A stretch of 64,000 nt of DNA from Methanomassiliicoccus sp. GTDB taxonomy: Archaea > Thermoplasmatota > Thermoplasmata > Methanomassiliicoccales > Methanomassiliicoccaceae. The stretch lies in contig JAAYAX010000005.1 in NCBI GenBank assembly GCA_012719175.1, positions 1 to 64,000 of the forward strand, read 5' to 3'. The position numbers and the translations under genes are program-made. A model generated the notes under the pieces. The model was not told the origin of the DNA, did no database searches, and saw only the letters and a list, made by a program, of their open reading frames with translations. Shown piece after piece: positions 1 to 64,000 of this stretch. Every line of letters begins with the position of its first letter. Position 1 is the first letter of the stretch.

Positions 1-750
1 ACCGGCGAACTATACAAGTCGACAGACTGGGGACTAGCTCGAGCTGTATTGCATGGTGAGGTAACTATTGATGAGGAGGTAGATATCTTAAAGGCAGATG
101 GGTCAATTGGAACGTTCTTGATATCTGCATCTCCTATTAAAAATAATAAAGGAGAAATAATAGGGTCGATGGAGATCGATAATGACATCACCTCATTAAA
201 GAAAATGGAGAGGGAGTTGACTACTACTAAAGCATCATTGGAGGCAATAATAAATCAGATGCCAGTATGTGTTGCGATAGCGGAGGCTACCACTGGAAAT
301 ATCGTTATGTCGAACCAAGCCCATAATGATCTATTCACTGATCCGGATCCGGCAAGAACTATCTTCAGTAACGACGGTGATGTAAAATTCCTCAATCCAG
401 ATATGACTCCAATGGTCTGGGAGGAATATCCCCTGACGAAAGCAGTAATGTCCGGAAGTACTAGCATAGGTAGTGAAGCATTCCTAAAATACAGGGATGG
501 AAAAGTAAAACCGATTCTAACTTGTGCCGCTCCAGTGAAAGATAATAATGGGCATATACGGGCAGGAGTATCGATCATTGTCGATATTACGGAGATAAAA
601 AATCACGAGAGAAAGATGCAAGAAAAAATTCAAGAACTCACGCATCTTAACTCTGAACTGCATAAATATGCTTATGTCACCTCTCAGGATCTGAGGGAGT
701 CCATGAAAATGATATCCACATACCTCCAGTTCATTGAGAAGAGTAGCTAA
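1..750 (+). pseudogene. Truncated PAS-domain sensor protein (partial at left edge)
   Basis: The reading frame is open to the left edge of the window, so the N-terminus is missing. Two PAS-like modules can be read: the end of one finishing in EIDNDITSLKK, and a complete one finishing in VSIIVDITEIKN. A short coiled coil follows and then the beginning of a HisKA dimerisation domain. The H-box, normally of the form YVASHDLQEP, reads YVTSQDLRES here, so the phospho-accepting His is Gln and the following Pro is lost. The frame stops about 18 residues later and no HATPase domain follows in any frame I can follow. It is either a decayed histidine kinase or a PAS-only signalling protein. Base composition is AT-rich compared with the rest of the window. 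Confidence 0.7.
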
Positions 751-1065
751 CAATACGAAAAAGGTCATCATCGGAACAAAAAATATTGACATTAAAAAAT
801 TTATCTAACTTAACGAGTTGGCTCATCTAAACACTTTACTTTCATTTCTTCTCTGAATAATATTGTTAGTACTTCTTGCTTCTCAATGAGATGTCATATC
901 AATCACTTACACCTTTTTTGATAGCAACCGGTCTCCTAAATGTGGGCAGTAAAATATTCCCTGGTTTGTTTATCTTCGAAGGTCAATGTGTTTCAAACCA
1001 ATTTCAACTAGCGCTGAATAATTTGTTCGATAGTAATGATGGTTATTGCATCTAGGGTAAACTGA
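751..1065. other. AT-rich intergenic stretch
   Basis: No convincing gene was seen between the truncated sensor and the next small ORF. The stretch is AT-rich with many stops in all frames. The missing kinase ATPase domain is not recognisable here as a frameshifted remnant. Confidence 0.5.
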
Positions 1066-1338
1066 TTATTTCAACCTTCTCAGGTTTTGAATGTGCTTTT
1101 CTACCGACATGTCTCCATGAGCAACGTGAGGAAAACGACCTTCCTTTATATCATTACAAAATCGAGGGAGCTCCGTTTCAACAAATAACTGACATCTTTT
1201 GTAGATAAGATCAGCATCTATGTCGTTGACACTACGAGGGATTTTTACAATAAATTCTATATCTGTCCCTCGCCTCAATATATCAAGTTCGTCCAAGCCT
1301 TCGACTATGCTAGTGTTCTCTCCACCTTTTTTCCTCAT
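1066..1338 (-). CDS. Hypothetical small protein
   Basis: About 90 residues, charged, with an Ile/Val-rich strand (TDIEFIVKIPRSV) followed by an amphipathic helix with two Cys (RCQLFVETELPRFCNDI). I do not recognise the family. An upstream in-frame TTG at 1353 is possible, but the ATG at 1338 has a weak GGTTGATG upstream and is preferred. It lies alone in an AT-rich, gene-poor stretch, so it could be accessory or a remnant. The protein-like composition supports coding only moderately. Confidence 0.4.
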   Translation of the reverse strand: MRKKGGENTSIVEGLDELDILRRGTDIEFIVKIPRSVNDIDADLIYKRCQLFVETELPRFCNDIKEGRFPHVAHGDMSVEKHIQNLRRLK

Positions 1339-1691
1339 GATGTCATCAACCAAGAAAACTCAACTCGATAATCACATTTATTGTATTTAATCCTCTTTCA
1401 AGTTAGGTAAAAATAATATACTCATGTATCTTTATTGTAATCATATTATTGCATAAGGAGTACCAACTGAATATGTGCCTTTGTCAAGACATCGTATTGT
1501 GTATGGGCAGTCAGGGCGAAATTGGTATTTTTTCCTCTGCATCATTCTACATAAAAACAAATGTGGTTTCATCCTTCCGTGAAAGGCCTCAAACCACCCT
1601 AAGCCTAAATGAGAATGTCATGGGTTTTGGAATATAGGCTGTATGTTTCAGTTTCTGGACAACACTGACAACTATCGAACCTAGTGTCTTC
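1339..1691. other. Gene-poor AT-rich stretch with a weak ORF
   Basis: A 62-codon frame at 1449-1637 ends at a TAG and the same frame then stays open to 1850. The translated sequence up to the TAG is not protein-like enough to call a gene. No other feature was seen. Confidence 0.35.
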
Positions 1692-1850
1692 ATGGAGCAA
1701 GTTAATCCATGCTTTGAAGGTAACTTAGAATCGTTTAGGCACCAAGTTTTAGATATTGCCACTTCGTACTTTCAATTCAAGAATTCAGCAGAAAAAATGG
1801 ATGATTTTGGTATGTTTCCCATGAACCCCTTCACACAGGAGCGTTTATAG
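1692..1850 (+). pseudogene. Small ORF or gene remnant directly upstream of the hydantoinase gene
   Basis: A 52-codon frame beginning ATG-GAG-CAA and ending TAG one base before the hydantoinase start. The product is rich in Phe, Asn and Gln (FRHQVLDIATSYFQFKN) and looks like the C-terminal end of a larger protein, but I cannot assign a family. The frame is open back to another TAG at 1635. Abutting the next start suggests translational coupling or an eroded upstream partner gene. Confidence 0.3.
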
Positions 1851-1851
1851 T

Positions 1852-3873
1852 ATGAATTTCGAAAATAGAATTGATCTAGGCCTGGGAATTGACACCGGGG
1901 GCACATACACGGATGCGGTCATAGTCGATATGAAGGATGGAAGGGTGCTATGTAAAGCAAAGGCCCTAACAACGCATCACGATCTTGCTCAAGGAATCGA
2001 AATGGCAATTGAAAAGCTAGATCATATGCATTTTTTACATGTAGGCCTCATGGCCATTTCATCCACCTTAGCCACTAATGCCGTAGTAGAGGGAAAGGGT
2101 TGCAGAGTCGGCCTAATTGTCATCGGACATGAGATTGGAAGTAACATCCCCGTGGACGAGATTGTGGAGATACAAGGGGGTCATAATCTCCATGGCGTTC
2201 CGCAATCTTGGCTGGGTATTGACCAAGCAAAGGAATTCGTAACAAGAGTAAAGAATAGGGTGGACGCCTTTGCTGTTTCAAGCTACCTGAGTATCAGAAA
2301 TCCAGAACATGAGAATATAATAAAAAATATGATTCATTCGATTTCATCCAGCCCAGTAGTATGCGGCCATGAGCTTTCATCTGCCCTGGGTTTTCATGAG
2401 AGAACAATAACCGCTGTGCTAAATGCTCGCCTTATCCCAATTGTCTCAGACCTGATTCAGTCCATCAAAAAAGTGCAGGAACGGATGAACTTAAATGTCC
2501 CGCTTATGATCGTGAGAGGGGATGGAGCCCTTATGAGTGAGACGATGGCTAGAGAGAGGCCTGTGGAAACGATATTATCTGGTCCAGCCGCCTCTGTCAT
2601 CGGAGCTAAAACGACAACTGGCCATCAAGATGCGGTAATTGTTGATGTAGGTGGGACCACCACTGATATTGGTATTCTGAGAAGTGGACAGCCGCGTTTG
2701 GATGCTGAAGGAGCAATGATCGGAGGAAGGAGAACAAGGGTTCGAGCCATCGACGTTTTCACATCAGGCATTGGTGGTGATTCTAGGATTGTAGTCGCGG
2801 GCGGCAAGATCTCTCTGTGTGCTAATCGGGCGGTGCCATTGTGTATAGGGGCAAGCTCCAATAAAATAATCTTGGAGAAATTAAGAGTCCTACTAACTGC
2901 TCATATAAGGCCAGTGTCATTGCTTTCCGACCTAGATAATGTTCCTCAAGCGACCGAATTCTTTGTTTTTTCAAAAGATCTGCCTGATGTGGACCTGGCA
3001 CCAGAACATCGTAAGCTCTTGGATATGATGAGAATAGAACCACGCTCGTTCTACGAGCTAGCAGGCATGGCAAATGTGCATCTGACAACAATAAACCTAA
3101 AAAAGTTGGAGGCTCTTGGCATGATTTATCGTGTTGGCCTAACGCCAACAGATATCCTTCATGCAGATGGATCCTACATCGAGTATGATGCGGTAGCATC
3201 TAAAATCGCTGTGGGGGTGCAAGCTTGTCAAGCCGATATGAAGATAGATGATTTCATTCGAGCGGTGATGACCTTAGTAGAAGAGAAAATCGCCATCGAT
3301 GTGGTGAAAAAACTCATTTATGAAGAAATAGGGGAAGTACCTTATGACGGCGTCGGAGCTTTTCTGATTGAAAACATGATTCGTGGCACTGGCCGACAAG
3401 ACTTGACTTGCAGGCCATTGTTGAACAAACCGATTATTGGAATAGGGGCTCCAGTAAAAGCATACCTTCCTGGTGTGGCAGATCGTCTGAACACAAAACT
3501 GGTCCTGCCGGAACACTCCGAGGTTGGTAATGCCATAGGGGCGATATCAGGCAATGTAGTTGAATCAATTGAGATGCTGATACGTCCGTTAAAAGGTTTG
3601 AGCATGGTAGATAATCCCCCATGTACATTGTTCTGGTTGCAAGAGAGGAAGGACTTCGAGAGCACGGATGCAGCTATCAACTATGCCAAGGAGGTCGGCT
3701 CCAATCTGGTTCAGAAAAGGGCGATCGAATCTGGTGTTGATTCAATAGAAATTATAATTGAGAACAAACGAAATGAAGCTCGTATAAACAAGAGTCAAAG
3801 GTCCAGTCTCCTACTCGACATAACTCTTGTTATTACGGCCATTGGTAAGCCGCAACTCTTCTTCGAGAGCTAA
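1852..3873 (+). CDS. Hydantoinase/oxoprolinase-family protein
   Basis: A 673-residue member of the hydantoinase A/oxoprolinase group, which has an actin-like ATPase fold. The N-terminal phosphate loop reads GIDTGGTYTDAV (about residues 12-23) and the second loop reads VDVGGTTTDIG (about 265-275). At about residues 382-440 there is a stretch that looks like a winged helix (LLDMMRIEPRSFYELAGMA ... LEALGMIYRVG), not part of the minimal enzyme. The substrate cannot be read from sequence; family members open cyclic amides such as hydantoins or 5-oxoproline. No HyuB partner is next to it. The gene is AT-richer than the genes downstream, which may indicate transfer. An AGGAG lies 12 nt before the start. 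Confidence 0.8.
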   Translation: MNFENRIDLGLGIDTGGTYTDAVIVDMKDGRVLCKAKALTTHHDLAQGIEMAIEKLDHMHFLHVGLMAISSTLATNAVVEGKGCRVGLIVIGHEIGSNIPVDEIVEIQGGHNLHGVPQSWLGIDQAKEFVTRVKNRVDAFAVSSYLSIRNPEHENIIKNMIHSISSSPVVCGHELSSALGFHERTITAVLNARLIPIVSDLIQSIKKVQERMNLNVPLMIVRGDGALMSETMARERPVETILSGPAASVIGAKTTTGHQDAVIVDVGGTTTDIGILRSGQPRLDAEGAMIGGRRTRVRAIDVFTSGIGGDSRIVVAGGKISLCANRAVPLCIGASSNKIILEKLRVLLTAHIRPVSLLSDLDNVPQATEFFVFSKDLPDVDLAPEHRKLLDMMRIEPRSFYELAGMANVHLTTINLKKLEALGMIYRVGLTPTDILHADGSYIEYDAVASKIAVGVQACQADMKIDDFIRAVMTLVEEKIAIDVVKKLIYEEIGEVPYDGVGAFLIENMIRGTGRQDLTCRPLLNKPIIGIGAPVKAYLPGVADRLNTKLVLPEHSEVGNAIGAISGNVVESIEMLIRPLKGLSMVDNPPCTLFWLQERKDFESTDAAINYAKEVGSNLVQKRAIESGVDSIEIIIENKRNEARINKSQRSSLLLDITLVITAIGKPQLFFES

Positions 3874-4002
3874 GAGCGCTTCAGTTGAAGTGAGCATAGA
3901 ACATCTTCCGCGGCATTTCCTATTGGAGGTCGAGAACCGAAAGATAGGAATCCGTTCGATCCATCTTAATGTGAATGAAGGCCGACGTGGAGGCTGACCG
4001 GA

Positions 4003-5124
4003 TTATCCCAGTCCGCCAATGATCTCGCCCCTCACCAAACGGCGTTCGGCGAGGCTCTGGCGGGTGAGCGCCTTGATGTTCTTAGGGGTGACCCGCGCCA
4101 AGGTGGGCAGTTGATCGGGGAACACCTTCACCAGCTCCCGCAACAAGTACTCGTTGATAAGTCCCGTGGACCTGATCCCCTCGACGGTCCAATCATCCAC
4201 CAGGGCGTTGGTGCCCTCGACCCCGGCCTTATGGAACGCCTCCGCCAGGATGGAGGTGACAATGGTATTGTCGGCTATGACCGCTATCTCCGCCTCCCTC
4301 AGGGCATACTCGTTCCCGTTGAAGGAAATGGAAAGCCCCCCTCCTTCCCTCACCAGCTGGAAGGCCTGTACGTCGGTAATGGAATCACCGATGTACATGG
4401 TGTCCTCCAGACCGATCCCCGTCCTCCTCCTTATGTCCATCACCGCCGACGCCTTCTCCTCGCCACCGACCGGATTGATGTCCATGAGCAGCTGGTTGAC
4501 CGACATCTCCATCAGGTCCTCCATGAAGATCTCATCGAGCCTGTGGATGGTCGCTCGGTCCTGGAACCGCAGGTCCTCGATGCTCCGGGCGTTCTCAGGC
4601 AACCGCATCTCTTCCATCCTGGCGATCTCCTGAGCGATGGCCTTGATCCGGTCACCCTCACAGGGGTCGGTCTTGATGACATCCATGTCGAGAGCGGTGC
4701 TGTAGGTGTTCTCGAGAGGGAACCCGATGGCGTCGCACAAGGCACTGATGAAGTGCTCGTAGGACGTGGCCACGATGAAGGGGGTCATGAACTCCTGCAC
4801 GAAGCGCATGGTCTTCTTCGCGCCGGGTATCGTCATGATGTTCTTGCGGGAGTACTCTAGAATTGAGGAGTCGGTGGCACCGTAGGCCTTCAGGAAGGGA
4901 AGGATCAGCTTGAGGGTGTCGCCCGCCTTGTAGTTGGGACGCTGGATTAGATTGGATAATATGTCATCGTACTGGCTGACGGTACGGAATAGTTCTGCAC
5001 CGTTCTCTATCATATCGCGGCATAGTTCGAAAGCGTTGTCGTTCTTGGTGATGGGGCCCTCGCTGTCACTGATGAACTGCCTCCATCCCCCAGTCATGGT
5101 CTCCTCAAGTCCGTCAAAGTCCAT
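4003..5124 (-). CDS. Archaeal HAD-superfamily protein, EhaR-like
   Basis: A 373-residue protein beginning with a HAD-type motif I, FISDSEGPITKNDNAFEL (Asp20 is the likely nucleophile), and carrying a motif IV-like MYIGDSITDVQAF at about residue 243. This combination matches the predicted archaeal hydrolase group (COG4030) that includes the protein called energy-converting hydrogenase A subunit R in some methanogens. No other eha genes are in the window, so a role in a hydrogenase complex is unsupported here; a phosphatase role is plausible. It ends the leftward group starting with the PfkB kinase, 22 nt after the small protein. Confidence 0.75.
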   Translation of the reverse strand: MDFDGLEETMTGGWRQFISDSEGPITKNDNAFELCRDMIENGAELFRTVSQYDDILSNLIQRPNYKAGDTLKLILPFLKAYGATDSSILEYSRKNIMTIPGAKKTMRFVQEFMTPFIVATSYEHFISALCDAIGFPLENTYSTALDMDVIKTDPCEGDRIKAIAQEIARMEEMRLPENARSIEDLRFQDRATIHRLDEIFMEDLMEMSVNQLLMDINPVGGEEKASAVMDIRRRTGIGLEDTMYIGDSITDVQAFQLVREGGGLSISFNGNEYALREAEIAVIADNTIVTSILAEAFHKAGVEGTNALVDDWTVEGIRSTGLINEYLLRELVKVFPDQLPTLARVTPKNIKALTRQSLAERRLVRGEIIGGLG

Positions 5125-5146
5125 GCTATTACCCCTCGGCCTCCTC

Positions 5147-5344
5147 TTACGCCGACGATGGCCCTACGCCAACTCCGTGGCAGATCCGTTCAGGTACGAT
5201 TTCGAACCTGATGAGATTCTTATCTTTTATGTGTATTTTTCCATAGGCCGCATAGGCGGCCTGGGGATCGGCATTATCTCTAACATCGTAGCCATCCATC
5301 AATGCGGCTTTAGCTGCAGATATCATGGCATCTCGATTGATCAT
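5147..5344 (-). CDS. Small conserved-looking protein between PfkB kinase and HAD protein
   Basis: A 65-residue product starting at ATG 5344 with a GAGG about 12 nt upstream; the frame is open further upstream but overlaps the kinase gene. It reads as a short helix (RDAMISAAKAALMDGYDV) followed by a strand-rich segment (AYGKIHIKDKNLIRFEIV). I do not recognise it. Its tight fit between two genes on the same strand (31 nt after the kinase, 22 nt before the HAD gene) supports it being real. Confidence 0.5.
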   Translation of the reverse strand: MINRDAMISAAKAALMDGYDVRDNADPQAAYAAYGKIHIKDKNLIRFEIVPERICHGVGVGPSSA

Positions 5345-5375
5345 ATCATCGGGCCTCGGAGAAGCGGCCGGCATC

Positions 5376-6335
5376 CTAGTCCAGCTCCTTGGCGAACCTT
5401 CGCAGGAACCTCTCATCAGGATAGGCCTCTCGGCCGTATGAGGATACGCTTAAGGCCGAGGCCGAGGCCCCGATGCGCCCGCATACCTCCAATGTCGCCC
5501 CGTCCAGGTAGCCGGCCAGAAAACCTGCGGCATATACATCGCCCGCTCCCGTGGTGTCCACAACGACGGCCTTTCTTGCCGGGACCTTTATCGACGAGTT
5601 GTAAGTGGTTATCAACGACCCCTCGCGTCCCAGCGTGCAGACCACGACCTTAGCGCCCATGTCAAGGAGGGTCCTGCTGCCTTCCTGTGGGCCCGAGCCA
5701 GTGAGCATCCTCATCTCCCTATCATTGAGGAACACTATTCGGCTCCTCCCCACAATATCCCCTATCTGCCTCAATCCTCTTCGGGCATATTTCTCTCCGG
5801 GTGCGAAGGAGATGTAGACGTTATCGTCCAACAGATCCAGCAGCTGCTTCTGGAGAAGGAGCGCGGAATCGCTCGAGAATGAGCTGAGGTGCACGAACTT
5901 GGAGGCGTTGAGGTAGCTGATATCGTCGGCCATGAAGGAGAAGAAATCGTTGGAGTTGGGCATGGCCAGGAGGGACCGTTCACCATCTTTCAAAAGGGAG
6001 ATGCACACACCCGCCCTCTTGTACATCTTCACATGGTCGACATCGACACCTTCCATGGAGCGAAGGAGGAACTTGGAACTGTCGTCCTTACCTGTCACTC
6101 CCAGGAATCCGGTGGAATAGCCCATGCGGGAGAGGGCGAACACTGTGTTGGCCGCCGATCCTCCCCCGCTGCGGGCGATGGGCTCCTGCGTCGCTAGCTC
6201 CTGAGAGACCTTCACGAACAGATCCTCATCCCCCACTATCTCCTCACCCGGCTCGAAGGTATGACCAGCCAGGGTGAGAGACGGAACCTTGTAGAAGAGG
6301 TCCACGTTCAGCGCTCCGACCCCGATAACATCCAT
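5376..6335 (-). CDS. PfkB-family carbohydrate kinase
   Basis: A 319-residue ribokinase-fold kinase. The glycine-rich substrate motif GGGSAANTVFALSRMG is at residues 57-72 and the signature DTTGAGDVYAAGF with catalytic Asp266 at 260-272. The substrate is not determined by sequence; archaeal members phosphorylate sugars or nucleosides. A TATA-like ATTATATCC is centred about 26 nt before the ATG and there is no ribosome-binding site, which suggests a leaderless transcript and an independent promoter. Confidence 0.85.
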   Translation of the reverse strand: MDVIGVGALNVDLFYKVPSLTLAGHTFEPGEEIVGDEDLFVKVSQELATQEPIARSGGGSAANTVFALSRMGYSTGFLGVTGKDDSSKFLLRSMEGVDVDHVKMYKRAGVCISLLKDGERSLLAMPNSNDFFSFMADDISYLNASKFVHLSSFSSDSALLLQKQLLDLLDDNVYISFAPGEKYARRGLRQIGDIVGRSRIVFLNDREMRMLTGSGPQEGSRTLLDMGAKVVVCTLGREGSLITTYNSSIKVPARKAVVVDTTGAGDVYAAGFLAGYLDGATLEVCGRIGASASALSVSSYGREAYPDERFLRRFAKELD

Positions 6336-6404
6336 TGGGACGGCCTAGATATGTTCAGGATATAATACCTTATCACCACGGCCTGTGGTTATCATCACAA
6401 TTCT

Positions 6405-7367
6405 TCAGAACAGGTGATCGTCCACGACTCGGGACTCCCTCCCCACGGTGCAGAGCATGGTCTGCAGGCCCAGGGCAGCGATCCGTTCCCTTACCTTGGT
6501 CGCGCTCCTGCCAACGGTATTGATGTACACCGTGGCCCCGGTATCCATAGAGAAGTAGCAGGGAATGCCCTCCCGCCTCATGGACCGCACCTCGAGGATG
6601 ACCCTCAAGGTATCCGGCCTCCACAATATCAGCCCCTGCTCCCCGGTCATGGTGACGGCGTGAAGCTGCAGCGTGTCCACCTCGGCGAGCCGTCCGACCT
6701 CTTCGGCGTCTCCCGCACGAACAGCCCTCTCCATATTGTCCAATGCTGTGGACACATGCTCCAGCCGTGACCTGAAAAAGGGAGAGGTGATCACGTCCCG
6801 GTGGGCCTCATCGGTCAGCTTGTACGCGGGCACGACGGCCACCACCATCGCCAGGTCGATGTCCGCAGGGTATGGTAAGGGCCGGGATACGGAGGTGAGA
6901 TCGTCGCCGCCGTGCCACCGCGAGAACCCCCCGGTCACCGCACGGGAGGCAGAACCAGCCCCTCGTCGGGCAAAGCGTGACAGCTCCACCAGACCCATCT
7001 CCAGGCCCAGCGAGCGGGCGGCCGCGAGGGCGAGCGCGGCGAACCCTGAGGCCGAGGCGCCCAATCCCACGTTGGAGGGAAAATCGTTCCTCGACTCCAT
7101 GCGAAATCCGGAGGTGACGCCCGCTTCTGCGCGCAGGAGGTCGATGACAGCGAGCACCCTTGTCAGCTCCCTCCCCGACAATGTCCTCCCGTCTATCACC
7201 GCTGCATCATGGGGCATGCCGAACTGCACGGTGGTGTGCGTGCGCAGGGGGGCGGTGCACACGGAGATCGAATCATGAAATGGTAGGCGGAGGGACTCAT
7301 CCCTCAGACCATGGTATTTCACAAGTCCCTGGATGGGATGAGCGATGGCCGACGCTTTTGTCATCAT
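6405..7367 (-). CDS. GHMP-family mevalonate decarboxylase homologue
   Basis: A 320-residue protein that follows the diphosphomevalonate decarboxylase pattern: AHPIQGLVKYHGLRDE (Lys17 corresponds to the decarboxylase Lys), VGLGASASGFAALAL (phosphate loop), GAGSASRAVTGGF (Ser/Arg) and FSMDTGATVYIN (the catalytic Asp). It may act on diphosphomevalonate, on mevalonate 5-phosphate, or on mevalonate 3,5-bisphosphate as in Thermoplasma, to make isopentenyl (di)phosphate for archaeal lipids. Keeping both Lys and Asp argues for decarboxylation rather than a pure mevalonate 3-kinase. The start overlaps the archease stop (ATGATG), so the two are cotranslated. Confidence 0.75.
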   Translation of the reverse strand: MMTKASAIAHPIQGLVKYHGLRDESLRLPFHDSISVCTAPLRTHTTVQFGMPHDAAVIDGRTLSGRELTRVLAVIDLLRAEAGVTSGFRMESRNDFPSNVGLGASASGFAALALAAARSLGLEMGLVELSRFARRGAGSASRAVTGGFSRWHGGDDLTSVSRPLPYPADIDLAMVVAVVPAYKLTDEAHRDVITSPFFRSRLEHVSTALDNMERAVRAGDAEEVGRLAEVDTLQLHAVTMTGEQGLILWRPDTLRVILEVRSMRREGIPCYFSMDTGATVYINTVGRSATKVRERIAALGLQTMLCTVGRESRVVDDHLF

Positions 7368-7768
7368 ACATCGAAAAGCACGGTTATGGACGGCTCCTCC
7401 TCGTTCACCTGCAGCAAGTGATAGGTAACCGCCTTGATCTCCTGCCGAGGAGAGTGCTTCGTGGCATCGAACCTCTCTCCTTTAGCTCTGCACTTCAGCA
7501 TCCCCTCGCCGAATGTCACGTCAAACTCGTTGAGGAGCAACCCCTTGGCGTCGAAGATGAACAGCACCTCGGATAGGAAGTTGTAAAGAAGATCGTCCAG
7601 CGTGGAGCCCTCCGCCGTTATATGCTCCTCCACCAGGGCCTCGGCGCTGCTGGCGTCGACGATCTGGTCCATCATCCCGAAGGCGGCGTTCTGGAAGCAC
7701 TCCTCCAGGGTCTCACCGTGCGCCTTGATCATAACGTCGGCAGTGTGCTCGAGGACCTCGTACCTCAT
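7364..7768 (-). CDS. Archease
   Basis: A 134-residue archease, the small protein that activates the RtcB RNA ligase in tRNA splicing and repair. The N-terminal signature EHTADVMIKAHGETLEECFQN and the C-terminal TVLFDV are typical, as is the acidic metal-binding character. The length is close to the family's usual 140. No rtcB gene lies in the window. A TATA-like CTTTTATCC lies about 27 nt before the ATG with no clear ribosome-binding site, so the mRNA is probably leaderless; the promoter diverges from that of the aspartate dehydrogenase gene. Confidence 0.9.
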   Translation of the reverse strand: MRYEVLEHTADVMIKAHGETLEECFQNAAFGMMDQIVDASSAEALVEEHITAEGSTLDDLLYNFLSEVLFIFDAKGLLLNEFDVTFGEGMLKCRAKGERFDATKHSPRQEIKAVTYHLLQVNEEEPSITVLFDV

Positions 7769-7851
7769 CGCTCAGGGATGGGCCCAACGTGGATAAAAGG
7801 ATTGTTCGGCGTTGGGACAGATTCTTATGCAGGTCCGTCATTGGACCTTTC

Positions 7852-8670
7852 GTGCGAATACTGATCATAGGTTGTGGCTCTATCGGATCTGTGCTGGCTA
7901 AGGCCGTGCACGATATGCCAGAGGTCGATCGCATCTATGTGACGGATCAGAGCAAGGACTACGCCCTCCACCTCATCGAGAGCCTGGAGAAGGCCCGTTA
8001 CATCGACAACGTCAACGACAATATCGTGAAGGTGCTGGGAGAGGTCGACCTGGCAGTGGAGGCGGCTAGCCAGGAGGCTGCCCGCAAGTTCATCCCCTTC
8101 GTGCTGGAGAACGGGGCGGACGTGATGGTGATGAGCGTGGGCGTTTTCGCCGATGATGCCTTTCGTGAGAAGTGCTTCACCCTGGCAAAGAAACACCGTT
8201 CCCGCCTGTACGTGCCCTCCGGGGCCATATGTGGTACGGACGGTCTGCACTCCGCCTCCGCCGCTCACATCCAGGAGGTGCACCTGATCACAAGGAAGGG
8301 TCCGCGGGGCCTCAGAGGGGCGCCCGGACTGACGATGAAAGGCATTGATGTCGACACCCTTACCGAGCCTACGGTGGTCTTCGAGGGCAATGCCAGGGAT
8401 GCGTCCAAACAGTATCCGAAGAACCTTAACGTGGCGGCAACGGTCTCGCTCCTCGGAATGGGCTTTGAGAACACCCATGTGACCATCATCTGCGATCCCA
8501 CGACGGAGCGGAACGCGCACACCCTGGTGGTCAAGGGGGATTTCGGCGAGCTGCGATGCGAGACCCAGAACGTCCCATCTCCCATGACGCCCTCCACCAG
8601 CTATCTGGCCGCTCTGTCAGCGGTAGCAGCGATAAAACGGATACTTGGCAACGTATGGATAGGGGTTTGA
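7852..8670 (+). CDS. nadX: L-aspartate dehydrogenase
   Basis: A 272-residue enzyme oxidising L-aspartate to iminoaspartate for NAD biosynthesis. The N-terminal Rossmann motif is VRILIIGCGSIGSVLAKAV, and the region PSGAICGTDGLHSAS followed by TRKGPRGLRGAPGL is typical of the family. The GTG at 7852 is chosen because it sits directly before the first strand; the frame extends upstream to 7789 but would put unrelated residues ahead of the fold. A TTCTTATGC element is 24-30 nt before this GTG, consistent with a leaderless message. nadA and nadC are not nearby. Confidence 0.87.
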   Translation: MRILIIGCGSIGSVLAKAVHDMPEVDRIYVTDQSKDYALHLIESLEKARYIDNVNDNIVKVLGEVDLAVEAASQEAARKFIPFVLENGADVMVMSVGVFADDAFREKCFTLAKKHRSRLYVPSGAICGTDGLHSASAAHIQEVHLITRKGPRGLRGAPGLTMKGIDVDTLTEPTVVFEGNARDASKQYPKNLNVAATVSLLGMGFENTHVTIICDPTTERNAHTLVVKGDFGELRCETQNVPSPMTPSTSYLAALSAVAAIKRILGNVWIGV

Positions 8671-8700
8671 AAAAGGGAAGTGTGGCCGTTAGGCCCTTGA

Positions 8701-9003
8701 TCACTTCTTCTTGGGAGCAGCCTTCTTCGTGGCCGCGGGCTTCTTGGGAGCAGCCTTCTTGGGGGCAGGCTTCTTAGGCGCCTTTGCCTTGGGCTCCTCC
8801 TCGACCTCTTCGACCACCTCGACCTCATCCTCTACTTCCTCATAGTCGAGGAAGTCGAGCATCGCATCCTCCAGGTCAGCCAGCACTTGCATGGCCTCCT
8901 CCTTCTTGTCCTTGTCCATAAGGTCAAGGGCCTCAGCGACCATATCCAGCATGCTCTCCAACTCGTTGTCGAGATCCTCAAAAGCGGTACCAAGAGTGAC
9001 CAT
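8701..9003 (-). CDS. Acidic helical protein with histone-H1-like Lys/Pro/Ala tail
   Basis: A 100-residue protein with three zones: an amphipathic helical part (about 1-50, NELESMLDMVAEALDLMDKD), an acidic linker rich in Glu/Val (about 51-70), and a strongly basic tail made of PKK and PKKAA-type repeats (about 72-100). The tail resembles histone H1 C-termini and bacterial H1-like proteins. A DNA- or RNA-associated, possibly nucleoid, role is inference. The ATG at 9003 is preferred over the GTG at 9012 because AGGTGA sits 5 nt before it. The encoding DNA holds direct repeats of about 20 bases near 8705 and 8741. Confidence 0.7.
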   Translation of the reverse strand: MVTLGTAFEDLDNELESMLDMVAEALDLMDKDKKEEAMQVLADLEDAMLDFLDYEEVEDEVEVVEEVEEEPKAKAPKKPAPKKAAPKKPAATKKAAPKKK

Positions 9004-9186
9004 GTGATTCACCTTGGTTCAGTTACATATTATCTACATATTTCAACCTATGGCATTATGCCCATGGTGAGAGCAACCGATCGTGCGCTCATCTGGATGG
9101 CCGGTGTCGACCACATGCGGAGGCATTGATGCGAGACCAATCAGCAGGTTTATTGGGCAGGGCACCTTTGTTGTACTGGTCAGTCA

Positions 9187-10275
9187 ATGAAAGATCGAGC
9201 TATCCGCATTTTCTCAAAGCTGCTCGAGCCCGTGGACGCGATCCTCCTGGTAAATGAGGAGGACCCCATGAGCGATGCATCGTTCTTCTATGCCACCGGG
9301 GCCGTGTCCGGCCTCTTCGAGCACTGCCCTGCCATCCTATTTCCTGACGGCAACGTCCGCATCATAACCTCCGCCCTGGAGGAAACGTCGGCGCGTACCA
9401 CTTCCGCAGAGGTCGTACCGTACTCCAATCCCCATGAGCGAAGAGAGCTGCTGCGCTCATCTCTCAAGGGGGCGAAGCGCGTGGGGATCAACGGACCAGG
9501 GATCACCTACCACTGGTGCAAGGAGGTCCAGGCCGCCCTTCCCGGGGTGGAGCTGGTCGACGTGTCCGATGCGGTCTCATCCGCTCGAAGGGTCAAGGAC
9601 GGCAAGGAGATCGACGCCATCCGGGATGCCTGCAGGATAGCCTCCAATGTGGCGGACGCCATACCTGATCTCATCTCTGTGGGGATGAAGGAGAGCGAGG
9701 CGGGAGCGGAGATATCGTATCGCATGCAGAGGGCAGGGGCAAGCTCAGTGTCCTTCGAGACCATCGCCGCCTTCGGCCCGGCCTCGGCGGAGCCGCACTA
9801 CTCGCCCCAGAGCAGAAAGCTGATGGACGGAATGCCAGCGCTCTTCGACTTCGGATGCAAGGTCCGCCGCTACTGCTCGGATATTTCGCGCACTTTCATC
9901 GCCGGTCGCGTTGATGAGCGTTTCCGCCGCATGTACGAGGTCGTGGCCGAGGCCCAGCGAAGGGCTATCGCCGTCATTCGGCCTGGCGTCAACGGGATGA
10001 CGGTGGACGCGGCTGCCCGCTCATACATCGACTCTACAGAGTTCCAGGGAAGGTTCATCCACTCCACCGGACACGGCCTGGGACTGAATGTGCACGACGG
10101 AGGTCGCTTCGCCCCCAACGTCGACCTGATTCTGGAGGAGAACATGGTCATGACCGTGGAGCCAGGAGTATATCTGCCCGGCATGGGAGGGGTCAGGATC
10201 GAGGATGATGTCGTCATCACCAGGAACGGTTGCGAACTGCTTACGACCGCTAAGAAGGAACTGAAGGTGATCTAA
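9187..10275 (+). CDS. M24-family Xaa-Pro aminopeptidase-like protein
   Basis: A 362-residue pita-bread metallopeptidase. The metal ligands are visible as FDFGCKVRRYCSDISRTF (two Asp), HSTGHGLGLNVHDGG (His), VEPGVYL (Glu) and GVRIEDDV (Glu), preceded by an N-terminal creatinase-like domain (residues 1-125). It should remove N-terminal residues, often before proline, in the cytoplasm. Its stop codon overlaps the ATG of tldD (TAATG), so it forms one operon with the TldD/TldE genes, suggesting joint peptide processing. Confidence 0.85.
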   Translation: MKDRAIRIFSKLLEPVDAILLVNEEDPMSDASFFYATGAVSGLFEHCPAILFPDGNVRIITSALEETSARTTSAEVVPYSNPHERRELLRSSLKGAKRVGINGPGITYHWCKEVQAALPGVELVDVSDAVSSARRVKDGKEIDAIRDACRIASNVADAIPDLISVGMKESEAGAEISYRMQRAGASSVSFETIAAFGPASAEPHYSPQSRKLMDGMPALFDFGCKVRRYCSDISRTFIAGRVDERFRRMYEVVAEAQRRAIAVIRPGVNGMTVDAAARSYIDSTEFQGRFIHSTGHGLGLNVHDGGRFAPNVDLILEENMVMTVEPGVYLPGMGGVRIEDDVVITRNGCELLTTAKKELKVI

Positions 10276-11651
10276 TGGAGGACGCTCTCAACAAGGCCAT
10301 CCGCACGATGCAGGAGGAAGGGGCGGAGTTCTGCGATGCCCGCTACGAGGACCGATGGGGTCTGATAATCTCCGTATCCAACAGGGAGCTGAGGAACCTC
10401 TCCACGAACCGCATCGCCGGGGTCGGCCTCAGGGCACGCATCGGAGGCTCCTGGGGCTCCTCCTCCGGAGGCCGTTTCGATCCCGAGAGCCTGAGGGAGA
10501 TGGCCCGAAAGGCCGTACGGGCCGCCAAGTTGGGAGATAGCCCGGGGGCGCCGATACCGGAGCAGCCCGCCTACACAGGTAAATTCCAGATGAAGATGAG
10601 GGTGCCTCCCGCCAATGTGCCCGTGGAGGAGAAGCTGGCCATGGTGAAGGACCTGGACGAGGCACAGCACATCTCCGACAGGATCGTTAACACCAACGCC
10701 ATATATTCCGAGGGCAAGAGGACCACGGTGCTGGTGAACTCCTTCGGTTCAAGGCTTCGATGGGAGGACGGGCGACTTCGTATGAACGCCATCGCCGTGG
10801 CCAGGGAGAACGGGAGAATGGAGTCGTATCGCGAGGGTATCGCCGGCTCCAAGGGCATGGAGCTTATCCAGCAACGGGACCTCAGTGAGATGGGGGTGTC
10901 CGCGGCCCGGGAGGCCATCGTCCAGCTGGGGGCCGTAAAGCCCCCTTCGGGGCGGATAACCTGCATCACCGATCCCGAGATAAGTGGCCTGCTGGCGCAC
11001 GAGGTCATGGGCCATGCATCGGAAGCGGACGAGGTCGTCAAGAGGCGGTCGTTCCTCACCGACAAGATAGGCCAGGTGGTAGCGGATGAGCAGATCACCA
11101 TGGTGGACGACGGGACCCTGGAGGGCGGTTATGGCACTTTACTGTTCGACGATGAGGGCACTCCCGCGTCCCGGACGGTGGTCATCAAGAACGGAGTGTA
11201 CAACAGCTACCTCCATGATCTGGAGACAGGAGCGTCCATGGGCGTTCCGTCCACTGGCAATGGCCGACACGAGGATTTCGGGCGCCGGGTGTGGGTGCGC
11301 ATGACCAACACCTTCTTCGAGGCCGGCGACTGGAAGTTGGAGGAGATGCTGGAGGATGTCAAGTTCGGCGTGCTTACGGACAAGTTCGTAAATGGAATGG
11401 AGGACCCCGTGGGGGGGAGCTTCGAGGCCAAGGCCCACCGCGGATTCCTCATCGAGAACGGGAAGATAACAAAACCGCTGCGCGCCATGACACTGACCGG
11501 CAAGGCACTGGACATTCTGCATACGACCGACGCCGTGGGCGATAAGGTATCCATGGACCCTGGTACCTGCGGTAAGGGGACGGAGGACCATGTACCCGTC
11601 TCCTCAGGAGGGCCTTACTGCCGCTCCCAGATAATCATAGGGGGCGATTGA
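10275..11651 (+). CDS. tldD: TldD-family metallopeptidase subunit
   Basis: A 458-residue protein carrying the zinc motif LLAHEVMGHASEADEV (an HExxGH-type site, TldD characteristic) around residue 240. TldD with TldE forms a heterodimeric protease that digests unfolded or short peptides; in Escherichia coli it trims microcin B17 and CcdA. The following gene starts on the next base, so the two subunits are made together. The archaeal substrate is unknown. Confidence 0.87.
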   Translation: MEDALNKAIRTMQEEGAEFCDARYEDRWGLIISVSNRELRNLSTNRIAGVGLRARIGGSWGSSSGGRFDPESLREMARKAVRAAKLGDSPGAPIPEQPAYTGKFQMKMRVPPANVPVEEKLAMVKDLDEAQHISDRIVNTNAIYSEGKRTTVLVNSFGSRLRWEDGRLRMNAIAVARENGRMESYREGIAGSKGMELIQQRDLSEMGVSAAREAIVQLGAVKPPSGRITCITDPEISGLLAHEVMGHASEADEVVKRRSFLTDKIGQVVADEQITMVDDGTLEGGYGTLLFDDEGTPASRTVVIKNGVYNSYLHDLETGASMGVPSTGNGRHEDFGRRVWVRMTNTFFEAGDWKLEEMLEDVKFGVLTDKFVNGMEDPVGGSFEAKAHRGFLIENGKITKPLRAMTLTGKALDILHTTDAVGDKVSMDPGTCGKGTEDHVPVSSGGPYCRSQIIIGGD

Positions 11652-13025
11652 ATGGAAGAAGTGAAGCTGGACGTGGTAACCCTCGCTCGAATGGCCCTGG
11701 ATGCGGCCGGAAAGGCCGGAGCGACCCAGGCCGAGGCCTTCGCCGTGAGATCCGTCACCAAGAGCGTGTACGTTGACGATACCCGGATAAAGATATGCGA
11801 GGAGAAGGAGGACCAGGGCATCGCCATGCGGGCGATGAAGGGTAAGCGGTTGGCGCAGGTGTCATCGACCGCGGTCTTCGAGAACGATGCAGTGGCCTGT
11901 GCCAAGGTGGCGACCTTGCTGGCCGAGCGATCGCCTTCATCGAGGACTTATGATCACTTCCCCATGCCGTCCCCGGCCACGCTACCGCCGGGTCCCTGGG
12001 ACGCTCGCATCGAGTCTGCGGAGGCCTTGGACCTCATAGATCTGGTAAAGGCCACGATCGGTGCCGCGGCGGACCGCGGGGTCAAGGTACCTCGAGGCGT
12101 CCTGCGTGTCGCTACCATCGAGTCCAACATCTTCAACACCAACGGTGTGGACGTGTCCCAAAGGAGCACCCTCATGTATGCCAACTATGATGCCATGGCC
12201 GAGGGAGCCTCTCCGGGGGAGGGCGTGATATCATCCAACTCCCCTTGGCTCAAGGACTACGCTCCCGAGACCTTAGGGGAAAGGTTAGCGGAACAGGCTC
12301 TATCTGCCAGGGATGCCAAGTCGCTCGACGCCCCCATGAGAGGCACGGTCATGATCTCCCCCTGGGAGATGGGCCAGATGCTGGCAACCTCCATCATGCC
12401 TGCGGTGAGCGCTGAGAGCGTCCATAAGAAGCGCAGTCCGTGGGCAGGGATGGAAGGGGGGCAGGTGGCATCCGAGAAGCTCACCATCGTGGACGATCCC
12501 TCTGACAGCCGGGGTCTCCTCTCAGCCGCCTACGACGATGAGGGCGTTCCCACCACTGTCAAGAGCGTGATCGATAAAGGGGTCCTGAGCTCATACCTTT
12601 ACGACAGCTACAACTCCAGCGTCGAGAGGAAGGCACCTTCCGGCAATGGCATGAGGCGCCGCCCACAGGACGCCCAGTATCTCTTTAAAAGCTCCTTGGC
12701 ATGCGCCCCCGTGAACATGGTGGTAAGCCCGGGAAGGCGCTCTCCCGAGGACATCATTTCCTCCATGGAAGAGGGCGTGGTGGTGGAGAGGTTCGCCTTC
12801 CCCACGGTCAGCCCTTACACTGGAGCTTTTTCGCTGGAGGTGCGCTCGGCCTACATCGTAAGGAACGGCTCACCCGCCGGGCAGATAAAGCACGCCCTGA
12901 TAACGGGGAACTTGTTCGATGGGCTGAAGAGCATCGTGGAGGTGGGGAACGATGCCACCATCACCGGGGACGTGATCCTTCCTAGCATCGCCTTTGACGG
13001 TTTCGAGGTGGTAGGGAGCAGGTAA
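11652..13025 (+). CDS. TldE/PmbA-family subunit
   Basis: A 457-residue PmbA/TldE homologue, the non-zinc partner of TldD. It lacks the HExxGH motif, as expected, but has family features such as the RMKGKRLAQVSSTAVFEND region near the N-terminus, DDEGVPTTVKSVIDKGVL, and a C-terminal beta region ending DVILPSIAFDGFEVVG. It starts at the base after the tldD stop. The function is probably complex formation and substrate access. Confidence 0.87.
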   Translation: MEEVKLDVVTLARMALDAAGKAGATQAEAFAVRSVTKSVYVDDTRIKICEEKEDQGIAMRAMKGKRLAQVSSTAVFENDAVACAKVATLLAERSPSSRTYDHFPMPSPATLPPGPWDARIESAEALDLIDLVKATIGAAADRGVKVPRGVLRVATIESNIFNTNGVDVSQRSTLMYANYDAMAEGASPGEGVISSNSPWLKDYAPETLGERLAEQALSARDAKSLDAPMRGTVMISPWEMGQMLATSIMPAVSAESVHKKRSPWAGMEGGQVASEKLTIVDDPSDSRGLLSAAYDDEGVPTTVKSVIDKGVLSSYLYDSYNSSVERKAPSGNGMRRRPQDAQYLFKSSLACAPVNMVVSPGRRSPEDIISSMEEGVVVERFAFPTVSPYTGAFSLEVRSAYIVRNGSPAGQIKHALITGNLFDGLKSIVEVGNDATITGDVILPSIAFDGFEVVGSR

Positions 13026-13225
13026 AAAGATGGTTCGGCCGGGCGTGGCTTAAGACCTCAGCGGTCGTCCGTCAACCTTCGGTGGCACTCGCCGGCAGAG
13101 ATTGTTAAAAAAATATGGTGTCGTGATCATGCACCATAAAGTGTCTCAAGAGGCGTTTTTCGTCTAACTAACGAGCTTGAGCGAACGCTTGAAAAGGCTA
13201 TCTACAGTGCCATTTGGCACCGACA
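13026..13225. other. Convergent intergenic region with small hairpins
   Basis: Between the ends of the TldE gene and the leftward hypothetical gene. It contains a short stem GTGCC-ATTT-GGCAC near 13208-13221 and an ATGGTG/CACCAT stem near 13115-13138, which could act as terminators for the converging transcripts. A GC-rich stretch at about 13040-13100 looks able to fold but matches no RNA family I know. Confidence 0.3.
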
Positions 13226-13735
13226 TCATTCGTTGCCCTTTACCCAATCCAAGCTCGTGTCGATCATGGCAAAGATCACGTCCCCGCTCTTGCCCGACAA
13301 ACGCGCCCCGAACGGCAGGTGGTGGACGGGATCGACGAACTGCTCGCTATATAGCGTGCCTTTATCCAGGTCTTCCTCGCACATGTAATGCTCCACCTCC
13401 TTGTCCCCGAAGGGAGTGGTCATGACGGTCTTGCCGACCATCTCCCCGTCATGCAGCACGGACCAGCCGGCCACCACCCCTCCCAGGTCTGAGAGGTCCT
13501 TTCCATCCCAGGGGAAGGTGAGGCGGGCCCTCTTCATGGAGGGGACCTTCTTTGGCAGGACGTCCACCAGGAACTTGTCCTCCTTGACCATCACCACCTT
13601 TATTCCCAGCGCTCCCTCCACCTTATCGTCCCCTACGTTGCCGGTGACAGAGTACACGATATGGTCGTTCTTGGCCAGTAGACCCTCTTTCCGGGACGGC
13701 AGGAGGGCGAGCACGCTGAACGCGTGATCCATCAT
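13226..13735 (-). CDS. Conserved-looking hypothetical protein
   Basis: A 169-residue soluble, strand-rich protein (for example EGALGIKVVMVKEDKFLVDVLP and GDVIFAMIDTSLDWV). No motif I recognise. It is very close to the cyclophilin-like gene upstream (7 nt); GGGGTGATC ahead of its ATG overlaps the end of that gene, so the pair is probably translationally coupled. Confidence 0.6.
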   Translation of the reverse strand: MMDHAFSVLALLPSRKEGLLAKNDHIVYSVTGNVGDDKVEGALGIKVVMVKEDKFLVDVLPKKVPSMKRARLTFPWDGKDLSDLGGVVAGWSVLHDGEMVGKTVMTTPFGDKEVEHYMCEEDLDKGTLYSEQFVDPVHHLPFGARLSGKSGDVIFAMIDTSLDWVKGNE

Positions 13736-13742
13736 GACACGA

Positions 13743-14114
13743 TCACCCCCGACGGACCATGACCTTCATCCTGTCGCCCACCGCCTCGAACTGCCGAGGA
13801 TCTCCCGTAAGTCTCCCCACGGGGGAAACCTCGGATATGGACTCGGGGTCCAGCCCCTTGCTCACGGGCGTGGGGCCATAGAAGATGCACAGCGCTCTAC
13901 CCTCCGGCCAGAATGCCACTTCCCCCGCTTTCAGGACCTTACGCCCGTTCTCCAGCCCGCATTTCACGGGCACCTCGAAGTAGATCTCGTCCCCCCAGGC
14001 GTTGGTGTAGGCTTCAAATGGTGCGGCCAGCCACAGGGCGTTAGCGGTATCGCTCTCGTTTAGCTCGATATCAAAATCATTGTTACCGATGAGGAGCATC
14101 AGATGATTTGCCAT
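13743..14114 (-). CDS. Cyclophilin-like (TM1367-type) protein
   Basis: A 123-residue beta-rich protein that resembles the cyclophilin-like TM1367/DUF369 group: ANALWLAAPFEAYTNAWGDEIYFEVPV, then AGEVAFWPEGRALCIFYGPTP, a pattern typical of that small barrel. These proteins lack shown peptidyl-prolyl isomerase activity and their role is unknown. A strong GAGGTGA ribosome-binding site precedes the ATG by 4-5 nt. First gene of a two-gene leftward unit. Confidence 0.7.
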   Translation of the reverse strand: MANHLMLLIGNNDFDIELNESDTANALWLAAPFEAYTNAWGDEIYFEVPVKCGLENGRKVLKAGEVAFWPEGRALCIFYGPTPVSKGLDPESISEVSPVGRLTGDPRQFEAVGDRMKVMVRRG

Positions 14115-14217
14115 ATTGTCACCTCAATTAATGTCCCGCCCGTAGTTATGGTTTTCCTACGTCAAGGGGACGACGGTCCGAAATGAAGTGTGCAAACGCA
14201 GTTCCAAAAAGGTTGAG

Positions 14218-14254
14218 AAAAAATGGGAAGATGGTCAGGCAATGATCTGCCTGA
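14218..14254 (-). terminator. Intrinsic terminator of the ilv operon
   Basis: On the minus strand, three bases after the ilvC stop, TCAGGCA and TGCCTGA form a perfect 7-bp stem with a 6-nt loop (14235-14254), followed a few bases later by a run of six T (14218-14223). Confidence 0.65.
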
Positions 14255-14257
14255 TGA

Positions 14258-15250
14258 TCAGTTCTTGCGCTCGAACAGGCGGCGGATCTCCTTGCCCACC
14301 AGCTCGATGTCCTTCTCCGATTCCTCGGCCTCGAGCCTCTTCATGTTCTCCAGGTCGACCGTCCACTCCTTAGTCCACTCCTCGGCGAAGCGCCCGGAGT
14401 TGATATCGTCCAGGATCTTACTCATGGCCTTCTTGGACTCATCGTTGATGACCTTGTCCCTTCGGGTGAGGCCACCGTACTCAGCGGTGTTGGAGACGGA
14501 GTCCCACATGTGCATCATGCCGCCTGCCTGGATCAGGTCAACGATGAGCTTCAGCTCATGGAGGACCTCAAAGTAGGCGATCTCAGGCTTGTAACCCGCT
14601 TTTATTAAGGTCTCGAAGCCGGCCTCTATCAGGGCGGTGACGCCGCCGCACAGCACGGCCTGCTCGCCGAAGAGGTCGGATGTGGCTTCCTCGCGGAAGT
14701 CGGTCTCCAGCACCCCAGCCTTTGTGGACCCGAGGCACTTGGCGAGAGCCAAAGCGGTCATCTTGGCCTTGCCAGAGGCATCCTGTTCCACCGCTATCAG
14801 TGACGGTACCCCGAACCCTTCCAGGAAGGTCTGCCTGACCATCCTTCCGGGGGACTTGGGAGCCACCATGATGACGTCACAGTTCTTGGGAGGGGCGATG
14901 AGCTTGAAAGTGATGGCGAACCCATGGGCGAACTCCAGGGATGCGCCGTCCTTGAGGTTGGGTGCGATCTGCTCCTTGTATACTCGGGGCTGTACCTCGT
15001 CCGGCAGCAATATCATCACGATGTCCGCGCCCTTTACCGCGGAAGGTATGTCCGCGACCTTCAGACCATCGGCCTGGGCCAGGTCCCAGGACTCTCCGCC
15101 CTTACGAGCTCCCACGGTGACGTTCATCCCCGAATCATGGATGCACAATGCCTGAGCTCGGCCCTGGTTCCCGTAGCCGATTACGGCGATCTTCTTTCCG
15201 CTCAATACCTCTAGGTCAGCATCGGAATCGTGGTAGATCTTGGTAGCCAT
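14258..15250 (-). CDS. ilvC: Ketol-acid reductoisomerase
   Basis: A 330-residue class I enzyme that converts acetohydroxy acids to dihydroxy acids in valine, leucine and isoleucine synthesis. The NADPH loop reads IAVIGYGNQGRAQALCIHDSG (starts about residue 20), followed by the knotted C-terminal domain with the metal-binding Glu-rich motifs (DLFGEQAVLCGGVTALIEAG and EVLHELKLIVD). The length fits the short-chain class. Last gene of the ilvB-ilvN-ilvC unit, 18 nt after the small subunit gene. Confidence 0.96.
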   Translation of the reverse strand: MATKIYHDSDADLEVLSGKKIAVIGYGNQGRAQALCIHDSGMNVTVGARKGGESWDLAQADGLKVADIPSAVKGADIVMILLPDEVQPRVYKEQIAPNLKDGASLEFAHGFAITFKLIAPPKNCDVIMVAPKSPGRMVRQTFLEGFGVPSLIAVEQDASGKAKMTALALAKCLGSTKAGVLETDFREEATSDLFGEQAVLCGGVTALIEAGFETLIKAGYKPEIAYFEVLHELKLIVDLIQAGGMMHMWDSVSNTAEYGGLTRRDKVINDESKKAMSKILDDINSGRFAEEWTKEWTVDLENMKRLEAEESEKDIELVGKEIRRLFERKN

Positions 15251-15268
15251 CAGAGCACCATGTCCTTA

Positions 15269-15634
15269 CTAATTTTTCCCGCAGTTATCTATGCCCCTGT
15301 ATAAGCAATGTTCGGCAGTCCGTCTCATCTCACCAGCATCCTTGTCCTCGCTGCAGGCGATGATGTAATCGGAGCCCTTGCTGGGTGATGATTCCCAGAA
15401 GCAGAAGTAGTCCTCGTTGAGATACTCCGCGGAATTGACGTCATGAAGAGCCATGAGCGCATGGAGCAGCCGACCGTTCATTCCGCCGGTCTCCGCTTCC
15501 ACTATCATGGTTATCTGTCCCTTGCTGCGGGCCATGAACGCCTTTTCCACGTTTATCTTTCTTCTACCAAGCTCCACCAGGACCCTTTGGAACAGCCCTT
15601 GGGAGTCGACGCCAACTATCTTGATCACTTCCAT
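15269..15634 (-). CDS. ilvN: ACT-domain protein, acetolactate synthase small-subunit-like
   Basis: About 121 residues with an N-terminal ACT fold (EVIKIVGVDSQGLFQRVLVELGRRKI), the usual binding domain for branched-chain amino acid feedback on acetolactate synthase. The C-terminal 50 residues contain three Cys (IIACSEDKD, EHCLYRG, DNCGKN) and are unlike classical IlvN. ATG 15634 is chosen over GTG 15640 because GAGGT lies 8 nt before it. The start lies within the 3' end of ilvB, so the subunits are coupled. The specific IlvN role is inferred from position. Confidence 0.75.
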   Translation of the reverse strand: MEVIKIVGVDSQGLFQRVLVELGRRKINVEKAFMARSKGQITMIVEAETGGMNGRLLHALMALHDVNSAEYLNEDYFCFWESSPSKGSDYIIACSEDKDAGEMRRTAEHCLYRGIDNCGKN

Positions 15635-17295
15635 CTGCACCTACCTCTTATCACTGAATCTGCCTTACCGCCCGGGGGGATCATCGGGAGGACGTCCTCC
15701 TCGGGGTCCATATGAATGTCGATGAGGTACGGGACCCCGGCCTGCAGCCCTGTCCTCAGCGCTTCTTTGAGCTCGGACGGACGCTCCACATGGGCACCAT
15801 CGGCACCATATGCCTGGGCCAGCTTCACGAAGTCAGGATTGTTCTTCAGTTCCGTTCCGCTGTACCTCCTCTCGGCGAACAGCTTCTGCCATTGCTTGAC
15901 CATTCCCAGCCACCCGTTGTTGAACACGCAGACCACCACCGGCAGGTTCTCGGACACCGCTGTGGCGAACTCGTGAGAGACCATCTGGATGCTCCCATCG
16001 CCCGCGATGTCGATGACCGCTCGGTCAGGGAACGCGACCTTGGCCCCCAGGGATGCAGGGAACCCGAAGCCCATGGTCCCGAAGCCACCGGAGGTGATGA
16101 ACTGCCGAGGGTAGCGGGCCTTGAAGAAATGGGCCGCCCACATCTGGTTCTGTCCCACCTCCGTGCACACGATGGCGTCATGAGGAAGGGAGCGGTTGAG
16201 CTCATGAATGGCGAACTGGGGGAGGATGGGGGTCGATTCGATGTTGATGTTGCAGTTGCAGTTGTCCAGCAGCTCCTTGATGCGGAGGGTCCATGCTGTC
16301 TCTCCCTTCGACGTGTTAAGGCCTTTAATTATCAGCTGGAGCGCCTTCTTGGCATCGCCGACCATGCGCACCTGGGTGCGAGCGGACTTGCCAGCTTCGC
16401 CGGGATCGATGTCAACATGAATGATCTTCGTGGATATGGGCAGCTCTGACTGGGCGCCGGAGCTGCGGTCCGAGAACCTGGTTCCGACCGCAAGGATGAC
16501 GTCCGCTTCCAGGAACGCTTTGCGGGCCACCTCTCTGCCGTGCATGCCGATGATACCTAGTGAAAGGGGATGCTCTTCGGGTATGACGCCCTTGGCCATG
16601 ATGGTGGTGGCGACCGGCGCCATGAGCATCTCCGCCAGTCGAACGACCTCCCCGCTGGCGTTGGACCAGATGATGCCTCCGCCCACGAGTAGCAGGGGCC
16701 TCTCCGCGCTCTTCAGGATCTTGAGGGCCTCAGGGAGGTCAGCGAAGTCCTCGAGGGGGGGCGAGTCCGGGAACTCCTTAGTCATCTCCTGGTCAGGGAC
16801 CTCTCCCTTCTGAACGTCCGAGGGCAGGTCGATGTGCACTGGCCCCTTCCGTCCCTCGTTGGCTATGGCCACACCCCTCTTGATGGCCTCGGGAATCTCC
16901 GAGGGAGTGAGGATGCGGAAGTTATGCTTGGTTATGGGCATCATCAGGGAGAAGGAGTCAGCTTCCTGGAAGGCCTGGTTCCCTATGGCGGAGGTGGTGA
17001 CCTGACCGGTGAGAACGAGCATGGGTGATGAGTCCACATAGGCGGTGGCCACTCCGGTGACCAGGTTGGTCGAGCCCGGGCCGGAGGTCGAGGTGCAAAC
17101 CCCGATCTTGCCGGTTGCCCTTGCGTACCCATCAGCCATATGGGCCGCGCATTGTTCATGTCGGACCAGCACGTGTCGTATGTTCGAGGTCAGGATGTCA
17201 TCGTAAAGGGTGAGGGTGGAACCCCCAGGGTACCCGAACATGACTTCGACCCCTTCTTTTTCTAGCAGTGTGAGAACGGCCTTAGATCCTCTCAA
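15625..17295 (-). CDS. ilvB: Acetolactate synthase large subunit
   Basis: A 556-residue thiamine diphosphate enzyme condensing pyruvate with pyruvate or 2-oxobutyrate. Visible are the cofactor-activating Glu region LVRHEQCAAHMADGYARATG, the central FAD/NAD-like domain, and the thiamine diphosphate motif GDGSIQMVSHEFATAVSENL ending in FNNGW. The start is TTG, supported by AAGGTGATC ending 3-4 nt before it. A 120-nt transcribed leader carrying a short Val/Leu/Ile-rich peptide lies upstream. Confidence 0.95.
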   Translation of the reverse strand: MRGSKAVLTLLEKEGVEVMFGYPGGSTLTLYDDILTSNIRHVLVRHEQCAAHMADGYARATGKIGVCTSTSGPGSTNLVTGVATAYVDSSPMLVLTGQVTTSAIGNQAFQEADSFSLMMPITKHNFRILTPSEIPEAIKRGVAIANEGRKGPVHIDLPSDVQKGEVPDQEMTKEFPDSPPLEDFADLPEALKILKSAERPLLLVGGGIIWSNASGEVVRLAEMLMAPVATTIMAKGVIPEEHPLSLGIIGMHGREVARKAFLEADVILAVGTRFSDRSSGAQSELPISTKIIHVDIDPGEAGKSARTQVRMVGDAKKALQLIIKGLNTSKGETAWTLRIKELLDNCNCNINIESTPILPQFAIHELNRSLPHDAIVCTEVGQNQMWAAHFFKARYPRQFITSGGFGTMGFGFPASLGAKVAFPDRAVIDIAGDGSIQMVSHEFATAVSENLPVVVCVFNNGWLGMVKQWQKLFAERRYSGTELKNNPDFVKLAQAYGADGAHVERPSELKEALRTGLQAGVPYLIDIHMDPEEDVLPMIPPGGKADSVIRGRCRWK

Positions 17296-17320
17296 AAGAT
17301 CACCTTTTCATGAAATGTGC

Positions 17321-17347
17321 GAGGACACCCATCAATCTGGATGCCTC
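17321..17347 (-). promoter_or_regulatory. Hairpin between ilv leader peptide and ilvB
   Basis: Minus strand: GAGG-C-ATCC, an 8-nt loop and GGGT-GT-CCTC form a stem that starts in the leader-peptide stop codon and ends 25 nt before ilvB. Segments of it can alternatively pair with codons of the leader peptide (17397-17403 with 17325-17331, 7 bp), so a ribosome on the peptide could switch structures. Confidence 0.45.
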
Positions 17348-17418
17348 TACCTAATCAAAACTACCACTACGCCCAGCAAAGAAGAAACTATTGAAGTGGG
17401 TGTGGTAATGCCTTGCAT
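17347..17418 (-). CDS. Putative ilv operon leader peptide
   Basis: A 23-codon ORF ending in SIVSSLLGVVVVLIR and TAG, placed 51 nt upstream of ilvB on the same strand. Eleven residues are Ile, Val or Leu, and six of the last seven are consecutive branched-chain codons, the hallmark of attenuation leader peptides of bacterial ilv operons. Its ATG lies about 27 nt from the centre of a TATA box (GGTTAAATAC, 17441-17450), so it should be the very 5' end of a leaderless mRNA. Such control is not an established mechanism in archaea; this is inference from sequence. Confidence 0.55.
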   Translation of the reverse strand: MQGITTPTSIVSSLLGVVVVLIR

Positions 17419-17440
17419 TGATTCCCAAATATGAGCAATC

Positions 17441-17450
17441 GTATTTAACC
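17441..17450 (-). promoter_or_regulatory. TATA box of the ilvBNC operon
   Basis: Minus-strand GGTTAAATAC preceded by a purine-rich GGCAAGG that could serve as BRE. Expected transcription start is about 17418-17420, at the ATG of the leader peptide. Confidence 0.5.
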
Positions 17451-17601
17451 CCTTGCCAACCATTGGCCTGAACGATCATTGATGCTGGAGCGGGCCCGCA
17501 CCCGCCATTAAAAACAACCAGGATTGTTGCCAAGGCATCGATATGATACCAAAACTCAAATAAAGACCACTGTATTTGACTCGTCTGACGGAGACCAAAT
17601 C
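17451..17601. promoter_or_regulatory. Divergent ilv / gap intergenic region
   Basis: Contains a GC-rich palindrome (GCGGGCCCGC, about 17489-17500) and, for the rightward GAPDH gene, a TATA-like CAAATAAAG centred near 17562, giving a short leader with GGAGACC before the ATG. No further gene seen. Confidence 0.4.
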
Positions 17602-18618
17602 ATGAAGGTAAGGGTCGGCATCAACGGTTACGGTACCATCGGTAAGCGAGTGGCCAGTGCGGTCAAGGCCCAGGACGACATGGAGATCGTGGGGGTCAGC
17701 AAGACCAGGCCGTCGTACGAGGCGAGGCTGGCAGGAATGGAAGGTTTCCCCCTGTATACGGCCACCAATGAACAGGTAGCGGCCTTCGAGAAGGACGGGA
17801 TAAAGGTCGAGGGGACCATCGATGACCTTCTGAAGAAGGTGGACATAATCGTGGATGCCACGCCTGGAGGTGTGGCTGAGAACTACAAGGCCATGTACGA
17901 GAAGGCGGGGGTCAAGGCTATCTTCCAGGGAGGGGAGGACCACGGCCTCACCGGGATATCGTTCAACGCCTTCGCCAACTACAATGAGGCCTGGGGGGCG
18001 CAGTTCGCGCGCGTGGTGTCATGCAACACCACCGGCCTGGTGCGGACACTATACCCCCTGGACAAGGTCTTCGGTATCGAGAAGATATCGGCCACCATGG
18101 TCAGGAGGGGCGCCGACCCCGCTGATATCAAGGGCTCCGCCCTCAACTCCCTGGAGCCCACCCTCAAGCTTCCGACCCACCATGGTCCCGACGTGCAGAC
18201 GATCATGCCGTGGCTGAACATCACCACCATGGTGGTAAAGGCCCCCACGACCTTGATGCACGTCCACTGCATAGTGGCCGATCTCCGCAAGAAGGCCAAG
18301 GACCAGGACATCCTGGCAGTGTGGGACAATGTCCCCCGCGTCAAGTTCGTGAGCGGCAAGGACGGGATCAAGAGCACCGCCCAGATCATGGAGCTGGGGA
18401 AGGACCTGATGCGGGAGCGCGGCGACTTCATGGAGATCGTGGTATGGCAGGATGGCGTCAAAGTCATCGGGAACACGCTGTACTACTATCAGGCGGTCCA
18501 CCAGGAAAGCGATGTGGTCCCGGAGAACATCGATTGCATACGCTCGATAATGAAGCTAGAGCCCGATGGCATGCGGTCCATAAAGAAGACCGACAAGAGC
18601 CTGGGCATCGGGAAGTAA
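17602..18618 (+). CDS. gap: Glyceraldehyde-3-phosphate dehydrogenase, archaeal type II
   Basis: A 338-residue enzyme for the glycolysis/gluconeogenesis step between glyceraldehyde 3-phosphate and 1,3-bisphosphoglycerate. MKVRVGINGYGTIGKRVA is the dinucleotide-binding start and VSCNTTGLVRTLYPL contains the catalytic Cys. The frame extends upstream, but ATG 17602 begins exactly at the first strand and is chosen. The phosphoglycerate kinase gene, the next enzyme of the pathway, is 2 kb away on the same strand. Confidence 0.95.
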   Translation: MKVRVGINGYGTIGKRVASAVKAQDDMEIVGVSKTRPSYEARLAGMEGFPLYTATNEQVAAFEKDGIKVEGTIDDLLKKVDIIVDATPGGVAENYKAMYEKAGVKAIFQGGEDHGLTGISFNAFANYNEAWGAQFARVVSCNTTGLVRTLYPLDKVFGIEKISATMVRRGADPADIKGSALNSLEPTLKLPTHHGPDVQTIMPWLNITTMVVKAPTTLMHVHCIVADLRKKAKDQDILAVWDNVPRVKFVSGKDGIKSTAQIMELGKDLMRERGDFMEIVVWQDGVKVIGNTLYYYQAVHQESDVVPENIDCIRSIMKLEPDGMRSIKKTDKSLGIGK

Positions 18619-18678
18619 ACCCTTACAATCCCTTATTTCTATTTTTATAAATAGTTGATGTGCGAGAGAAAAGGAAGC

Positions 18679-19764
18679 TCACACCGAGAAAAGGACCAGG
18701 GCTACGAACAGGACATACAGCACACCGCCCAGGAACAGACCGCTCTTCTTGATCTCCCTATGGCTGGATTCCAGGTAAAGGACCACGCCGGAGAACAGGG
18801 CGATGACGATGCTAATCGCCTGCAGCATCTCCGTAGTGTTGGCCAGGTTCAGATGCCAGTTGGTGAATAGTATGCCGATGGTGACCGGGATGCAGGACTG
18901 GAATACCATGGCCCCAGTGATGTTCCCAATGGCGAAAGTGTCCTTGCTGTTACGAATCCACATGAAGGAGTTGAACTTCTCCGGCAGCTCCGTGGCGATG
19001 GGGGTTATGATTAGTGCCAGGATGACCGTGCTTATCCCCAGCTCGACCGCGATAGCCTCGATCTGTTCAACGAACATGTTAGCCCCGATTATGATAAGGC
19101 CTAGAGCGGCAGCGACCTGCAGGAAGATCAGGGGTGTGGAAGGCTCGTTCTCCCGAATGAGGTCCAACGATCCCGCTATGGGGTCCTCGAAGCCGGTCTC
19201 CGGCCGCTTCTTAACCCTGTCCACCATCTTCTTGGTGTACAGCTGCTTCACATCGTCCTCGGCGCATGCCCCCATCCCATGGGTGTACGTGTACCAGATA
19301 TACACTCCGTACAGGGGGATGAGGCCAAAGCCGAGGATCCACTTGAACCAGTCGAACTCAGGAGGGGCCAGAGCCGCGACGATGGCCAGGGTGTATGCTA
19401 TGAGGAAGAACTTCAGGTCCCTTCGAATGCACTGACCGTTCACATGGAGGGTGGTGGTCTGCCTCCTCTTGGCGAACAGGAAGACGGAGACACCACATAC
19501 GAACAGCGCCAGGGTGGCGAGCATAAAGGGCGCACCCAATATAGCCCCGGTGCCGATCTCATGACCGGACTCCCCGCCCACGAAAAGGATGGCGATTATC
19601 GGTATCAGAGTCTCCGGAAGGGCCGTCCCCACCGCTGCCAGGAGGCTCCCCACGCAGCCCTCGGAGAGCTTGAACCTCTTGCCGATCCACTCCACGCCGT
19701 TCGTGAAAAGCTCGCACCCTAGTAGGATGACAACAAAGCTCAAAAAGAACATCAGGATGTCCAT
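18679..19764 (-). CDS. Sodium/calcium exchanger-family membrane protein
   Basis: A 361-residue polytopic membrane protein with about 10-11 hydrophobic segments. The two alpha repeats of the cation/Ca2+ exchanger superfamily are visible: GSLLAAVGTALPETLIP in the first half and ALIITPIATELPEKFNSF in the second, with a charged cytoplasmic loop between them. It probably exchanges Ca2+ or another cation for Na+ or H+. ATG 19764 is chosen because AGGTGAAAGG precedes it; an upstream TTG at 19785 would overlap that site. Confidence 0.85.
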   Translation of the reverse strand: MDILMFFLSFVVILLGCELFTNGVEWIGKRFKLSEGCVGSLLAAVGTALPETLIPIIAILFVGGESGHEIGTGAILGAPFMLATLALFVCGVSVFLFAKRRQTTTLHVNGQCIRRDLKFFLIAYTLAIVAALAPPEFDWFKWILGFGLIPLYGVYIWYTYTHGMGACAEDDVKQLYTKKMVDRVKKRPETGFEDPIAGSLDLIRENEPSTPLIFLQVAAALGLIIIGANMFVEQIEAIAVELGISTVILALIITPIATELPEKFNSFMWIRNSKDTFAIGNITGAMVFQSCIPVTIGILFTNWHLNLANTTEMLQAISIVIALFSGVVLYLESSHREIKKSGLFLGGVLYVLFVALVLFSV

Positions 19765-19824
19765 ATCGTTCCTTTCACCTAACAAAGAACCTTTAGATAT
19801 AAATTTTGAGCCATGGGGAAGTGG

Positions 19825-20598
19825 TTATAACGCATCCCAGGGGTCCTCCACGAAATCCTCGTCCTGATCTTGAAGCTCCCACATGAGATCACGTCGCTCC
19901 CTGCGCCTCACCACCAGGTCGACAGTAAGATCGTGGGTGTACACTTGATGACATGCAGGGCAGAGGGTCTTGAGGTTGCCGGGGTGGTCCGAACCTCCGA
20001 GCACCCTGGGCACGATGTGGTGGACCTCCAGCGATTCCCAGCGATACCCTCCGCGGCCACCCCTCTCATGGGGATCGTACACCTTACGGCGCCGTCCGTT
20101 GAAGCTTGCACCGCAGTCCTGGCACCTGTAGCGGTCCCTCCTTAGCACTGCGGCCTTAAGGCGCTGCCACACCAGCCTTCTTATCAGGGCGGTGGTGTGC
20201 TCGTCGTACGGTGGCCGGGAAGTGCCCTCATCATAGTAGCGGTGCCCTTCAGGGGTCTCTCTGCGGATACGAGCCAGTTCCACTTTGAAGGAGCTCCAAG
20301 CCTCACAGAGCATCTGGGAATTGGAGCCCTCGCGGTGACGGCGGTGGCAATAGGGACAGTCAACCATCCTCGCCTTTTCCGCCCTATCGCTCCACTCACG
20401 AAAGGGGCAGGCGGCCGCCAGGGATCGGTCACAGCGCACCGGGCCTCTGCCATCCCTCGCCTGGAACATTAGCGCCATGCCGTCTTCGGCCAACCGGGTC
20501 GTTTCCCGCCAACAGTAGCTCTCCCTTTCGGGCAACAGCCGGTGGCGACAAGGCAGGATGCTCATATCTTCATAATGCCTCCTCTGACCCATAAACAT
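19825..20598 (-). CDS. HNH endonuclease-domain protein
   Basis: A 257-residue protein with several Cys/His pairs. The C-terminal part has a full HNH core: RYRCQDCGASF, then LEVHHIVPRVLGGSDHPGNLKTLCPACHQ. An N-terminal zinc-like cluster (DCPYCHRRHREG) precedes it. A nuclease of unknown target; there is no adjacent methyltransferase or phage gene to suggest restriction or homing. A TATA-poor upstream region and a weak ribosome-binding site leave the exact start (20598 or 20592) open. Confidence 0.75.
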   Translation of the reverse strand: MFMGQRRHYEDMSILPCRHRLLPERESYCWRETTRLAEDGMALMFQARDGRGPVRCDRSLAAACPFREWSDRAEKARMVDCPYCHRRHREGSNSQMLCEAWSSFKVELARIRRETPEGHRYYDEGTSRPPYDEHTTALIRRLVWQRLKAAVLRRDRYRCQDCGASFNGRRRKVYDPHERGGRGGYRWESLEVHHIVPRVLGGSDHPGNLKTLCPACHQVYTHDLTVDLVVRRRERRDLMWELQDQDEDFVEDPWDAL

Positions 20599-20686
20599 GG
20601 CGAGCCTAGGTGAACTGGAGCAGAAAGGTTAATTCGGGAATGCCGCATGGAGGTAGCATGGCCCTACCCGGAGGCCGGCGATCTTC

Positions 20687-21913
20687 ATGAAAGAGTTCAA
20701 TACCCTCGATGATTTTCAGTTCGAGAACAGGACCGTCATACTGCGAGTAGACATCAACTGCCCTCTGATCAAGGAGACCCTGGAGGTCGAGGATGACAAC
20801 CGTATCCGGCAGATCATACCCACGGTCCGCGAGCTGTTGGACAAGGGTTCTAAAGTGGTGTTGTTAGCTCATCAGGGCCGTCCCGGGGACTGGGACTTTG
20901 TCCGCCTGGACAGGCACGCCGTTATTCTATCGAGATACCTTGGCAAGCAGGTGAAGTACGTGGACGACATCGTGGGTCCCACCGCCCAGGCGGAGATAAA
21001 GGGCCTAACTCCGGGGAACGCCATCCTGCTCAAGAACGTGAGAGACCTTCCGTATGAGCAGGAAAAGAAGAGTCCCGAGGACCACGCCAGGTGCGAGCTG
21101 GTGACCGCCCTCGCCCCCCTGGCGGACTACTTTGTCAATGATGCCTTCGCCACCGCCCATCGCTCCCAGTGCTCCCTGGTGGGCTTCCCAGAGGTCCTCC
21201 CTTCGGCGGTAGGCCGGCTTATGGAGAAGGAGCTGACCGCCCTGCAGTCGGTGTTCGATGACCCTCAGCATCCCTGCGTCTTCATCCTCGGAGGGGCTAA
21301 GTTCGGGGACTCCATCAAGGTCATCGAAAGGGTCCTCAGCAACGGTACCGCCGATTGGGTCATCCTCGTGGGACTGAGCGCCAACGCCTTCCTCACCGCG
21401 CGCGGTGTGGAGCTGGGAGAACCCTCGAAGAAGATATTGAAAAGCGAGCTGACCCCGGAAACCTTGGAGGCGGCGAAGGAGCTCTTCAAGGCGCATGGCC
21501 CTAGGATACTTCTCCCCTTTGACGTGGCGGTGGAGATCAGTGGCCAAAGAAGGGACATGATGGTGGGGGACCTACCCATAGACGTCCCCATATTCGACAT
21601 CGGAAGGTTCTCCACCGATAAGTTCACCAAGGTGCTGTCCCAGGCCCATACGATATTCATGTCCGGCCCCGCAGGGCTCATCGAGAAGGAGCAGTTCTGC
21701 CTGGGAACGAAGGAGCTGATGACCGCCATGGTGCACTCCAAGGCCTACACCCTGATAGGAGGAGGACACACCGTGGGGGCGGCCGAGCGCTTCGGGCTCG
21801 CCGAGAAGTTCACATATGTGTCCACTGCCGGCGGGGCCCTGGAGACCTTCATCCTGGGCAAGCCCTTGCCTGCGGTGGAGGCGTTGAAGAAATCCAGATG
21901 CGCGAAGGCCTAG
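20687..21913 (+). CDS. pgk: Phosphoglycerate kinase
   Basis: A 408-residue enzyme interconverting 1,3-bisphosphoglycerate and 3-phosphoglycerate with ATP. The substrate motif VILRVDINCPL is near the N-terminus, LLAHQGRPGD follows, and the nucleotide part includes FILGGAKFGDS and GGGHTVGAAERFGL. GGAGG lies 13-17 nt before the ATG. Its TAG stop overlaps the stop of the converging dapL gene. Confidence 0.95.
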   Translation: MKEFNTLDDFQFENRTVILRVDINCPLIKETLEVEDDNRIRQIIPTVRELLDKGSKVVLLAHQGRPGDWDFVRLDRHAVILSRYLGKQVKYVDDIVGPTAQAEIKGLTPGNAILLKNVRDLPYEQEKKSPEDHARCELVTALAPLADYFVNDAFATAHRSQCSLVGFPEVLPSAVGRLMEKELTALQSVFDDPQHPCVFILGGAKFGDSIKVIERVLSNGTADWVILVGLSANAFLTARGVELGEPSKKILKSELTPETLEAAKELFKAHGPRILLPFDVAVEISGQRRDMMVGDLPIDVPIFDIGRFSTDKFTKVLSQAHTIFMSGPAGLIEKEQFCLGTKELMTAMVHSKAYTLIGGGHTVGAAERFGLAEKFTYVSTAGGALETFILGKPLPAVEALKKSRCAKA

Positions 21914-23061
21914 AGGGCCTTCCTCATCCGTTCCAGCGCTTCCTCTATCCTGTCAGTGGGCTGGGTCAGGGCCATGCGCACGAACCCCTCCCCGTTCTGG
22001 CCAAAGCCTACTCCGGGGGTCACTACCACGCCCTGGTCCAGCATGCGATTGGCGAAATCCATGGAGTCGCGCTCCACGTTGAAGAAGAGATAGAACGTCC
22101 CCTTGGGCATCTTGACATTGAAGCCCAGCTTCCTGAGCCCGTTCACCATGACGTCCCTCCTCTTCTGGTAAACGTCGACATTGTCCTGAACGATCTTCGG
22201 ACGGCGACCGTCGTGGTATTCGCGGAGCGCGGCCACCGCGGCCTTCTGGATGAACTTGGGCGCTCCTGAGTCTATCTGGGATTTCACCTTCTTCAGGCCC
22301 GCGATTAGCTTGGCATCTCCCACCGCGTAGCCCAGGCGGTACCCTGTCATGTTGAAGGTCTTTGATAGCGAGCCGAACTCGATGGCCTGGCGGCCATACT
22401 GCAGGATGGAGGGGGCGACGAAGTCATCGTAGGTCATCTCCGAGTAAGCGTTGTCGTAGCAAAGGATGGTGTCGGTGTCGTTGCACCACCTCAGCGCCCT
22501 CATGAGGTAGGCTCCGTCGGCCACGGCACCGGTGGGGTTGTTGGGATAGTTGAGGTAGAGCATCCGGGCATCGTTCGGGCACTCATCGAAGTTGAGCAGA
22601 AAATCGTCATTGTCGTACAGGGGCACCTTCACCGGGTGAGCATCGCAGAGCAGGGCGGCACCCTGAGAGTACACTGGATATGCGGGGTCCGGGCTCAGCA
22701 CCATGTCACCTGGGTTCACGAAAGCCCTGGCAACGTTGGCTAGCCCCTCCTTGCTCCCCAGCAGGATGACCACCTCGCGGTCGGGATTGAGTTCCACCCC
22801 GAAGCGGTTAAGGTACCACTCAGCGATGGCGATGCGTGTGTCCCGCTCGCCCGCGGAAGTGGGATAGCGGTGGTTCTCGGGATCGTCCAGCTGCTTCTTT
22901 ATCTCATTAACGATGGGCGACGGCGTCGGCAGGTCGGGGTCGCCTATCCCGAAATCGATGATGTCCACACCCTGATCGATCTTCTTGCTGACCTTCTCCT
23001 CGATCTCCGCGAACAGATATGGAGGGATGCTTTTCAAACGCTCCGCGAACTCTATTGCCAT
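21910..23061 (-). CDS. dapL: LL-diaminopimelate aminotransferase
   Basis: A 383-residue fold type I PLP aminotransferase. The PLP Lys is in SLSKTFNMTGYRLGYAVGD, with YLNYPNNPTGAVAD and IGDPDLPTPSPIV being typical. In this operon it should convert tetrahydrodipicolinate directly to LL-diaminopimelate, bypassing succinylated or acetylated intermediates. Assignment rests on the operon: dapF, lysA, lysC, dapB and dapA precede it and no dapD/dapC/dapE is present. It is 12 nt after dapF. Confidence 0.88.
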   Translation of the reverse strand: MAIEFAERLKSIPPYLFAEIEEKVSKKIDQGVDIIDFGIGDPDLPTPSPIVNEIKKQLDDPENHRYPTSAGERDTRIAIAEWYLNRFGVELNPDREVVILLGSKEGLANVARAFVNPGDMVLSPDPAYPVYSQGAALLCDAHPVKVPLYDNDDFLLNFDECPNDARMLYLNYPNNPTGAVADGAYLMRALRWCNDTDTILCYDNAYSEMTYDDFVAPSILQYGRQAIEFGSLSKTFNMTGYRLGYAVGDAKLIAGLKKVKSQIDSGAPKFIQKAAVAALREYHDGRRPKIVQDNVDVYQKRRDVMVNGLRKLGFNVKMPKGTFYLFFNVERDSMDFANRMLDQGVVVTPGVGFGQNGEGFVRMALTQPTDRIEEALERMRKAL

Positions 23062-23073
23062 TATATCACCTGT

Positions 23074-23904
23074 TCATAGCTCCATCTCGCCCTGGAATAC
23101 TCTGACGGCAGGGCCGGTCATCCGGACCATGGAGAGATCCTTCTTAACGTTGATGGTAAGGTCCCCTCCTGGCAGGCGGACGATGACGTTCTTCCCCAGA
23201 GGGACGATCCCTTGGAGGCCGGCGGCCACGGCGGTCGCGCAAGCCCCTGTCCCGCAGGCCTGGGTCCACCCTGCCCCGCGCTCGTAAACAGTAACGTCCA
23301 GCCTATTATCTCGAGACTGGACGAACTCCACGTTGGTCTTCTTGGGGAACATGGGGTGGGCGTGCACCACCGGTCCGAGCTCCTGGACCTCCATGTCGGC
23401 CATCTTCTGAAAGATCACGAAGTGAGGATTGCCCATGCTCACCGCGGTGCCTTTTATCTTCATGCCGTTGACCTCGATGGTCCCGTCGACGAAGCGCCCC
23501 TCACAGTCCATAGGCACATCCCTGCAATCCAACATGGGCGCTCCCATGTCCACGGAAACCTCGGTGACCTCTCCCTCGGATATGGTCACGGTCACCTCCT
23601 TCATCCCCCCCAGAGTGTTGATCCGCATGTGCTCCATGGGAGCAATGGCGAAATCGTAGAGGTGCTTGGCCACGCAGCGGATCCCGTTGCCACACATCTC
23701 CGCCTCGCTTCCGTCGGAGTTCATGATCTTCATGAAAGCATCCCCCTCCTCATCCGGGCGGATGTACAGGATGCCGTCACCCCCTATCCCGGTCCTCCGG
23801 TCGCAGAGCCTCCTCACGACCTGGGGATCTGTCGGGGCCTGCATCTCCAGGTCCTCGAAGAGGATGAAATCATTGCCCAGTCCGTGGTACTTCCAGAAGA
23901 TCAT
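23074..23904 (-). CDS. dapF: Diaminopimelate epimerase
   Basis: A 276-residue cofactor-free epimerase turning LL- into meso-diaminopimelate. Both catalytic Cys are visible: EMCGNGIRCVAKH and QACGTGACATAVAAG. The N-terminal KYHGLGNDFILFED is diagnostic. ATG 23904 matches the family start. A 159-nt gap separates it from lysA; no terminator or promoter is obvious there, so it probably remains in the operon. Confidence 0.95.
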   Translation of the reverse strand: MIFWKYHGLGNDFILFEDLEMQAPTDPQVVRRLCDRRTGIGGDGILYIRPDEEGDAFMKIMNSDGSEAEMCGNGIRCVAKHLYDFAIAPMEHMRINTLGGMKEVTVTISEGEVTEVSVDMGAPMLDCRDVPMDCEGRFVDGTIEVNGMKIKGTAVSMGNPHFVIFQKMADMEVQELGPVVHAHPMFPKKTNVEFVQSRDNRLDVTVYERGAGWTQACGTGACATAVAAGLQGIVPLGKNVIVRLPGGDLTINVKKDLSMVRMTGPAVRVFQGEMEL

Positions 23905-24063
23905 AGCAACCTACCTGATTGATCCTTCAGCTATGAATCTATTGTCAAATACCCACGTGGCAAATAACAATGGGGCCAGACTACCTGGGCTAGCACCATA
24001 TCGTCCGCTCATTTCATCCACTAGAGATTGGAATGACATTCCCTCACACAGCGTGTAGGATGC
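23905..24063. other. Gap inside the lysine operon
   Basis: 159 bases between lysA and dapF, AT-richer than the flanking genes. I see no ORF, stable hairpin or convincing TATA element. Confidence 0.35.
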
Positions 24064-25323
24064 TTACAGCATCAGCCTTGAGGGCAGTCGCTGATGCCTC
24101 AGCAGCTCGTCGACGCTCTCCCGCTCCCGGATCAAGTTGACCTCGCCCTTGTTCACCAGCACCTCACGCGGTAGAGGCCGCATGTTGTAGTTGGAGCTCA
24201 TGGAGAAGCCGTAGGCGCCCGCATCATATACGCAGATGACGTCCCCCTCCTCTACCTTCGGCAGGAGACGCTCACGGGCCAGGTGATCGCCGGTTTCGCA
24301 CAGGGGTCCCACGACATCGTACGTGATCTCCCCAGGACGATCGAACTTGTTGGCCACCGCTACATGGTGGTAAGAGCCGTAGAAGGCAGGCCTTACCAGG
24401 GTGTTGAAGCCAGCGTCCACGCCCGCGAACATCTTGTCTGGCGTTTCCTTGACGTCGACCACTGTGGTCAGAAGGACGGTGCTGTCAGCAACTATGGAAC
24501 GGCCAGGTTCCAGCACTATCTGCTGTGCCGAGGTACCGTTCTTGATGCGGGAGGTCACTTCCTCGGCCAGACGGTCCAGGTCCATGGGTGCTTCTTCCGG
24601 ATGATAAGGTATGGGGATACCGCCCCCGATGTCGATGAACTTCATTCCCAGGCCCAGCTCGGCCTCCAGTCTCTGAGATATGGAGACAAGCACGTCGGTC
24701 CCTTTCAGGAAGGGCTCGATGTCCTGCCCTCCAGAGCCCAGGTGGAAGTGCAATCCCACGGGACGGAACCCCAGCTGTAACGCCTCCGAGTAGGCCTCCA
24801 TGATGCTGTTGAGCGGTATCCCGAACTTCGTCGACCGGGAGCCCGTCACCACTTTCTCATGGTGTCCCGAACCTATCTCCGGGTTAACCCTGAAGGAAAT
24901 GGGTACGTCAGTGGATATGGTCGCCAGACGCCTAAGCTCTGAGAAGGAGTCGACGTTAATGGGCACCCTCCTCCCGACGATCCCCTTCAGCTCCTGGGTG
25001 GAGACGTTGACCCCTGTGTACAGGATGCGGTCAGGAGAATAGCCAGCCCTGAGGCAGGTCTCGACCTCGCCGATGGAGACCGCGTCGATGCAGCTCCCCT
25101 CTTGTTCCAGGATGCGGAGTATGGCCAGGTTGCTGTTGGCCTTGCAGGCGTAGTTGATCCTGGTGGGCATATGCTTGGCGAACGCGCTATGCACCCTCCG
25201 ATAGTTGTTGCGAACCGCTTCCTCGTCGGTAACGTATACCGGGGAGCCATACTTGCTGACGATATCGGTGGCCTTGACGCCTCCGATGATCATCTGACCA
25301 TCCCTGCTCTCGAACTGTCTCAT
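24064..25323 (-). CDS. lysA: Diaminopimelate decarboxylase
   Basis: A 419-residue fold type III PLP enzyme, the last step of lysine synthesis. The PLP Lys is in INYACKANSNLAILR, followed by HFHLGSGGQ, IDIGGGIPIPY and the interface motif GPLCETGDHLA. ATG 25323 follows the lysC stop by one base; an upstream start at 25344 would overlap lysC. Confidence 0.94.
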   Translation of the reverse strand: MRQFESRDGQMIIGGVKATDIVSKYGSPVYVTDEEAVRNNYRRVHSAFAKHMPTRINYACKANSNLAILRILEQEGSCIDAVSIGEVETCLRAGYSPDRILYTGVNVSTQELKGIVGRRVPINVDSFSELRRLATISTDVPISFRVNPEIGSGHHEKVVTGSRSTKFGIPLNSIMEAYSEALQLGFRPVGLHFHLGSGGQDIEPFLKGTDVLVSISQRLEAELGLGMKFIDIGGGIPIPYHPEEAPMDLDRLAEEVTSRIKNGTSAQQIVLEPGRSIVADSTVLLTTVVDVKETPDKMFAGVDAGFNTLVRPAFYGSYHHVAVANKFDRPGEITYDVVGPLCETGDHLARERLLPKVEEGDVICVYDAGAYGFSMSSNYNMRPLPREVLVNKGEVNLIRERESVDELLRHQRLPSRLML

Positions 25324-25324
25324 C

Positions 25325-26680
25325 TCAACCACCAATGAACGCATTATGTATGGCGCGGACGACGTCCTGCGCCTTCTCGCTCGGGACCATGAAGTTAAGG
25401 GCCACGTCGGACGCGCCTTCAGATATGAGCTCGATGTTGGCGTCCACCTCGGCCACTTTCGCGAACACCCTCGCCGACACCCCCGGCGTGTTCAGGAGGT
25501 TGTCCCCGACGCAGCAGATGAGCGAGATCTTGCTCTTCACACTGACCTTCTCCACCTGGGGTTCGTTCAAAGCGTCGATCCTTCTCTTGACCTCCTCCGC
25601 CGCGGTGCTGGGTATGACCATCGCCAGGGTGGAGAGGGATGTGGACACGGCGTAGCTGTTGACCGCAGCGTCGGAGATGACCCCCACCAATCGGGAGATG
25701 AGGCCCGGCTGATACACGATCTCGGACGAATAGACCTTTACTATGGACAGATCGGACTTCACCGCTACCGATCTCAAGGTGACCCCACCGTTGATCCTCT
25801 GCCCGCGGATGATGGTACCTCGGGCATCGGGGTCAAAGCTGTTCTTGACCACCAGGGGGATCCCCTTGCGCCGAACGGGCTCGATGGTTCGGGGGTGCAG
25901 CACCTTGGCGCCGAAGTACGCCAGTTCCGCGGCCTCGTTATAGTCCATCTCCTCGATGCTCTTGGCCGACGGGACCGCCCGCGGATCGGCGGTCATGAAG
26001 CCGTTGACATCGGTCCATATCTCGCAGCAATTAGCGTCTATGCCGTAGGCGATCACGCTGCTGGAGTAGTCAGAGCCGCCCCTTCCGAAGGTCAGGGGAC
26101 GACCCTCGACATCACAACCGTAATATCCTGTTACGATCGGCGTGATGCCCTGTTGAAGCAAGGGTACGACCGTCTGCTGGAGATTTCTATGCGTTTCTTT
26201 AAGGTTGGCCGAACCGTTCCCTGGCTGACCTTCGGCCACAATGCCCGCCCTCTCTGAGGACAGGGGCACGCTCTCGATCTCGCGGGCACGGAGAACATGG
26301 GCCATCGTCAAGGAGGACAACCGCTCCCCCCAGGAGGAGATGGTGTCGTCGAGGACATGGTCGATCTCGAACTCATACCTCGCCTCCATCGCCCGCCGCA
26401 GATCATCAAGGCTGAGGTTCAGCTCCTGTCCGTACTGGTCCAATGGATCCGTTCCTAAGATGGAATTGGCGCAGGTGAGATACCTCTCCCTGAGGTCGCC
26501 TATGATGTCACTGATCGGCCTTCGTTCACGCAATCCATTGATCAGAGAATTGGTAACCCCGGACATGGCCGAGACCACCACGACCTTCTTAGCGCTCTCC
26601 CTGCTGATGATTGAGGCGGTCCGCTCGATGGCCTCTACGCCACCTAAGCTGGTCCCCCCGAACTTCATGACCTTGATCAT
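25325..26680 (-). CDS. lysC: Aspartate kinase
   Basis: A 451-residue kinase opening the aspartate pathway. MIKVMKFGGTSLGG begins the kinase domain, FGRGGSDYSSSVIAYG is the substrate/ATP region, and two ACT domains occupy about residues 310-451 (LSIVKVYSSEIVYQPG; ISLICCVGDNLLNTPG), giving likely feedback inhibition. The start at 26680 overlaps the dapB stop by four bases (ATGA); the longer upstream frame is inside dapB. Confidence 0.93.
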   Translation of the reverse strand: MIKVMKFGGTSLGGVEAIERTASIISRESAKKVVVVSAMSGVTNSLINGLRERRPISDIIGDLRERYLTCANSILGTDPLDQYGQELNLSLDDLRRAMEARYEFEIDHVLDDTISSWGERLSSLTMAHVLRAREIESVPLSSERAGIVAEGQPGNGSANLKETHRNLQQTVVPLLQQGITPIVTGYYGCDVEGRPLTFGRGGSDYSSSVIAYGIDANCCEIWTDVNGFMTADPRAVPSAKSIEEMDYNEAAELAYFGAKVLHPRTIEPVRRKGIPLVVKNSFDPDARGTIIRGQRINGGVTLRSVAVKSDLSIVKVYSSEIVYQPGLISRLVGVISDAAVNSYAVSTSLSTLAMVIPSTAAEEVKRRIDALNEPQVEKVSVKSKISLICCVGDNLLNTPGVSARVFAKVAEVDANIELISEGASDVALNFMVPSEKAQDVVRAIHNAFIGG

Positions 26681-27465
26681 AGACCCAACACCTCTTCCAT
26701 AGAATGGACCATCCCATCTTTCCTTCCGGCCACCCAACGAACGGCCAACAAGCAACCTTCGGCGAACGCCTCCCGGGAGTGGGCCCGGTGGGTCAGCTCG
26801 ATCCTTTCCTTCTTTCCAGCAAATATGACAGTGTGCTCACCAACGACATCCCCCGCTCTCACTGAATGGATGCCGATCTCCCTTCCCCTCGCTCCGACCA
26901 TGCCCTCTCTTCCGTAGATGATCTGCCCTACGTCAGTGGCCTCACAGATTATATCCGCGGCCCGGCGCGCTGTACCCGAGGGGGCGTCCTTCTTTTGGGA
27001 GTGATGTACCTCTACGATCTCCACATCATAGTCCTTGAGTGAGCGGGCCAGCATGTCGCATGTCTTGAAGAAGACGTTCACGCCCACTGAGAAATTTGGG
27101 GCCACCACGGCCGAGGAGCCATGCTTCTGAACATGGGAACGCAGTTCGGCCATGACCTCGGCAGGTATGCCCGTCGTTCCGATGACGTAGTTCAGACCAG
27201 GACGCATTATGGACGGCAGGTTCATACCGATGGCCGTGGGAGAGGTGAGATCGACATATACGTCCGCGTTCGAGAGCACCTCATCCCGGCTCCCCATCTC
27301 CCTAGCTTGCACCCCTGGAGCTATCTCTCGCCCAGCACTTTCGCTGCCTGCAGATACCAGGCCGCCCACCAGGCGCATATCGTCCCGCATTTTTATGAGG
27401 GAGCACACCAAGCTTCCCAGCTTGCCCGTGGCCCCTCCCACGACTACACTGATCAAATCGGCCAC
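26677..27465 (-). CDS. dapB: 4-hydroxy-tetrahydrodipicolinate reductase
   Basis: A 262-residue NAD(P)H enzyme. The nucleotide loop is VVGGATGKLGSLVCSL and the catalytic signature EVHHSQKKDAPSGTA contains the active-site His-His and Lys. Translationally coupled to lysC and 2 nt after dapA. Confidence 0.95.
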   Translation of the reverse strand: MADLISVVVGGATGKLGSLVCSLIKMRDDMRLVGGLVSAGSESAGREIAPGVQAREMGSRDEVLSNADVYVDLTSPTAIGMNLPSIMRPGLNYVIGTTGIPAEVMAELRSHVQKHGSSAVVAPNFSVGVNVFFKTCDMLARSLKDYDVEIVEVHHSQKKDAPSGTARRAADIICEATDVGQIIYGREGMVGARGREIGIHSVRAGDVVGEHTVIFAGKKERIELTHRAHSREAFAEGCLLAVRWVAGRKDGMVHSMEEVLGL

Positions 27466-27467
27466 CC

Positions 27468-28340
27468 TTAGATCAGCTTGCGTTCTGCGAGCACCGACCT
27501 CAGTGCCTCCAGGTTCTTCTGGCTCATATCACACAGGGGAAGTCGGAACGTTCCCGCGGGCCTTCCCATGAGGCGCAGCGCGGTCTTGACGGGGATGGGG
27601 TTGGTCTCCAGGAACAGGGCGGTGAATATCGGCAGCAGATTTTCGTTGATGCTCCTCGCCTCGGTCATGTTCCCGTCCAATATCGCTCGGACCAGGGACA
27701 GCATGGCCTCAGGCAGTATGTTGGAGGTGACCGATATGACTCCCTTGGCCCCCAATGCCATGGCCGGCAATACCATGGTGTCATCGCCCGATAGCACGGT
27801 AAAGTCCTTGGGTGCACCTGCCAGGATCCTCGCGATCTGATTGATGTCCCCCGATGCCTCCTTTACCCCGACCATACTGGGTATCTCCGCCAGCTTGAGC
27901 ATGGTGGCGGCGGTGATATTGGAACCGGTGCGGGAGGGAATGTTGTATATTATCGTAGGAACGTCCACCGCGGCGTCGATGGCCTCGAAGTGCTTGATTA
28001 TCCCTGCCTGTGTGGGCCTGTTGTAGTAAGGGGACACGGACAGAACGCCGTCCACCCCCAGGTCCTTGGCGCCCTTGCTTAGATGTATGGCCTCGCTGGT
28101 GGCGTTGGAACCTGTCCCAGCGATGACCTTGGACTTTTTAGCCTCATCCCGTACGATCTTTATGACCTGCAAGTGCTCCTCGTGATTGAGCGTTGCGGAT
28201 TCGCCAGTGGAGCCGCAGGGCACTAAGATGCGAATCCCCCTTTCCTCCTGGAATCTGACCAGCTCCCTAAGGCCATCCTCGTCGATGTCCCCCGTACGGG
28301 TCATGGGAGTAATGATGGCAGTAGCGCATCCAGAGAACAT
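27468..28340 (-). CDS. dapA: 4-hydroxy-tetrahydrodipicolinate synthase
   Basis: A 290-residue aldolase-fold enzyme condensing pyruvate with aspartate semialdehyde. The Schiff-base Lys is in SMVGVKEASGDINQI, the catalytic Tyr in SVSPYYNRPTQAGI, and PCGSTGESATLNHEEH is typical. It begins one base after the regulator gene, so regulator and enzymes share a transcript. A separate asd gene is not in the window. Confidence 0.95.
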   Translation of the reverse strand: MFSGCATAIITPMTRTGDIDEDGLRELVRFQEERGIRILVPCGSTGESATLNHEEHLQVIKIVRDEAKKSKVIAGTGSNATSEAIHLSKGAKDLGVDGVLSVSPYYNRPTQAGIIKHFEAIDAAVDVPTIIYNIPSRTGSNITAATMLKLAEIPSMVGVKEASGDINQIARILAGAPKDFTVLSGDDTMVLPAMALGAKGVISVTSNILPEAMLSLVRAILDGNMTEARSINENLLPIFTALFLETNPIPVKTALRLMGRPAGTFRLPLCDMSQKNLEALRSVLAERKLI

Positions 28341-28341
28341 C

Positions 28342-28764
28342 TCATGCGCCCCCGAAATGCTCTTTGAGGATCAGCCGGGTCCGGGTGGATTGGACGTTGT
28401 CGAACCTTCTGATCCTCTCTATGATCTCGTTAAGCTGAGGTGAGGAGGTGACATCGATGATGGCGACCACATCCTCCTCGCCCGTGACCTCGAAGACCTC
28501 GGAGACGCCCTCGAACTTGGAGATCTTACCGGAGACGTCGGACGTGTTTACGTTCACATTGATCTTTATTTCGATTATAGCCTTGACGTTCTTGCTGCTG
28601 GTCTTGATGGTGAAGCACTGGATGACATTGTCATCCACCAATTTACGGACCCTGCTTCGGATGGTCCCCTCTGATACCTTCAGCTGGTTGGCGATGTCCA
28701 CGAAGGGTCGCCGGGAGTCCTTCTTGAGGATCTCGATGATCTTCTCGTCCAGGTAATCTATCAC
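28342..28764 (-). CDS. Lrp/AsnC-family regulator of the lysine operon
   Basis: A 140-residue protein with an N-terminal winged helix (LDEKIIEILKKDSRRPFVDIANQLKVSEGTIRSRVRKL) and a C-terminal RAM/ACT-like ligand domain (VSEVFEVTGEEDVVAIIDV). The second GTG (28764) is preferred since GAGGTG lies 6 nt before it and would overlap the first GTG at 28773. As first gene of the operon it resembles Sulfolobus LysM, an Lrp protein controlling lysine genes; the effector being lysine here is inference. A palindrome just upstream may be its operator. Confidence 0.88.
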   Translation of the reverse strand: MIDYLDEKIIEILKKDSRRPFVDIANQLKVSEGTIRSRVRKLVDDNVIQCFTIKTSSKNVKAIIEIKINVNVNTSDVSGKISKFEGVSEVFEVTGEEDVVAIIDVTSSPQLNEIIERIRRFDNVQSTRTRLILKEHFGGA

Positions 28765-28779
28765 GTTTTCCACCTCATT

Positions 28780-28799
28780 GAATTGAATATTACGAATTC
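28780..28799. promoter_or_regulatory. Palindrome upstream of the Lrp-type gene
   Basis: GAATT-N10-AATTC, a perfect 5-bp-arm inverted repeat with an AT-rich centre, 16-35 nt before the regulator start. Position and form fit an Lrp-type operator for autoregulation of the lysine operon. A TATA-like TTAAATAA lies about 35 nt further upstream. Confidence 0.45.
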
Positions 28800-28889
28800 C
28801 TCAATACTTTTTGATGATAATGGAGGTATGTTATTTAATTATTCTGAATTTTGCTAGATATGCTTCTGGAAAAATAGAATGAAATTACG

Positions 28890-29339
28890 TTATCGGACCT
28901 CTTTCAGGAACTCTTGCCATCTCTTCGCATCTTCGACCTTCCCCATTAGCTCACGGTACTTTATCTGGTCATCCTTCTCGGAGGTGCTGCGGAGCTCGTC
29001 GACCGCCCTCATCAATGAGCGGGCCTCGTTCATTAGCCCACAGGCCTTGGCTCGGGTCACGTCCCCATGCTTGATCTCCCTCTCCATCTCTTTTATCTTA
29101 TCGTCCAGCAGGCGGGCCAGTGTCTCCGCCTCGCGGCGCTCCTCCTCGGTATGACTGTCGCGAACGATATAGTCGAACACGATGTCCCGTAGGTTGACCT
29201 TACGATCACCTACGACGATATCCTGGGGTATGACCTCGCCTACCCAGAAGAGGAGAGAGTGGATCCGCGACACGATCTTGTCGCGGTCTTCCCGGGAAAG
29301 GCGGGGCGGCCCTTGGCAGACGTCCTTAACATCAGGCAT
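28890..29339 (-). CDS. DUF5788-like helical protein
   Basis: A 149-residue, highly charged, mostly alpha-helical protein (RREAETLARLLDDKIKEMER, then AKACGLMNEARSLMRAVDEL) with a short N-terminal strand-rich part. It resembles archaeal DUF5788 proteins, whose function is unknown. It follows the PRTase-type regulator by one base, so the two are cotranscribed. Confidence 0.6.
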   Translation of the reverse strand: MPDVKDVCQGPPRLSREDRDKIVSRIHSLLFWVGEVIPQDIVVGDRKVNLRDIVFDYIVRDSHTEEERREAETLARLLDDKIKEMEREIKHGDVTRAKACGLMNEARSLMRAVDELRSTSEKDDQIKYRELMGKVEDAKRWQEFLKEVR

Positions 29340-29340
29340 G

Positions 29341-29982
29341 TCAGTGATAGGGGAAGGAGTGCAGGGGACCTCCTCCTAGGATGGTCCCCCCCATCGATCG
29401 TGCCCTGATCAGGCCACGAAGGGGCACCCCTCCGATCTCATTGAGGCTGCTCTTGTTCACGATGACCACTATCAGAACGGGCTCGCCCCCGGCCTCCCGA
29501 ACGTCCTTAATGGCCTCTTCCGCGGTGGCGCCCGTGGTTATGACGTCGTCGATGATGACCGTTCTCTTGCCACCTATGGACGCATAGTTGGCAGAGATGG
29601 CGCCCCCCGTTTCTCCCCTCTTCGCGGGGGGCTTGTACACTGCAAGGTCCAGGCCGAGGTTCTCCGATATATACGTCGCGAAGGGGACACCGTTGAGGGC
29701 GATCCCCAGGACCGTATCCACTTCCAACTTCTGCTTGTCCAGTTCCTCCTCGATGATGTCTGCAAGGATATCGCTCATCAACGCCATGCGGGTGCCGCTG
29801 ACCCCCAGGCTCCTCCACCCGATCTTAACATCGCTGGGAGGGAGACCGCCATCCTCGCCTTGTTCCACCAGATAGCGGACGGTGTCTACTGACAGATGGA
29901 GCTCGTCTGCCACCTCTCTGTCGCTTAGCCCCTTTTCGTTCAGCACCCGTGCCCTCTTGGTCAGCTCTTTGACGTCCACCAT
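29341..29982 (-). CDS. PRTase-type transcriptional regulator, GfcR/PyrE-like
   Basis: A 213-residue protein with an N-terminal helix-turn-helix (RARVLNEKGLSDREVADELHLSVDTVRYL) fused to a type I phosphoribosyltransferase domain whose PRPP loop is VIIDDVITTGATAEEA. This layout is that of archaeal GfcR-type proteins, annotated as orotate phosphoribosyltransferase-like and shown in haloarchaea to regulate sugar metabolism. ATG 29982 is preferred as it begins the HTH; the upstream extension overlaps panE. Ligand here unknown. Confidence 0.8.
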   Translation of the reverse strand: MVDVKELTKRARVLNEKGLSDREVADELHLSVDTVRYLVEQGEDGGLPPSDVKIGWRSLGVSGTRMALMSDILADIIEEELDKQKLEVDTVLGIALNGVPFATYISENLGLDLAVYKPPAKRGETGGAISANYASIGGKRTVIIDDVITTGATAEEAIKDVREAGGEPVLIVVIVNKSSLNEIGGVPLRGLIRARSMGGTILGGGPLHSFPYH

Positions 29983-30028
29983 GGTCTCGCCTGATAATGG
30001 CCCGAACGCGCTATTAATTGCTTTGGAA

Positions 30029-30916
30029 CTAAAGCGATCGGACCAGGGACCACAAGGCACGGTTGACAGGCATGCTCACACCATAGCATTCGCCCGCTTC
30101 GGCCAGGGCCCCGTTTATGGAGTCGATCTCGGTCCTCTTCCCCCGTTCCACGTCCTGAAGCATGCTGGAGCGGTTACGGGCGGTCATCCTCGCGACCTCC
30201 AAGACCTTCTCGAAAAGGTCTCCCCGTCCCAGCGCGATCCCGTTGGCCTCTGCGGCCTTAGCACACTCCTGGCATGCCGCCCTGCTCAGCTCCTGCAGCT
30301 CCCTCTGCTGGCTGATGCATCCGTTCTCCTTCCTTACCAGAGCGGTTATGGGATTGATGGACGCGTTGATTATGGCCTTCATCCAGATCTCAGGGCCGAT
30401 GTTCGCGGAGACCCGCGTGGGCAGCCCCACGGACGACAGCGTCTCGCCCACCCTGATCGCCAGGCCATGCTGCCCCGAGGGCGATCCCAATACGGTCTCC
30501 CCCAGGCCGGCCAGGCATATGTATCCAGGTCGGGAGAAGGTGACCCCCATAAAGGGGACCCCCATGATGACCCGCGAGCCGAAAGCTCTTCCCAAGGTCT
30601 CAGAGTTTCCAAGACCGTTCTGCAACGAGACCACGGCCGTCTCCTTGCCCACCATGGTCTCCACCTCTCGAACTGCCACGCGAGTATCGTAGGCCTTGAC
30701 CGTCACCAGCACCATGTCCTGTATGCCCAGGCCCTCAGCGACGGTCGTAGCCTTGGGGTGGTGGACCCCTTCCAACATCCCGCCGATTTGAAGCCCGTTC
30801 GTGTTCACGGCGTCGATGTGCTCCTGGCGTCCCACCAATGTGACATCATGGTCCTCTGACAGGAGCCCTCCGTAGAGGCTTCCCAACGCTCCCGCCCCGA
30901 ACACCGCGATCCTCAT
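30029..30916 (-). CDS. panE: 2-dehydropantoate 2-reductase
   Basis: A 295-residue NADPH enzyme reducing ketopantoate to pantoate, for coenzyme A. The N-terminal RIAVFGAGALGSLYGGLL and the central catalytic Lys in EIWMKAIINASINPITAL are characteristic, with a family-typical length. Its start overlaps the stop of the alkyltransferase-endonuclease V gene by four bases. Confidence 0.9.
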   Translation of the reverse strand: MRIAVFGAGALGSLYGGLLSEDHDVTLVGRQEHIDAVNTNGLQIGGMLEGVHHPKATTVAEGLGIQDMVLVTVKAYDTRVAVREVETMVGKETAVVSLQNGLGNSETLGRAFGSRVIMGVPFMGVTFSRPGYICLAGLGETVLGSPSGQHGLAIRVGETLSSVGLPTRVSANIGPEIWMKAIINASINPITALVRKENGCISQQRELQELSRAACQECAKAAEANGIALGRGDLFEKVLEVARMTARNRSSMLQDVERGKRTEIDSINGALAEAGECYGVSMPVNRALWSLVRSL

Positions 30917-31884
30917 CGGTGCGATCTCCTGAACTCGTTAGCGAGCTCGTGCGCTCGTCGAAGAGGAGAAGGGATGCCGTTCCTGATCAGAGGTTCGCAT
31001 ACCGCCACGGCCGTGGCCAGGGACACTCGGTGACCCACTGATACATAGGTGGACCTCTTCCCCGTGCCTAGACGGTATCCCTTCAGCTCACCGTCAAGGA
31101 AGATCGACGCCTTCCCATCCCGGGCCTCACCTACCTTTCCAACGAGATGCCTCTTGGCCGCGCCTATTGTAGGCACCTCTAGCATCAGACCTAGCTGAGA
31201 AGCGATCCCCGCCCCCCGCGGGTGAAGTACTCCATGCCCGTCCACGAGGTACACGATACCCTCACGACGATCGATCAGCGGCCGCAGGACCGGAAGCTCC
31301 CGGTAGGCCAGGTACGTGGGTATGTACGGAAACCTCACGGTGGTGTGCTCCGTCCTCTCCTCCACCAACTTCCCCGAGTTGAGATCGCATATCACTATGG
31401 CCCCGTACGCGTTAGGACCATCGTACGAGACATCAAGGCCCGCGACCAGGTGTGGCCTCTCGCCTTCGTCCTTCTCCACCACCATGGTACCGAGCCGGGT
31501 CTGCTCCTCATGCAGTTCCCTGAGGACCGGTCGTGAACGGAAGCCGGTAAACCTTATGGTCTTCAGGTCATGGACCGTGCCCTCGACCACCTTTACTCCC
31601 TCATCCCCCAGCAATCTTTCCTTCTCCGCTGCCCCTTTACCATGACCTCCATACCATCCAGCCCTTCCCGTGGAGTATACGACCCGGTGGCAGGGGACGA
31701 CTATGGGAGTAGGATTCTTCGACAACACCTCACCGACCATCCTGGCGGCCACGGGATCTCCCATGGCAGCAGCGATGTCGCCATAGGTGGACACCATACC
31801 CTTAGGTATCTGGCTCGTCAGCTCATAGACCAATGAGATGAGGTCAGGTTCTTTCCTTGCAGGAGGGGCTCGCGTTCCGGTCAT
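30913..31884 (-). CDS. Fused O6-alkylguanine-DNA alkyltransferase domain and endonuclease V
   Basis: A 323-residue two-domain DNA repair protein. Residues 12-100 are an alkyltransferase DNA-binding domain with the active-site PCHRVV and the helix MVSTYGDIAAAMG. Residues 120-323 are endonuclease V: the metal-binding acids appear in VAGLDVSYDG, LAYRELPVL and YLVDGHGVLHPRG. The first removes O6-alkyl groups from guanine, the second cuts next to deoxyinosine. A similar fusion is known from Ferroplasma. The N-terminal beta domain of full-length Ogt is absent. Cotranslated with panE. Confidence 0.9.
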   Translation of the reverse strand: MTGTRAPPARKEPDLISLVYELTSQIPKGMVSTYGDIAAAMGDPVAARMVGEVLSKNPTPIVVPCHRVVYSTGRAGWYGGHGKGAAEKERLLGDEGVKVVEGTVHDLKTIRFTGFRSRPVLRELHEEQTRLGTMVVEKDEGERPHLVAGLDVSYDGPNAYGAIVICDLNSGKLVEERTEHTTVRFPYIPTYLAYRELPVLRPLIDRREGIVYLVDGHGVLHPRGAGIASQLGLMLEVPTIGAAKRHLVGKVGEARDGKASIFLDGELKGYRLGTGKRSTYVSVGHRVSLATAVAVCEPLIRNGIPSPLRRAHELANEFRRSHR

Positions 31885-31953
31885 AAATTCCGGGCCTCAG
31901 CCACGTTGATCGGATCGAAGGGGGATAGGACCTGACGGCCACCAGTCGATCTT

Positions 31954-32451
31954 CTAGTGGGCGCCATATCTGTTTTCGAAGACAAGCTCATCCATAGATT
32001 TCCGTGGGCGGGCCTCCGGTGATTCGTCAGGGTAGCCCAAGGTAAGGCAAACGGTTACCGTGCGGTTCCCCGGCACACCCAGGACCTCTCCCACCTTTTC
32101 CTTGTCGAACGCACCGATCCAGCACGTACCCAGCCCCTTCTCGTGAGCGGCCAGGGTGATGTGGTCCATCATGATGGTCACGTCCACGCGGCTCCACTTC
32201 TGCTGAGGGTCCTCCACGGCTACCAAAAATACCGAGCACTCCTCCACGAACTTCTGGTTCTTGCAGATGGGGACAAGCCCTGCCTTAAGTACGGGGTCCT
32301 TGACCACAATGAGCTCCCATGCCTGCCTATTGGCCGCTGAGGGCGCCAAGCGTGCCGCTTCCAATACTTCCTTGAGAACATTGTCCGGGATATCCTTCCT
32401 CTTATACCTGCGAACGCTCCTGCGTGTCCGAATGGCCGTGGTCACATCCAT
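31954..32451 (-). CDS. Nitroreductase-family protein
   Basis: A 165-residue FMN-dependent nitroreductase-fold protein. The FMN motif is IRTRRSVRRYKRKDIPD, the second RLAPSAANRQAWELIVV, and the C-terminal LGYPDESPEARPRKSMDEL is family-typical. Physiological substrate unknown; anaerobes use such proteins for varied hydride transfers. It stands alone between two genes on the same strand. Confidence 0.87.
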   Translation of the reverse strand: MDVTTAIRTRRSVRRYKRKDIPDNVLKEVLEAARLAPSAANRQAWELIVVKDPVLKAGLVPICKNQKFVEECSVFLVAVEDPQQKWSRVDVTIMMDHITLAAHEKGLGTCWIGAFDKEKVGEVLGVPGNRTVTVCLTLGYPDESPEARPRKSMDELVFENRYGAH

Positions 32452-32533
32452 GATCTTCCGTCCTCTTCAACTGATTAGCGAATGTACCGACACCTTAGAA
32501 ATATATTGTTAAAAGGGAAGTTCTTGTCCCTCC

Positions 32534-34069
32534 CTAGGGTCCTTTTCTATCGCTCTTCAACGTCACCACGTTCTGGGGGAAGGGGATCTCGATGCCCTCG
32601 GCCATGAAGCGGTCGTATATGGCTTGGCGCACCTCTGATGCCACCCGCCACATCTTCTTTATCTCCACCCAGTACCACAGCTTGAAGTCTACGGAGGAAT
32701 CTCCGAACTTGGCCAAGCGGACATACGGCATCTGCCCATCCTGCCTTATGATATCAGGATGGTCGGAGGCGATCTTCAGTAGGACCTCCTTCACTTTGTT
32801 CAGGTCGGTACCGTAGGCCACGCCCACCTCCGCGCTCATGGAGCGGTGCATGTCCGGCCGGGAGTAGTTTATCACCTTCTTGTTGACAACATCGTTGTTG
32901 GGAACCACGATGATCTCATGGTCCGCGGTGTTGTACATGGTGGTGGACCGCAGACCTATCTTCTTTACCTCGCAGATCTCCCCGGTATCGATCTCTACGA
33001 GGTCCCCCACATTGAAGGGACGGTCCAGAAGTAGCTGCATACCTGCGAACACGTTGCTCAGGGTCTCCTGCACGGCAAAGGCGATGACTATTCCTATGAC
33101 CCCAAAGCCAGCGACCAGAAGGGTGAGGTCGATCCCGAAGAGGCTAAGCACCGCTCCCAGGGCGAACGTGGGTATGAGGATGAGGCCAGCCTTGTGAAAA
33201 AGGGGTACCAGAACATCATCGACCTCGGTATCGGTCACCTTGGACCACTTCTGAGCATAATGGATTATCACCCTGTCGAAGATGAGATAGGCCACATAGG
33301 CTAAGACCAGGATGAGAAGGATCTGGTACAGCAGGATTATGTTGACATGCCACTCCTGAGGTATGTCTATTATGGATAGGGAGTCCACCAGGCCAAAGAT
33401 CACGATCAGTAGGAATATCGGTACCCGGGTGACCTCCAGAATGCGATCGTCCAGATCGGTCTTGGTCTTTCTTGTCAGCATGTGGATGAAGGGGTCCACG
33501 ATGAAGTAGATGAAGGCGGCTATTGCCAGCCAGAATATGACCGTGAATATGAAGGACCATATCAAGGTGTTGAAGGGGGAGGGGAAATTGTTGTCCCAGA
33601 TCCCAAAGATCTTGTTCCCTGTGGACTCGAAGAGCGCTTCCACATGGACCATCGCCGACTTGGTCACCAAGTACACCTGATCAGGGTCGCTCATCTTGGT
33701 GAAGGTCATGTTGACATGGATAGGAAAGTCCATAGACTCCACTGCCTGAGTGGAGGACAACACAATGACTATCTCCCGGCTGGTCCCAGGCTCGAAAGCA
33801 GAATAATCTTGGCCGATCCCCAGGTCTACGTTTGAGGGCAGCCTGCCCTCATCGTTCGGACCTAAGGTCCCCACAACCTCCAGGAGGTAAGGTGAGGTAT
33901 CATTGTTGTACGCTACCCAGGTGAAGGTAATGGACTCGGTTGCCTCATCGATCTTCTCATAGCCTTCCTGTACCTCCAGGACATTGATACCATCCCCACT
34001 TACCGTTGGGGAAAGTAGGGCGATGGTCAGGATCAGCAGGACGGAAGATATCGCAAAGCTCCATCTCAT
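32534..34069 (-). CDS. MscS-family mechanosensitive channel with an extracytoplasmic domain
   Basis: About 511 residues. A signal/anchor (SFAISSVLLILTIALL) is followed by a 140-residue extracytoplasmic beta domain, a hydrophobic segment at about 170, three further membrane segments, the pore helix region (LLVAGFGVIGIVIAFAVQETLSNVFAG) and the MscS beta and C-terminal domains (FNVGDLVEIDTGEICEVKKIGLRST). It should release solutes on hypo-osmotic shock. A GTG at 34093 is also possible; ATG 34069 fits an AATTAATTAG element about 30 nt upstream. Confidence 0.85.
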   Translation of the reverse strand: MRWSFAISSVLLILTIALLSPTVSGDGINVLEVQEGYEKIDEATESITFTWVAYNNDTSPYLLEVVGTLGPNDEGRLPSNVDLGIGQDYSAFEPGTSREIVIVLSSTQAVESMDFPIHVNMTFTKMSDPDQVYLVTKSAMVHVEALFESTGNKIFGIWDNNFPSPFNTLIWSFIFTVIFWLAIAAFIYFIVDPFIHMLTRKTKTDLDDRILEVTRVPIFLLIVIFGLVDSLSIIDIPQEWHVNIILLYQILLILVLAYVAYLIFDRVIIHYAQKWSKVTDTEVDDVLVPLFHKAGLILIPTFALGAVLSLFGIDLTLLVAGFGVIGIVIAFAVQETLSNVFAGMQLLLDRPFNVGDLVEIDTGEICEVKKIGLRSTTMYNTADHEIIVVPNNDVVNKKVINYSRPDMHRSMSAEVGVAYGTDLNKVKEVLLKIASDHPDIIRQDGQMPYVRLAKFGDSSVDFKLWYWVEIKKMWRVASEVRQAIYDRFMAEGIEIPFPQNVVTLKSDRKGP

Positions 34070-34156
34070 CGTCTGCCAGGATAAAATACTCACTAATTAA
34101 TTTTCCTCGATAGCCATGTAGAAAGTGTTTTTAGCAACCAGCGTTTGGCCAGTCGC

Positions 34157-35041
34157 ATGGACTGGATATCTGTCCTCAAGGTTGCCATTGCGTTCATCGT
34201 GCTAGCCATCGCCGCCCGGGCTGATTGGAAGACCAGAGAGGCATCGGACGTGTACTGGATGGTGATCGGTGGGGCGGGCCTGGCATTCCTCGCGGCGCAG
34301 ATACTCTTCGATGGAGCTAACATCGCATATCTAGCCATATTGGCCCCAATCGCATGGTTCTTCGTGGACATCTTCTGGGACCGGAAAGGGATGTTCGAGG
34401 ACGGGATAAGCCCAATTCCCATGGGATTGTATGCCATGTCCTTCGGACTTCTTGCCGTGATGATCTACCAGTACAACGCTGACATCTACTTCTGGAAGCT
34501 GATGATAGTCCCTATCATGTTCCTTATCTTCATTCTCCTCTATCAGTTTGATATCATCAAGGGAGGTGCAGACGCGAAGGCCTTGATCGCCCTCTCCATC
34601 ATGTTCCCGCTCTATCCCATCATTGAACCGTTCCCATTGATCGCCCTTCCCTATGACGCGGCCCAGTTCGTGCTGCCGTTCCCCCTCCTGATCCTGTTCA
34701 ACGCAGCCATTATCACCGTTATCGTTCCCGTTCTCCTACTCTTCTACAACCTTTCCAAGAAGCAGGTCCGGTTCCCTGCCATGCTGCTCGGTTACAGGAT
34801 GCCCATTGAAGAGGCCAAAGGTAAGTTCGTGTGGCCCATGGAGCGTGTAGAAGAGGGGACAGTGAAGTTCAGCGTGTTCCCTCCGGCCTCAGAGACGGTC
34901 GAAGAGGACCTGGATAAGCTCAGCGCCGCCGGGCAAAATGAGGTATGGGTCACCCCCAAGGTCCCTTTCCTCATTCCTATCGCCGCATCATTGCTGTTCT
35001 CGGTCGTCATCGGCAACCTCCTGTTCCTGTTCATCCGCTGA
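34157..35041 (+). CDS. Archaeal prepilin/preflagellin peptidase (A24, FlaK/EppA-like)
   Basis: A 294-residue membrane aspartyl protease with six or more hydrophobic segments. The catalytic Asp are in IAARADWKTREASD and in the GxGD-type FDIIKGGADAKALI. It processes class III signal peptides of archaellins or pilins in the membrane. No pilin or archaellum gene is in the window. A C-terminal extension (about residues 205-270) is soluble and unlike FlaK, ending in a final membrane segment. ATG 34157 replaces the weaker TTG at 34145. Confidence 0.82.
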   Translation: MDWISVLKVAIAFIVLAIAARADWKTREASDVYWMVIGGAGLAFLAAQILFDGANIAYLAILAPIAWFFVDIFWDRKGMFEDGISPIPMGLYAMSFGLLAVMIYQYNADIYFWKLMIVPIMFLIFILLYQFDIIKGGADAKALIALSIMFPLYPIIEPFPLIALPYDAAQFVLPFPLLILFNAAIITVIVPVLLLFYNLSKKQVRFPAMLLGYRMPIEEAKGKFVWPMERVEEGTVKFSVFPPASETVEEDLDKLSAAGQNEVWVTPKVPFLIPIAASLLFSVVIGNLLFLFIR

Positions 35042-35194
35042 AATACTCTCGGATCTCATGAGATAGGCGGACGCGAGTTCAGCAGGGACGGCCCTCTTAA
35101 CGGAGCTGCATACGGTGGAGGTGAAAGGATGAGGCCTCAGCGGAGGCAAGCGCCATTGACCCTCTCCTCTCTCACCTGCAAGGAGTTCGATCGT
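35042..35194. other. Convergent intergenic region, GC-rich
   Basis: 153 bases between convergent genes, with GC-rich segments (for example GAGGCCTCAGCGGAGGC) that could fold. I see no tRNA features (no T-loop GGTTC sequence pairing) and cannot name an RNA. Confidence 0.25.
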
Positions 35195-36208
35195 TCACCG
35201 TTCCTTCTTCGAGCAGACCATGTTAAGGTCCCGGCCGCACACCGTGCACCGCCCCTCACGAACATTCAATAGCAGGACCTGGTAACCACGCCTTTCCACG
35301 ACCTTCGTATGACACTGAGGACATGTGGTATCCCCTCCTCCAGGGATGTTGATGTTCCCGAGGTAAACGAAGTTCAGCCCCGCCTTGACCCCCATCTCTC
35401 TGGCGATCTCCATCGTGGACCGTGGTGTGGGAGCCCGGTCGGACATCTGGTAATCAGGATGGAATCTCGTAAAGTGCACAGGAATGTCGGGGTCGATGTT
35501 CGCTACCCAAGCAGAGAACTCGGATATTTCTTCGCGACCATCGTTCTCTCCCGGGATGATGAGGTATGTGAGCTCCACATGGATACCCAGCTCATGGGCC
35601 AGAGCCACGGTGTGCAAAACCGGCTCCAGGGAGGCCCGACAGACCTCGGAGTAGAACCTGCCGGTGAACCCCTTGACATCGATGTTCATCGCGCCAAGTT
35701 GTTCAGACAGCTCCCGGAGGGGAGCCTCTTGGATGAAACCGTTGGTAACATATACTGTGAACAATCCCCTGTCCCTGGCGACCTTCATGGCATCATAGGT
35801 GAACTCATGCCAGATGGTGGGTTCGTTATAAGTGAAGGCCACTCCGCGACAACCTTGGGCCATGGCCATCTCGCTCACCTCTTGGGGTGCCATATCTCTC
35901 AGGGGCAGGTCCCCCATCGCAGCCTGGGAGATGAGGTAGTTTTGGCAGTTCAAGCACCTAAGATTGCATCCAAAGCTCCCCAGGGAGAAAATGGCTTCAC
36001 CAGGATGAAAGTGGTACAAGGGCTTCTTCTCAATGGGATCGACGTTCATGGAGGATACCTTACCGTAGTTTATACTGTACAGGGTGCCTTCGCGGTTCTC
36101 GCGTACTCCACATATCCCCCTCTTCCTCGACGCGATGAGACAGGAATGCGGGCACAGGTGGCAGCGCACCCTCTCCCCTTCTCCGGTCCAGAATCTCGCT
36201 TCCTGCAT
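35195..36208 (-). CDS. amrS: AmmeMemoRadiSam-system radical SAM enzyme
   Basis: A 337-residue radical SAM protein. The cluster motif is FGCNLRCLNCQN (CxxxCxxC, about residue 76), an N-terminal Cys pair lies in RCHLCPHSCLI and a C-terminal zinc-like set in CPQCHTK and CTVCGRDLN. This architecture is that of the AmrS family, normally linked to AMMECR1 and MEMO1 proteins, whose genes are not in the window. ATG 36208 is preferred to GTG 36214 because GGAGGTGA lies 2-3 nt before the ATG and overlaps the GTG. The reaction is unknown. Confidence 0.85.
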   Translation of the reverse strand: MQEARFWTGEGERVRCHLCPHSCLIASRKRGICGVRENREGTLYSINYGKVSSMNVDPIEKKPLYHFHPGEAIFSLGSFGCNLRCLNCQNYLISQAAMGDLPLRDMAPQEVSEMAMAQGCRGVAFTYNEPTIWHEFTYDAMKVARDRGLFTVYVTNGFIQEAPLRELSEQLGAMNIDVKGFTGRFYSEVCRASLEPVLHTVALAHELGIHVELTYLIIPGENDGREEISEFSAWVANIDPDIPVHFTRFHPDYQMSDRAPTPRSTMEIAREMGVKAGLNFVYLGNINIPGGGDTTCPQCHTKVVERRGYQVLLLNVREGRCTVCGRDLNMVCSKKER

Positions 36209-36210
36209 GG

Positions 36211-37170
36211 TCACCTCCTGAAATGCTCGTAGCCCCTGGTGTCCAGGGGCGTTGCTTTTTCACCGACGATCAGTTGGTTCTCTCTTCCCTTGACCTGACC
36301 GATGATATGCATGCGTCCTCCCAGCGCATTTTGCAGTGGTTGTGAGGCCTGGGGGGAGAAGGTGAACAGAAGCTCATAATCTCCGCCAAAGTGAAGCACC
36401 AGGTCCTCCAACGGGACGCCGCTCTTCCGGGCCACCTCCGCGACCCCATCGCCCACAGGTATGCTCTCCCAGACAACCTCGAAACCCGTTCCGCTCTGCC
36501 TCGACAGCTCCCCGATGGAGTAGGCCAGTCCGTCGGTGATGTCCATGCACGAGGTTACCTTTCCAGAGGAGGAAAGGACCATGCCCTCGGCCGTCCGGGG
36601 CTGAGGTTCCAGGAGAGCCTTCACGGCAAGAGGGGCATCAATGTCGTTCCTGATGGCGGCATACCCCGCCGCGGACAGCCCCAGCGGCCCGGTGACAGCG
36701 ATCATATCCCCCTCCCTCGCGCCCCTCCGCAGCAAGATCCTATCCTTATCCACCAGGCCTAGTGCGGTGCCTGCCAATACTATTCCCGTACCTTCCTTGG
36801 TATCGCCGCCCAGGAGGTCGGCGCCCACAGCCTGGCAGCAGTCGTTGACCCCCTGTGAGATGCTCTCCAGCCTGGTGAACGGCATATCCCGGGGGAGGGT
36901 GTAGGCCATCACCAGCCCTAAGGGCCGTGCGCCCATGGCCGCGATGTCGCTGAAGTTCACGGCGGCGGCGAACCATCCCACCTGCCAATCGGTCATTCCG
37001 TCGGGGATGTGGGAGGTGCGGGTGATGACATCGGTGGACACCACCAGGTAGCGATCCCCCAGGTCGATGGCCGCGGCATCATCTCCTGGCCCCACGGCCA
37101 CCGTGGTCCTGACCCCTTGGAGCAGCAAGGTCACGATCTCCTTCTCCCCGAGGTCTGCTAGGGTCTTCAT
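36211..37170 (-). CDS. thiL: Thiamine-monophosphate kinase
   Basis: A 319-residue AIR-synthase-fold kinase making thiamine diphosphate from thiamine monophosphate. Motifs: VAVGPGDDAAAIDLG, VVSTDVITRTSHIP, NFSDIAAMGARPLG, and MDITDGLAYSIGEL. Its product is the cofactor of acetolactate synthase, encoded elsewhere in the window. The stop overlaps the ribosome-binding site of amrS. Confidence 0.93.
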   Translation of the reverse strand: MKTLADLGEKEIVTLLLQGVRTTVAVGPGDDAAAIDLGDRYLVVSTDVITRTSHIPDGMTDWQVGWFAAAVNFSDIAAMGARPLGLVMAYTLPRDMPFTRLESISQGVNDCCQAVGADLLGGDTKEGTGIVLAGTALGLVDKDRILLRRGAREGDMIAVTGPLGLSAAGYAAIRNDIDAPLAVKALLEPQPRTAEGMVLSSSGKVTSCMDITDGLAYSIGELSRQSGTGFEVVWESIPVGDGVAEVARKSGVPLEDLVLHFGGDYELLFTFSPQASQPLQNALGGRMHIIGQVKGRENQLIVGEKATPLDTRGYEHFRR

Positions 37171-37333
37171 GACCTTACTAAGGAGCGTGGGGGCCTAATA
37201 TCCTTTTTTCCGGTGGGATGCGTTATTCCCTGGCGACGGTTCCAGTAGGTCGCCTCTCACAATTCGCAGAGATAGATGTTAGAAATTATCAAACGATTAA
37301 ATATCGGCTCCATTATTCCAAATTGATTGAGGT

Positions 37334-38575
37334 ATGAGGCTCACTATCCCGTATGGAAAGGACGAGAAACAGTTTGTTCATCTGCCAGAGGAGAACTTTG
37401 CTGGTACCATCTACCCTAAGGACGTTCATGTGGGGGACGAACGTTCAGAGGTCAGACGGGCATTGGAAGCCCCGGTCGCCGGTCCATCTCTGGAGAAATT
37501 CCTGGAAGGGGGAAAGGACATCGTTTTCATCGTCAACGACGGTACACGACCGACGCCGACCTGCAAGGTCCTGGATGCCTTGAGCGAGAGAATGGATCTC
37601 ACCAAGGCGAGGTACCTCATCGCCACCGGCGACCACCGGGCGCCCACCGAGGACGAGTACCGTTTCATATTCGGGAAGCACCTCGATAAGCTGCGGTCGA
37701 ACATCCATTGCCATGACTCCAAGAAAGACAACTGTTTGTTCCTAGGCACGTCCAAGAACGGGACCGAGATGCTCGTGAACGAGATGGCTGTCAACGCCGA
37801 CCGGCTGGTCATCATCACCTCGGTGGAGCCTCACTATTTCGCAGGCTACACTGGAGGGCGCAAATCCTTCCTCCCCGGGGTGGCCGCTCGCAAGACCATC
37901 GAGCAGAACCACAAGCTGGCCATGAAGCAGGAGGCTCAGGCGCTGGTTCTGGAGGGCAACCCTGTGCACGAGGACATGATGGATGCGCTTAAGGTAGTGA
38001 AGGATAAGCCCATATTCGCTATCCAGATAGTCCTGGACCGCCACCAGAGCATCTACAAGGTGGAGGCCGGGGACCTGCATGCCTCTTTCGCCCATGCAGT
38101 AAAGTGGGCCAACGAGGTCTTCTCCGTGGGGATCGAAGAGAAGGCCGATGTCGTCGTGTCCATAGCCCCCTACCCCATGGACGTGGACCTATACCAATCG
38201 CAGAAAGCACTGGACAACGGCAAGTGGGCCCTCAAGGAGGGCGGAACGATAATCATGGTGTCGAAGTGCCGGCAAGGCATCGGCCATGATACCTTCCTGC
38301 AGCAGCTATCGCTGTCCCAGGACCCCCGCGAGGTCCTTGTGAACCTGGCGCGGGAGTACAAACTGGGATATCATAAGGCGGCCAAGATGGCGGAGATCGC
38401 CGTGTGGGCCAATGTCTGGGCCGTTACCGACCTGGACCCTCAACTTCTGCAGAAGGCCAATATCCGGCCGTTCGCGACCGTACAGGAGGCCGTCGACGCC
38501 GCACTGGCCAGCAACAAGGATGCCAAGGTCCTTTTCAATATGGATGGGAGCATTACCGTGCCGAGGGTGATATGA
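37334..38575 (+). CDS. larA: Nickel-dependent lactate racemase-family protein (LarA-like)
   Basis: A 413-residue LarA homologue. The pincer-cofactor residues are visible: NDGTRPTPTCKVLD, ATGDHRAPT (His) and EPHYFAGYTGGRKSFLPGVA (His and the Lys that carries the nickel-pincer nucleotide). Family members racemise lactate or other 2-hydroxy acids. larB, larC and larE are not nearby. A TTAAATATC TATA element lies about 37 nt upstream of the ATG. First gene of a three-gene operon. Confidence 0.85.
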   Translation: MRLTIPYGKDEKQFVHLPEENFAGTIYPKDVHVGDERSEVRRALEAPVAGPSLEKFLEGGKDIVFIVNDGTRPTPTCKVLDALSERMDLTKARYLIATGDHRAPTEDEYRFIFGKHLDKLRSNIHCHDSKKDNCLFLGTSKNGTEMLVNEMAVNADRLVIITSVEPHYFAGYTGGRKSFLPGVAARKTIEQNHKLAMKQEAQALVLEGNPVHEDMMDALKVVKDKPIFAIQIVLDRHQSIYKVEAGDLHASFAHAVKWANEVFSVGIEEKADVVVSIAPYPMDVDLYQSQKALDNGKWALKEGGTIIMVSKCRQGIGHDTFLQQLSLSQDPREVLVNLAREYKLGYHKAAKMAEIAVWANVWAVTDLDPQLLQKANIRPFATVQEAVDAALASNKDAKVLFNMDGSITVPRVI

Positions 38576-38576
38576 G

Positions 38577-39680
38577 ATGGCCGATACTATCGACGCAAAG
38601 AACCTGGAAGAAGTAAAGAAGGAGATGATGACCTGCACCATGTGCGGGTTTTGCAAGAGCGTTTGCCCTGCGTTCGAAGATATCGGCTGGGACATAGGTG
38701 TGGCCAGGGGAAGGGTGATCCTGGCATACGGGCTCATGCAGAAGGAGATACCGGCGGACCCCTCGGTGGTGGAGGCCTTGTACCAATGCACCACCTGCAA
38801 GGACTGCGAGAGGCGATGCCCATCGAAGGTTAAGGTCGTCGAGGTAGTGGAGAGGGCCAGGAAGGACCTGGTAAATTCCGGCATCTCGTTACCTGCCCAC
38901 CGCAAGGTGGTGGAGAGCATCAAGAAATATGGAAACCCGTACGGCGACGAGCGTCCCGTGGCGGAGGTCTTCGGGGAGAAGCCTCATAAGGCAAGATTGG
39001 GCTACTTTGTCGGCTGCACCTCCGCTTACCGCAACCAGTCCACTGCCAAGGCCACGATATCCATACTGAAGAAGCTAGGTGAGGACTACACCCTGCTGGA
39101 CGAGTCCTGCTGCGGGAGCGTTATGGGCAGGGTAGGCTGGTCCGATAAGGACGTGGAAGCACAGATGGAGAGGAACGTTCGCTCCATAGCCGATCAGGGC
39201 GTGGAAGAGGTGATATTTTCCTGCGCGGGCTGCTACCGCATGTTCAAGGAGGAGTACCCCAAGCATGTGGACGTTCCATTCAAGGTCCGTCATGTCTCCG
39301 AGTTCTTGGCGGACAGGGACATCAAGCTATCAAGCTTGGACAAGAAGATCACATACCATGACCCCTGCCACCTGGGACGCCACTCCCTGGTCTACAAGGC
39401 CCCCCGGGAGGTGCTTTCCAGAGTACCGGGTGCATCCTTCAAGGAGATGCCCCGCAACTCCGCGGAGGCCCGTTGCTGTGGTGGCGGCGGAGGTGTCCGT
39501 TCAGCCTACCCCGATCTGTCGGAGCAGATAGCTGCCAAGCGGGTGCAGGAGGCCGATTTCGCAGACGTTCTGGTCACCACCTGCCCGTTCTGCGTCAACA
39601 ACCTCAAGGTCGGGAAGGACCGCTCTCAGTCCAAGGTCGAGATCAAGGACCTGGTGGAGCTGATCGATACCCTGATGTGA
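38577..39680 (+). CDS. Fe-S protein with two CCG domains, HdrD/GlcF-like
   Basis: A 367-residue cytoplasmic protein. Two 4Fe-4S clusters are bound by CTMCGFCKSVCP (about residue 20) and CTTCKDCERRCP (about 65). Two cysteine-rich CCG domains follow: CTSAYRN ... ESCCGSVMG ... FSCAGCYRM, then YHDPCHLGRH ... ARCCGGGGG ... TCPFCVNN. This is the plan of HdrD and of glycolate/lactate oxidase GlcF. GGTGAT precedes its ATG inside the end of larA. Partnering with LarA suggests electron transfer in hydroxy-acid metabolism; a heterodisulfide reductase role is the alternative. Confidence 0.85.
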   Translation: MADTIDAKNLEEVKKEMMTCTMCGFCKSVCPAFEDIGWDIGVARGRVILAYGLMQKEIPADPSVVEALYQCTTCKDCERRCPSKVKVVEVVERARKDLVNSGISLPAHRKVVESIKKYGNPYGDERPVAEVFGEKPHKARLGYFVGCTSAYRNQSTAKATISILKKLGEDYTLLDESCCGSVMGRVGWSDKDVEAQMERNVRSIADQGVEEVIFSCAGCYRMFKEEYPKHVDVPFKVRHVSEFLADRDIKLSSLDKKITYHDPCHLGRHSLVYKAPREVLSRVPGASFKEMPRNSAEARCCGGGGGVRSAYPDLSEQIAAKRVQEADFADVLVTTCPFCVNNLKVGKDRSQSKVEIKDLVELIDTLM

Positions 39681-39681
39681 C

Positions 39682-40836
39682 ATGATATTCAGGGCAAGGA
39701 CCTACCCTTCAGGGACCGCCGTAAAAAATGACCTACGTAGGTTAGGGTTCGATTACCCAGAGGTCTTCCCTTCCGAGCTGATGGCAGCGCTGTTCGTCGA
39801 GGGTAACGGCCCTGAGGTTCGGTCCTTCTGCGACATGCTGCGCGAGAAGGGCACGCGGTGCCTATGTCGGAGAACGGGCCTACAGTACTGGGCCTGCGTG
39901 CTGGCAGGGGACCTTCGTTCCCTGGATACCTTGGTCGGGGAGGACGAGGATGCCTTTTCGGCACTTCAGGCGTACTGCTCTCAGGGCGCGCCCTCCATGA
40001 CCCTTCCCCGAGGTAGTCTGGACTTCAGCAGACCCCTGGTCATGGGGATAGTCAACGCCACGCCTGATTCATTTTCCGAGGGCAGGGGCGAAGTGGACGT
40101 CGGTGAATGCGTCCAGCGTGCCCTGCGGATGGTGGCCGAGGGAGCGGACATCATCGACGTGGGCGGTGAGTCCACCCGTCCCGGGGCGCTTCCAGTAGAT
40201 ACCCGGGAAGAGCTGGGGAGGGTGGTCCCGATCATCAGCTTCCTGTCCGAGCGAACCACGCTCCCCATATCCGTGGACACCCGCAAACCGGAGGTGGCCA
40301 TGGCGGCCATTGAGGCCGGGGCGAGCATAATCAATGACGTGTCCGGTCTGGAGGACCCGGCCATGGTCGAGGTCGCCTCCCAAAGTAATGTATCGGTCAT
40401 CCTCATGCATATGCTGGGCGATCCCATGACCATGCAGGAGAAGGTGGACGCGACCACGTACGAGGATGTGGTCGCCGACATCATGCGGTTCTGGGAGGAG
40501 CGGATGGACCTCGCCGAGGAGCGTGGGTTGGGCCGCGACCGGATCATCCTAGACCCCGGAATAGGCTTCGGAAAGCTCCTGGAGCATAATCTGGAGATCC
40601 TCGATCGCCTCCGGGAGATGCGCTGTTCCGGCCGACCCCTCCTGATAGGGGCGTCCCGGAAGGGTTTCATCGGCCGGATCACCGGGGAGCCCCCGGAACA
40701 GAGATTGGGAGGAAGTCTGGCCGCGGCTGCCCTGGCCGCACTGAACGGGGCCAATATCATCCGGGTGCACGACGTAAGGGAGACCGTGGGCCTGCTGCGG
40801 ACTTTGAACGCAATTACGAACGGGTCTAGAACTTGA
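39682..40836 (+). CDS. folP: Dihydropteroate synthase with an N-terminal extra domain
   Basis: 384 residues. The C-terminal 270 are a dihydropteroate synthase barrel: PLVMGIVNATPDSFSEG, GADIIDVGGESTRPGA, IINDVSGLED, DPGIGFGKLLEHN and LIGASRKGFIGRITG. The first 110 residues form an extra domain (MAALFVEGNGPEVRSFCDML, then RTGLQYWACVLAGD) that I cannot assign. The enzyme joins a pterin to an aminobenzoate-type acceptor for folate- or methanopterin-like cofactors. It starts one base after the Fe-S gene. Confidence 0.88.
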   Translation: MIFRARTYPSGTAVKNDLRRLGFDYPEVFPSELMAALFVEGNGPEVRSFCDMLREKGTRCLCRRTGLQYWACVLAGDLRSLDTLVGEDEDAFSALQAYCSQGAPSMTLPRGSLDFSRPLVMGIVNATPDSFSEGRGEVDVGECVQRALRMVAEGADIIDVGGESTRPGALPVDTREELGRVVPIISFLSERTTLPISVDTRKPEVAMAAIEAGASIINDVSGLEDPAMVEVASQSNVSVILMHMLGDPMTMQEKVDATTYEDVVADIMRFWEERMDLAEERGLGRDRIILDPGIGFGKLLEHNLEILDRLREMRCSGRPLLIGASRKGFIGRITGEPPEQRLGGSLAAAALAALNGANIIRVHDVRETVGLLRTLNAITNGSRT

Positions 40837-41026
40837 CGAAAGAGAACACCCACAGCAAAAGCAGGACGATGGCAGCGGCAACATAGAACAACGTCATCTT
40901 GCGGCTACCCTGCTTCTTCTTGAGCCCATGCTCAACCATGCATTCCTCGGAGCAGTAGTCCTTGTTCTCCGGGATGGGGTCCTCGCAGTTCAGGCAGTGC
41001 TTGTGAGGAGGCAAGCGGACGGGCAT
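40826..41026 (-). CDS. Small zinc-ribbon membrane protein (DUF2116-like)
   Basis: A 66-residue protein with an N-terminal zinc ribbon (HCLNCEDPIPENKDYCSEEC) and one C-terminal membrane helix (LFYVAAAIVLLLLWVFSFV). Resembles archaeal DUF2116 proteins of unknown role. Its 3' end overlaps the end of the converging folP gene by 11 bases. Confidence 0.7.
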   Translation of the reverse strand: MPVRLPPHKHCLNCEDPIPENKDYCSEECMVEHGLKKKQGSRKMTLFYVAAAIVLLLLWVFSFVKF

Positions 41027-41113
41027 AACATCGCCACTATGCGCGTCAGGGGCTTAACCTTATCCGTCGACGAAGAGGAAGACCGGGACCGTTGTGTAGC
41101 GGACCTCGGTCGC

Positions 41114-42076
41114 TCAGAACAGGGCGGTTGAGAAGTACCGGGTGCAGGAATCCGGGGCCAGGGTGACCACTTTCCTTCCAGGCCCCAGGTCCTCGGCGAC
41201 CCTTATGGCCGCGGCCACATTGGCCCCCGTGGAGATGCCCCCCATGATCCCTTCCTCTCTCATGAGCATGAGGGACATCTGAATGGCCTCGTCCGAGGCG
41301 ATGACCTCCACCCTGTCCACCACATCCATCTTGACCAAGGGTGGGATGAAGCCATCGCCGATGCCCTCGATCTGGTGGCAACCCTTCTCACCGCCGGACA
41401 TGACGGCGGACTCGGCCGGTTCCACTGCCACTATCTCGGCATCGATATGCTCCTTCTGAAAGTACCGGGCCACTCCCATGAGGGTTCCGCCCGTGCCCAC
41501 TCCCGCGACGAAGGCGCTGATATCCCGGCCTACGCCCCTCACCAGCTCCGGGGCGGTGGTAGCCTCATGGGCCCGGGAGTTGTCCTCGGAGGAGAACTGG
41601 TCGGGGACCCACACCTTGGGGTCGTTCGCCTTGATCTCGTTGACCTTGGCCAAGGCCAGGCCCACGTCGCTGCCGCAGCCGGGGGTGCATACGATGTCCG
41701 CCCCCAAGGCCTCGATCAGGGCTTTCCTCTCCTTGCTCATCTGTTCCGGCATGACGATGGTCACCTTGTAGCCTTTGACGGCCCCTATCATAGCGAAGGC
41801 GATCCCTGTGTTGCCGGAGGTGGCTTCCACAATGCGGTCCCCCGGATGCAGGTCCCCGCGTTCCTCGGCCCTCTCCACCATGTACTTAGCGATGCGGTCC
41901 TTAACGCTTCCCGAGGGATTGAGGTAATCAAGAAGAACGTGCACCTCAGCGCATCTCTCAGGGACGATGTTAGTGAGCTTGACGACGGGATTATTACCTA
42001 TGGAGCTTAACAATCGTGGCACGGGGCGCATCTTTTCCCGTATAGACATATTTCGATATAACGTTCCTTCGGTCAC
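41114..42076 (-). CDS. cysK: Cysteine synthase
   Basis: A 320-residue fold type II PLP enzyme making cysteine from O-acetyl- or O-phosphoserine and sulfide. The PLP Lys is in NPSGSVKDRIAKYM, the substrate loop in EATSGNTGIAFAM, the phosphate loop in GVGTGGTLMGVARYF. GTG 42076 is about 26 nt from a strong TATA box (TATAAATATT, near 42105), so a leaderless GTG start is likely; ATG 42049 is the alternative and would give a 27-nt leader. Confidence 0.92.
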   Translation of the reverse strand: MTEGTLYRNMSIREKMRPVPRLLSSIGNNPVVKLTNIVPERCAEVHVLLDYLNPSGSVKDRIAKYMVERAEERGDLHPGDRIVEATSGNTGIAFAMIGAVKGYKVTIVMPEQMSKERKALIEALGADIVCTPGCGSDVGLALAKVNEIKANDPKVWVPDQFSSEDNSRAHEATTAPELVRGVGRDISAFVAGVGTGGTLMGVARYFQKEHIDAEIVAVEPAESAVMSGGEKGCHQIEGIGDGFIPPLVKMDVVDRVEVIASDEAIQMSLMLMREEGIMGGISTGANVAAAIRVAEDLGPGRKVVTLAPDSCTRYFSTALF

Positions 42077-42186
42077 GGGTTATTAAATTGGGTATTTTTA
42101 ATATTTATAGTTGATAGATAAACCGACAACTCATCCGACCTTGCGATGTCCCCTCCCATAATCTTTCCTAGCATTTATCTAGGGAA

Positions 42187-42603
42187 ATGAGCTACCGGAC
42201 GAGCATGTGGAAAGTACTCGGGGTAGAGACCATACTGCTCAATGCCGATGCGGTGTGGGTGGAACGGTTGACATCACTATCGCAGCGGAGGAAGGATGCT
42301 CCGCGCTTCCGTGAGCTCCTCGGCCAGGCCGATATCCGGTATTATTTCGATACCATCCGAGAGGTCCACATGTTCCGCCTGCAATTGCCGCCAGAGGTCA
42401 CGCTGGAGGAGCTGGAGTTTATGAAGGAGTTCATCCAGAGGCTGTACAAGGCGGCCAAGGTGCCGGTCGTAGAGTTCGATGGCCAGGCACAGCTTTCTTC
42501 GGTCGTCCTGTCCTCGGATGAGGAAGAGGATGTCCACAGCTCTAAGAAAGCTAAGAAAGCTCCCCGGATTCGAAAGAAGGACGAGGAGCGTCAGGCCATC
42601 TGA
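42187..42603 (+). CDS. Hypothetical protein with charged C-terminal tail
   Basis: A 138-residue protein: a helical, possibly alpha/beta N-terminal part (residues 1-95, VTLEELEFMKEFIQRLYKAA) and a low-complexity tail of an acidic patch (SDEEEDV) followed by a basic one (KKAKKAPRIRKKDEE). Family not recognised. A CATAATC element 27 nt before the ATG suggests a leaderless start. It converges on the TrpD-like gene, 3 nt apart. Confidence 0.6.
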   Translation: MSYRTSMWKVLGVETILLNADAVWVERLTSLSQRRKDAPRFRELLGQADIRYYFDTIREVHMFRLQLPPEVTLEELEFMKEFIQRLYKAAKVPVVEFDGQAQLSSVVLSSDEEEDVHSSKKAKKAPRIRKKDEERQAI

Positions 42604-42606
42604 TGT

Positions 42607-43725
42607 TCAGGCCAGTATGTCAGCCCGGGCGACGAGGTCATTGAACCTCCCCTCGCCCAGGGAGGGATCGGAGTTCTGTACCCTGATCCATTCCTGCAAC
42701 TTCTTAATGGCCGCACCGCTGTCGAGTATCGACCGCGCTCTCTCCACCCCGTCCTCGATGGATGACGCCTTCCCCATCATGTAGAATATTGGCGCGGTGT
42801 TAAGACACACGATGTCCTGGCGGGAGCCGTTCTCCTCGCCGCTGAGCAGCCTCATTATTTGGACGGCCTCCTGCTCCCGGTTCCCTGTCGTCAGGAGGTC
42901 CTTCTCTACACCGGGCTTGATCCCCATCTCCTGGGCATCGACGGTGTAGGTCAGTATGGAACCGTCCTTGCGGAGTTCCATGACCTTGGTGGGTCCGAGG
43001 GTGGACATCTCATCCATGCCCTTGCTCCCCGATGCGTTGAGGCCATGGAATACGATGGCCTGATGATATCCCATCTCCTTCATCGTTTCCAGAGTGGGCT
43101 TGATCATGCTCTCCGAGTACACTCCCCTGACCCCGTAGCGAGGAAGGGCGGGATTGGCCAGGGAGCCGGCGATGTTAAGGATGGTGCCGAATCTTATTTG
43201 AGAGAGGATCCTTCCCAGAGCTGTCGGGTGGACCTTGGGCGACATGCCGTTGAAGATGCCTATGCTAGCCTTCTCGATGCTCCTCTTGACGATGGATACA
43301 TCGCACTCCACATCTACGCCCAGCGTCTCCACGATGTCCACGGTCCCGCACCGGGAGGTTATGGCCCTGGCCCCATGCTTGGCCATGACCACGCCATCAG
43401 TGGCGGCAATGATGGAGGCAGCGGTGGAGATGTTGAAGGTCTTGAGAGTGTCCATGCCCGTCCCGCAGTTATCGACCAAAGGGGCGTTGACATTGGGCGT
43501 GACCTTGATGGTATCGATCTCATAGATGGCCTCCCAGCTTGCTGCGATCTCCTGGGGGGTGGCCCCCTTGGCAGTGATGGCCGCGAGGTACGCGCCCTGC
43601 TGTAGGTCGGGTTGCTCGTTCAACAGTATCTGGCGGAACATCTCCTTCGCCTGAGCACGGGTCAGGTCCCCGCCTCCGATGAGATGGTTCACGTTAGCGC
43701 CGAATGTCCTAAGCCTCTCTTCCAT
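42607..43725 (-). CDS. Anthranilate phosphoribosyltransferase-family (TrpD-like) protein
   Basis: A 372-residue member of the TrpD fold. The PRPP loop reads DNCGTGMDTLKTFNIST where TrpD has GTGGD, followed by AKHGARAITSRCGTVDIVETLG (KHG and an altered SS-K-SGSAD motif). No other tryptophan gene is near; it follows a zinc dehydrogenase by 4 nt. Substitutions in the PRPP loop and this context argue for a different substrate, so I do not use the symbol trpD. ATG 43725 has AAAGGTGA 4 nt upstream. Confidence 0.75.
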   Translation of the reverse strand: MEERLRTFGANVNHLIGGGDLTRAQAKEMFRQILLNEQPDLQQGAYLAAITAKGATPQEIAASWEAIYEIDTIKVTPNVNAPLVDNCGTGMDTLKTFNISTAASIIAATDGVVMAKHGARAITSRCGTVDIVETLGVDVECDVSIVKRSIEKASIGIFNGMSPKVHPTALGRILSQIRFGTILNIAGSLANPALPRYGVRGVYSESMIKPTLETMKEMGYHQAIVFHGLNASGSKGMDEMSTLGPTKVMELRKDGSILTYTVDAQEMGIKPGVEKDLLTTGNREQEAVQIMRLLSGEENGSRQDIVCLNTAPIFYMMGKASSIEDGVERARSILDSGAAIKKLQEWIRVQNSDPSLGEGRFNDLVARADILA

Positions 43726-43729
43726 AATG

Positions 43730-44770
43730 TCACCTTTCAAGATCATCAATAACGCACTTTAACGCCCTGCGGCCCTCTATGGCCCTGAAAGCCTCCTCGA
43801 TCGAGGACAGAGGCAAGCGTTGCGATATCAGGGATTGCAGGTCCACCTCCCCGCGGGCTATGATGCCGAAGGCCTCGGTATCGCTTGCACTGGTGCATCC
43901 GTAGGCCCCCACCAGGAGAAGTTCCCGGTAGTGCAGCTGATTTATATCCACGTCCGTTCGGGGATCGTTCTTGGGCAGTCCGGAGAAGACACAGACCCGT
44001 CCCCGAGGTGCCATGAGCCTCAACAGGTCGTCGTCCACCTTGACCTTGGGGGTGGCCAGTATGGCCACGTCGGCCCCCTGGCCGTTCGTCCATTCGTTCA
44101 CCGATGTGGACAGCGCTCCAGATGTGGGATCGATCCCAGCGTCTGCCCCCATGTGGACGGCCAGCTCCCTGCGTTCCGGGTCTGGCTCTACGGCCAGGAC
44201 CCGTGCCCCCTTCCTGCGTGCCAACGCTGCGTGCATCAAGCCCATGGGGCCGGCTCCGAAGATCACCACGCGGTCGCTGGTGGACACGGACGCGGCGTTC
44301 TGACCATGCACACAGCAGGCCAGTGGTTCGGTTAATGTCGCGAGCACCGGGTCCGCACCAGAGGGCAGGATGTTGACCCCTCCCCCGGCCACCGTGGGAG
44401 CGGGAACGGCCATGAGTTCGGCGAAGCCACCATCGTGGTTGAAGCCGATGATGCCCTGGTGTGCGCACATGTTGTCCAGCCCCTTTATGCATGAGGGGCA
44501 CTGGCCGCAGGCCACGCCGGGCCAGACCTGGACGGTGTCCCCGATCGACAGGGGCCCCGTTCCGCTGACCTGCTCCACAACCCCCACCACCTCGTGGCCG
44601 AGTATGCGAGGATATGACAGATCCCTTTGGCCCACTCGGGCCATCTTGATGTCTGTGGGGCAGACGGCGCAGGCGGTCACCCTCAGGACCGCTCCTCCAG
44701 GTGGGCATTGGGGCTCCTTCACCTCACCCACCGACATATTGCCTGGATTCCAAAGCGTGGCCGCCTTCAT
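43730..44770 (-). CDS. Zinc-dependent alcohol/polyol dehydrogenase-family protein
   Basis: A 346-residue medium-chain dehydrogenase. Catalytic zinc ligands: CAVCPTDIKMA, LGHEVVGVVE and TEPLACCVHG; structural zinc: CGQCPSCIKGLDNMC; the cofactor loop is VVIFGAGPMGLMHAAL. It most resembles sorbitol/threonine-type dehydrogenases. ATG 44770 is 16 nt from a palindrome that contains the TATA element, so expression is probably leaderless and under repressor control. It heads a two-gene unit with the TrpD-like gene. Confidence 0.85.
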   Translation of the reverse strand: MKAATLWNPGNMSVGEVKEPQCPPGGAVLRVTACAVCPTDIKMARVGQRDLSYPRILGHEVVGVVEQVSGTGPLSIGDTVQVWPGVACGQCPSCIKGLDNMCAHQGIIGFNHDGGFAELMAVPAPTVAGGGVNILPSGADPVLATLTEPLACCVHGQNAASVSTSDRVVIFGAGPMGLMHAALARRKGARVLAVEPDPERRELAVHMGADAGIDPTSGALSTSVNEWTNGQGADVAILATPKVKVDDDLLRLMAPRGRVCVFSGLPKNDPRTDVDINQLHYRELLLVGAYGCTSASDTEAFGIIARGEVDLQSLISQRLPLSSIEEAFRAIEGRRALKCVIDDLER

Positions 44771-44785
44771 AGACCTCAAAGCCTA

Positions 44786-44802
44786 TTGGACTATACATCC
44801 AA
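44786..44802. promoter_or_regulatory. Palindromic operator over the TATA box of the zinc dehydrogenase operon
   Basis: TTGGAC-TATAC-ATCCAA on the plus strand, one mismatch from a perfect inverted repeat. On the minus strand it reads TTGGATGTATAGTCCAA, placing TATA about 24 nt before the dehydrogenase ATG. A bound protein would block TBP. Confidence 0.55.
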
Positions 44803-44855
44803 TTGACATCGTCGAGGCGGGTCGGCCTATATATGGTTTATTAGGTGAAAAAAGT

Positions 44856-44876
44856 AGTTGGATTATACATCCAACT
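44856..44876. promoter_or_regulatory. Second copy of the palindromic operator
   Basis: Perfect inverted repeat with 8-bp arms, AGTTGGAT and ATCCAACT, around TATAC; centre-to-centre 72 bp upstream of the first copy. It lies between the ferredoxin stop and the dehydrogenase promoter. Confidence 0.55.
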
Positions 44877-44901
44877 AATGCTGGCTATTGGCTATTTTTC
44901 A

Positions 44902-45600
44902 TCAATCCTTGACCAGCGCCCCGGTCCGGCCAATGGTGTAACTGGAGATATCCGCATTGCTCCCCGCCTTCGTCATCGCCTCTTTCACCAGGCGACGAAG
45001 CTGCCCACAGCAAGACACCTCCATGTGCAAGATGGTGATATCCTTGATGTCGTTGGCGCTGAGGATAGCACTCAATTTCTCCACATACTCGCGGTTATCG
45101 TCAAGCTTTGGACATCCTATGACCGTGGTGCGCCCCCGAATGAAGCTGGGATGCATGGAGGCGAAGGCGAATGCTGTACAGTCCCCAGCAAGCAGCAGGC
45201 GGGCCCCTCTGAAGTAAGGAGCGTTGGGAGATACCAGGTTCATCTGAATAGGCCAGTTGCCCAGCTCCGACCCACCCTCGGTCGGTGTTGATGCAACTCC
45301 TTGAGGACGCAGGAGCATAGGAACTGCCGAAGGACAGCCGCATGAGGCGGGAGCGCGGCTATCTTCCACATGCCTTTTAGCCGCTTCCTCATCGAAGGGG
45401 TCAGCCTCTCTTTCCTCGATGGTCAGTGCACCCTGGGGACACTCGCCCAAGCAGGCTCCGAAGCCGTCACAGAACATGTCCTTGACGATCCTGGCCTTGC
45501 CGTCCCTGATCTCGATTGCTCCCTCAGCGCAAGCGTCCACGCACTTACCACAACCATTGCATTTGCTCTCATCGATTCTTATGATCTTCCGGACCGCCAT
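44902..45600 (-). CDS. Dicluster ferredoxin-domain Fe-S protein
   Basis: A 232-residue protein. An N-terminal 2[4Fe-4S] domain has CNGCGKCVDACAEGAI and CDGFGACLGECPQGAL. A second Cys motif SCGCPSA is at about residue 97, and the C-terminal 100 residues hold further Cys (AGDCTAFAF, VIGCPKLDD, EVSCCGQLR). Such proteins are common in strict anaerobes and thought to serve electron transfer; the partner is unknown. ATG 45600 matches the usual start before KIIRIDESKCNGCG. Confidence 0.82.
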   Translation of the reverse strand: MAVRKIIRIDESKCNGCGKCVDACAEGAIEIRDGKARIVKDMFCDGFGACLGECPQGALTIEEREADPFDEEAAKRHVEDSRAPASCGCPSAVPMLLRPQGVASTPTEGGSELGNWPIQMNLVSPNAPYFRGARLLLAGDCTAFAFASMHPSFIRGRTTVIGCPKLDDNREYVEKLSAILSANDIKDITILHMEVSCCGQLRRLVKEAMTKAGSNADISSYTIGRTGALVKD

Positions 45601-45738
45601 AGGATCGCCGGTGAAAAGATGTGCTATCCATACATTAAGCAATCCCCTCATTCGGATGCAGGATCATCATGTCCTCCGTACGAATTGTAGGAGGGAACCT
45701 GGAAAGTACATAGACATGGGTTACATTCACCTTTTTTA

Positions 45739-46011
45739 ATGGAAACTTGGCTCATGCTCGGGCTGATGGCAGGCCTAATGACCACGGTCGGTTTCGTGCC
45801 TCAGATAATCAAGAGCTTGCGCGAGAGGAAGATGGGCGAGGTATCTCTCCTCATGCCCACGCTTCTAAGCGTGGGGATGTTCCTATGGCTGCTCTACGGT
45901 CTTCTGACCGATGACCTCCCCATAGTTATATGGAACGCCATCGCCCTGGCCCTGAACTTATGCCTAGTGGGCCTGAAGTTACATTTTGGCAGGATTGAGA
46001 AAAGTTCCTGA
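45739..46011 (+). CDS. SemiSWEET-type transporter
   Basis: A 90-residue membrane protein with three helices and the PQ-loop motif TTVGFVPQIIKSLRERKMGEVS, followed by SVGMFLWLLYGLLTDDLPIVIWN. This is the half-transporter that dimerises to move sugars. Substrate unknown. No ribosome-binding site is seen, so the start is probably leaderless. Confidence 0.85.
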   Translation: METWLMLGLMAGLMTTVGFVPQIIKSLRERKMGEVSLLMPTLLSVGMFLWLLYGLLTDDLPIVIWNAIALALNLCLVGLKLHFGRIEKSS

Positions 46012-46194
46012 CTTGAGGACCTCTTAGTTGAAGCACCAAGTGCAGAACCGCTCATTCTGGATGAATGTACTGGGATGAACCTTACATGTCGACATATCAT
46101 CTTCGTCATGAACCAGTCGCCATCTAGTTGTTGAGGAACATCATTTCAGTGATATGCTCGATCACTTCGGGTTGTGGTCATGAGGGCGGTAAGC

Positions 46195-47046
46195 ATGTTC
46201 ATAAGTGACAAGGTCGCGCTCATCACGGGGGCCACCACAGAACTGGGCAAAGCGACGGCCGTAGGGCTGGCCAAGATGGGAGCTACACTGGTCCTTGTAG
46301 GCGGGGACAGGGGACGACTGTCATCCGTTGCCAAGGTGATAATCCGGGAAGCCCCCCATACTGTTCTCAGGACCCTTCTGGCAGACCTCTCCTCGATGGC
46401 GGAGGTGAGGAGATCAGTATCGGAAATAATGATCGAGGAACGTCGCATCGACGTCCTCATCAACAACGTGGGCGTAGTGGCTCGGGAGCGGGAAGTGACC
46501 GTGGACGGGTACGAACGCACCTTTGCCCTAGACCATCTCGCCCCTTTCCTTCTGACCAATCTTTTGATGACCGACCTTTTGTTCTCTGCTCCTTCCAGAA
46601 TAATCACTGTCTCCTCAACGCCCTATCCAGCGGGCCCCCTAAAACTGAACGATCTGATGCTGGATAGAGGGTACTCGCCGTCCCTAGCATGCGGTCAGGC
46701 TAAGCTCGCGAACATCCTCTTCACCTACGAGCTTGCCCATCGTTTGCGGGGGACAGGAGTGACCGCCAATTTTGTTGAACACAGGACGAGGCGAACAAGG
46801 TTTGGGATCGAGGCCGGAGGGATGACGCGTCTGGACATGGTGGCCGTGCGCCCCTTTGAGCTGAGCCGGAGGTCGGGAGTTAAAACAATCATCCATCTAG
46901 CGGCCTCACCTGAGGTCGTGGGATTGACCGGTCAGTGCTTTATCAGCTCGAGGTCGAGAAGGCCTGCCCCCATATCGAGTGATATTGAGGAGGCCAGGAT
47001 GCTGTGGGAAGTGAGCGAGAGGCTTACCGGTCTGAGACCGAGATAG
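46195..47046 (+). CDS. Short-chain dehydrogenase-like protein lacking the catalytic tyrosine
   Basis: A 283-residue SDR-fold protein like the retinol-dehydrogenase group, but with several motif changes: the cofactor loop reads TGATTELGKATA (usually TGxxxGIG), the NNAG motif is NNVG, and the catalytic YxxxK, expected as AYGQSKLAN, is ACGQAKLAN, replacing Tyr with Cys. The usual PG motif is also altered (VEHRTRRTRF). It probably binds a nucleotide but may not catalyse ordinary dehydrogenation. ATG 46195 with GAGGGCGGT upstream is preferred to GTG 46174. Confidence 0.75.
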   Translation: MFISDKVALITGATTELGKATAVGLAKMGATLVLVGGDRGRLSSVAKVIIREAPHTVLRTLLADLSSMAEVRRSVSEIMIEERRIDVLINNVGVVAREREVTVDGYERTFALDHLAPFLLTNLLMTDLLFSAPSRIITVSSTPYPAGPLKLNDLMLDRGYSPSLACGQAKLANILFTYELAHRLRGTGVTANFVEHRTRRTRFGIEAGGMTRLDMVAVRPFELSRRSGVKTIIHLAASPEVVGLTGQCFISSRSRRPAPISSDIEEARMLWEVSERLTGLRPR

Positions 47047-47076
47047 TCAACCAGGTTCAGCATCCCTTTATTATCA

Positions 47077-47097
47077 GGATATATGTTTCTCATATCC
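47077..47097. promoter_or_regulatory. Palindrome at the promoter of the Cys-tail/radical SAM cassette
   Basis: GGATAT-N9-ATATCC, a perfect 6-bp-arm inverted repeat ending 10 nt before the first gene, just downstream of a CTTTATTATC TATA-like element. Candidate operator of the cassette. Confidence 0.4.
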
Positions 47098-47107
47098 AGG
47101 AGCTTGC

Positions 47108-47476
47108 ATGAACAAGATACTGAGCGGCGTGCTGATATTTGTGGCCATATTCCTCATACTGTTGGGCGGCATATTCATCATCGCCTGGGGCACCATCAAT
47201 CTGATCACCGGGGCTATCATGCTGGTGATGGCGGGGGCGCTCCTCTTCTTCGTGTATCGGAGCGACAAGATAGAGGCGGCCCAGCCCAAGCTCATCAACC
47301 AGACATTCAACGTTCAGATGAGCGGTTCAGGTTCACTGGAGCAGAAACAGATGACCTGCCGCTCGTGCGGTGCACCGCTCTCAGACAAGGACCTCAGCAT
47401 CGTCAAAGGAGGCATTGTGGTGAAGTGTCCTTACTGCGGCAGCGTATACGCCATGGAGGAGGCCCCCAAATGGTAG
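47108..47476 (+). CDS. Small membrane protein with C-terminal zinc ribbon
   Basis: A 122-residue protein: two N-terminal membrane helices (LSGVLIFVAIFLILLGGIFI and ITGAIMLVMAGALLFFV), a linker, and a cytoplasmic zinc ribbon (MTCRSCGAPL and VKCPYCGSVYAM). AGGAG lies 6 nt before the ATG. Its last codons overlap the start of the DUF2207-like gene (ATGGTAG), so the two are cotranslated. It could help place or scaffold the neighbouring membrane protein or its modifying enzyme; that is inference. Confidence 0.75.
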   Translation: MNKILSGVLIFVAIFLILLGGIFIIAWGTINLITGAIMLVMAGALLFFVYRSDKIEAAQPKLINQTFNVQMSGSGSLEQKQMTCRSCGAPLSDKDLSIVKGGIVVKCPYCGSVYAMEEAPKW

Positions 47477-49137
47477 GTCATCGGCCGTACCCTCTCCCGC
47501 GAGCGGTCTTGGCCGTCATCTTCACCCTCGCCCTGGCAGCATCCGTCGTTTCGTTCGCCGATCCTGTGGGCCAGGCGTCGGCAGCGGACTACTCCTTCTC
47601 CTTGGCGGAGGAGAGAGTGAACGTCACGTTGCTGCAGGACGGCAGCGTGGACATCGATTACCTCTTTCATTTCACCGATGTCGGTTATCTGGACGGAGTG
47701 GACATCGGCATGCCCAATTCACTGTACGACCTGTCCACGGCGACCGCCAAGGTGATCGTCGATGGAACGGAGCAGGGGACCCGCACGCCTTACACCTCCC
47801 CGTGGATAGATATTGGAGTGGCAGTGGACCTCTTGCCGAGCACCATCAGCGCCATCCAGGGCGGAGGCTCGTTCACGCTATTATTCCATATCAACAATCC
47901 CCACATGATCTACTCCAACCCTGATCAAGAAGGACAGGCAGGGGTCAAGTTCACTCCCACGTGGTTCAACCCTGAATACCAGAACGGGAACACCGGCCTC
48001 CTGAACGCCTCGGTCATCCTGCCCGAGAGTCTGACCGAGGCATCGGAGGTGACATGGTTGACCAACCAGCCATTCGACGGCCTGTTCATGGATAATGAGA
48101 TAGGGAGGATGGTGGCCACCTGGGAGGCCACTGAGGTAGATCCCAGCTCCCAGTCCGTGGGGGCCTACGATGTGGGGGCGGGATTCCCCACACGTCATGT
48201 GGCTGTGTACTTCGACCCCTCCACCAATCCTGACCTCAATGGGGGCGGTGGAGACCTCTTTGAGGACCTGGGCATTCTCTTCGCCCTTCTGTTCCCCATC
48301 ATTTTCGTGGCCATGTTCATATCCATCTTCGTCGCAGCCCTCCGTGGGGCTTCCAAGCGCCGCATGGACTATTTCGAGCCCAAACTGAGCGTAGTGGGGG
48401 CGGGACCCCGCCGGGACCTCACCGCCGTGGAGGCCGCGGTCGTTCTTGAGCGTCCCCTGGAGAACGTCGCCACCATGATCCTGTTTGGGCTGCTCAGGAA
48501 GAAGATGGTCAGGGTGGTCGACGAGAGCTACCCCATGCAGCTGCAAAAGCTCGCCGAAGCGGGAGAGCATACGTACGAAACGGATTATTTGAAGGCCATC
48601 GGAAAGGATGGAAAGGTGGCCCGCAACGCCCTAAGGGACTGCCTCGTAGGACTCATTAAAATGACCACGAAGAAGCTGGAAGGATTCGATATCAATGTCA
48701 CCAAGACATACTACAGCTCCATCGTTGACCAGGCGTGGAAGCAGGTGACCGATGCCCAGACGCCGGAGGAGTTCGCCTCGGTGCTGCAGCAGAGCAATGA
48801 GTGGATGATGCTCGACAAGAACTATGAAGGGAGGATGAGGAGGACGGTCTTCCCACTCCCAGTAAATATCCCTACGACCGGACGTACGGTCAACGGGTAC
48901 CCACTCGCAGGTCTTTCCTCGGGAAAGAACCTGGCCCAGGACTATGTGGACAAGGTTAGAGACGCGGGCAAGAACGTCGTCAATGACATGAGGGGGCTAA
49001 CTGGGCAGGTGGTTTCACGCACCAACCCCATCCCCATCACTTCAGCGTCCAGCAGCGGGTACCGTGGCGGGGGCGGGGGCCACAGTTGTGCCTGCGCCTG
49101 TGCCTGCGCCTGCGCCTGTGCCGGAGGTGGCCGCTGA
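47470..49137 (+). CDS. Membrane DUF2207-like protein with a Cys-Ala repeat tail
   Basis: A 555-residue protein. A signal/anchor helix (about 11-30) precedes a 225-residue extracytoplasmic beta domain, a membrane helix at about 264-290 (LFALLFPIIFVAMFISIFVA) and a cytoplasmic region of 260 residues. It resembles DUF2207/TIGR04222-type membrane proteins, which often end in low-complexity Gly/Cys tails. Here the end is a Gly-rich linker then HSCACACACACACAGGGR: six Cys-Ala repeats, predicted cytoplasmic. The next gene, a radical SAM/SPASM enzyme, overlaps the stop, so the tail is the likely modification substrate. Start chosen at ATG 47470; the longer frame overlaps the previous gene. Confidence 0.85.
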   Translation: MVGHRPYPLPRAVLAVIFTLALAASVVSFADPVGQASAADYSFSLAEERVNVTLLQDGSVDIDYLFHFTDVGYLDGVDIGMPNSLYDLSTATAKVIVDGTEQGTRTPYTSPWIDIGVAVDLLPSTISAIQGGGSFTLLFHINNPHMIYSNPDQEGQAGVKFTPTWFNPEYQNGNTGLLNASVILPESLTEASEVTWLTNQPFDGLFMDNEIGRMVATWEATEVDPSSQSVGAYDVGAGFPTRHVAVYFDPSTNPDLNGGGGDLFEDLGILFALLFPIIFVAMFISIFVAALRGASKRRMDYFEPKLSVVGAGPRRDLTAVEAAVVLERPLENVATMILFGLLRKKMVRVVDESYPMQLQKLAEAGEHTYETDYLKAIGKDGKVARNALRDCLVGLIKMTTKKLEGFDINVTKTYYSSIVDQAWKQVTDAQTPEEFASVLQQSNEWMMLDKNYEGRMRRTVFPLPVNIPTTGRTVNGYPLAGLSSGKNLAQDYVDKVRDAGKNVVNDMRGLTGQVVSRTNPIPITSASSSGYRGGGGGHSCACACACACACAGGGR

Positions 49138-50483
49138 TGAGACTCTCCCAACGCTGGTCTGAGCTCATGGGTCGGGGGCTCCATCAGGGCGTCTTCCGTT
49201 ATGATGGCATGGGAACACTTGCACATCACCGGTTCCACCTGAGGGTGGACTCCAAGCAGAGGGGGATCCTGATTATCGACGCCTCGCAGCTGGTGGAGCT
49301 GAACGGTACGGCGCTGGATTACGTGAGGTGCCTCCTGGAGGGCCGGACCGAGGAGGACATGTTCCGCTACATGAGCCACCGCTACCAGGGTCTGGACCGT
49401 TCCACCGCCTCGGAGCACTACTCCCGCATCTCCGATCAACTGGTGCGCTTCATGAACGGTGAGACCGATATTCTGGAGATAATCGGCACGGAACGACCTA
49501 CCATAGGCGCGGACGACTTCCCCGCCCCCTACCGCATGGACCTGGCCCTCACCTACCACTGCCAGAACGTCTGCGCCCACTGCTACAACGAGCCTCGGGA
49601 TCTGAAAGAGCTTGATGAGGACAGGTGGATGAAGGTCATCGCCCGGACATGGCAGCTCGGCATTCCCCACGTGGTGTTCACTGGGGGAGAGCCAACGCTC
49701 ATACCTTACTTGGACCGGCTGATAGCCCGCTCTGAGAGCTATGGACAGGTGACCGGCCTCGTCACGAACGGCCGTAAGCTCAGTACCCCGGGATACCTCA
49801 AGGACCTGGTGGGCAAGGGCCTGGACCATGTCCAGATCACGGTCATATCCCACCGTGAGGATGTGCACGACCGTCTATCGGGAGCCCTGGGGGCCTGGAA
49901 GGAGACGATCGAGGGCCTGAGAGCAGCGTTGAAGGAGGACCTGTATGTCAGCACGAACACCACCATCATGGCTTCGAACAAGGATGATGTCCTGGACACA
50001 ATGAGGTTCCTGATCTCCCTGGGCGTGAAGAACATCGCTTTCAACAGCATCATCCGCTCCGGCAAGGGAAAGGAGACCGAGGGCGTGGCCTATCCAGTCC
50101 TACAGGACATTCTCACAAAGCTCAACCTGCTGGCCGAGGAGGCCGGGGTGCGTATGGTGTGGTACACCCCCACGCCGTACTGTGAGCTTAACCCCATCAA
50201 CCTCGGCTTGGGCATAAAGCAGTGCACGGCCTGCTCCATCAATATGGCGGTAGAGCCGGATGGTACGGTCCTTCCATGCCAGAGCTACTACTGTCCCCTG
50301 GGCAACATACTGCAGGACCCTTGGGAGTACATCTGGAACCATGATCTGTGCAAGGAGATCAGGGGCAGGAGGTACGTGGAGGAGAAGTGCACGGACTGCG
50401 CCCTACTGGACACCTGCGGCGGAGGTTGCCCTCTCGCCCGGAAGATGGGTAGCCTGGCATGCTGGGACCACGGGCCCTCCTGA
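49137..50483 (+). CDS. Radical SAM/SPASM peptide-modifying enzyme with N-terminal PqqD-like region
   Basis: A 448-residue enzyme. Residues 20-110 resemble a PqqD-like peptide-binding domain (GILIIDASQLVELNGTALDYV). The radical SAM cluster motif YHCQNVCAHCYN is at C142-C146-C149, and the C-terminal SPASM region has QCTACSINMA, LPCQSYYCP and CTDCALLDTCGGGCP for auxiliary clusters. Enzymes of this plan install thioether or other cross-links in peptides. ATG 49137 is chosen: it overlaps the upstream TGA (TGATG) and has GGAGGTG 7 nt before it, inside the Gly codons of the tail. Confidence 0.9.
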   Translation: MRLSQRWSELMGRGLHQGVFRYDGMGTLAHHRFHLRVDSKQRGILIIDASQLVELNGTALDYVRCLLEGRTEEDMFRYMSHRYQGLDRSTASEHYSRISDQLVRFMNGETDILEIIGTERPTIGADDFPAPYRMDLALTYHCQNVCAHCYNEPRDLKELDEDRWMKVIARTWQLGIPHVVFTGGEPTLIPYLDRLIARSESYGQVTGLVTNGRKLSTPGYLKDLVGKGLDHVQITVISHREDVHDRLSGALGAWKETIEGLRAALKEDLYVSTNTTIMASNKDDVLDTMRFLISLGVKNIAFNSIIRSGKGKETEGVAYPVLQDILTKLNLLAEEAGVRMVWYTPTPYCELNPINLGLGIKQCTACSINMAVEPDGTVLPCQSYYCPLGNILQDPWEYIWNHDLCKEIRGRRYVEEKCTDCALLDTCGGGCPLARKMGSLACWDHGPS

Positions 50484-50486
50484 CCG

Positions 50487-51272
50487 TCAGCGCTCCTTCT
50501 TGGATAGGGCATAGAACACCGGATTATGCTGAACGAGCGTCCCCTCCGTCACCGCTTGGTCCCACGCCCGCCTCACCACGGCCATCTTGTCCTGCCCCAA
50601 GATGCCTGATGTCATGTGGACGATCTCCTCCCACTCTCGGTCCGCCTCCTCCTTCGTCCATCCCGCCATCCGCATGCCCGAGAACGTTCCCGTGGCGGGA
50701 ACCAGGCCGCACTGGGAGATGATGCCCGGTATCTTCCGCCCCATTTCCGGATCCGCACCTTGCCCCCTCAGCCCCCTGACCATAGCATCGTCGATCACCG
50801 AGACCTCAGGCGGGTAGCTTATGCGACCGCAGTAATCAGGCTCTGCAAAGCACAGGACCCATGTCCTTGCCACCCTGGCCATCTCCCTCACTGCCGCCGC
50901 CGCATCCTCGACCCAGAGAAGAAGGTACGAGCAGTACACGATATCGAACGAGGCATCATCGAAAGGCAGATCCTCGGCCCTTGCCTGCACCGCCTTCTGG
51001 TCCCTGGACCTGCAGGCGTATACGGCCTCAGCATCGATGTCCACGCCTTGCACATCCAGATAAGGGGACAGCAATTCCATCACCAGACCGGGACCGCAAC
51101 CAACGTCCAGCGCTGTAGGCCTCCCTGTGCCCATCGACATGCCTGGGAGCACAATGGTCCTCAGCAACCATATCCATGAATCTCCAAGCCATCTGCATTG
51201 GCGGGCCAGCTGCTCTTCGGGGATACGTCCTGGAGGCATCGGGAGAGTGAGGGGCTGTGCATGAATAAGCAT
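50487..51272 (-). CDS. Class I SAM-dependent methyltransferase
   Basis: About 261 residues with a Rossmann methyltransferase core: ALDVGCGPGLVMELLSPY (motif I), GVDIDAEAVYACRSR (acidic residue), AEDLPFDDASFDIVYCSYLLLWV (motifs II-III). Ubiquinone/menaquinone-type (UbiE-like) methyltransferases have this layout, but the substrate is unknown. It converges with the radical SAM gene, 3 nt apart, so it is not in that operon. Start uncertain (51272 or 51239). Confidence 0.75.
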   Translation of the reverse strand: MLIHAQPLTLPMPPGRIPEEQLARQCRWLGDSWIWLLRTIVLPGMSMGTGRPTALDVGCGPGLVMELLSPYLDVQGVDIDAEAVYACRSRDQKAVQARAEDLPFDDASFDIVYCSYLLLWVEDAAAAVREMARVARTWVLCFAEPDYCGRISYPPEVSVIDDAMVRGLRGQGADPEMGRKIPGIISQCGLVPATGTFSGMRMAGWTKEEADREWEEIVHMTSGILGQDKMAVVRRAWDQAVTEGTLVQHNPVFYALSKKER

Positions 51273-51331
51273 TTTGCAGATATCAATGCGGGAACGGTCG
51301 TTATTCCTCGGCCATTGATTCCCTGGTCGCA

Positions 51332-51346
51332 GGGTATAAAAAGTGG
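51332..51346 (+). promoter_or_regulatory. TATA box of the ATP-grasp gene
   Basis: GGGTATAAAAAGTGG, one of the best TATA matches in the window. Expected start of transcription about 51360, giving a leader of 55-60 nt before ATG 51419. Confidence 0.5.
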
Positions 51347-51418
51347 AGAAGGTGGTATCCACGCGAGGAGTGCCAGACCATCACCGAGGACCACCTGCCG
51401 ACAGCCTATGTCATCAAC

Positions 51419-52672
51419 ATGGGCGCTAATGGGCTCGCCGTCGCCCGGACCCTGGGCCGCGAGGGCGTTCCAGTTGTAGGCATCGACAGCCGGCCCGACG
51501 CTCCAGGTTTCGCCTCCAAGTTCGTGAGGAAATTGGTCGTCAAAGACATCAAGGATGATCCTGAGGCGCTCCTTCAGGCACTCCTACGGGCAGGGGAGGG
51601 ACAGGATGAGAAGGGGCTCATCTTCCCCGCGTCCGATGCTGCGGTCCTTTTCCTCTCCAAGAACGAGAAGGCCCTTTCTGAGCAATTCATCTTCCTCACC
51701 CCACCGGAGAAGGTCCGGGAGGCCATGATCAACAAGCGTCTCCAGCATGATGAGGCCATACGATTGGGCATACCCGTCCCGGTGACGCACTTTCCCGTTG
51801 GGCCGGCCGACCTGGAAGAGGTGGAAAGCACCGTCAGCTACCCTGCCTTCATAAAGCCGTTGTACTCCCACAGATGGTGCACCACCTTTGCCAACAAGGG
51901 GTTCATCGTAACCACCACTGCAGAGTTACGAGAGAGGATGGCCACCGTTTTCGCCTCGGGGCATGAGGTGATGGTCCAGTCCATAATCTGGCCGCCTGGG
52001 AAGGACCTCTACAGCGTGGGGGCGTTCTTCGATGAGAATGGCAAAGAATCCCCGACCTTCTGCTGGCATAAGTTACGGCAATATCCACCGAGCTTTGGCG
52101 TCGGCTCCCTGGTAGAGAGTGCTCATCAGCCCGAGGTTACCGAGCTCGGCCTCAGGTACATGAAAGGCATCGGCTACCGAGGCATCGGTTATGTGGAGTT
52201 CAAGAAGGACCAGAAGGACGGGGAGTGGAAGATGGTGGAGATGAACGCACGCACCGGGCAGACCAATGCCCTGCAGGCGAAGGCGGGGAGGCCTCTCGTA
52301 CTATACCAATACTGCCATCTCACCGGGAGGCCATATCTACCGAGATCGGGAGACTACCCTGATGGGGTCCGGTGGTGGGACAGCCTCAATGACATCGATT
52401 CCTTCTGGCGTCTCCGACGACGAGGTGAGATAACCACGTTCCAGTGGATAAGGTCCTGCTTACAAGTGGACGTCAACGCCTACTTCGACCTCAACGACCC
52501 TGTCCCCTTATTCGTGCGATATGGCTATGGGTCCAAGCTCGCCAAGCTGACGAACGACCTTCTTAAGATGAAGGTCGATGAGGACCAGGTACTCTCGTCG
52601 GACGATCCTGTTGCGACGGTGCGGAAGATCAATGCTCATGGTCCAGACTCGACGAGGACCAACCTCAGATGA
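51419..52672 (+). CDS. ATP-grasp-domain ligase
   Basis: A 417-residue ATP-grasp protein like carboxylate-amine ligases. It begins with a pre-ATP-grasp Rossmann half (NMGANGLAVARTLGREGVPVVGID), then KRLQHDEAIRLGIPVP and the ATP-binding segments YPAFIKPLYSHRW, VMVQSIIWPPG and EMNARTGQT. The start is odd: the residues coded just before ATG 51419 (TAYVIN) would complete the first strand, but no good in-frame start lies between the TATA box and the ATG. The product is unknown; the flippase gene 24 nt downstream hints at envelope or glycoconjugate synthesis. Confidence 0.75.
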   Translation: MGANGLAVARTLGREGVPVVGIDSRPDAPGFASKFVRKLVVKDIKDDPEALLQALLRAGEGQDEKGLIFPASDAAVLFLSKNEKALSEQFIFLTPPEKVREAMINKRLQHDEAIRLGIPVPVTHFPVGPADLEEVESTVSYPAFIKPLYSHRWCTTFANKGFIVTTTAELRERMATVFASGHEVMVQSIIWPPGKDLYSVGAFFDENGKESPTFCWHKLRQYPPSFGVGSLVESAHQPEVTELGLRYMKGIGYRGIGYVEFKKDQKDGEWKMVEMNARTGQTNALQAKAGRPLVLYQYCHLTGRPYLPRSGDYPDGVRWWDSLNDIDSFWRLRRRGEITTFQWIRSCLQVDVNAYFDLNDPVPLFVRYGYGSKLAKLTNDLLKMKVDEDQVLSSDDPVATVRKINAHGPDSTRTNLR

Positions 52673-52696
52673 GAATATATTTAAAACGTCATTACT

Positions 52697-54175
52697 TTGA
52701 GCCCGTCGCGGCGGCGTGACGGTGATCCAACGGGCCTGGTAAGAGGTGTGGCCAAGAACTCCTTGGCCATGGCATTGGTGCAGTTGATCAGCCAGGTCTC
52801 CACATTGATATTATCGATAATCCTGAACGCATATCTGATGGAGGACTACAACACCTACACCTCCGCGTTCTCCGTTGCCAACGTTCTCTTCCTGATAGCC
52901 GATCTCGGACTGGGCCTCAAACTCGTGGTCGATGTCGCCCCCAACAAGTCAATTGCCCCCCAGAAGCTCAACACCATCCTCCTCCTGCGAGGGGTGATGG
53001 GCGGGCTCGCCATCCTCATGACCTTGGCCTTGGTGCTGCTGCAGGAAATGCCATCCAAGGTAGCCCTTGCGTACATGGTCATCGCTCTGTCCACGGCCCT
53101 CAGCTGGATCGCCCAGACCTTCTCGGCCATGTTCACAGCTTACGAGAGGATGTACTACGTTCTGATGACCTCCTTGGTGGAGCGGGCCTTCACCGTGTCC
53201 CTGGCCATCGTGCTGGTGCTGACCGGCTTCGGATTGGAAACAGTGGTGATGGTCGTCCTCAGCGGGAGCGTGCTCTACGTCTTCCTATCCTATGCGGTAT
53301 GCAGCAAGTTCATCGTTAAGCCATCGAGGGGCGTGAACTTCAAGCTGGCAAAGCAGGAACTGAAAGAGGCCGCCCCCTTCGCCATCAATGTGGGCTTGGT
53401 GAGCACGTTCTATGCTCTGAACGGTTTTCTCCTTCTGTCCATCATCTGGGGCATGAACGGTCGGGAGGCAGGGGAGCTGGCCAATACGCTGTTCTATATC
53501 GCGTTCAACCTCGTGGCGGCCCTCATCAACGTCCCTACTGTCTTCAAGCAGGCGCTCCTCCCGGTCATAGCCCGTCTGTACAGCTCCTCCCCGGAGATGA
53601 CCGGGTTGGCGCAACAAAAGCTGATGAAATACATGTACAGCATGGGGCTGCCGCTCACCCTGGGAGGCATGATCCTGGCGGACGACATCATGGGCTTGCT
53701 GTATGTGGACCGCGCGGGCTCGGTCATCGTCCTGCAGGTCCTGCTTCCCGTTCTCGCCATTTCGTACTTCGGCACCGGTCAGGGCAGCCTCCTGGCTGCT
53801 GCGAAGATGATGCACCTCAGCACCATCTCCTCATCTGCGGGGGCCGCCCTGAACTTTGTAGTGTGCATCGTGTCCATACCATTGCTAGGTCCGGTAGGTG
53901 CCGCCCTCGCGTTCACCCTGGCGACGCTGGTAACTAACGCCATACAGTATTACTTCGTCTACACCCGGGTGGTCAAGCTGAATATCATCAAGATCATCGG
54001 CAGACCGACGCTCGCTGGTATCGGCATGGCCGTCGTGCTGTTGCTCCTGCCCGATCTAAACCTGTTCCTGGCAGTGGGATTGGGCTTCCTGGTCTACGTC
54101 GCCCTTCTTTTCCTCCTCAAGGCCATCGACGATGAGGACAAGGACATAATGAGAAGAGTGTTCAAGAGGGATTAG
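52697..54175 (+). CDS. Oligosaccharide flippase-family membrane protein
   Basis: A 492-residue polytopic protein with about 12-14 hydrophobic helices, of the MATE/polysaccharide transporter (Wzx/MVF) type: VAKNSLAMALVQLISQVSTLILSIIL at the start and IPLLGPVGAALAFTLATLVTN near the end. It likely moves lipid-linked glycans across the membrane. TTG 52697 lies about 20 nt after an AATATATTTAAAACG TATA element, consistent with a leaderless start; a later start is possible. Confidence 0.82.
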   Translation: MSPSRRRDGDPTGLVRGVAKNSLAMALVQLISQVSTLILSIILNAYLMEDYNTYTSAFSVANVLFLIADLGLGLKLVVDVAPNKSIAPQKLNTILLLRGVMGGLAILMTLALVLLQEMPSKVALAYMVIALSTALSWIAQTFSAMFTAYERMYYVLMTSLVERAFTVSLAIVLVLTGFGLETVVMVVLSGSVLYVFLSYAVCSKFIVKPSRGVNFKLAKQELKEAAPFAINVGLVSTFYALNGFLLLSIIWGMNGREAGELANTLFYIAFNLVAALINVPTVFKQALLPVIARLYSSSPEMTGLAQQKLMKYMYSMGLPLTLGGMILADDIMGLLYVDRAGSVIVLQVLLPVLAISYFGTGQGSLLAAAKMMHLSTISSSAGAALNFVVCIVSIPLLGPVGAALAFTLATLVTNAIQYYFVYTRVVKLNIIKIIGRPTLAGIGMAVVLLLLPDLNLFLAVGLGFLVYVALLFLLKAIDDEDKDIMRRVFKRD

Positions 54176-54359
54176 TCCCGGGACCGTGCCCCGTCCCTAG
54201 GTCAATTGATGCATTGCTGGAAGGGCTTTTATCGCAGTGTACGACCCATGATGACCGTTAGACTTTGCTTTCTATCCCTGTTCGATCTATATTTATCAAC
54301 GGTCCACACGTTTTCTATTCTGTCTGAGCGGAGGCATGCTACCGCACTACTTGGCCGCC
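54176..54359. other. Convergent intergenic region with a TATA-like element
   Basis: 184 bases between the flippase and trkH ends. A CTATATTTATC element near 54286-54300 resembles a TATA box in either direction, but no ORF follows. Possibly a small RNA; nothing firmer can be said. Confidence 0.25.
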
Positions 54360-55913
54360 TCACTCATGGTATCTCAGAAGCTCCTTCCAGAAGACCGGCA
54401 TGAGAACGACCAGAACCGTCAGGAACTCCAACCTCCCTGCCCACATCGTAAACGTGAGGATGATCTTGCCTGCATCCGGAAGGTATGCGAAGCTCTCCGT
54501 GGGACCGAACGCACCGATCCCTGGCCCACAGTTCGATAGGGTCGCCAGCGCCCCGCTGAACGAGGTGATAGGATCGACGCCCATGAAGGTGAGGGCCGCG
54601 GTCGTGAAGATCGCGGTCATGATGTAGCAGATGATCACGGCCATCAGGGAGGTGAGAGCATCCTCTCCCAGGGGCCGGCCGTCGAAACGGGTATGGAACA
54701 AGGCCCGGGGGTGGACCATCTTATATAAGCTGGCATAGACGAACTTGCGGGCCAGGATTATCCTGGCCACTTTTAAGCCTCCAGCGCTCGAACCGGTGCT
54801 CCCTCCGATGATCATGATGATCAACAATACAAGTATCGCGCCGCTCTCCCAGGCAGCGAAATCCGCTGTGCTGAACCCCGTGGAGGAGGAGATGGACACT
54901 ACCTGGAAGAGCGAGGTACGGACCGTTCGTTCCAGATCATTGATGTCGCCTCCCCATAACATGGCGATAATGGCGAGCGTTGCCACGGCGATTATGATGA
55001 TATAGCTCCTGAACTCCGAGCTTTCCCAATAGCTTCTCAGCCGGCGGTTGGCTAAGGTGTGATAATGCAGGTAGAAGTTGACCGATGTCAAGAACATGAA
55101 CACGATCACGTTCCACTCCACCAACGAGTTGTTGTAGAAGGCGATGCTCGTGGAGTGAGGGGACAGGCCTCCGCTGGACATGGTGGAGAACATGACCAAA
55201 AAGGAATCGTAGACACCGATGCCTGTCAGCATCAACAGACCAAGCTGCAGTCCGGAGAAGCCTATGTAGATGTAGTGGAACTTCCTGGACTCCTCCCTGA
55301 TACGTAGCGAGAAGTTTTGGACGTTAAGACCGGGAAACTCGTTCTTGAACAAGGACCGGCCTCCGACCCCCAGCATGGGGAGGATGGTCACGAATATCAT
55401 GATGATACCCGCCCCACCAAGCCACTGGCTGAAGCTTCTCCAGAAGAGCAGGCTCCTCGACCAGGACTCGATGTCGGTCATAATGGTCGACCCGGTGGTG
55501 GTGAACCCGCTCATCATCTCGAACACGGCGTCCACGGGGGACATCCCGGCTAGGATGAAGGGCACAGCCCCGAGCACAACGATCACGAACCAGCCGGTGG
55601 AAACAGCGAACAAGGCCTGCGTTGGTCTGGTCATATCGGGGGACCGATATCGTAGGACCAGCATGCCGCCTAGTATGGTCGAGAGCATTATGGGATAGAT
55701 CCAAATGCGGATATCCTCTCCATAGAAAATTGAGGTGAGGAGAGGGAACAGCATGGCAATGGCGATGTACAGCATGAGGAGGCCGAAGATGTGAGGTATG
55801 GCCGCGCCCTTCCTCCTTACTCTCTGGAGCAGAGAATAGCGATTGATGCCGAGTCTCTTCGAGATGGTCCTGATGCCGTTCCTCCAAGCTCTGCGCCAGC
55901 GGTCCAGATTCAT
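54360..55913 (-). CDS. trkH: Potassium uptake membrane subunit TrkH
   Basis: A 517-residue K+ translocating subunit. The four selectivity loops are visible: SGFTTTGSTIMTD, STMSSGGLSPHS, SISSSTGFSTADF and TLSNCGPGIGAFGP, embedded in repeated two-helix units. It imports K+ with the TrkA gating subunit, whose gene lies 12 nt upstream in the same operon. The first 40 residues are basic and cytoplasmic. Confidence 0.94.
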   Translation of the reverse strand: MNLDRWRRAWRNGIRTISKRLGINRYSLLQRVRRKGAAIPHIFGLLMLYIAIAMLFPLLTSIFYGEDIRIWIYPIMLSTILGGMLVLRYRSPDMTRPTQALFAVSTGWFVIVVLGAVPFILAGMSPVDAVFEMMSGFTTTGSTIMTDIESWSRSLLFWRSFSQWLGGAGIIMIFVTILPMLGVGGRSLFKNEFPGLNVQNFSLRIREESRKFHYIYIGFSGLQLGLLMLTGIGVYDSFLVMFSTMSSGGLSPHSTSIAFYNNSLVEWNVIVFMFLTSVNFYLHYHTLANRRLRSYWESSEFRSYIIIIAVATLAIIAMLWGGDINDLERTVRTSLFQVVSISSSTGFSTADFAAWESGAILVLLIIMIIGGSTGSSAGGLKVARIILARKFVYASLYKMVHPRALFHTRFDGRPLGEDALTSLMAVIICYIMTAIFTTAALTFMGVDPITSFSGALATLSNCGPGIGAFGPTESFAYLPDAGKIILTFTMWAGRLEFLTVLVVLMPVFWKELLRYHE

Positions 55914-55925
55914 GGTGTTCTGTCC

Positions 55926-57272
55926 TCAAGGGCCCAATGGTATCTTTGTTTTGAACATGTGCTCCAGCTCCGGCACGTCCCTGCGAGATGCATAGATCAA
56001 AAGAAGGTCCCCCCCGCTCAGAATAAGATCTGAGGTGGGGGGAATAGGCCTCTCGTTCCGGATCACCATACCCAGGACGGAGCGATCAGGAAGCTGCAGC
56101 TCTGAGACCGGACACCCCATGTAGATGCACTTTTCAGCTATCGGCACTCCGATGAGCGCTTCATCGAACCCTGCCATGAGGACCAGCACCTCCAGGTCGG
56201 GGACGGTCTGCCTCACCAGCTCGTTGGCTACCACGTGGTATGTGCCTATGGCCGCGTCCACCCCGCTCATATCAAAGACCATCTCGTAGTCCCGACGGGA
56301 GAACTTGGTGATGGTCTTGGTAACGCCCAGATGCTTACCGATTAAGCATGAGAGAAGGTTCTCCTCCTCATTGTCGGTGGTGCAGATCAGGGCATCGGCC
56401 ATGTTCACGTTCTCATCCCTGAGCACAGAGGGATCGGTGCCATTGTCATTGATGATGACAGCATTACTGAACTTGCGTGACAACCACTTGCAGCGGGCCT
56501 CATCCTTCTCTATGAGCTTGATGGAGCATTTGGTGTCCTTCAGTATATCCAGAAGCTGTTCGGCGACGATGTCGCCCCCCACCACCACAAAGTCATGAGG
56601 GTCGTGCACCTTTCCCAGCAAGGCATTGAACTCCTTTATGGCCCCAGGCGGTCCCAGGATTGTGACATCGTCACCTACTTGAAGGTTCTCTGTTCTGCTG
56701 GGTAGTAAGAGCTCGCCCCTACGATGAATGACCAGGATGCTGCTACCTGGAGGCATCTCCATGAACTTCAGGGGTTTGAACAGTCCCGCATCGTGCCTGT
56801 CCGTTACTCTGAACACTGCAACCGCCAGACCAAAGCCGGGAACTCTCTCGTAATCGATGAGGTCCTCCACCATCGCCAATTTCTTCATCTTACTCGCAGT
56901 GAGGCGCTCGGGAGAGAAGGTACGGTCCACACCAAAGGATTCCCATTGAATATCGCCTACCATATACTCCGGATTCCTCACTCGGGCGATCGTGCCAACC
57001 TCCGGGCGGAGCTTCTTGGCAACCTGGCATGCGAAGATGTTGAACTCATCCTTCTCTGTGACCGCCAGGAACAGTCCTGTCTTCTCTGTTAGAAGGTCCT
57101 TAAGGACCGCTGGACTACCTCCGTTGGCGTTCACCGCCCCAATGTCCAGGCTGTCCAGTATCCTTCTATATCTCTTTTCATCCTGTTCCACCATCATCAC
57201 GGTGTACTTCCTTGACATCGTACGTGCTAAGGTGTAGCCGACATTTCCCGCTCCCACGATGACGACCTGCAT
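55926..57272 (-). CDS. trkA: Potassium uptake regulatory subunit TrkA
   Basis: A 448-residue cytoplasmic protein with two RCK repeats. Each has a Rossmann NAD-binding loop (MQVVIVGAGNVGYTLARTM at residue 1; FVVVGGDIVAEQLLDIL at about 230) and a TrkA-C domain (ending about 225 and 448). It gates TrkH in response to nucleotides. First gene of the trkA-trkH pair. Confidence 0.94.
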   Translation of the reverse strand: MQVVIVGAGNVGYTLARTMSRKYTVMMVEQDEKRYRRILDSLDIGAVNANGGSPAVLKDLLTEKTGLFLAVTEKDEFNIFACQVAKKLRPEVGTIARVRNPEYMVGDIQWESFGVDRTFSPERLTASKMKKLAMVEDLIDYERVPGFGLAVAVFRVTDRHDAGLFKPLKFMEMPPGSSILVIHRRGELLLPSRTENLQVGDDVTILGPPGAIKEFNALLGKVHDPHDFVVVGGDIVAEQLLDILKDTKCSIKLIEKDEARCKWLSRKFSNAVIINDNGTDPSVLRDENVNMADALICTTDNEEENLLSCLIGKHLGVTKTITKFSRRDYEMVFDMSGVDAAIGTYHVVANELVRQTVPDLEVLVLMAGFDEALIGVPIAEKCIYMGCPVSELQLPDRSVLGMVIRNERPIPPTSDLILSGGDLLLIYASRRDVPELEHMFKTKIPLGP

Positions 57273-57439
57273 GGAACTCCCACTGATTGGCAGGCAGTAA
57301 GGGAAGGGACATCAAAATGATTATGGTCCCAGATGTGCAAAAGGCATACCAACGAGAAATCTTCTTGGAGGCCATATTGATAATTCTCCCTCTTAGGACA
57401 GGCGAAATATTGAGGTATAGAACGTCACATTATATTCGC

Positions 57440-57850
57440 ATGAACAAAAGTGAGAAGAAAGGCTTCTGCATCGATATTGAAGATGCTACCAAGGAGAATA
57501 AGTGCTTCCGCAAGGTTCTGTATACTGGTGAATATAGCCAGGTTGTGCTCATGACCCTTAAGAAGGGCGACGAGATCGGCATGGAGGTCCATGACGACAG
57601 GGATCAGTTCTTCCGTTTCGAGGAGGGTGAGGGCGAGGTCATCATTAACGATAACGTATACAAAGTAAAGGATGGCTCAGCCGTGGTTGTTCCTGCAGGT
57701 GCTATGCATAATGTCGTCAACACTGGTAATGAGAAGCTGAAGCTCTACACTATCTACTCACCCGCGGAGCATAAGGACAAGACCGTGCATGGGACGAAGG
57801 CGGATGCCGAGGTCCATGAGGAGCATTTCGACGGGGAGACCACCGAATAA
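57440..57850 (+). CDS. Single-domain cupin protein
   Basis: A 136-residue cupin. Motif 1 reads EVHDDRDQFFRFEEGEGEV and motif 2 PAGAMHNVVNTG, giving a likely metal site of His, Gln/Glu and His. The group is like mannose-6-phosphate isomerase-type cupins of anaerobes; function unknown. ATG 57440 begins the compact domain; the frame upstream to 57287 overlaps the trkA promoter region and is unlikely. A terminator follows directly. Confidence 0.8.
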   Translation: MNKSEKKGFCIDIEDATKENKCFRKVLYTGEYSQVVLMTLKKGDEIGMEVHDDRDQFFRFEEGEGEVIINDNVYKVKDGSAVVVPAGAMHNVVNTGNEKLKLYTIYSPAEHKDKTVHGTKADAEVHEEHFDGETTE

Positions 57851-57858
57851 ACACCTTG

Positions 57859-57884
57859 GCAGCCATCGGGCTGCTCTTCTTTTC
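57859..57884 (+). terminator. Intrinsic terminator after the cupin gene
   Basis: GCAGCC-ATCG-GGCTGC, a perfect 6-bp stem with a tetraloop, followed by TCTTCTTTTC, nine bases after the cupin stop. Confidence 0.65.
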
Positions 57885-57913
57885 CATCATTTATATAGAT
57901 ATATTGTATGCTC

Positions 57914-58066
57914 TCACGGTGTTTCCATTGACCGTCCATCATAATGGGGGTCATCGATCCGGTTAGGGTAACAGTATAATTCACCGTTTTTTCCCACACC
58001 AACCTTAGTGATCTCGAAGAAGGCGTCGACGAGCGATCTGGTGCCTGGATTTAAAATGTGTTGCAT
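57914..58066 (-). CDS. Small unannotated ORF under the repeated operator
   Basis: A 50-codon ORF beginning ATG-CAA-CAC. The product contains NPGTRSLVDAFFEITKVGVG and later YCYPNRIDDPHYDGRS, which is protein-like with GC-rich third positions in its first half. The family is not recognised, and it may be the surviving end of a longer gene. Its ATG is 15 nt from the TTGGAT-TATAC-ATCCAA palindrome, almost the same spacing as at the zinc dehydrogenase promoter; a second ATG in another frame lies at 58070. Confidence 0.4.
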   Translation of the reverse strand: MQHILNPGTRSLVDAFFEITKVGVGKNGELYCYPNRIDDPHYDGRSMETP

Positions 58067-58080
58067 CCATTAAGGATGAG

Positions 58081-58097
58081 TTGGATTATACATCCAA
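58081..58097. promoter_or_regulatory. Third copy of the palindromic operator
   Basis: Perfect TTGGAT-TATAC-ATCCAA, 15 nt before the ATG of the small leftward ORF. In the other direction an ATG at 58112 lies about 24 nt from the TATA centre, but that frame is antisense to a better gene. Confidence 0.5.
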
Positions 58098-58144
58098 TAG
58101 GTACTTAAACAATGAATGCATTCAAGGAATTAGCAACTATCTCG

Positions 58145-58474
58145 TCACTCCTCGAAAACCACACATATGCTCTTTGCTTTCTGAGCATATCTCTTAGATA
58201 TCAGTCCAGCTTCCATCCACACAGCATTGAAAACGCCCGCTGGTACAAGACAGGTAGGGGTCAGATTGGATTCATGGGCTAGTTCCATGATCCCTGAATC
58301 CCTTAGGGAGACATACTCTTCCCTGTGTAAGGGTTTGATCAACTTGCCAAACTTACGGACTTCGCGGCAAGTAGAGCGGATCCTTACGTTCACAGTGCCA
58401 TCCTCTTGAATCTCGGCATCAATCAGCGCCTTGTGAGCGCATATGGACATATCCACACGGACCCTGGATACCAT
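58145..58474 (-). CDS. DUF6951-like small protein
   Basis: A 109-residue protein with the pattern of a methanogen family I recall as DUF6951: VDMSICAHKALIDAEIQEDG, a central RIRSTCREV and a C-terminal TCLVPAGVFNAVWMEAGLI, where relatives have CPVP. Conserved Cys (SIC, STC, TCLVP) suggest metal or redox chemistry. Function unknown. It lies upstream of mtaCB on the opposite strand. No ribosome-binding site is clear, so the start may be leaderless. Confidence 0.6.
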   Translation of the reverse strand: MVSRVRVDMSICAHKALIDAEIQEDGTVNVRIRSTCREVRKFGKLIKPLHREEYVSLRDSGIMELAHESNLTPTCLVPAGVFNAVWMEAGLISKRYAQKAKSICVVFEE

Positions 58475-59122
58475 TTATTTCCCAATAATGGGTCAAAGGT
58501 TTAAGGATGATATTTCTATTGATAATAGTATCAAGATATTAACAATCGAAAATTGGAATTCGATTTCCGAAGATGTCTGGCCACTGATGACTGCATTCAT
58601 AGGTTCGGTAATACGGATGAAAAGAGATTATTGCATTTAATGTAGGGAAAATATTCAGTTTCCAAGGAAAGAATGCCTATAAATATAAACTTCAGCCTAC
58701 ACGTTATGGAGACATCGGATTCTTTCACATAATGTAATACTACTGGCCAATGCAACAATTTGTATGAAGAGCCAACATTTTTTTATATATAATTTCTTAA
58801 CTATTTTCCTTATATTCTACAATCATAGAATCAATTCTTACAACCGGGCATCACCTTTATATTGTTACGCGGTAACTAGAGTAATAGAGTGCGAGCATAG
58901 TATCCTTATAGTCCTTAGAAGGCATCTTGAGCCAGATGCTTTCGGGGAAACATTGTTGCAGTTTAGCAGATGTACTACTTTTATTTTTTGTTCAATATAA
59001 TTTTGCTCTCTATAAAAGTAAAAATCTCGACTACTGTTTATATACTCTTTTCGAATTTAGGAATTGAGCGGTTCGGAATCTGAGTTAGAGTCCGGACTGT
59101 CAGACAAGAGGAGAAAGGGAAA
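58475..59122 (+). promoter_or_regulatory. AT-rich upstream region of mtaCB
   Basis: About 650 bases without a credible gene, strongly AT-rich. Two TATA-like elements close to mtaC are visible: TATAAAAG at about 59011 and TTTATATACT at 59037-59046. The nearer one predicts a leader of about 50 nt containing a GTCCGGAC palindrome flanked by TCTGA/TCAGA, then GAGGAG before the ATG. Such long AT-rich upstream regions are usual for highly expressed, regulated methanol methyltransferase operons. Confidence 0.55.
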
Positions 59123-59908
59123 ATGCTAGACTTCGACGCAGTAAATGCAGACAAGATCTTGACTCGTTATGACATCAAGATGGAGTCTTCGGAGAAGCCA
59201 GAGACCATCGCTGCAAGGATCCTTCCGAAGGACCCTGCTCTGAAGAAGGTCGCTGAGGATGTTATGAACTTGAAGGGCAAGCTCATCGAGGATGATGTAA
59301 AGGCCGCCCTTAAGTCCAACGCCCCAGAGATGGTTATTCAGGATGGCCTGCTGAAGGGAATGGATGTTGTTTCTGAGCTTTATGGCCGCGGTATCTACTA
59401 CCTGCCCCATGTCATGGTCGCAGCTGACGCCTTCGACAAGGGAATGAAGCTCGCCGAGGGAGCGATGTCCACTGAGAAGAAGACCAAGGGAACCGCCGTC
59501 ATGCACGCCGCTGAGGGTGACCCCCACGACATTGGCAAGAACATCGCCGCTGTCCTTCTGAAGTCCAACGGCTACAAGGTCATCGACCTTGGCAGGGATG
59601 TTCTGGTCGACACCGTTGTTGACAGCGTCCTGAAGAACAAGCCGAACTTTGTGACCGGCACTGCTCTGATGACCACCACCATGTCCGCGTTCCCCAGGAT
59701 CACCGCGAAGTTGGCAGAGAACGATGTCCACCTTCCGTTCATCGGCGCCGGCGGTGCTGTGAACAGAGAGTTCGTCGAGTCCTTCGACATGGGCGTCTAC
59801 GCTGTAGCTGCCAAGGATGGCCCGCACCTCGCCGCAAAGATCGTTGACGGCTGGAGCTGGCACAGGCTTAGGGAGAAGTGGGACGACATCATCGCGGGGA
59901 AGATCTAA
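59123..59908 (+). CDS. mtaC: Methanol-specific corrinoid protein
   Basis: A 261-residue cobalamin-binding protein that carries the methyl group from methanol to the coenzyme M methyltransferase MtaA. The helical methionine-synthase-like domain is about residues 40-120, and the cobalt-ligating His135 is in AAEGDPHDIGKNIAAVLL, the DxHxxG motif. GAGGAG is 9-14 nt before the ATG. Cotranscribed with mtaB, 14 nt downstream. Codon use is strongly biased, as for highly expressed genes. Confidence 0.95.
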   Translation: MLDFDAVNADKILTRYDIKMESSEKPETIAARILPKDPALKKVAEDVMNLKGKLIEDDVKAALKSNAPEMVIQDGLLKGMDVVSELYGRGIYYLPHVMVAADAFDKGMKLAEGAMSTEKKTKGTAVMHAAEGDPHDIGKNIAAVLLKSNGYKVIDLGRDVLVDTVVDSVLKNKPNFVTGTALMTTTMSAFPRITAKLAENDVHLPFIGAGGAVNREFVESFDMGVYAVAAKDGPHLAAKIVDGWSWHRLREKWDDIIAGKI

Positions 59909-59922
59909 ACGAGGTGAAAAAA

Positions 59923-61326
59923 ATGGCACTGAAGAATTTCACAAAGATGGAGTACGGCTCCGCAGATGAAGTCGTGTTCGGCGACGCGAAGTACCCGTTG
60001 TCCTACGGCCTTGGCCTCAAGGTCGGCGCTGGGTTTGTCTCCCCTGAGATAAACTTCGCTCCCAGGCCCGGAACTGAGAAGACCCCCGAGAGACTGACCA
60101 AGGAGTACGTCGACTACATCACCGTCGACATCATGAACCGCGCCGTCACCCTCGGTTTCCCCTCCCTCCAGCTGGAGAACGAGTGGATTCACCAGATGGG
60201 TAACGACCCCAAGAAGTACGCTGCGCCGGTAGTTGCTGGCCAGAAGGCGGTCATGAAGAAGTTCAACGAGGAGTACGGCGTCGCGTGCGCTATCCGCCAC
60301 ACCTGCGCTGACCCCAGGCTTGCTGAGATGGGCCTGAGGGAGGGCATGGACAAGACCCACATGTACCCCGAGAAGACCATTGAGTCCTTCGAGGTCGCTG
60401 CCGAGAACGGCGCCGATGTGCTGTCTTGCGAGACCATGGGAGGCAAGGAGGTCGCTGACTACGCTGTCGTCAGGCAGGATATCCGCGGATGGCTGTTCGG
60501 TATCGGCTACCTCGGCTCCCTCGACATGGCGTGGATCTGGCCCCAGATCGTCGACATCGCCAAGAAGAACAAGATCGTCCCCGGCGGTGACACCAACTGC
60601 GCAGGCGCGAACACCTCGATGTTCATGGCCGGCGGTTACCTCGACAAGGATATCCCCAGGACCTTCTCCGCTGTGACCCGTATGATCGCTTCCGCCAGAA
60701 CCCTGGTCGCGATCGAGGCTGGCGCCACTGGACCTGACAAGGACTGCGGCTATGAGGGACCCGTTCTGAAGTGCATATCCGGACGCCCGTCTGCCCAGGA
60801 AGGCAAGGGTGCCCAGGACGCGCACGCTGACCTGATGGGTAACCTGATGGCTCACACCTGCGACCTGTGGTCCAACGAGTCCGTTGAGTACCACTCTGAG
60901 TTCGGTGGATCCTCTGTCCAGTGCTGGCTCGGTGTTATCGGCTACGAAGCTGCCCTGATGAACGCTGCCAAGCAGCTGAAGCAGGACAAGACCCTGAGGG
61001 ACCTCTATGTCGCCTCTGACAGGTTCAGGTGCCCAGAGGGCTTCTGTATCTGCTTCGACAACGCCTACCAGATCGGCCAGGCAATTGTCGACAACGGCAA
61101 GAGCTACTACCTAAGGGCCAAGGCTGCCGGTCTGAAGGCCGCGGAGCTCGTTCAGGCGTCCAACGACAAGAACAAGCTGAAACTCAGCAAGCAGGAGAAG
61201 GACACCCTGAACAAGATCCTCACCGACCTGAACTCCCTGCCGGACGAGGAAGGCAAGTTCGTTGACTGGGCGCTGAAGGAGTACAAGAACGTACAGGCCT
61301 TCAACCCCAAGAACTACGAGCTCTAA
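59923..61326 (+). CDS. mtaB: Methanol:corrinoid methyltransferase
   Basis: A 467-residue zinc enzyme that cleaves methanol and methylates Co(I) of MtaC. Zinc ligands known in Methanosarcina barkeri (Glu164, Cys220, Cys269) line up with Glu170, Cys226 and Cys275 in LSCETMGGKE, DTNCAGANTS and DKDCGYEGPVLKC, a constant offset of six. ATG 59923 is chosen because GAGGTGA is 6-7 nt upstream. This makes the organism a methanol-using methanogen. mtaA is not in the window. Confidence 0.97.
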   Translation: MALKNFTKMEYGSADEVVFGDAKYPLSYGLGLKVGAGFVSPEINFAPRPGTEKTPERLTKEYVDYITVDIMNRAVTLGFPSLQLENEWIHQMGNDPKKYAAPVVAGQKAVMKKFNEEYGVACAIRHTCADPRLAEMGLREGMDKTHMYPEKTIESFEVAAENGADVLSCETMGGKEVADYAVVRQDIRGWLFGIGYLGSLDMAWIWPQIVDIAKKNKIVPGGDTNCAGANTSMFMAGGYLDKDIPRTFSAVTRMIASARTLVAIEAGATGPDKDCGYEGPVLKCISGRPSAQEGKGAQDAHADLMGNLMAHTCDLWSNESVEYHSEFGGSSVQCWLGVIGYEAALMNAAKQLKQDKTLRDLYVASDRFRCPEGFCICFDNAYQIGQAIVDNGKSYYLRAKAAGLKAAELVQASNDKNKLKLSKQEKDTLNKILTDLNSLPDEEGKFVDWALKEYKNVQAFNPKNYEL

Positions 61327-61610
61327 GCGCATAGCTTAAGCCTAGTTCCCTCCAAACCCTTTTCTTTAAACTCTTTCCCTCACATTTTTCTGTTTTGAAC
61401 AGTTTTAAATTTATTAGATGAGAGAATGTATCTTTGCATCTTCCTGCGTGGCACTCTAACCACGATTAGGACGAGCTGTTCTTCATTAGGAGCAGGAGAT
61501 GCGTGAAGGTTAGGAAGAATAAATCTTGCTAGTAAGTGAACGGATCACCTGGACGCGAAGAGCTGATTCAGATAATAGATCATTTTTTACATTTCAGGTT
61601 CTGTTCCCAA
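61327..61610. other. Intergenic region after mtaB
   Basis: Begins with pyrimidine-rich stretches (CCCTTTTCTTT, CATTTTTCTGTTTTG) that could terminate mtaCB. A TATA-like GTTTTAAATTTATTAG follows at 61402-61417, then a segment (61438-61520) whose ends TCTTCCT and AGGAAGA can pair. A small RNA is possible but unproven. Confidence 0.3.
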
Positions 61611-62396
61611 CTACGACCAGGCGAAGAAACGATCATCGTCTTTTCTTAGACTGACATTCACGCCGTAAAGAAAGGATAAAATATTCTCATTGAGAAGGTC
61701 CATCCCCCCGTCCTTGAAGATGCTGCCGTCCCTCATCATTATGACCCGTTCGATCTCGGGGATGATATCAGAGGGATCGTGGGTGACCAGTATGATGGTC
61801 TTGCCGCTCTGCGCAAGCATGCGCATGGAAGACCGGACACTGCACTTACCAGTCAGGTCCAGAGAGCTCATCGGCTCGTCCAATATCAGGGCTTCAGGCT
61901 CGTTGACCAACGCTCTTGCTATTAGCACTCTGCGGGCCTCGCCCGTGGAGAGAGTCGACATCGTTCTCCTCGCCAGATGAGAGATGCCTATGCAGGATAG
62001 GGACCTGACCGCCGCATCCCTCATGCCTTCAGTAACTTCCTGAGATCGGTTGGTCCCAACAGAACCGAAATATCCGGATATCACCGCCTCAAGTGCGGTG
62101 AGGTCACGGTAGAATTCGTGCTGAAGGTCGCCCGAGACGGTCCCGAAGGCACGGCGGACATCGAACAAGGACCACTCCTCCTTGCCGCGTATCCTTACTG
62201 AGGCCCCTTCTACCGATGTGTCGAATCGGTTGTCCCCGATCATCGTCTTGATCAGTGAGGACTTTCCCGAGCCGTTCGGCCCAAGTATCACTACCCTCTC
62301 CCCACTGTCGATCATGAGATCCACATCATGAAGGATGGTGGCGCGACCCTTGGTGATGTTGACCCTCTTCATCTCTATGACTGGATTGAGTGGCAT
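61611..62396 (-). CDS. ABC transporter ATP-binding protein
   Basis: A 261-residue ABC ATPase: Walker A LGPNGSGKSSLIK (about 38-50), signature STLSTGEARRV (about 147-157, with TGE in place of the usual GGQ), Walker B ALILDEPMSSLD and switch VTHDPSD. The sequence resembles the ModF/PhrA-type or metal-uptake ATPases. No permease or binding protein gene is adjacent, so the partner or a non-transport role is unknown. GAGGG lies 4 nt before the ATG. Confidence 0.85.
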   Translation of the reverse strand: MPLNPVIEMKRVNITKGRATILHDVDLMIDSGERVVILGPNGSGKSSLIKTMIGDNRFDTSVEGASVRIRGKEEWSLFDVRRAFGTVSGDLQHEFYRDLTALEAVISGYFGSVGTNRSQEVTEGMRDAAVRSLSCIGISHLARRTMSTLSTGEARRVLIARALVNEPEALILDEPMSSLDLTGKCSVRSSMRMLAQSGKTIILVTHDPSDIIPEIERVIMMRDGSIFKDGGMDLLNENILSFLYGVNVSLRKDDDRFFAWS

Positions 62397-62536
62397 GCTC
62401 CCTCATCGTTGACGGACTATTTATCAGAATTTGGACTCGGAACGGATCTTAAAAACGGCGACGTCTGCCCATGGGATAAAAAAGGAGGGAAGGGGAGGCC
62501 GTTAGGCCTACGTTGGTACTCGGACTAGACATAATC

Positions 62537-63946
62537 CTAAGGTTTCTTCTTTCTCAACAGCAAGAAGCCTGCAACGCATACCACAGCCACAGCCACTACC
62601 CCAAGGGCTATAAGGAGCATCTGGGGGATGCCACCCTCGCCGGAAGAAAGGGTCTGGGATACCTGATCATAGGTCTGTTCCTCAGTTACCTGGCCGATGA
62701 TGGTGTCTGCAACCTGCTGAGCATCTCCCACCGGTATGGACTTCATATCGAAGGTCATAGAAATCTCATACATGGCTGGTGGAGTGTGGAACTCTATGCC
62801 TGCAAGGTAACCCTTTTCCGGATAGTACCATAGCTGAAGATAGTTCTCCAGGGAGGCGTTCCTGAATCCGAACTTGTTGATATCGATCGTCCCGTAAACG
62901 GGATCATCGATCGTGGCTTGCCCTAGGCAGCTGAACTCAGGATTAACAGGCACGGAATCTATCTCCAATGTCCCATTGTCCACAGGGATTCCAGAACCGC
63001 CAGGGTTATAGATCTTCGCTAGGTCGACGGGGAATCCGGTTATCCCCGACTTCGCCAGATTCTCACTGAAGATCATATCGGTTATGTTCGATGGAAGTCC
63101 AGCAACGTTGAAGGCGCCGGTCCAGCTGAAGGACCCATTCAGGTAGCAGGTCTGCTCCCATAAGTCTCCTGTTGAGGGGTTGTCCTTGATGACCGGTAGA
63201 TAGGGCTCGAAGTCCAGACTGCCTGACATCGATAGGTCCAAGGTAACGGGGCTTTCGAACGAGTCGTAGGATGTGATGTTTATCGTGTCGATATCGTTCA
63301 TCCAATCATAGTCATAGGTTGTGTTGGCGTAGTTATCCATGTTCACGTATCCCCTGGCGTAGGCCGTCATCTCCATGTCAATGGATTTCATGGCCATGGT
63401 GCTCTTCTCCAGGTGGATGACATAGGTGCTGTTGGAGGCCGCCGCAATCTTGGTGTCGAAACCGAAGGTACCGTCCGCGGTCGTCGCCTCGCTGATGTTA
63501 AGGATATTATCAGGGTTTTCGGAATAGCCTTCATCCCAGTCTGTTATATAGAGACCGGGCTGGACCAGCTTACCATCAAGGGACAGTTTGGCCGCCAGAG
63601 AGATGTTGCTGGCCACGGTCATTGTGACCACGTACTCGTCGGAGGTTACTTCGGTCACCTCGAAGATGGCGACCGTTCCGGTATAGCCGGACATTCTCGC
63701 GTCGTTCAGCTTGGCGTCTCTCAACCAGGATGTCTCGTCAGCGAAGACCAGCATGCCGTTTGTGGTCTCAAGGTTGAGTCCAAGATTCCTCTCGCCCTTC
63801 AAGGCGAACTTATCACCCTTGTTCCAGGAGGCGAAAGAAGCCTCGGAGTCAGAGGTCACAAACAGGATCGTGAATGTGGCACACACTACCATGAGGGCCA
63901 CAAGCCCGATCACGGCAGGTCTGGCTGTCCGATTATTAATAGTCAT
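62537..63946 (-). CDS. Membrane-anchored surface protein, function unknown
   Basis: A 469-residue exported protein. The N-terminal signal helix is AVIGLVALMVVCATFTILFV (about 11-30), then 400 residues of extracytoplasmic, strand-rich, Asn/Thr/Ser-rich sequence with many NxS/T glycosylation sites, and a C-terminal anchor (MLLIALGVVAVAVVCVAGFLL) followed by RKKKP. I see no catalytic motif. It may belong to the cell surface layer or be a lipoprotein-like sensor. An AT-rich promoter lies at the right edge of the window. Confidence 0.75.
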   Translation of the reverse strand: MTINNRTARPAVIGLVALMVVCATFTILFVTSDSEASFASWNKGDKFALKGERNLGLNLETTNGMLVFADETSWLRDAKLNDARMSGYTGTVAIFEVTEVTSDEYVVTMTVASNISLAAKLSLDGKLVQPGLYITDWDEGYSENPDNILNISEATTADGTFGFDTKIAAASNSTYVIHLEKSTMAMKSIDMEMTAYARGYVNMDNYANTTYDYDWMNDIDTINITSYDSFESPVTLDLSMSGSLDFEPYLPVIKDNPSTGDLWEQTCYLNGSFSWTGAFNVAGLPSNITDMIFSENLAKSGITGFPVDLAKIYNPGGSGIPVDNGTLEIDSVPVNPEFSCLGQATIDDPVYGTIDINKFGFRNASLENYLQLWYYPEKGYLAGIEFHTPPAMYEISMTFDMKSIPVGDAQQVADTIIGQVTEEQTYDQVSQTLSSGEGGIPQMLLIALGVVAVAVVCVAGFLLLRKKKP

Positions 63947-64000
63947 ATCAAAAAATATAATGAGTTGTATTCATAATACTAACCGTCTGAAAATCAACTT
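63947..64000. other. Right edge: promoter region of the surface protein
   Basis: AT-rich; on the minus strand ATTATATTTTTTG lies immediately before the ATG and AGTATTATGAATAC about 25 nt further up, the latter a better TATA candidate. Confidence 0.3.

Follow-up and report, generated by a model that had tools for sequence, protein, structure and literature searches.

Leader-peptide attenuation is a textbook bacterial mechanism, and in translational attenuators of the erm/cat type a hairpin hides the ribosome-binding site of the controlled gene. Near leuA or ilvB, Rfam holds the motifs leuA-Halobacteria and ilvB-OMG. Compared by name only, these two are likewise candidate cis-regulatory RNAs upstream of leuA or ilvB; neither name occurred in the open-access literature searched, and at the Rfam gathering score no match was obtained in the window (the whole 64-kb stretch of DNA that was analysed) or in seven other loci, two of which are leuA loci of close relatives. 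The erm/cat attenuators share with the present locus a leader ORF and a stalled ribosome that alters a downstream hairpin. The closest described systems are the bacterial ilv/leu attenuators, for example that of Corynebacterium ilvBNC, which, in the accessible portions of two papers (PMC10272879, PMC11857589), have in common with it a short ORF with cognate codons near its stop, located just upstream of ilvB, hairpins between ORF and gene, and stalling as the proposed sensor. For archaea, no leader-peptide attenuator was found in the open-access literature, a scope that leaves most subscription papers and all preprints aside; this agrees with a first-pass annotation of the locus, which had described such control as not established there. 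Among the accessible portions of individual papers, one names ermC and includes archaea in a general statement about upstream-ORF attenuation, with no archaeal example (PMC10219788), another reports that in Methanosarcina mazei 10% of the small ORFs lacking annotation fall within 5′ UTRs and may be uORFs (PMC11456600), and in a third attenuation appears only within two references (PMC12482152).

The elements of the locus are as follows, from promoter to operon.

17442–17448, minus strand: TATA-like box TTAAATA, with its first base 30 nt before the leader ATG, which predicts a leaderless transcript
17347–17418, minus strand: leader ORF of 23 codons, MQGITTPTSIVSSLLGVVVVLIR, with ATG start and TAG stop, read from the sequence; counterparts in all 40 informative loci from families f1, f3, f4 and f6
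17402–17407, minus strand: 5′ arm of hairpin 1:2, UACCAC, pairing with 17362–17367
17353–17370, minus strand: run of six Val, Leu and Ile control codons, GTA GTG GTA GTT TTG ATT, read from the sequence
17362–17367, minus strand: 3′ arm of hairpin 1:2, GUGGUA, within the Val codons
17321–17347, minus strand: hairpin 3:4, GAGGCAUCCA...UGGGUGUCCUC, its stem starting at the final base of the stop codon; counterparts in 40 of 40 loci, with compensatory changes
17313–17316, minus strand: AUUU, the window's counterpart of the AUYG motif that relatives carry 4 nt after hairpin 3:4
17298–17305, minus strand: AGGTGATC, ribosome-binding site of ilvB, read from the sequence and presumably matching the 16S 3′ end
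15625–17295, minus strand: ilvB, acetolactate synthase large subunit, with TTG start at 17295 (TIGR00118, 689 bits, cut-off 538)
15269–15640, minus strand: probable ilvN (small subunit), assigned by position only, with no NCBIfam or Pfam match
14258–15250, minus strand: ilvC, ketol-acid reductoisomerase (TIGR00465 and NF004017, both over their cut-offs)

The 23-codon ORF with six consecutive Val/Leu/Ile codons that the first-pass annotation had reported 51 nt before ilvB is read directly at 17418–17347 of the minus strand; the six codons (17370–17353) are followed by an Arg codon and the stop, and 51 nt separate the stop from the TTG start at 17295. The TATA box reported ahead of its ATG is likewise in place, as TTAAATA at 17448–17442, beginning 30 nt before the start codon. 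Around the operon, a gene for a type II glyceraldehyde-3-phosphate dehydrogenase diverges from the intergenic region of ilvB, and downstream of ilvC, on the minus strand, lie genes for a cyclophilin-like protein (PF04126; 13746–14114) and a 169-aa protein with no Pfam match (13229–13735).

Short ORFs are abundant in the window, with 1128 of 15–40 codons on the two strands, which would favour the view that the leader is a random short ORF with a hydrophobic tail. A TATA-like box at leaderless distance accompanies 2 of the 1128, and at least seven Val, Ile or Leu residues (V/I/L) in the last nine codons occur in the leader ORF only (nested starts 17463 and 17418). We framed a strict rule, comprising an ATG or GTG start, a TATA-like box at leaderless distance, at least five V/I/L in the last nine residues, and a stop 10–110 nt before the gene, which 37 of the 40 ilvB loci of families f1, f3, f4 and f6 pass; the three misses are L012, with an N at the promoter, and L008 and L125, with a shifted or unusual box. 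When ilvB upstream regions were shuffled by mononucleotide, 0.3% (Methanomassiliicoccales) and 0.8% (Archaeoglobi) passed the TATA rule combined with at least five V/I/L. Upstream of hisG and trpE, none of 284 start positions (37 genes) passed the strict rule and nine did once the TATA rule was lifted; no leader was found in 22 leuC loci and no TATA-linked candidate in 19 ilvD loci, four of which carry one upstream ORF without a TATA box. An ilvD (PF00920) match is itself absent from the window's assembly, possibly through an assembly gap, and present in 21 of the 23 genomes searched. The leader ORF is a genuine observation, far above chance; an origin by chance is vanishingly improbable, already contradicted by a leader that four families of the order and another archaeal group retain with gene-specific codons.

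The first-pass annotation had named the lack of a similar Ile/Val/Leu-rich ORF in close relatives as a refutation of its proposal, and the proposal survives this check. In a survey of 61 genomes ilvB was recovered in 57, and the upstream DNA of the returned loci was read together with 20 more stretches. A leader ORF that ends mainly in V, I and L codons precedes ilvB in all 40 informative upstream regions of families f1, f3, f4 and f6, a set of loci related by descent that includes the window and several second ilvB copies. Dropped from it were L031 (contig beginning 11 nt upstream of ilvB), L116, the f2 loci, which are counted apart, and the second tandem copies L022b, which has no candidate, and L024b, which has a V-rich candidate without TATA spacing; family f5 and incomplete ilvB fragments lie outside the survey. 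The leaders are 20–26 codons long, begin with GTG (23) or ATG (17) and end with TAG (24), TGA (15) or TAA (1), and the first base of the TATA-like box falls at –30 to –32 in 36 of the 40. Within the last nine positions all four Val codons are used (GTA 38, GTC 26, GTG 40, GTT 30), Ile is written by three codons and Leu by five; the residue class is thus kept while the bases vary. Taken together, TATA spacing and codon usage predict a leaderless, translated ORF.

Leaders are not uniform across the order. None of eight ilvB loci of family f2, which is probably Methanomethylophilaceae, has a leader by the strict rule, and further f2 loci yielded none that convinces and some weak ORFs under a loose rule. 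Several genomes of the order carry two ilvB copies (L022, L024, L029/L115, L117, L118, L125 and L128), and in four genomes a separate leader precedes the second copy, where both the tail (...SVQVLVV and similar) and the hairpin differ. As a separate observation, loci L226–L230 (family f9, same class) show by eye a conserved TTTATCTAAC[AC]CTGTGGCG followed by T-rich DNA, ~60–100 nt upstream of ilvB; the stretch stands in place of a leader ORF and is possibly another ilvB RNA element.

The hairpin that the first-pass annotation had drawn at 17321–17347 exists and begins inside the stop codon. This hairpin 3:4 is present in 40 of 40 loci, starting at the last base of the stop codon or 2–3 bases beyond it. 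Its base, GAGG/CCUC, is nearly constant, and the pairs beyond vary on both sides of the stem: pair 5 is CG in 24 loci, AU in 15 and GU in 1, pair 6 is AU in 20, CG in 14, GC in 5 and GU in 1, and pair 7 occurs as five types. Loop length and stem sequence vary among loci as well. Against dinucleotide shuffles the mean z is –3.35, with values below –1.5 in 39 of 40; no U-run follows the hairpin in the window or in the 40 loci. Hairpin 1:2, in which the first codons pair with V/I codons, is weaker, its codon-shuffle z averaging –1.5 (for the fold of the ORF, a mean of –2.37 in f1, about –0.6 to –0.8 in f3b, f3c and second copies, and –0.9 in the window). Anchored-column covariation of hairpin 1:2 over 35 loci revealed a core CAC/GUG that hardly varies, and an off-helix signal, the strongest, that tracks families and was not counted. 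Two alignment-based results were set aside: RNAalifold on a 12-sequence alignment gave a poor consensus with misaligned arms, and a 25-sequence alignment misplaced the 3′ arm in some groups. An AUYG motif lies 4 nt after hairpin 3:4 in 28 of the 40 ilvB leaders, and CAUYGC follows the leuA leader stop; pairing of AUYG with the leader start, considered by eye and unscored, was rejected, the AUG/CAU match being trivial from the start codon and failing in groups with GTG starts.

The position of hairpin 3:4 follows the control codons more closely than the stop. Counted from the first base of the last V/I/L codon, the hairpin begins at 8 nt in 35 of 40 loci, at 9 nt in four and at 11 nt in one; counted from the first base of the stop codon, it begins at 2, 5 or 6 nt, in 25, 11 and 4 loci. 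Specifically, where an extra codon (mostly R, S, C, Q or G) precedes the stop, the hairpin overlaps the stop codon, and where there is none it lies beyond. Such spacing is what a ribosome paused at the final branched-chain codon, its front abutting the hairpin, would call for; shared ancestry may account for some of the constancy.

Two mutually exclusive pairings had also been proposed, and both exist in the window: UACCAC (17407–17402) with GUGGUA (17367–17362), and ACACCCA (17403–17397) with UGGGUGU (17331–17325). They exclude each other because they share bases 17402–17403. The second pairing is not conserved: just two members of family f1 have it, the window and its nearest relative, whose IlvB is 98% identical. 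More generally, no conserved competitor of either arm of hairpin 3:4 was found, and the arms pair with the ORF no better than they do with codon-shuffled versions of it; mutually exclusive pairing was rejected as a general switch. The ribosome-binding site of ilvB was then considered by blocking a ribosome footprint at four positions in the 40 loci and at three positions in 17 Archaeoglobi loci, and its pairing shifted consistently in neither set, so that a hidden ribosome-binding site was rejected as a general switch too. The conserved switch is thus neither concealment of the ribosome-binding site nor an antiterminator of the bacterial type.

Leaders also occur in a second archaeal group, which we take from record names to be the class Archaeoglobi. 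Leaderless V/I/L leaders precede ilvB in 18 of 18 usable loci, at 20–40 nt in the 17 measured, and no conserved hairpin was seen between leader and ilvB there; L272 was dropped because its match falls within the gene, and the 17-locus pairing analysis also leaves out L278, whose start the script missed. In a wider search, ilvB was recovered in 113 of 120 genomes, of which the best 30 matches were made into loci, and 20 further upstream stretches were fetched. Further ilvB leader candidates are L035, L037 and L092 (Thermoplasmata or euryarchaeote), L085 (DHVE2), L082 and L070; a further genome search around L085 added one new locus, outside the counts. In 20 other genomes from the phylum of Archaeoglobi, ilvB has no convincing leader, the two weak ORFs found under a loose rule being neither of them leader-like. 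Downstream of the leader stop, L082, L085 and L090/L267 have a hairpin and then a T-run, an arrangement shared with bacterial attenuators. These comparisons bear on the idea that a regulatory protein or ligand binds the hairpin and that the ORF is incidental. Conservation of the GAGG/CCUC base, and of AUYG 4 nt on in 28 of 40 loci, would fit such a site; however, V/I/L are conserved as residues with varied bases, loop length and stem sequence vary, no Rfam family matches, and the Archaeoglobi keep the ORF without a conserved hairpin, which together make it quite improbable.

A related arrangement precedes leuA. The leuA of the same genome (L190; 2-isopropylmalate synthase, NF002085, 662 bits) is preceded by MCIIATKLALILREY, and mostly Leu-rich leaders were found before leuA in 13 loci, with tails in relatives such as VALILREC, PLLLLREL and TLILRLL and LLFLLPLGLILLA-type leaders in three genomes outside the order. 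Leu makes up the majority of V/I/L in the last ten residues of 9 of 13 leuA leaders versus 3 of 40 ilvB leaders, and the pooled counts differ with a Fisher p of 7e-9, a value that ignores relatedness. The own-genome leuA leader is not leaderless, since its TATA box lies 50 nt before the ATG. The leader start can pair with bases after the stop: L190 and L184 form a perfect helix of 9–10 bp, and in L182 and L183 the helix is better than in shuffled sequences (p ≤ 0.04), which holds for none of the remaining nine leaders. L190 and L243, from different groups of Thermoplasmatota, have almost the same sequence after the leuA leader stop, CATTGCTGAAT-CTGGG. Among leuA-family genes of three Archaeoglobi-type genomes, no convincing leader was found, L251 and L239 offering weak candidates. 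The differing residue preference of leaders tied to ilvB and to leuA is also informative about whether the translated peptide could be a small functional protein, such as a membrane peptide, with the hairpin a separate element. A C-terminus that is hydrophobic in all loci would suit a functional peptide, but that preference, together with an N-terminal half that is poorly conserved, a length that varies from 20 to 26 codons, and a fixed spacing to the hairpin that would be left without explanation, renders it very improbable.

We lean towards reading the locus as an attenuator through which the ribosome adjusts expression of ilvB-ilvN-ilvC to the supply of charged Val, Leu and Ile tRNAs. Its sensor, namely the ORF, control codons, promoter spacing, hairpins, geometry and gene specificity, is well supported at the level of sequence; stalling, its direction and the output step are parts that we infer, the last because neither a U-run nor consistent masking of the ribosome-binding site was found. 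Transcription would start at or beside the leader ATG, as the TATA spacing suggests, and a ribosome would load on the 5′ end, read the 23 codons and open hairpin 1:2. With ample Val, Leu and Ile, it would reach the stop and depart, hairpin 3:4 would close, and downstream expression would be low. With Val, Leu or Ile scarce, the ribosome would wait in the V/I/L run; once the last V/I/L codon occupies the A site, the hairpin base would be 8 nt from the first base of that codon, as in 35 of 40 loci, and judging by bacterial ribosomes the front of the ribosome should reach approximately this point. Paused there, the ribosome would make it harder for the GAGG/CCUC base to pair, and expression of ilvB would follow. 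This direction of control is taken from the biosynthetic role of the genes; the opposite direction is conceivable, since a ribosome positioned at the stop codon would occupy the 5′ arm as well. The first-pass annotation had proposed that stalling controls ilvBNC by RNA refolding: the leaderless leader tied to ilvB stands, conserved far beyond close relatives, and the specific refolding switch, whose second pairing is not conserved, is not supported. Since the hairpin keeps its place with respect to the codon run and the other switches are not conserved, we favour a steric model in which the stalled ribosome physically hinders the hairpin; the 8-nt spacing agrees better with this than with a refolding switch.

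For the output, we prefer premature loss of transcription, with termination of a terminator-like or FttA-assisted kind within the short stretch that is not translated, to blocked initiation at ilvB. In the accessible portions of PMC12548453, FttA is given as the likely cause of polarity in archaea, and coupling in Haloferax volcanii is described as weak beyond about 30 nt, which argues mildly against simple coupling across the 48–63 nt that separate leader and ilvB in the order. The same sensor could instead act on ilvB translation, the leader ribosome governing access or hand-over to the ilvB start with either sign and hairpin 3:4 serving as spacer or barrier. The lack of a U-run after the hairpin, the mere 20–40 nt between leader and ilvB in Archaeoglobi, and the possibility, by reading, that arm 4 (CCUC) pairs with purine-rich ribosome-binding sites in some loci all lend this some appeal, but it is weakened by that same 48–63 nt spacing and by the lack of a consistent shift in ribosome-binding-site pairing over 40 loci (four ribosome places) and 17 Archaeoglobi loci, and we consider translational output possible, if doubtful.

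Overall, we think it rather likely that leader-peptide attenuation of branched-chain genes is a widespread archaeal control, found in most of one methanogen order, some other Thermoplasmatota and all sampled Archaeoglobi, with codons matched to the gene (Val/Ile/Leu for ilvB, Leu for leuA) and, in the order, with leaderless mRNAs and, rather than a U-run terminator, a hairpin placed where a ribosome halted at the final branched-chain codon would have its front edge. Conservation in many archaea suggests that archaea, like bacteria, may measure amino acids via ribosome stalling. If so, archaea would sense amino acids with the ribosome on leaderless mRNAs behind a TATA promoter, signalling from a stalled archaeal ribosome to downstream expression would become directly testable, and ready-made test loci would be at hand in culturable groups.

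Set against the known systems, the locus resembles each of them in part. Relative to the erm/cat type, hairpin 3:4 ends before the ribosome-binding site of ilvB and modelled ribosomes had no consistent effect; a site held in the hairpin and freed by stalling was found neither in the 40 loci nor in the 17 Archaeoglobi loci. Of the features of a trp/ilv-type attenuator, no intrinsic terminator was found, the hairpin being present in 40 of 40 loci and the U-run absent from the window, and the exclusive antiterminator pairing is in the window sequence yet unconserved, whereas a translated-looking short ORF with cognate control codons does lie upstream of a gene for the same amino acids. Compared with the bacterial ilv/leu attenuators, which differ in their U-run and antiterminator pairing, the present locus combines an archaeal host, a TATA promoter and a leaderless leader with a first hairpin whose 3′ arm contains the control codons and with a terminal hairpin 8 nt from the last of these codons.

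Follow-up and report, generated by a model that had tools for sequence, protein, structure and literature searches.

A conserved Cys-Ala tail on a membrane protein and its partner radical SAM enzyme: a candidate protein-maturation cassette of archaea and bacteria

The window analysed here, a 64,000-nucleotide stretch of Methanomassiliicoccus sp. DNA, encodes a 555-residue membrane protein that ends in GGGGGHSCACACACACACAGGGR, i.e. (CA)6GGGR, followed directly by a radical SAM/SPASM enzyme with an N-terminal RRE. The pairing of this enzyme with the tail is well supported by genome comparisons across archaea and bacteria, and we consider it probable that the two belong to a protein-maturation cassette resembling radical SAM RiPP systems, in which the enzyme acts on a C-terminal tail that the membrane protein keeps permanently, cross-linking its cysteines while the protein is anchored.

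The locus and its proteins

The domains of the tailed protein, encoded at 47470-49137 (+ strand), were assigned from an AF2 model, topology prediction and the family alignment, and comparison of tails delimits a conserved C-terminal core, CACACACACACAGGGR, at 49087-49134 (+). Its TGA stop overlaps the ATG of the radical SAM gene (49137-50483, +; 448 aa) at 49137 in a TGATG junction, while its start at 47470 is overlapped by the end of the gene for a small zinc-ribbon membrane protein (47108-47476, +), which has a hydrophobic N-terminal half, a C-terminal zinc ribbon and the ending EEAPKW (EEPKW in the family). Convergent with the radical SAM gene is a class I SAM-dependent methyltransferase (50487-51362, - strand), recognised by homology to the methyltransferases of other cassettes; its start codon is uncertain and its conserved part spans 50496-51230. 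The original prediction had described the (Cys-Ala)6 tail, the TGATG overlap and a radical SAM enzyme with a PqqD-like N-terminus, a CxxxCxxC motif and a SPASM region, all of which are borne out here, with a PqqD match in Pfam that is sub-threshold in the window member. The adjacent methyltransferase was absent from that prediction, as were a degenerate radical SAM paralogue in Chloroflexota and the spread of the system over two domains of life.

The AF2 model of the tailed protein (mean pLDDT 77.7) comprises a signal helix, an extracytoplasmic beta domain (residues 43-240), a transmembrane helix (261-299), a cytosolic helical domain (319-518) and a disordered linker with the tail. Because basic residues come after the transmembrane helix in nearly all single-helix members of the family, as expected from the positive-inside rule, the tail is predicted to lie in the cytosol, on the same side as the enzyme, which supports the earlier description of this end as cytoplasmic. 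A Foldseek search with the whole model was informative for the extracytoplasmic domain only, which is similar in fold to the N-domain of M1 aminopeptidase and to ribophorin I. Family members range from 450 to 680 aa; no Pfam or NCBIfam model recognises them, and no sequence relatives of the tailed protein were found in the PDB. The label "DUF2207-like" previously given to this protein was rejected, as the Pfam model (PF09972) matches neither the window protein nor its genome, and hhalign of the tailed family against a true DUF2207 protein from the same order returned a probability of 2.6%. Both types of protein have an extracytoplasmic beta domain, a transmembrane segment, a cytosolic part and a Gly-rich end, but no sequence relationship between them was detected.

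Pfam analysis, alignment, AF2 and Foldseek were combined to characterise the enzyme. The window member scores 70.4 bits against Radical_SAM (cut-off 29.5) and 38.5 against SPASM (cut-off 21.5), with a PqqD match at residues 47-103 that stays below threshold (15.9 vs 23.4 bits); within the family, Radical_SAM and SPASM are each matched by 28/28 members and PqqD (RRE) by 24/28, with a best E of 7e-7. Pfam PqqD, AF2 and Foldseek together place the RRE (PqqD-like) region at residues 18-106 (49188-49454, +). The radical SAM cluster motif CxxxCxxC occupies residues 142-149 (49560-49583, +) and the SPASM region lies at 50223-50462 (+). The three cysteines of the former (Cys 142, 146 and 149) and six of the latter (C363, C381, C418, C421, C427 and C431) are invariant in 71/71 members, and C349 is present in 70/71. 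The auxiliary cluster set may vary among members, since the last SPASM cysteine (C442) is found in 25/71 and missing from 46/71. Mean column identity over archaea and bacteria is 49%. In a phylogenetic tree of the enzyme, Thermoplasmatota, Asgard archaea and one Aminicenantes row form a single supported group, with a large Chloroflexota group apart from it. The solved structures nearest to the AF2 model (pLDDT 87.6) are SkfB, SuiB, CteB and TigE, all RiPP maturases. The family thus combines CxxxCxxC, SPASM cysteines, an N-terminal RRE and a co-encoded Cys-rich candidate substrate, and by these testable defining features the enzyme is an RRE-type SPASM maturase.

None of the 25 named NCBIfam radical SAM models listed accounts for the window enzyme, which falls far below every cut-off, including those for the sactipeptide maturases AlbA (60.1 of 850 bits), SkfB (61.9 of 300) and StsB (64.1 of 625) and for PqqE (TIGR02109, 109 vs 381 bits). 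Beyond the generic domains for radical SAM and SPASM, none of the cassette proteins scores above the cut-off of a Pfam or NCBIfam model. Anti-phage defence was also considered and rejected, given that the radical SAM core drew weak viperin-like matches of a generic kind and there was one weak methyltransferase match, with nothing specific. Most Chloroflexota loci encode a second radical SAM paralogue of ~390 aa from which CxxxCxxC has disappeared, as have the SPASM cysteines of most copies; with these losses, the protein is incapable of radical SAM chemistry.

The cassette methyltransferase is a class I enzyme of ~250 aa. The window copy matches the Chloroflexota cassette methyltransferases with E values of ~1e-31 to 1e-36, is also homologous to those of Asgard cassettes, and has counterparts next to the enzyme in 24/24 enzyme-bearing genomes of the order; one further copy in the order lies at a contig edge, and no other methyltransferase exceeds 98 bits anywhere. 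The zinc-ribbon family has four invariant cysteines and an invariant P..W end. Zinc-ribbon proteins are encoded in 24/25 order genomes that carry the tailed protein, with two weak ribbon-only matches elsewhere, and this co-inheritance agrees with the earlier suggestion that the protein is a further component of the system.

Conservation and co-inheritance of the tail

The CACACA stretch occurs once in the window's genome, and (CA)6GGGR is the end of 24/24 tails read from order-level homologues. A set of 76 distinct tail DNAs was gathered without the tail as bait, by whole-protein homology in the order and through the radical SAM profile in Chloroflexota (52 tails). Every one of the pooled 76 ends in CACACAGGGR-stop, and all synonymous codons for Cys, Ala, Gly and Arg are used among them. 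The single occurrence in the genome, the uniform order-level tails and the 76/76 invariance therefore argue that the tail is no product of chance. Judged from these codons, the tail is under strict selection, invariant at the protein level with synonymous change free.

A pattern scan of ~85,000 species genomes yielded at least 117 tails. The pattern left open one residue, a choice of Arg or Ser and the stop, and in all 117 matches listed these positions are Ala, Arg and stop. Variants among the listed matches are (CA)4G(CA)3GGGR (55), (CA)3G(CA)3GGGR (15), (CA)5G(CA)3GGGR (13), (CA)3G(CA)4GGGR (11), (CA)6GGGR (10) and a few others, and in two members the internal Gly is replaced by DS or VS steps. 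The shortest tail found is (CA)3GGGR, so that CACACAGGGR is the minimal core common to the tails found; a Gly-rich linker lies upstream in nearly all members. Clustering of the genes around the scanned tails returned the upstream zinc ribbon, the tailed protein, the radical SAM enzyme and the methyltransferase as recurring partners. The enzyme, the paralogue or the methyltransferase is present at 105 of the 117 listed loci (mostly 8 kb) and the zinc-ribbon protein at 69. The carriers among the listed matches are Thermoplasmatota, Asgard archaea, Chloroflexota and about ten other bacterial phyla, and cultured carriers include Ornatilinea apprima, Leptolinea sp. HRD-7, Levilinea saccharolytica and Bellilinea caldifistulae.

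Of the 147 genomes examined in the window's order, 25 encode the tailed protein and 24 of those 25 also the enzyme, the exception being a genome in which the tailed gene sits at a contig end; both are absent from the remaining genomes, and the largest family of the order set has no carriers. A 95% complete genome congeneric with five carriers lacks all four genes, and the set therefore behaves as a unit. In a sample of the Thermoplasmatota phylum the enzyme adjoins 16/16 tails. The enzyme was called in 70/121 Chloroflexota genomes (E below 1e-150). A tail lies within 5 kb of the enzyme in 52/60 Chloroflexota regions read and somewhere in 56/59 enzyme-bearing genomes, and in the three draft genomes in which it was not found, the contigs that carry the enzyme are short or broken. 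Conversely, the enzyme is present in 10/10 tail-bearing genomes tested. The coupling of enzyme and tail was originally proposed together with the expectation that enzyme homologues would lie beside Cys tails, and it survives this comparison in both directions. These figures are raw genome counts, uncorrected for shared ancestry, and co-inheritance is linkage, not catalysis. Neither a recurring protease or exporter nor another conserved substrate was found in the cassette, across the clustered tail loci and the Chloroflexota regions.

Proposed maturation and alternative explanations

The chemistry, methyl target and function that we infer for the cassette are as follows. The tailed protein would be inserted with its tail in the cytosol and the RRE would dock on it, allowing the radical SAM domain to work along the tail repeatedly with auxiliary clusters used as in SkfB, SuiB and CteB. 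The products would most likely be sactionine-like thioethers from Cys sulfur to Ala carbon, with 2 Da lost per bond. This linkage is favoured because Ala is a documented sactionine acceptor, as in Trn-beta (Cys9-Ala25) and RumC1 of ruminococcin C1 (Cys5-Ala12) (PMC8172795), although AlbA refuses Ala at its own acceptor sites (PMC8172795), which counts against it. For the installation of thioethers by a radical SAM enzyme in a full protein, QhpD provides a precedent (PMC8326336). Against the scheme as a whole stand the disorder of the tail in the AF2 model, the last SPASM cysteine that most members lack and the three enzyme-bearing draft genomes in which no tail was found. The Gly of the (CA)nG(CA)3 forms may provide a turn, GGGR and the free C-terminus may serve as the recognition end, and the Chloroflexota cysteine-less paralogue would act as a substrate-binding partner. 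The methyltransferase would afterwards methylate the tail or its end.

Most likely, the modified tail would remain attached to the membrane protein and give it a rigid element that is redox-active or binds metal. Our preferred guess is a fixed feature of this redox or metal kind, because the core is undiversified and no protease or exporter recurs. On balance, we lean towards the view that the enzyme (together with the dead paralogue in Chloroflexota) and the methyltransferase convert an invariant (Cys-Ala)n-GGGR tail, conserved in archaea and bacteria, into a RiPP-like cofactor or metal site that is tethered to the membrane and has a housekeeping function, not an antimicrobial one.

The tail could instead undergo other chemistry (C-C bond formation, decarboxylation, epimerisation, or oxidation of Cys to a thioaldehyde-type group) and so acquire a redox cofactor of its own. 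RRE-SPASM enzymes catalyse many reactions, SuiB, for example, makes C-C bonds, and the methyltransferase suggests an additional step. On a different repeat, TVGG, the enzyme TvgB forms cyclopropylglycine (PMC9062424). We nevertheless regard these outcomes as unlikely, since the reactive residue that never varies is Cys, Cys-rich cores most commonly end up with thioethers and nothing in the present data favours one specific alternative.

A second explanation dispenses with modification: the membrane protein would be a metal sensor or store whose tail forms a polythiolate metal site of the metallothionein-like CxCxC kind, with the enzyme and methyltransferase acting on another substrate. With a cysteine at every second position the thiols would all face the same way, and the membrane zinc-ribbon protein is almost always encoded as a partner. 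Simple metal-binding tails accept substitutions, however, whereas in this tail the Ala and Gly residues and the terminal Arg vary no more than Cys does; moreover, the enzyme is an RRE-type peptide maturase in a cassette with no other conserved substrate. This reading is accordingly quite improbable. Least probable is a released RiPP, for which the membrane protein would be a large leader or anchor and a protease would cut the Gly-rich linker to free a modified peptide of 16-20 aa: the linker precedes nearly all tails and the enzyme is similar to those that mature released peptides, but the cassette has no recurring protease or exporter, the tail is predicted to be cytosolic, the scaffold differs from a leader peptide in being a membrane protein of several domains that is itself conserved, and the core lacks the between-species diversification typical of antimicrobial peptides.

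Relation to known systems

Cross-linking of an anchored tail, the reading we prefer, has partial parallels among characterised systems. Sactipeptide and ranthipeptide pathways (SkfB, AlbA, CteB/SCIFF, thuricin CD and ruminococcin C) likewise place an RRE-radical SAM-SPASM enzyme beside a Cys-rich core. Their core belongs to a small secreted peptide, whereas here it is the invariant C-terminus of a membrane protein, and the cassette adds a methyltransferase, a zinc ribbon and a pseudo-radical SAM protein. By the precursor criterion of a small leader plus core peptide, the cassette is not a sactipeptide system, its candidate substrate being 555 aa long. We know of no membrane anchor, repeat tail, methyltransferase or zinc ribbon in the QhpD system. 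Its likeness to the cassette is a radical SAM enzyme that puts thioethers into a protein, quinohemoprotein amine dehydrogenase (PMC8326336). The Asp-Cys precursors of rSAM cluster 59 also carry a Cys dipeptide repeat, in up to six copies, beside a radical SAM gene, but the repeat is Asp-Cys rather than Cys-Ala and the system, made up of a recombinase, a radical SAM enzyme and a peptide, has no membrane scaffold (PMC9062424).

The nearest catalogued parallel in gene content, to be taken as a lead only, is the Trs-type cassette, which contains the same three kinds of part (MTase_DVU1556, the DVU_1557 redox protein and TrsS). Its NCBIfam models stay below their cut-offs here: MTase_DVU1556, the best NCBIfam model for the methyltransferase, gives 55.9 bits (cut-off 155), DVU_1557 14.4 (cut-off 60) and TrsS less than the required 490. 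To our knowledge, no tailed protein is associated with the Trs-type cassette. A search confined to open-licence papers found no description of the present cassette. It is thus new to the family libraries and open-access literature searched, while built on the known RRE-SPASM maturase plan.

Radical SAM RiPP enzymes are usually viewed as producing small, fast-diversifying secreted peptides. The candidate core described here does not vary between Thermoplasmatota, Asgard archaea and many bacterial phyla, and it is retained on a membrane protein. With cultured carriers available and a minimal core, CACACAGGGR, short enough for synthesis, its substrate, product and role are open to direct test. 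Such an invariant, anchored core points to a basic function in anaerobes that has no name in the annotation libraries used.

Tail sequence and scaffold type

The AG step usually found in the middle of the Cys-Ala tail is replaced at two loci, L109 and L131, where the tails read CACACACDSCACACAGGGR and CACACACVSCACACAGGGR, respectively. The replacement suggests that the mid-tail position is a turn and not a modified residue.

A second scaffold type of the tailed membrane protein features additional hydrophobic segments and an NLSG(A/V)DKVTGD motif ahead of the linker (loci L076, L090, L100, L123, L125, L135, L142, L160, L164, L171 and L181). Its tails take the form (CA)2-3G(CA)4GGGR, and the radical SAM gene is located upstream or elsewhere. 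The end of an 'NLSG' scaffold-type protein with a (CA)3GGGR tail is also encoded on an IMG/VR contig (locus L189, 5856-5888, minus strand). This contig is classed as viral but may be host DNA. In genome G139, the tailed-protein homologue (loci L022 and L067) is interrupted by one in-frame TGA, reflecting either a sequencing error or a broken gene.

Tail-less paralogues in Chloroflexota

Next to the radical SAM gene, several genomes of Chloroflexota encode a weak tailed-protein paralogue scoring 90-142 bits (loci L256, L257, L259-L264, L266 and L268, also L258, L267 and L270). This paralogue lacks the Cys tail and mostly ends in ...TTFYG or similar. In such cases the true tailed protein and the radical SAM paralogue without CxxxCxxC (pseudo-rSAM) are encoded a few kb away or farther.

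Possible parallel to the Trs set

The best NCBIfam model for the window methyltransferase (50487-51362) is MTase_DVU1556, and the cassette zinc ribbon (P0002) weakly matches DVU_1557. Both models belong to the radical SAM selenoprotein Trs set, which is possibly a distant functional parallel of the cassette.
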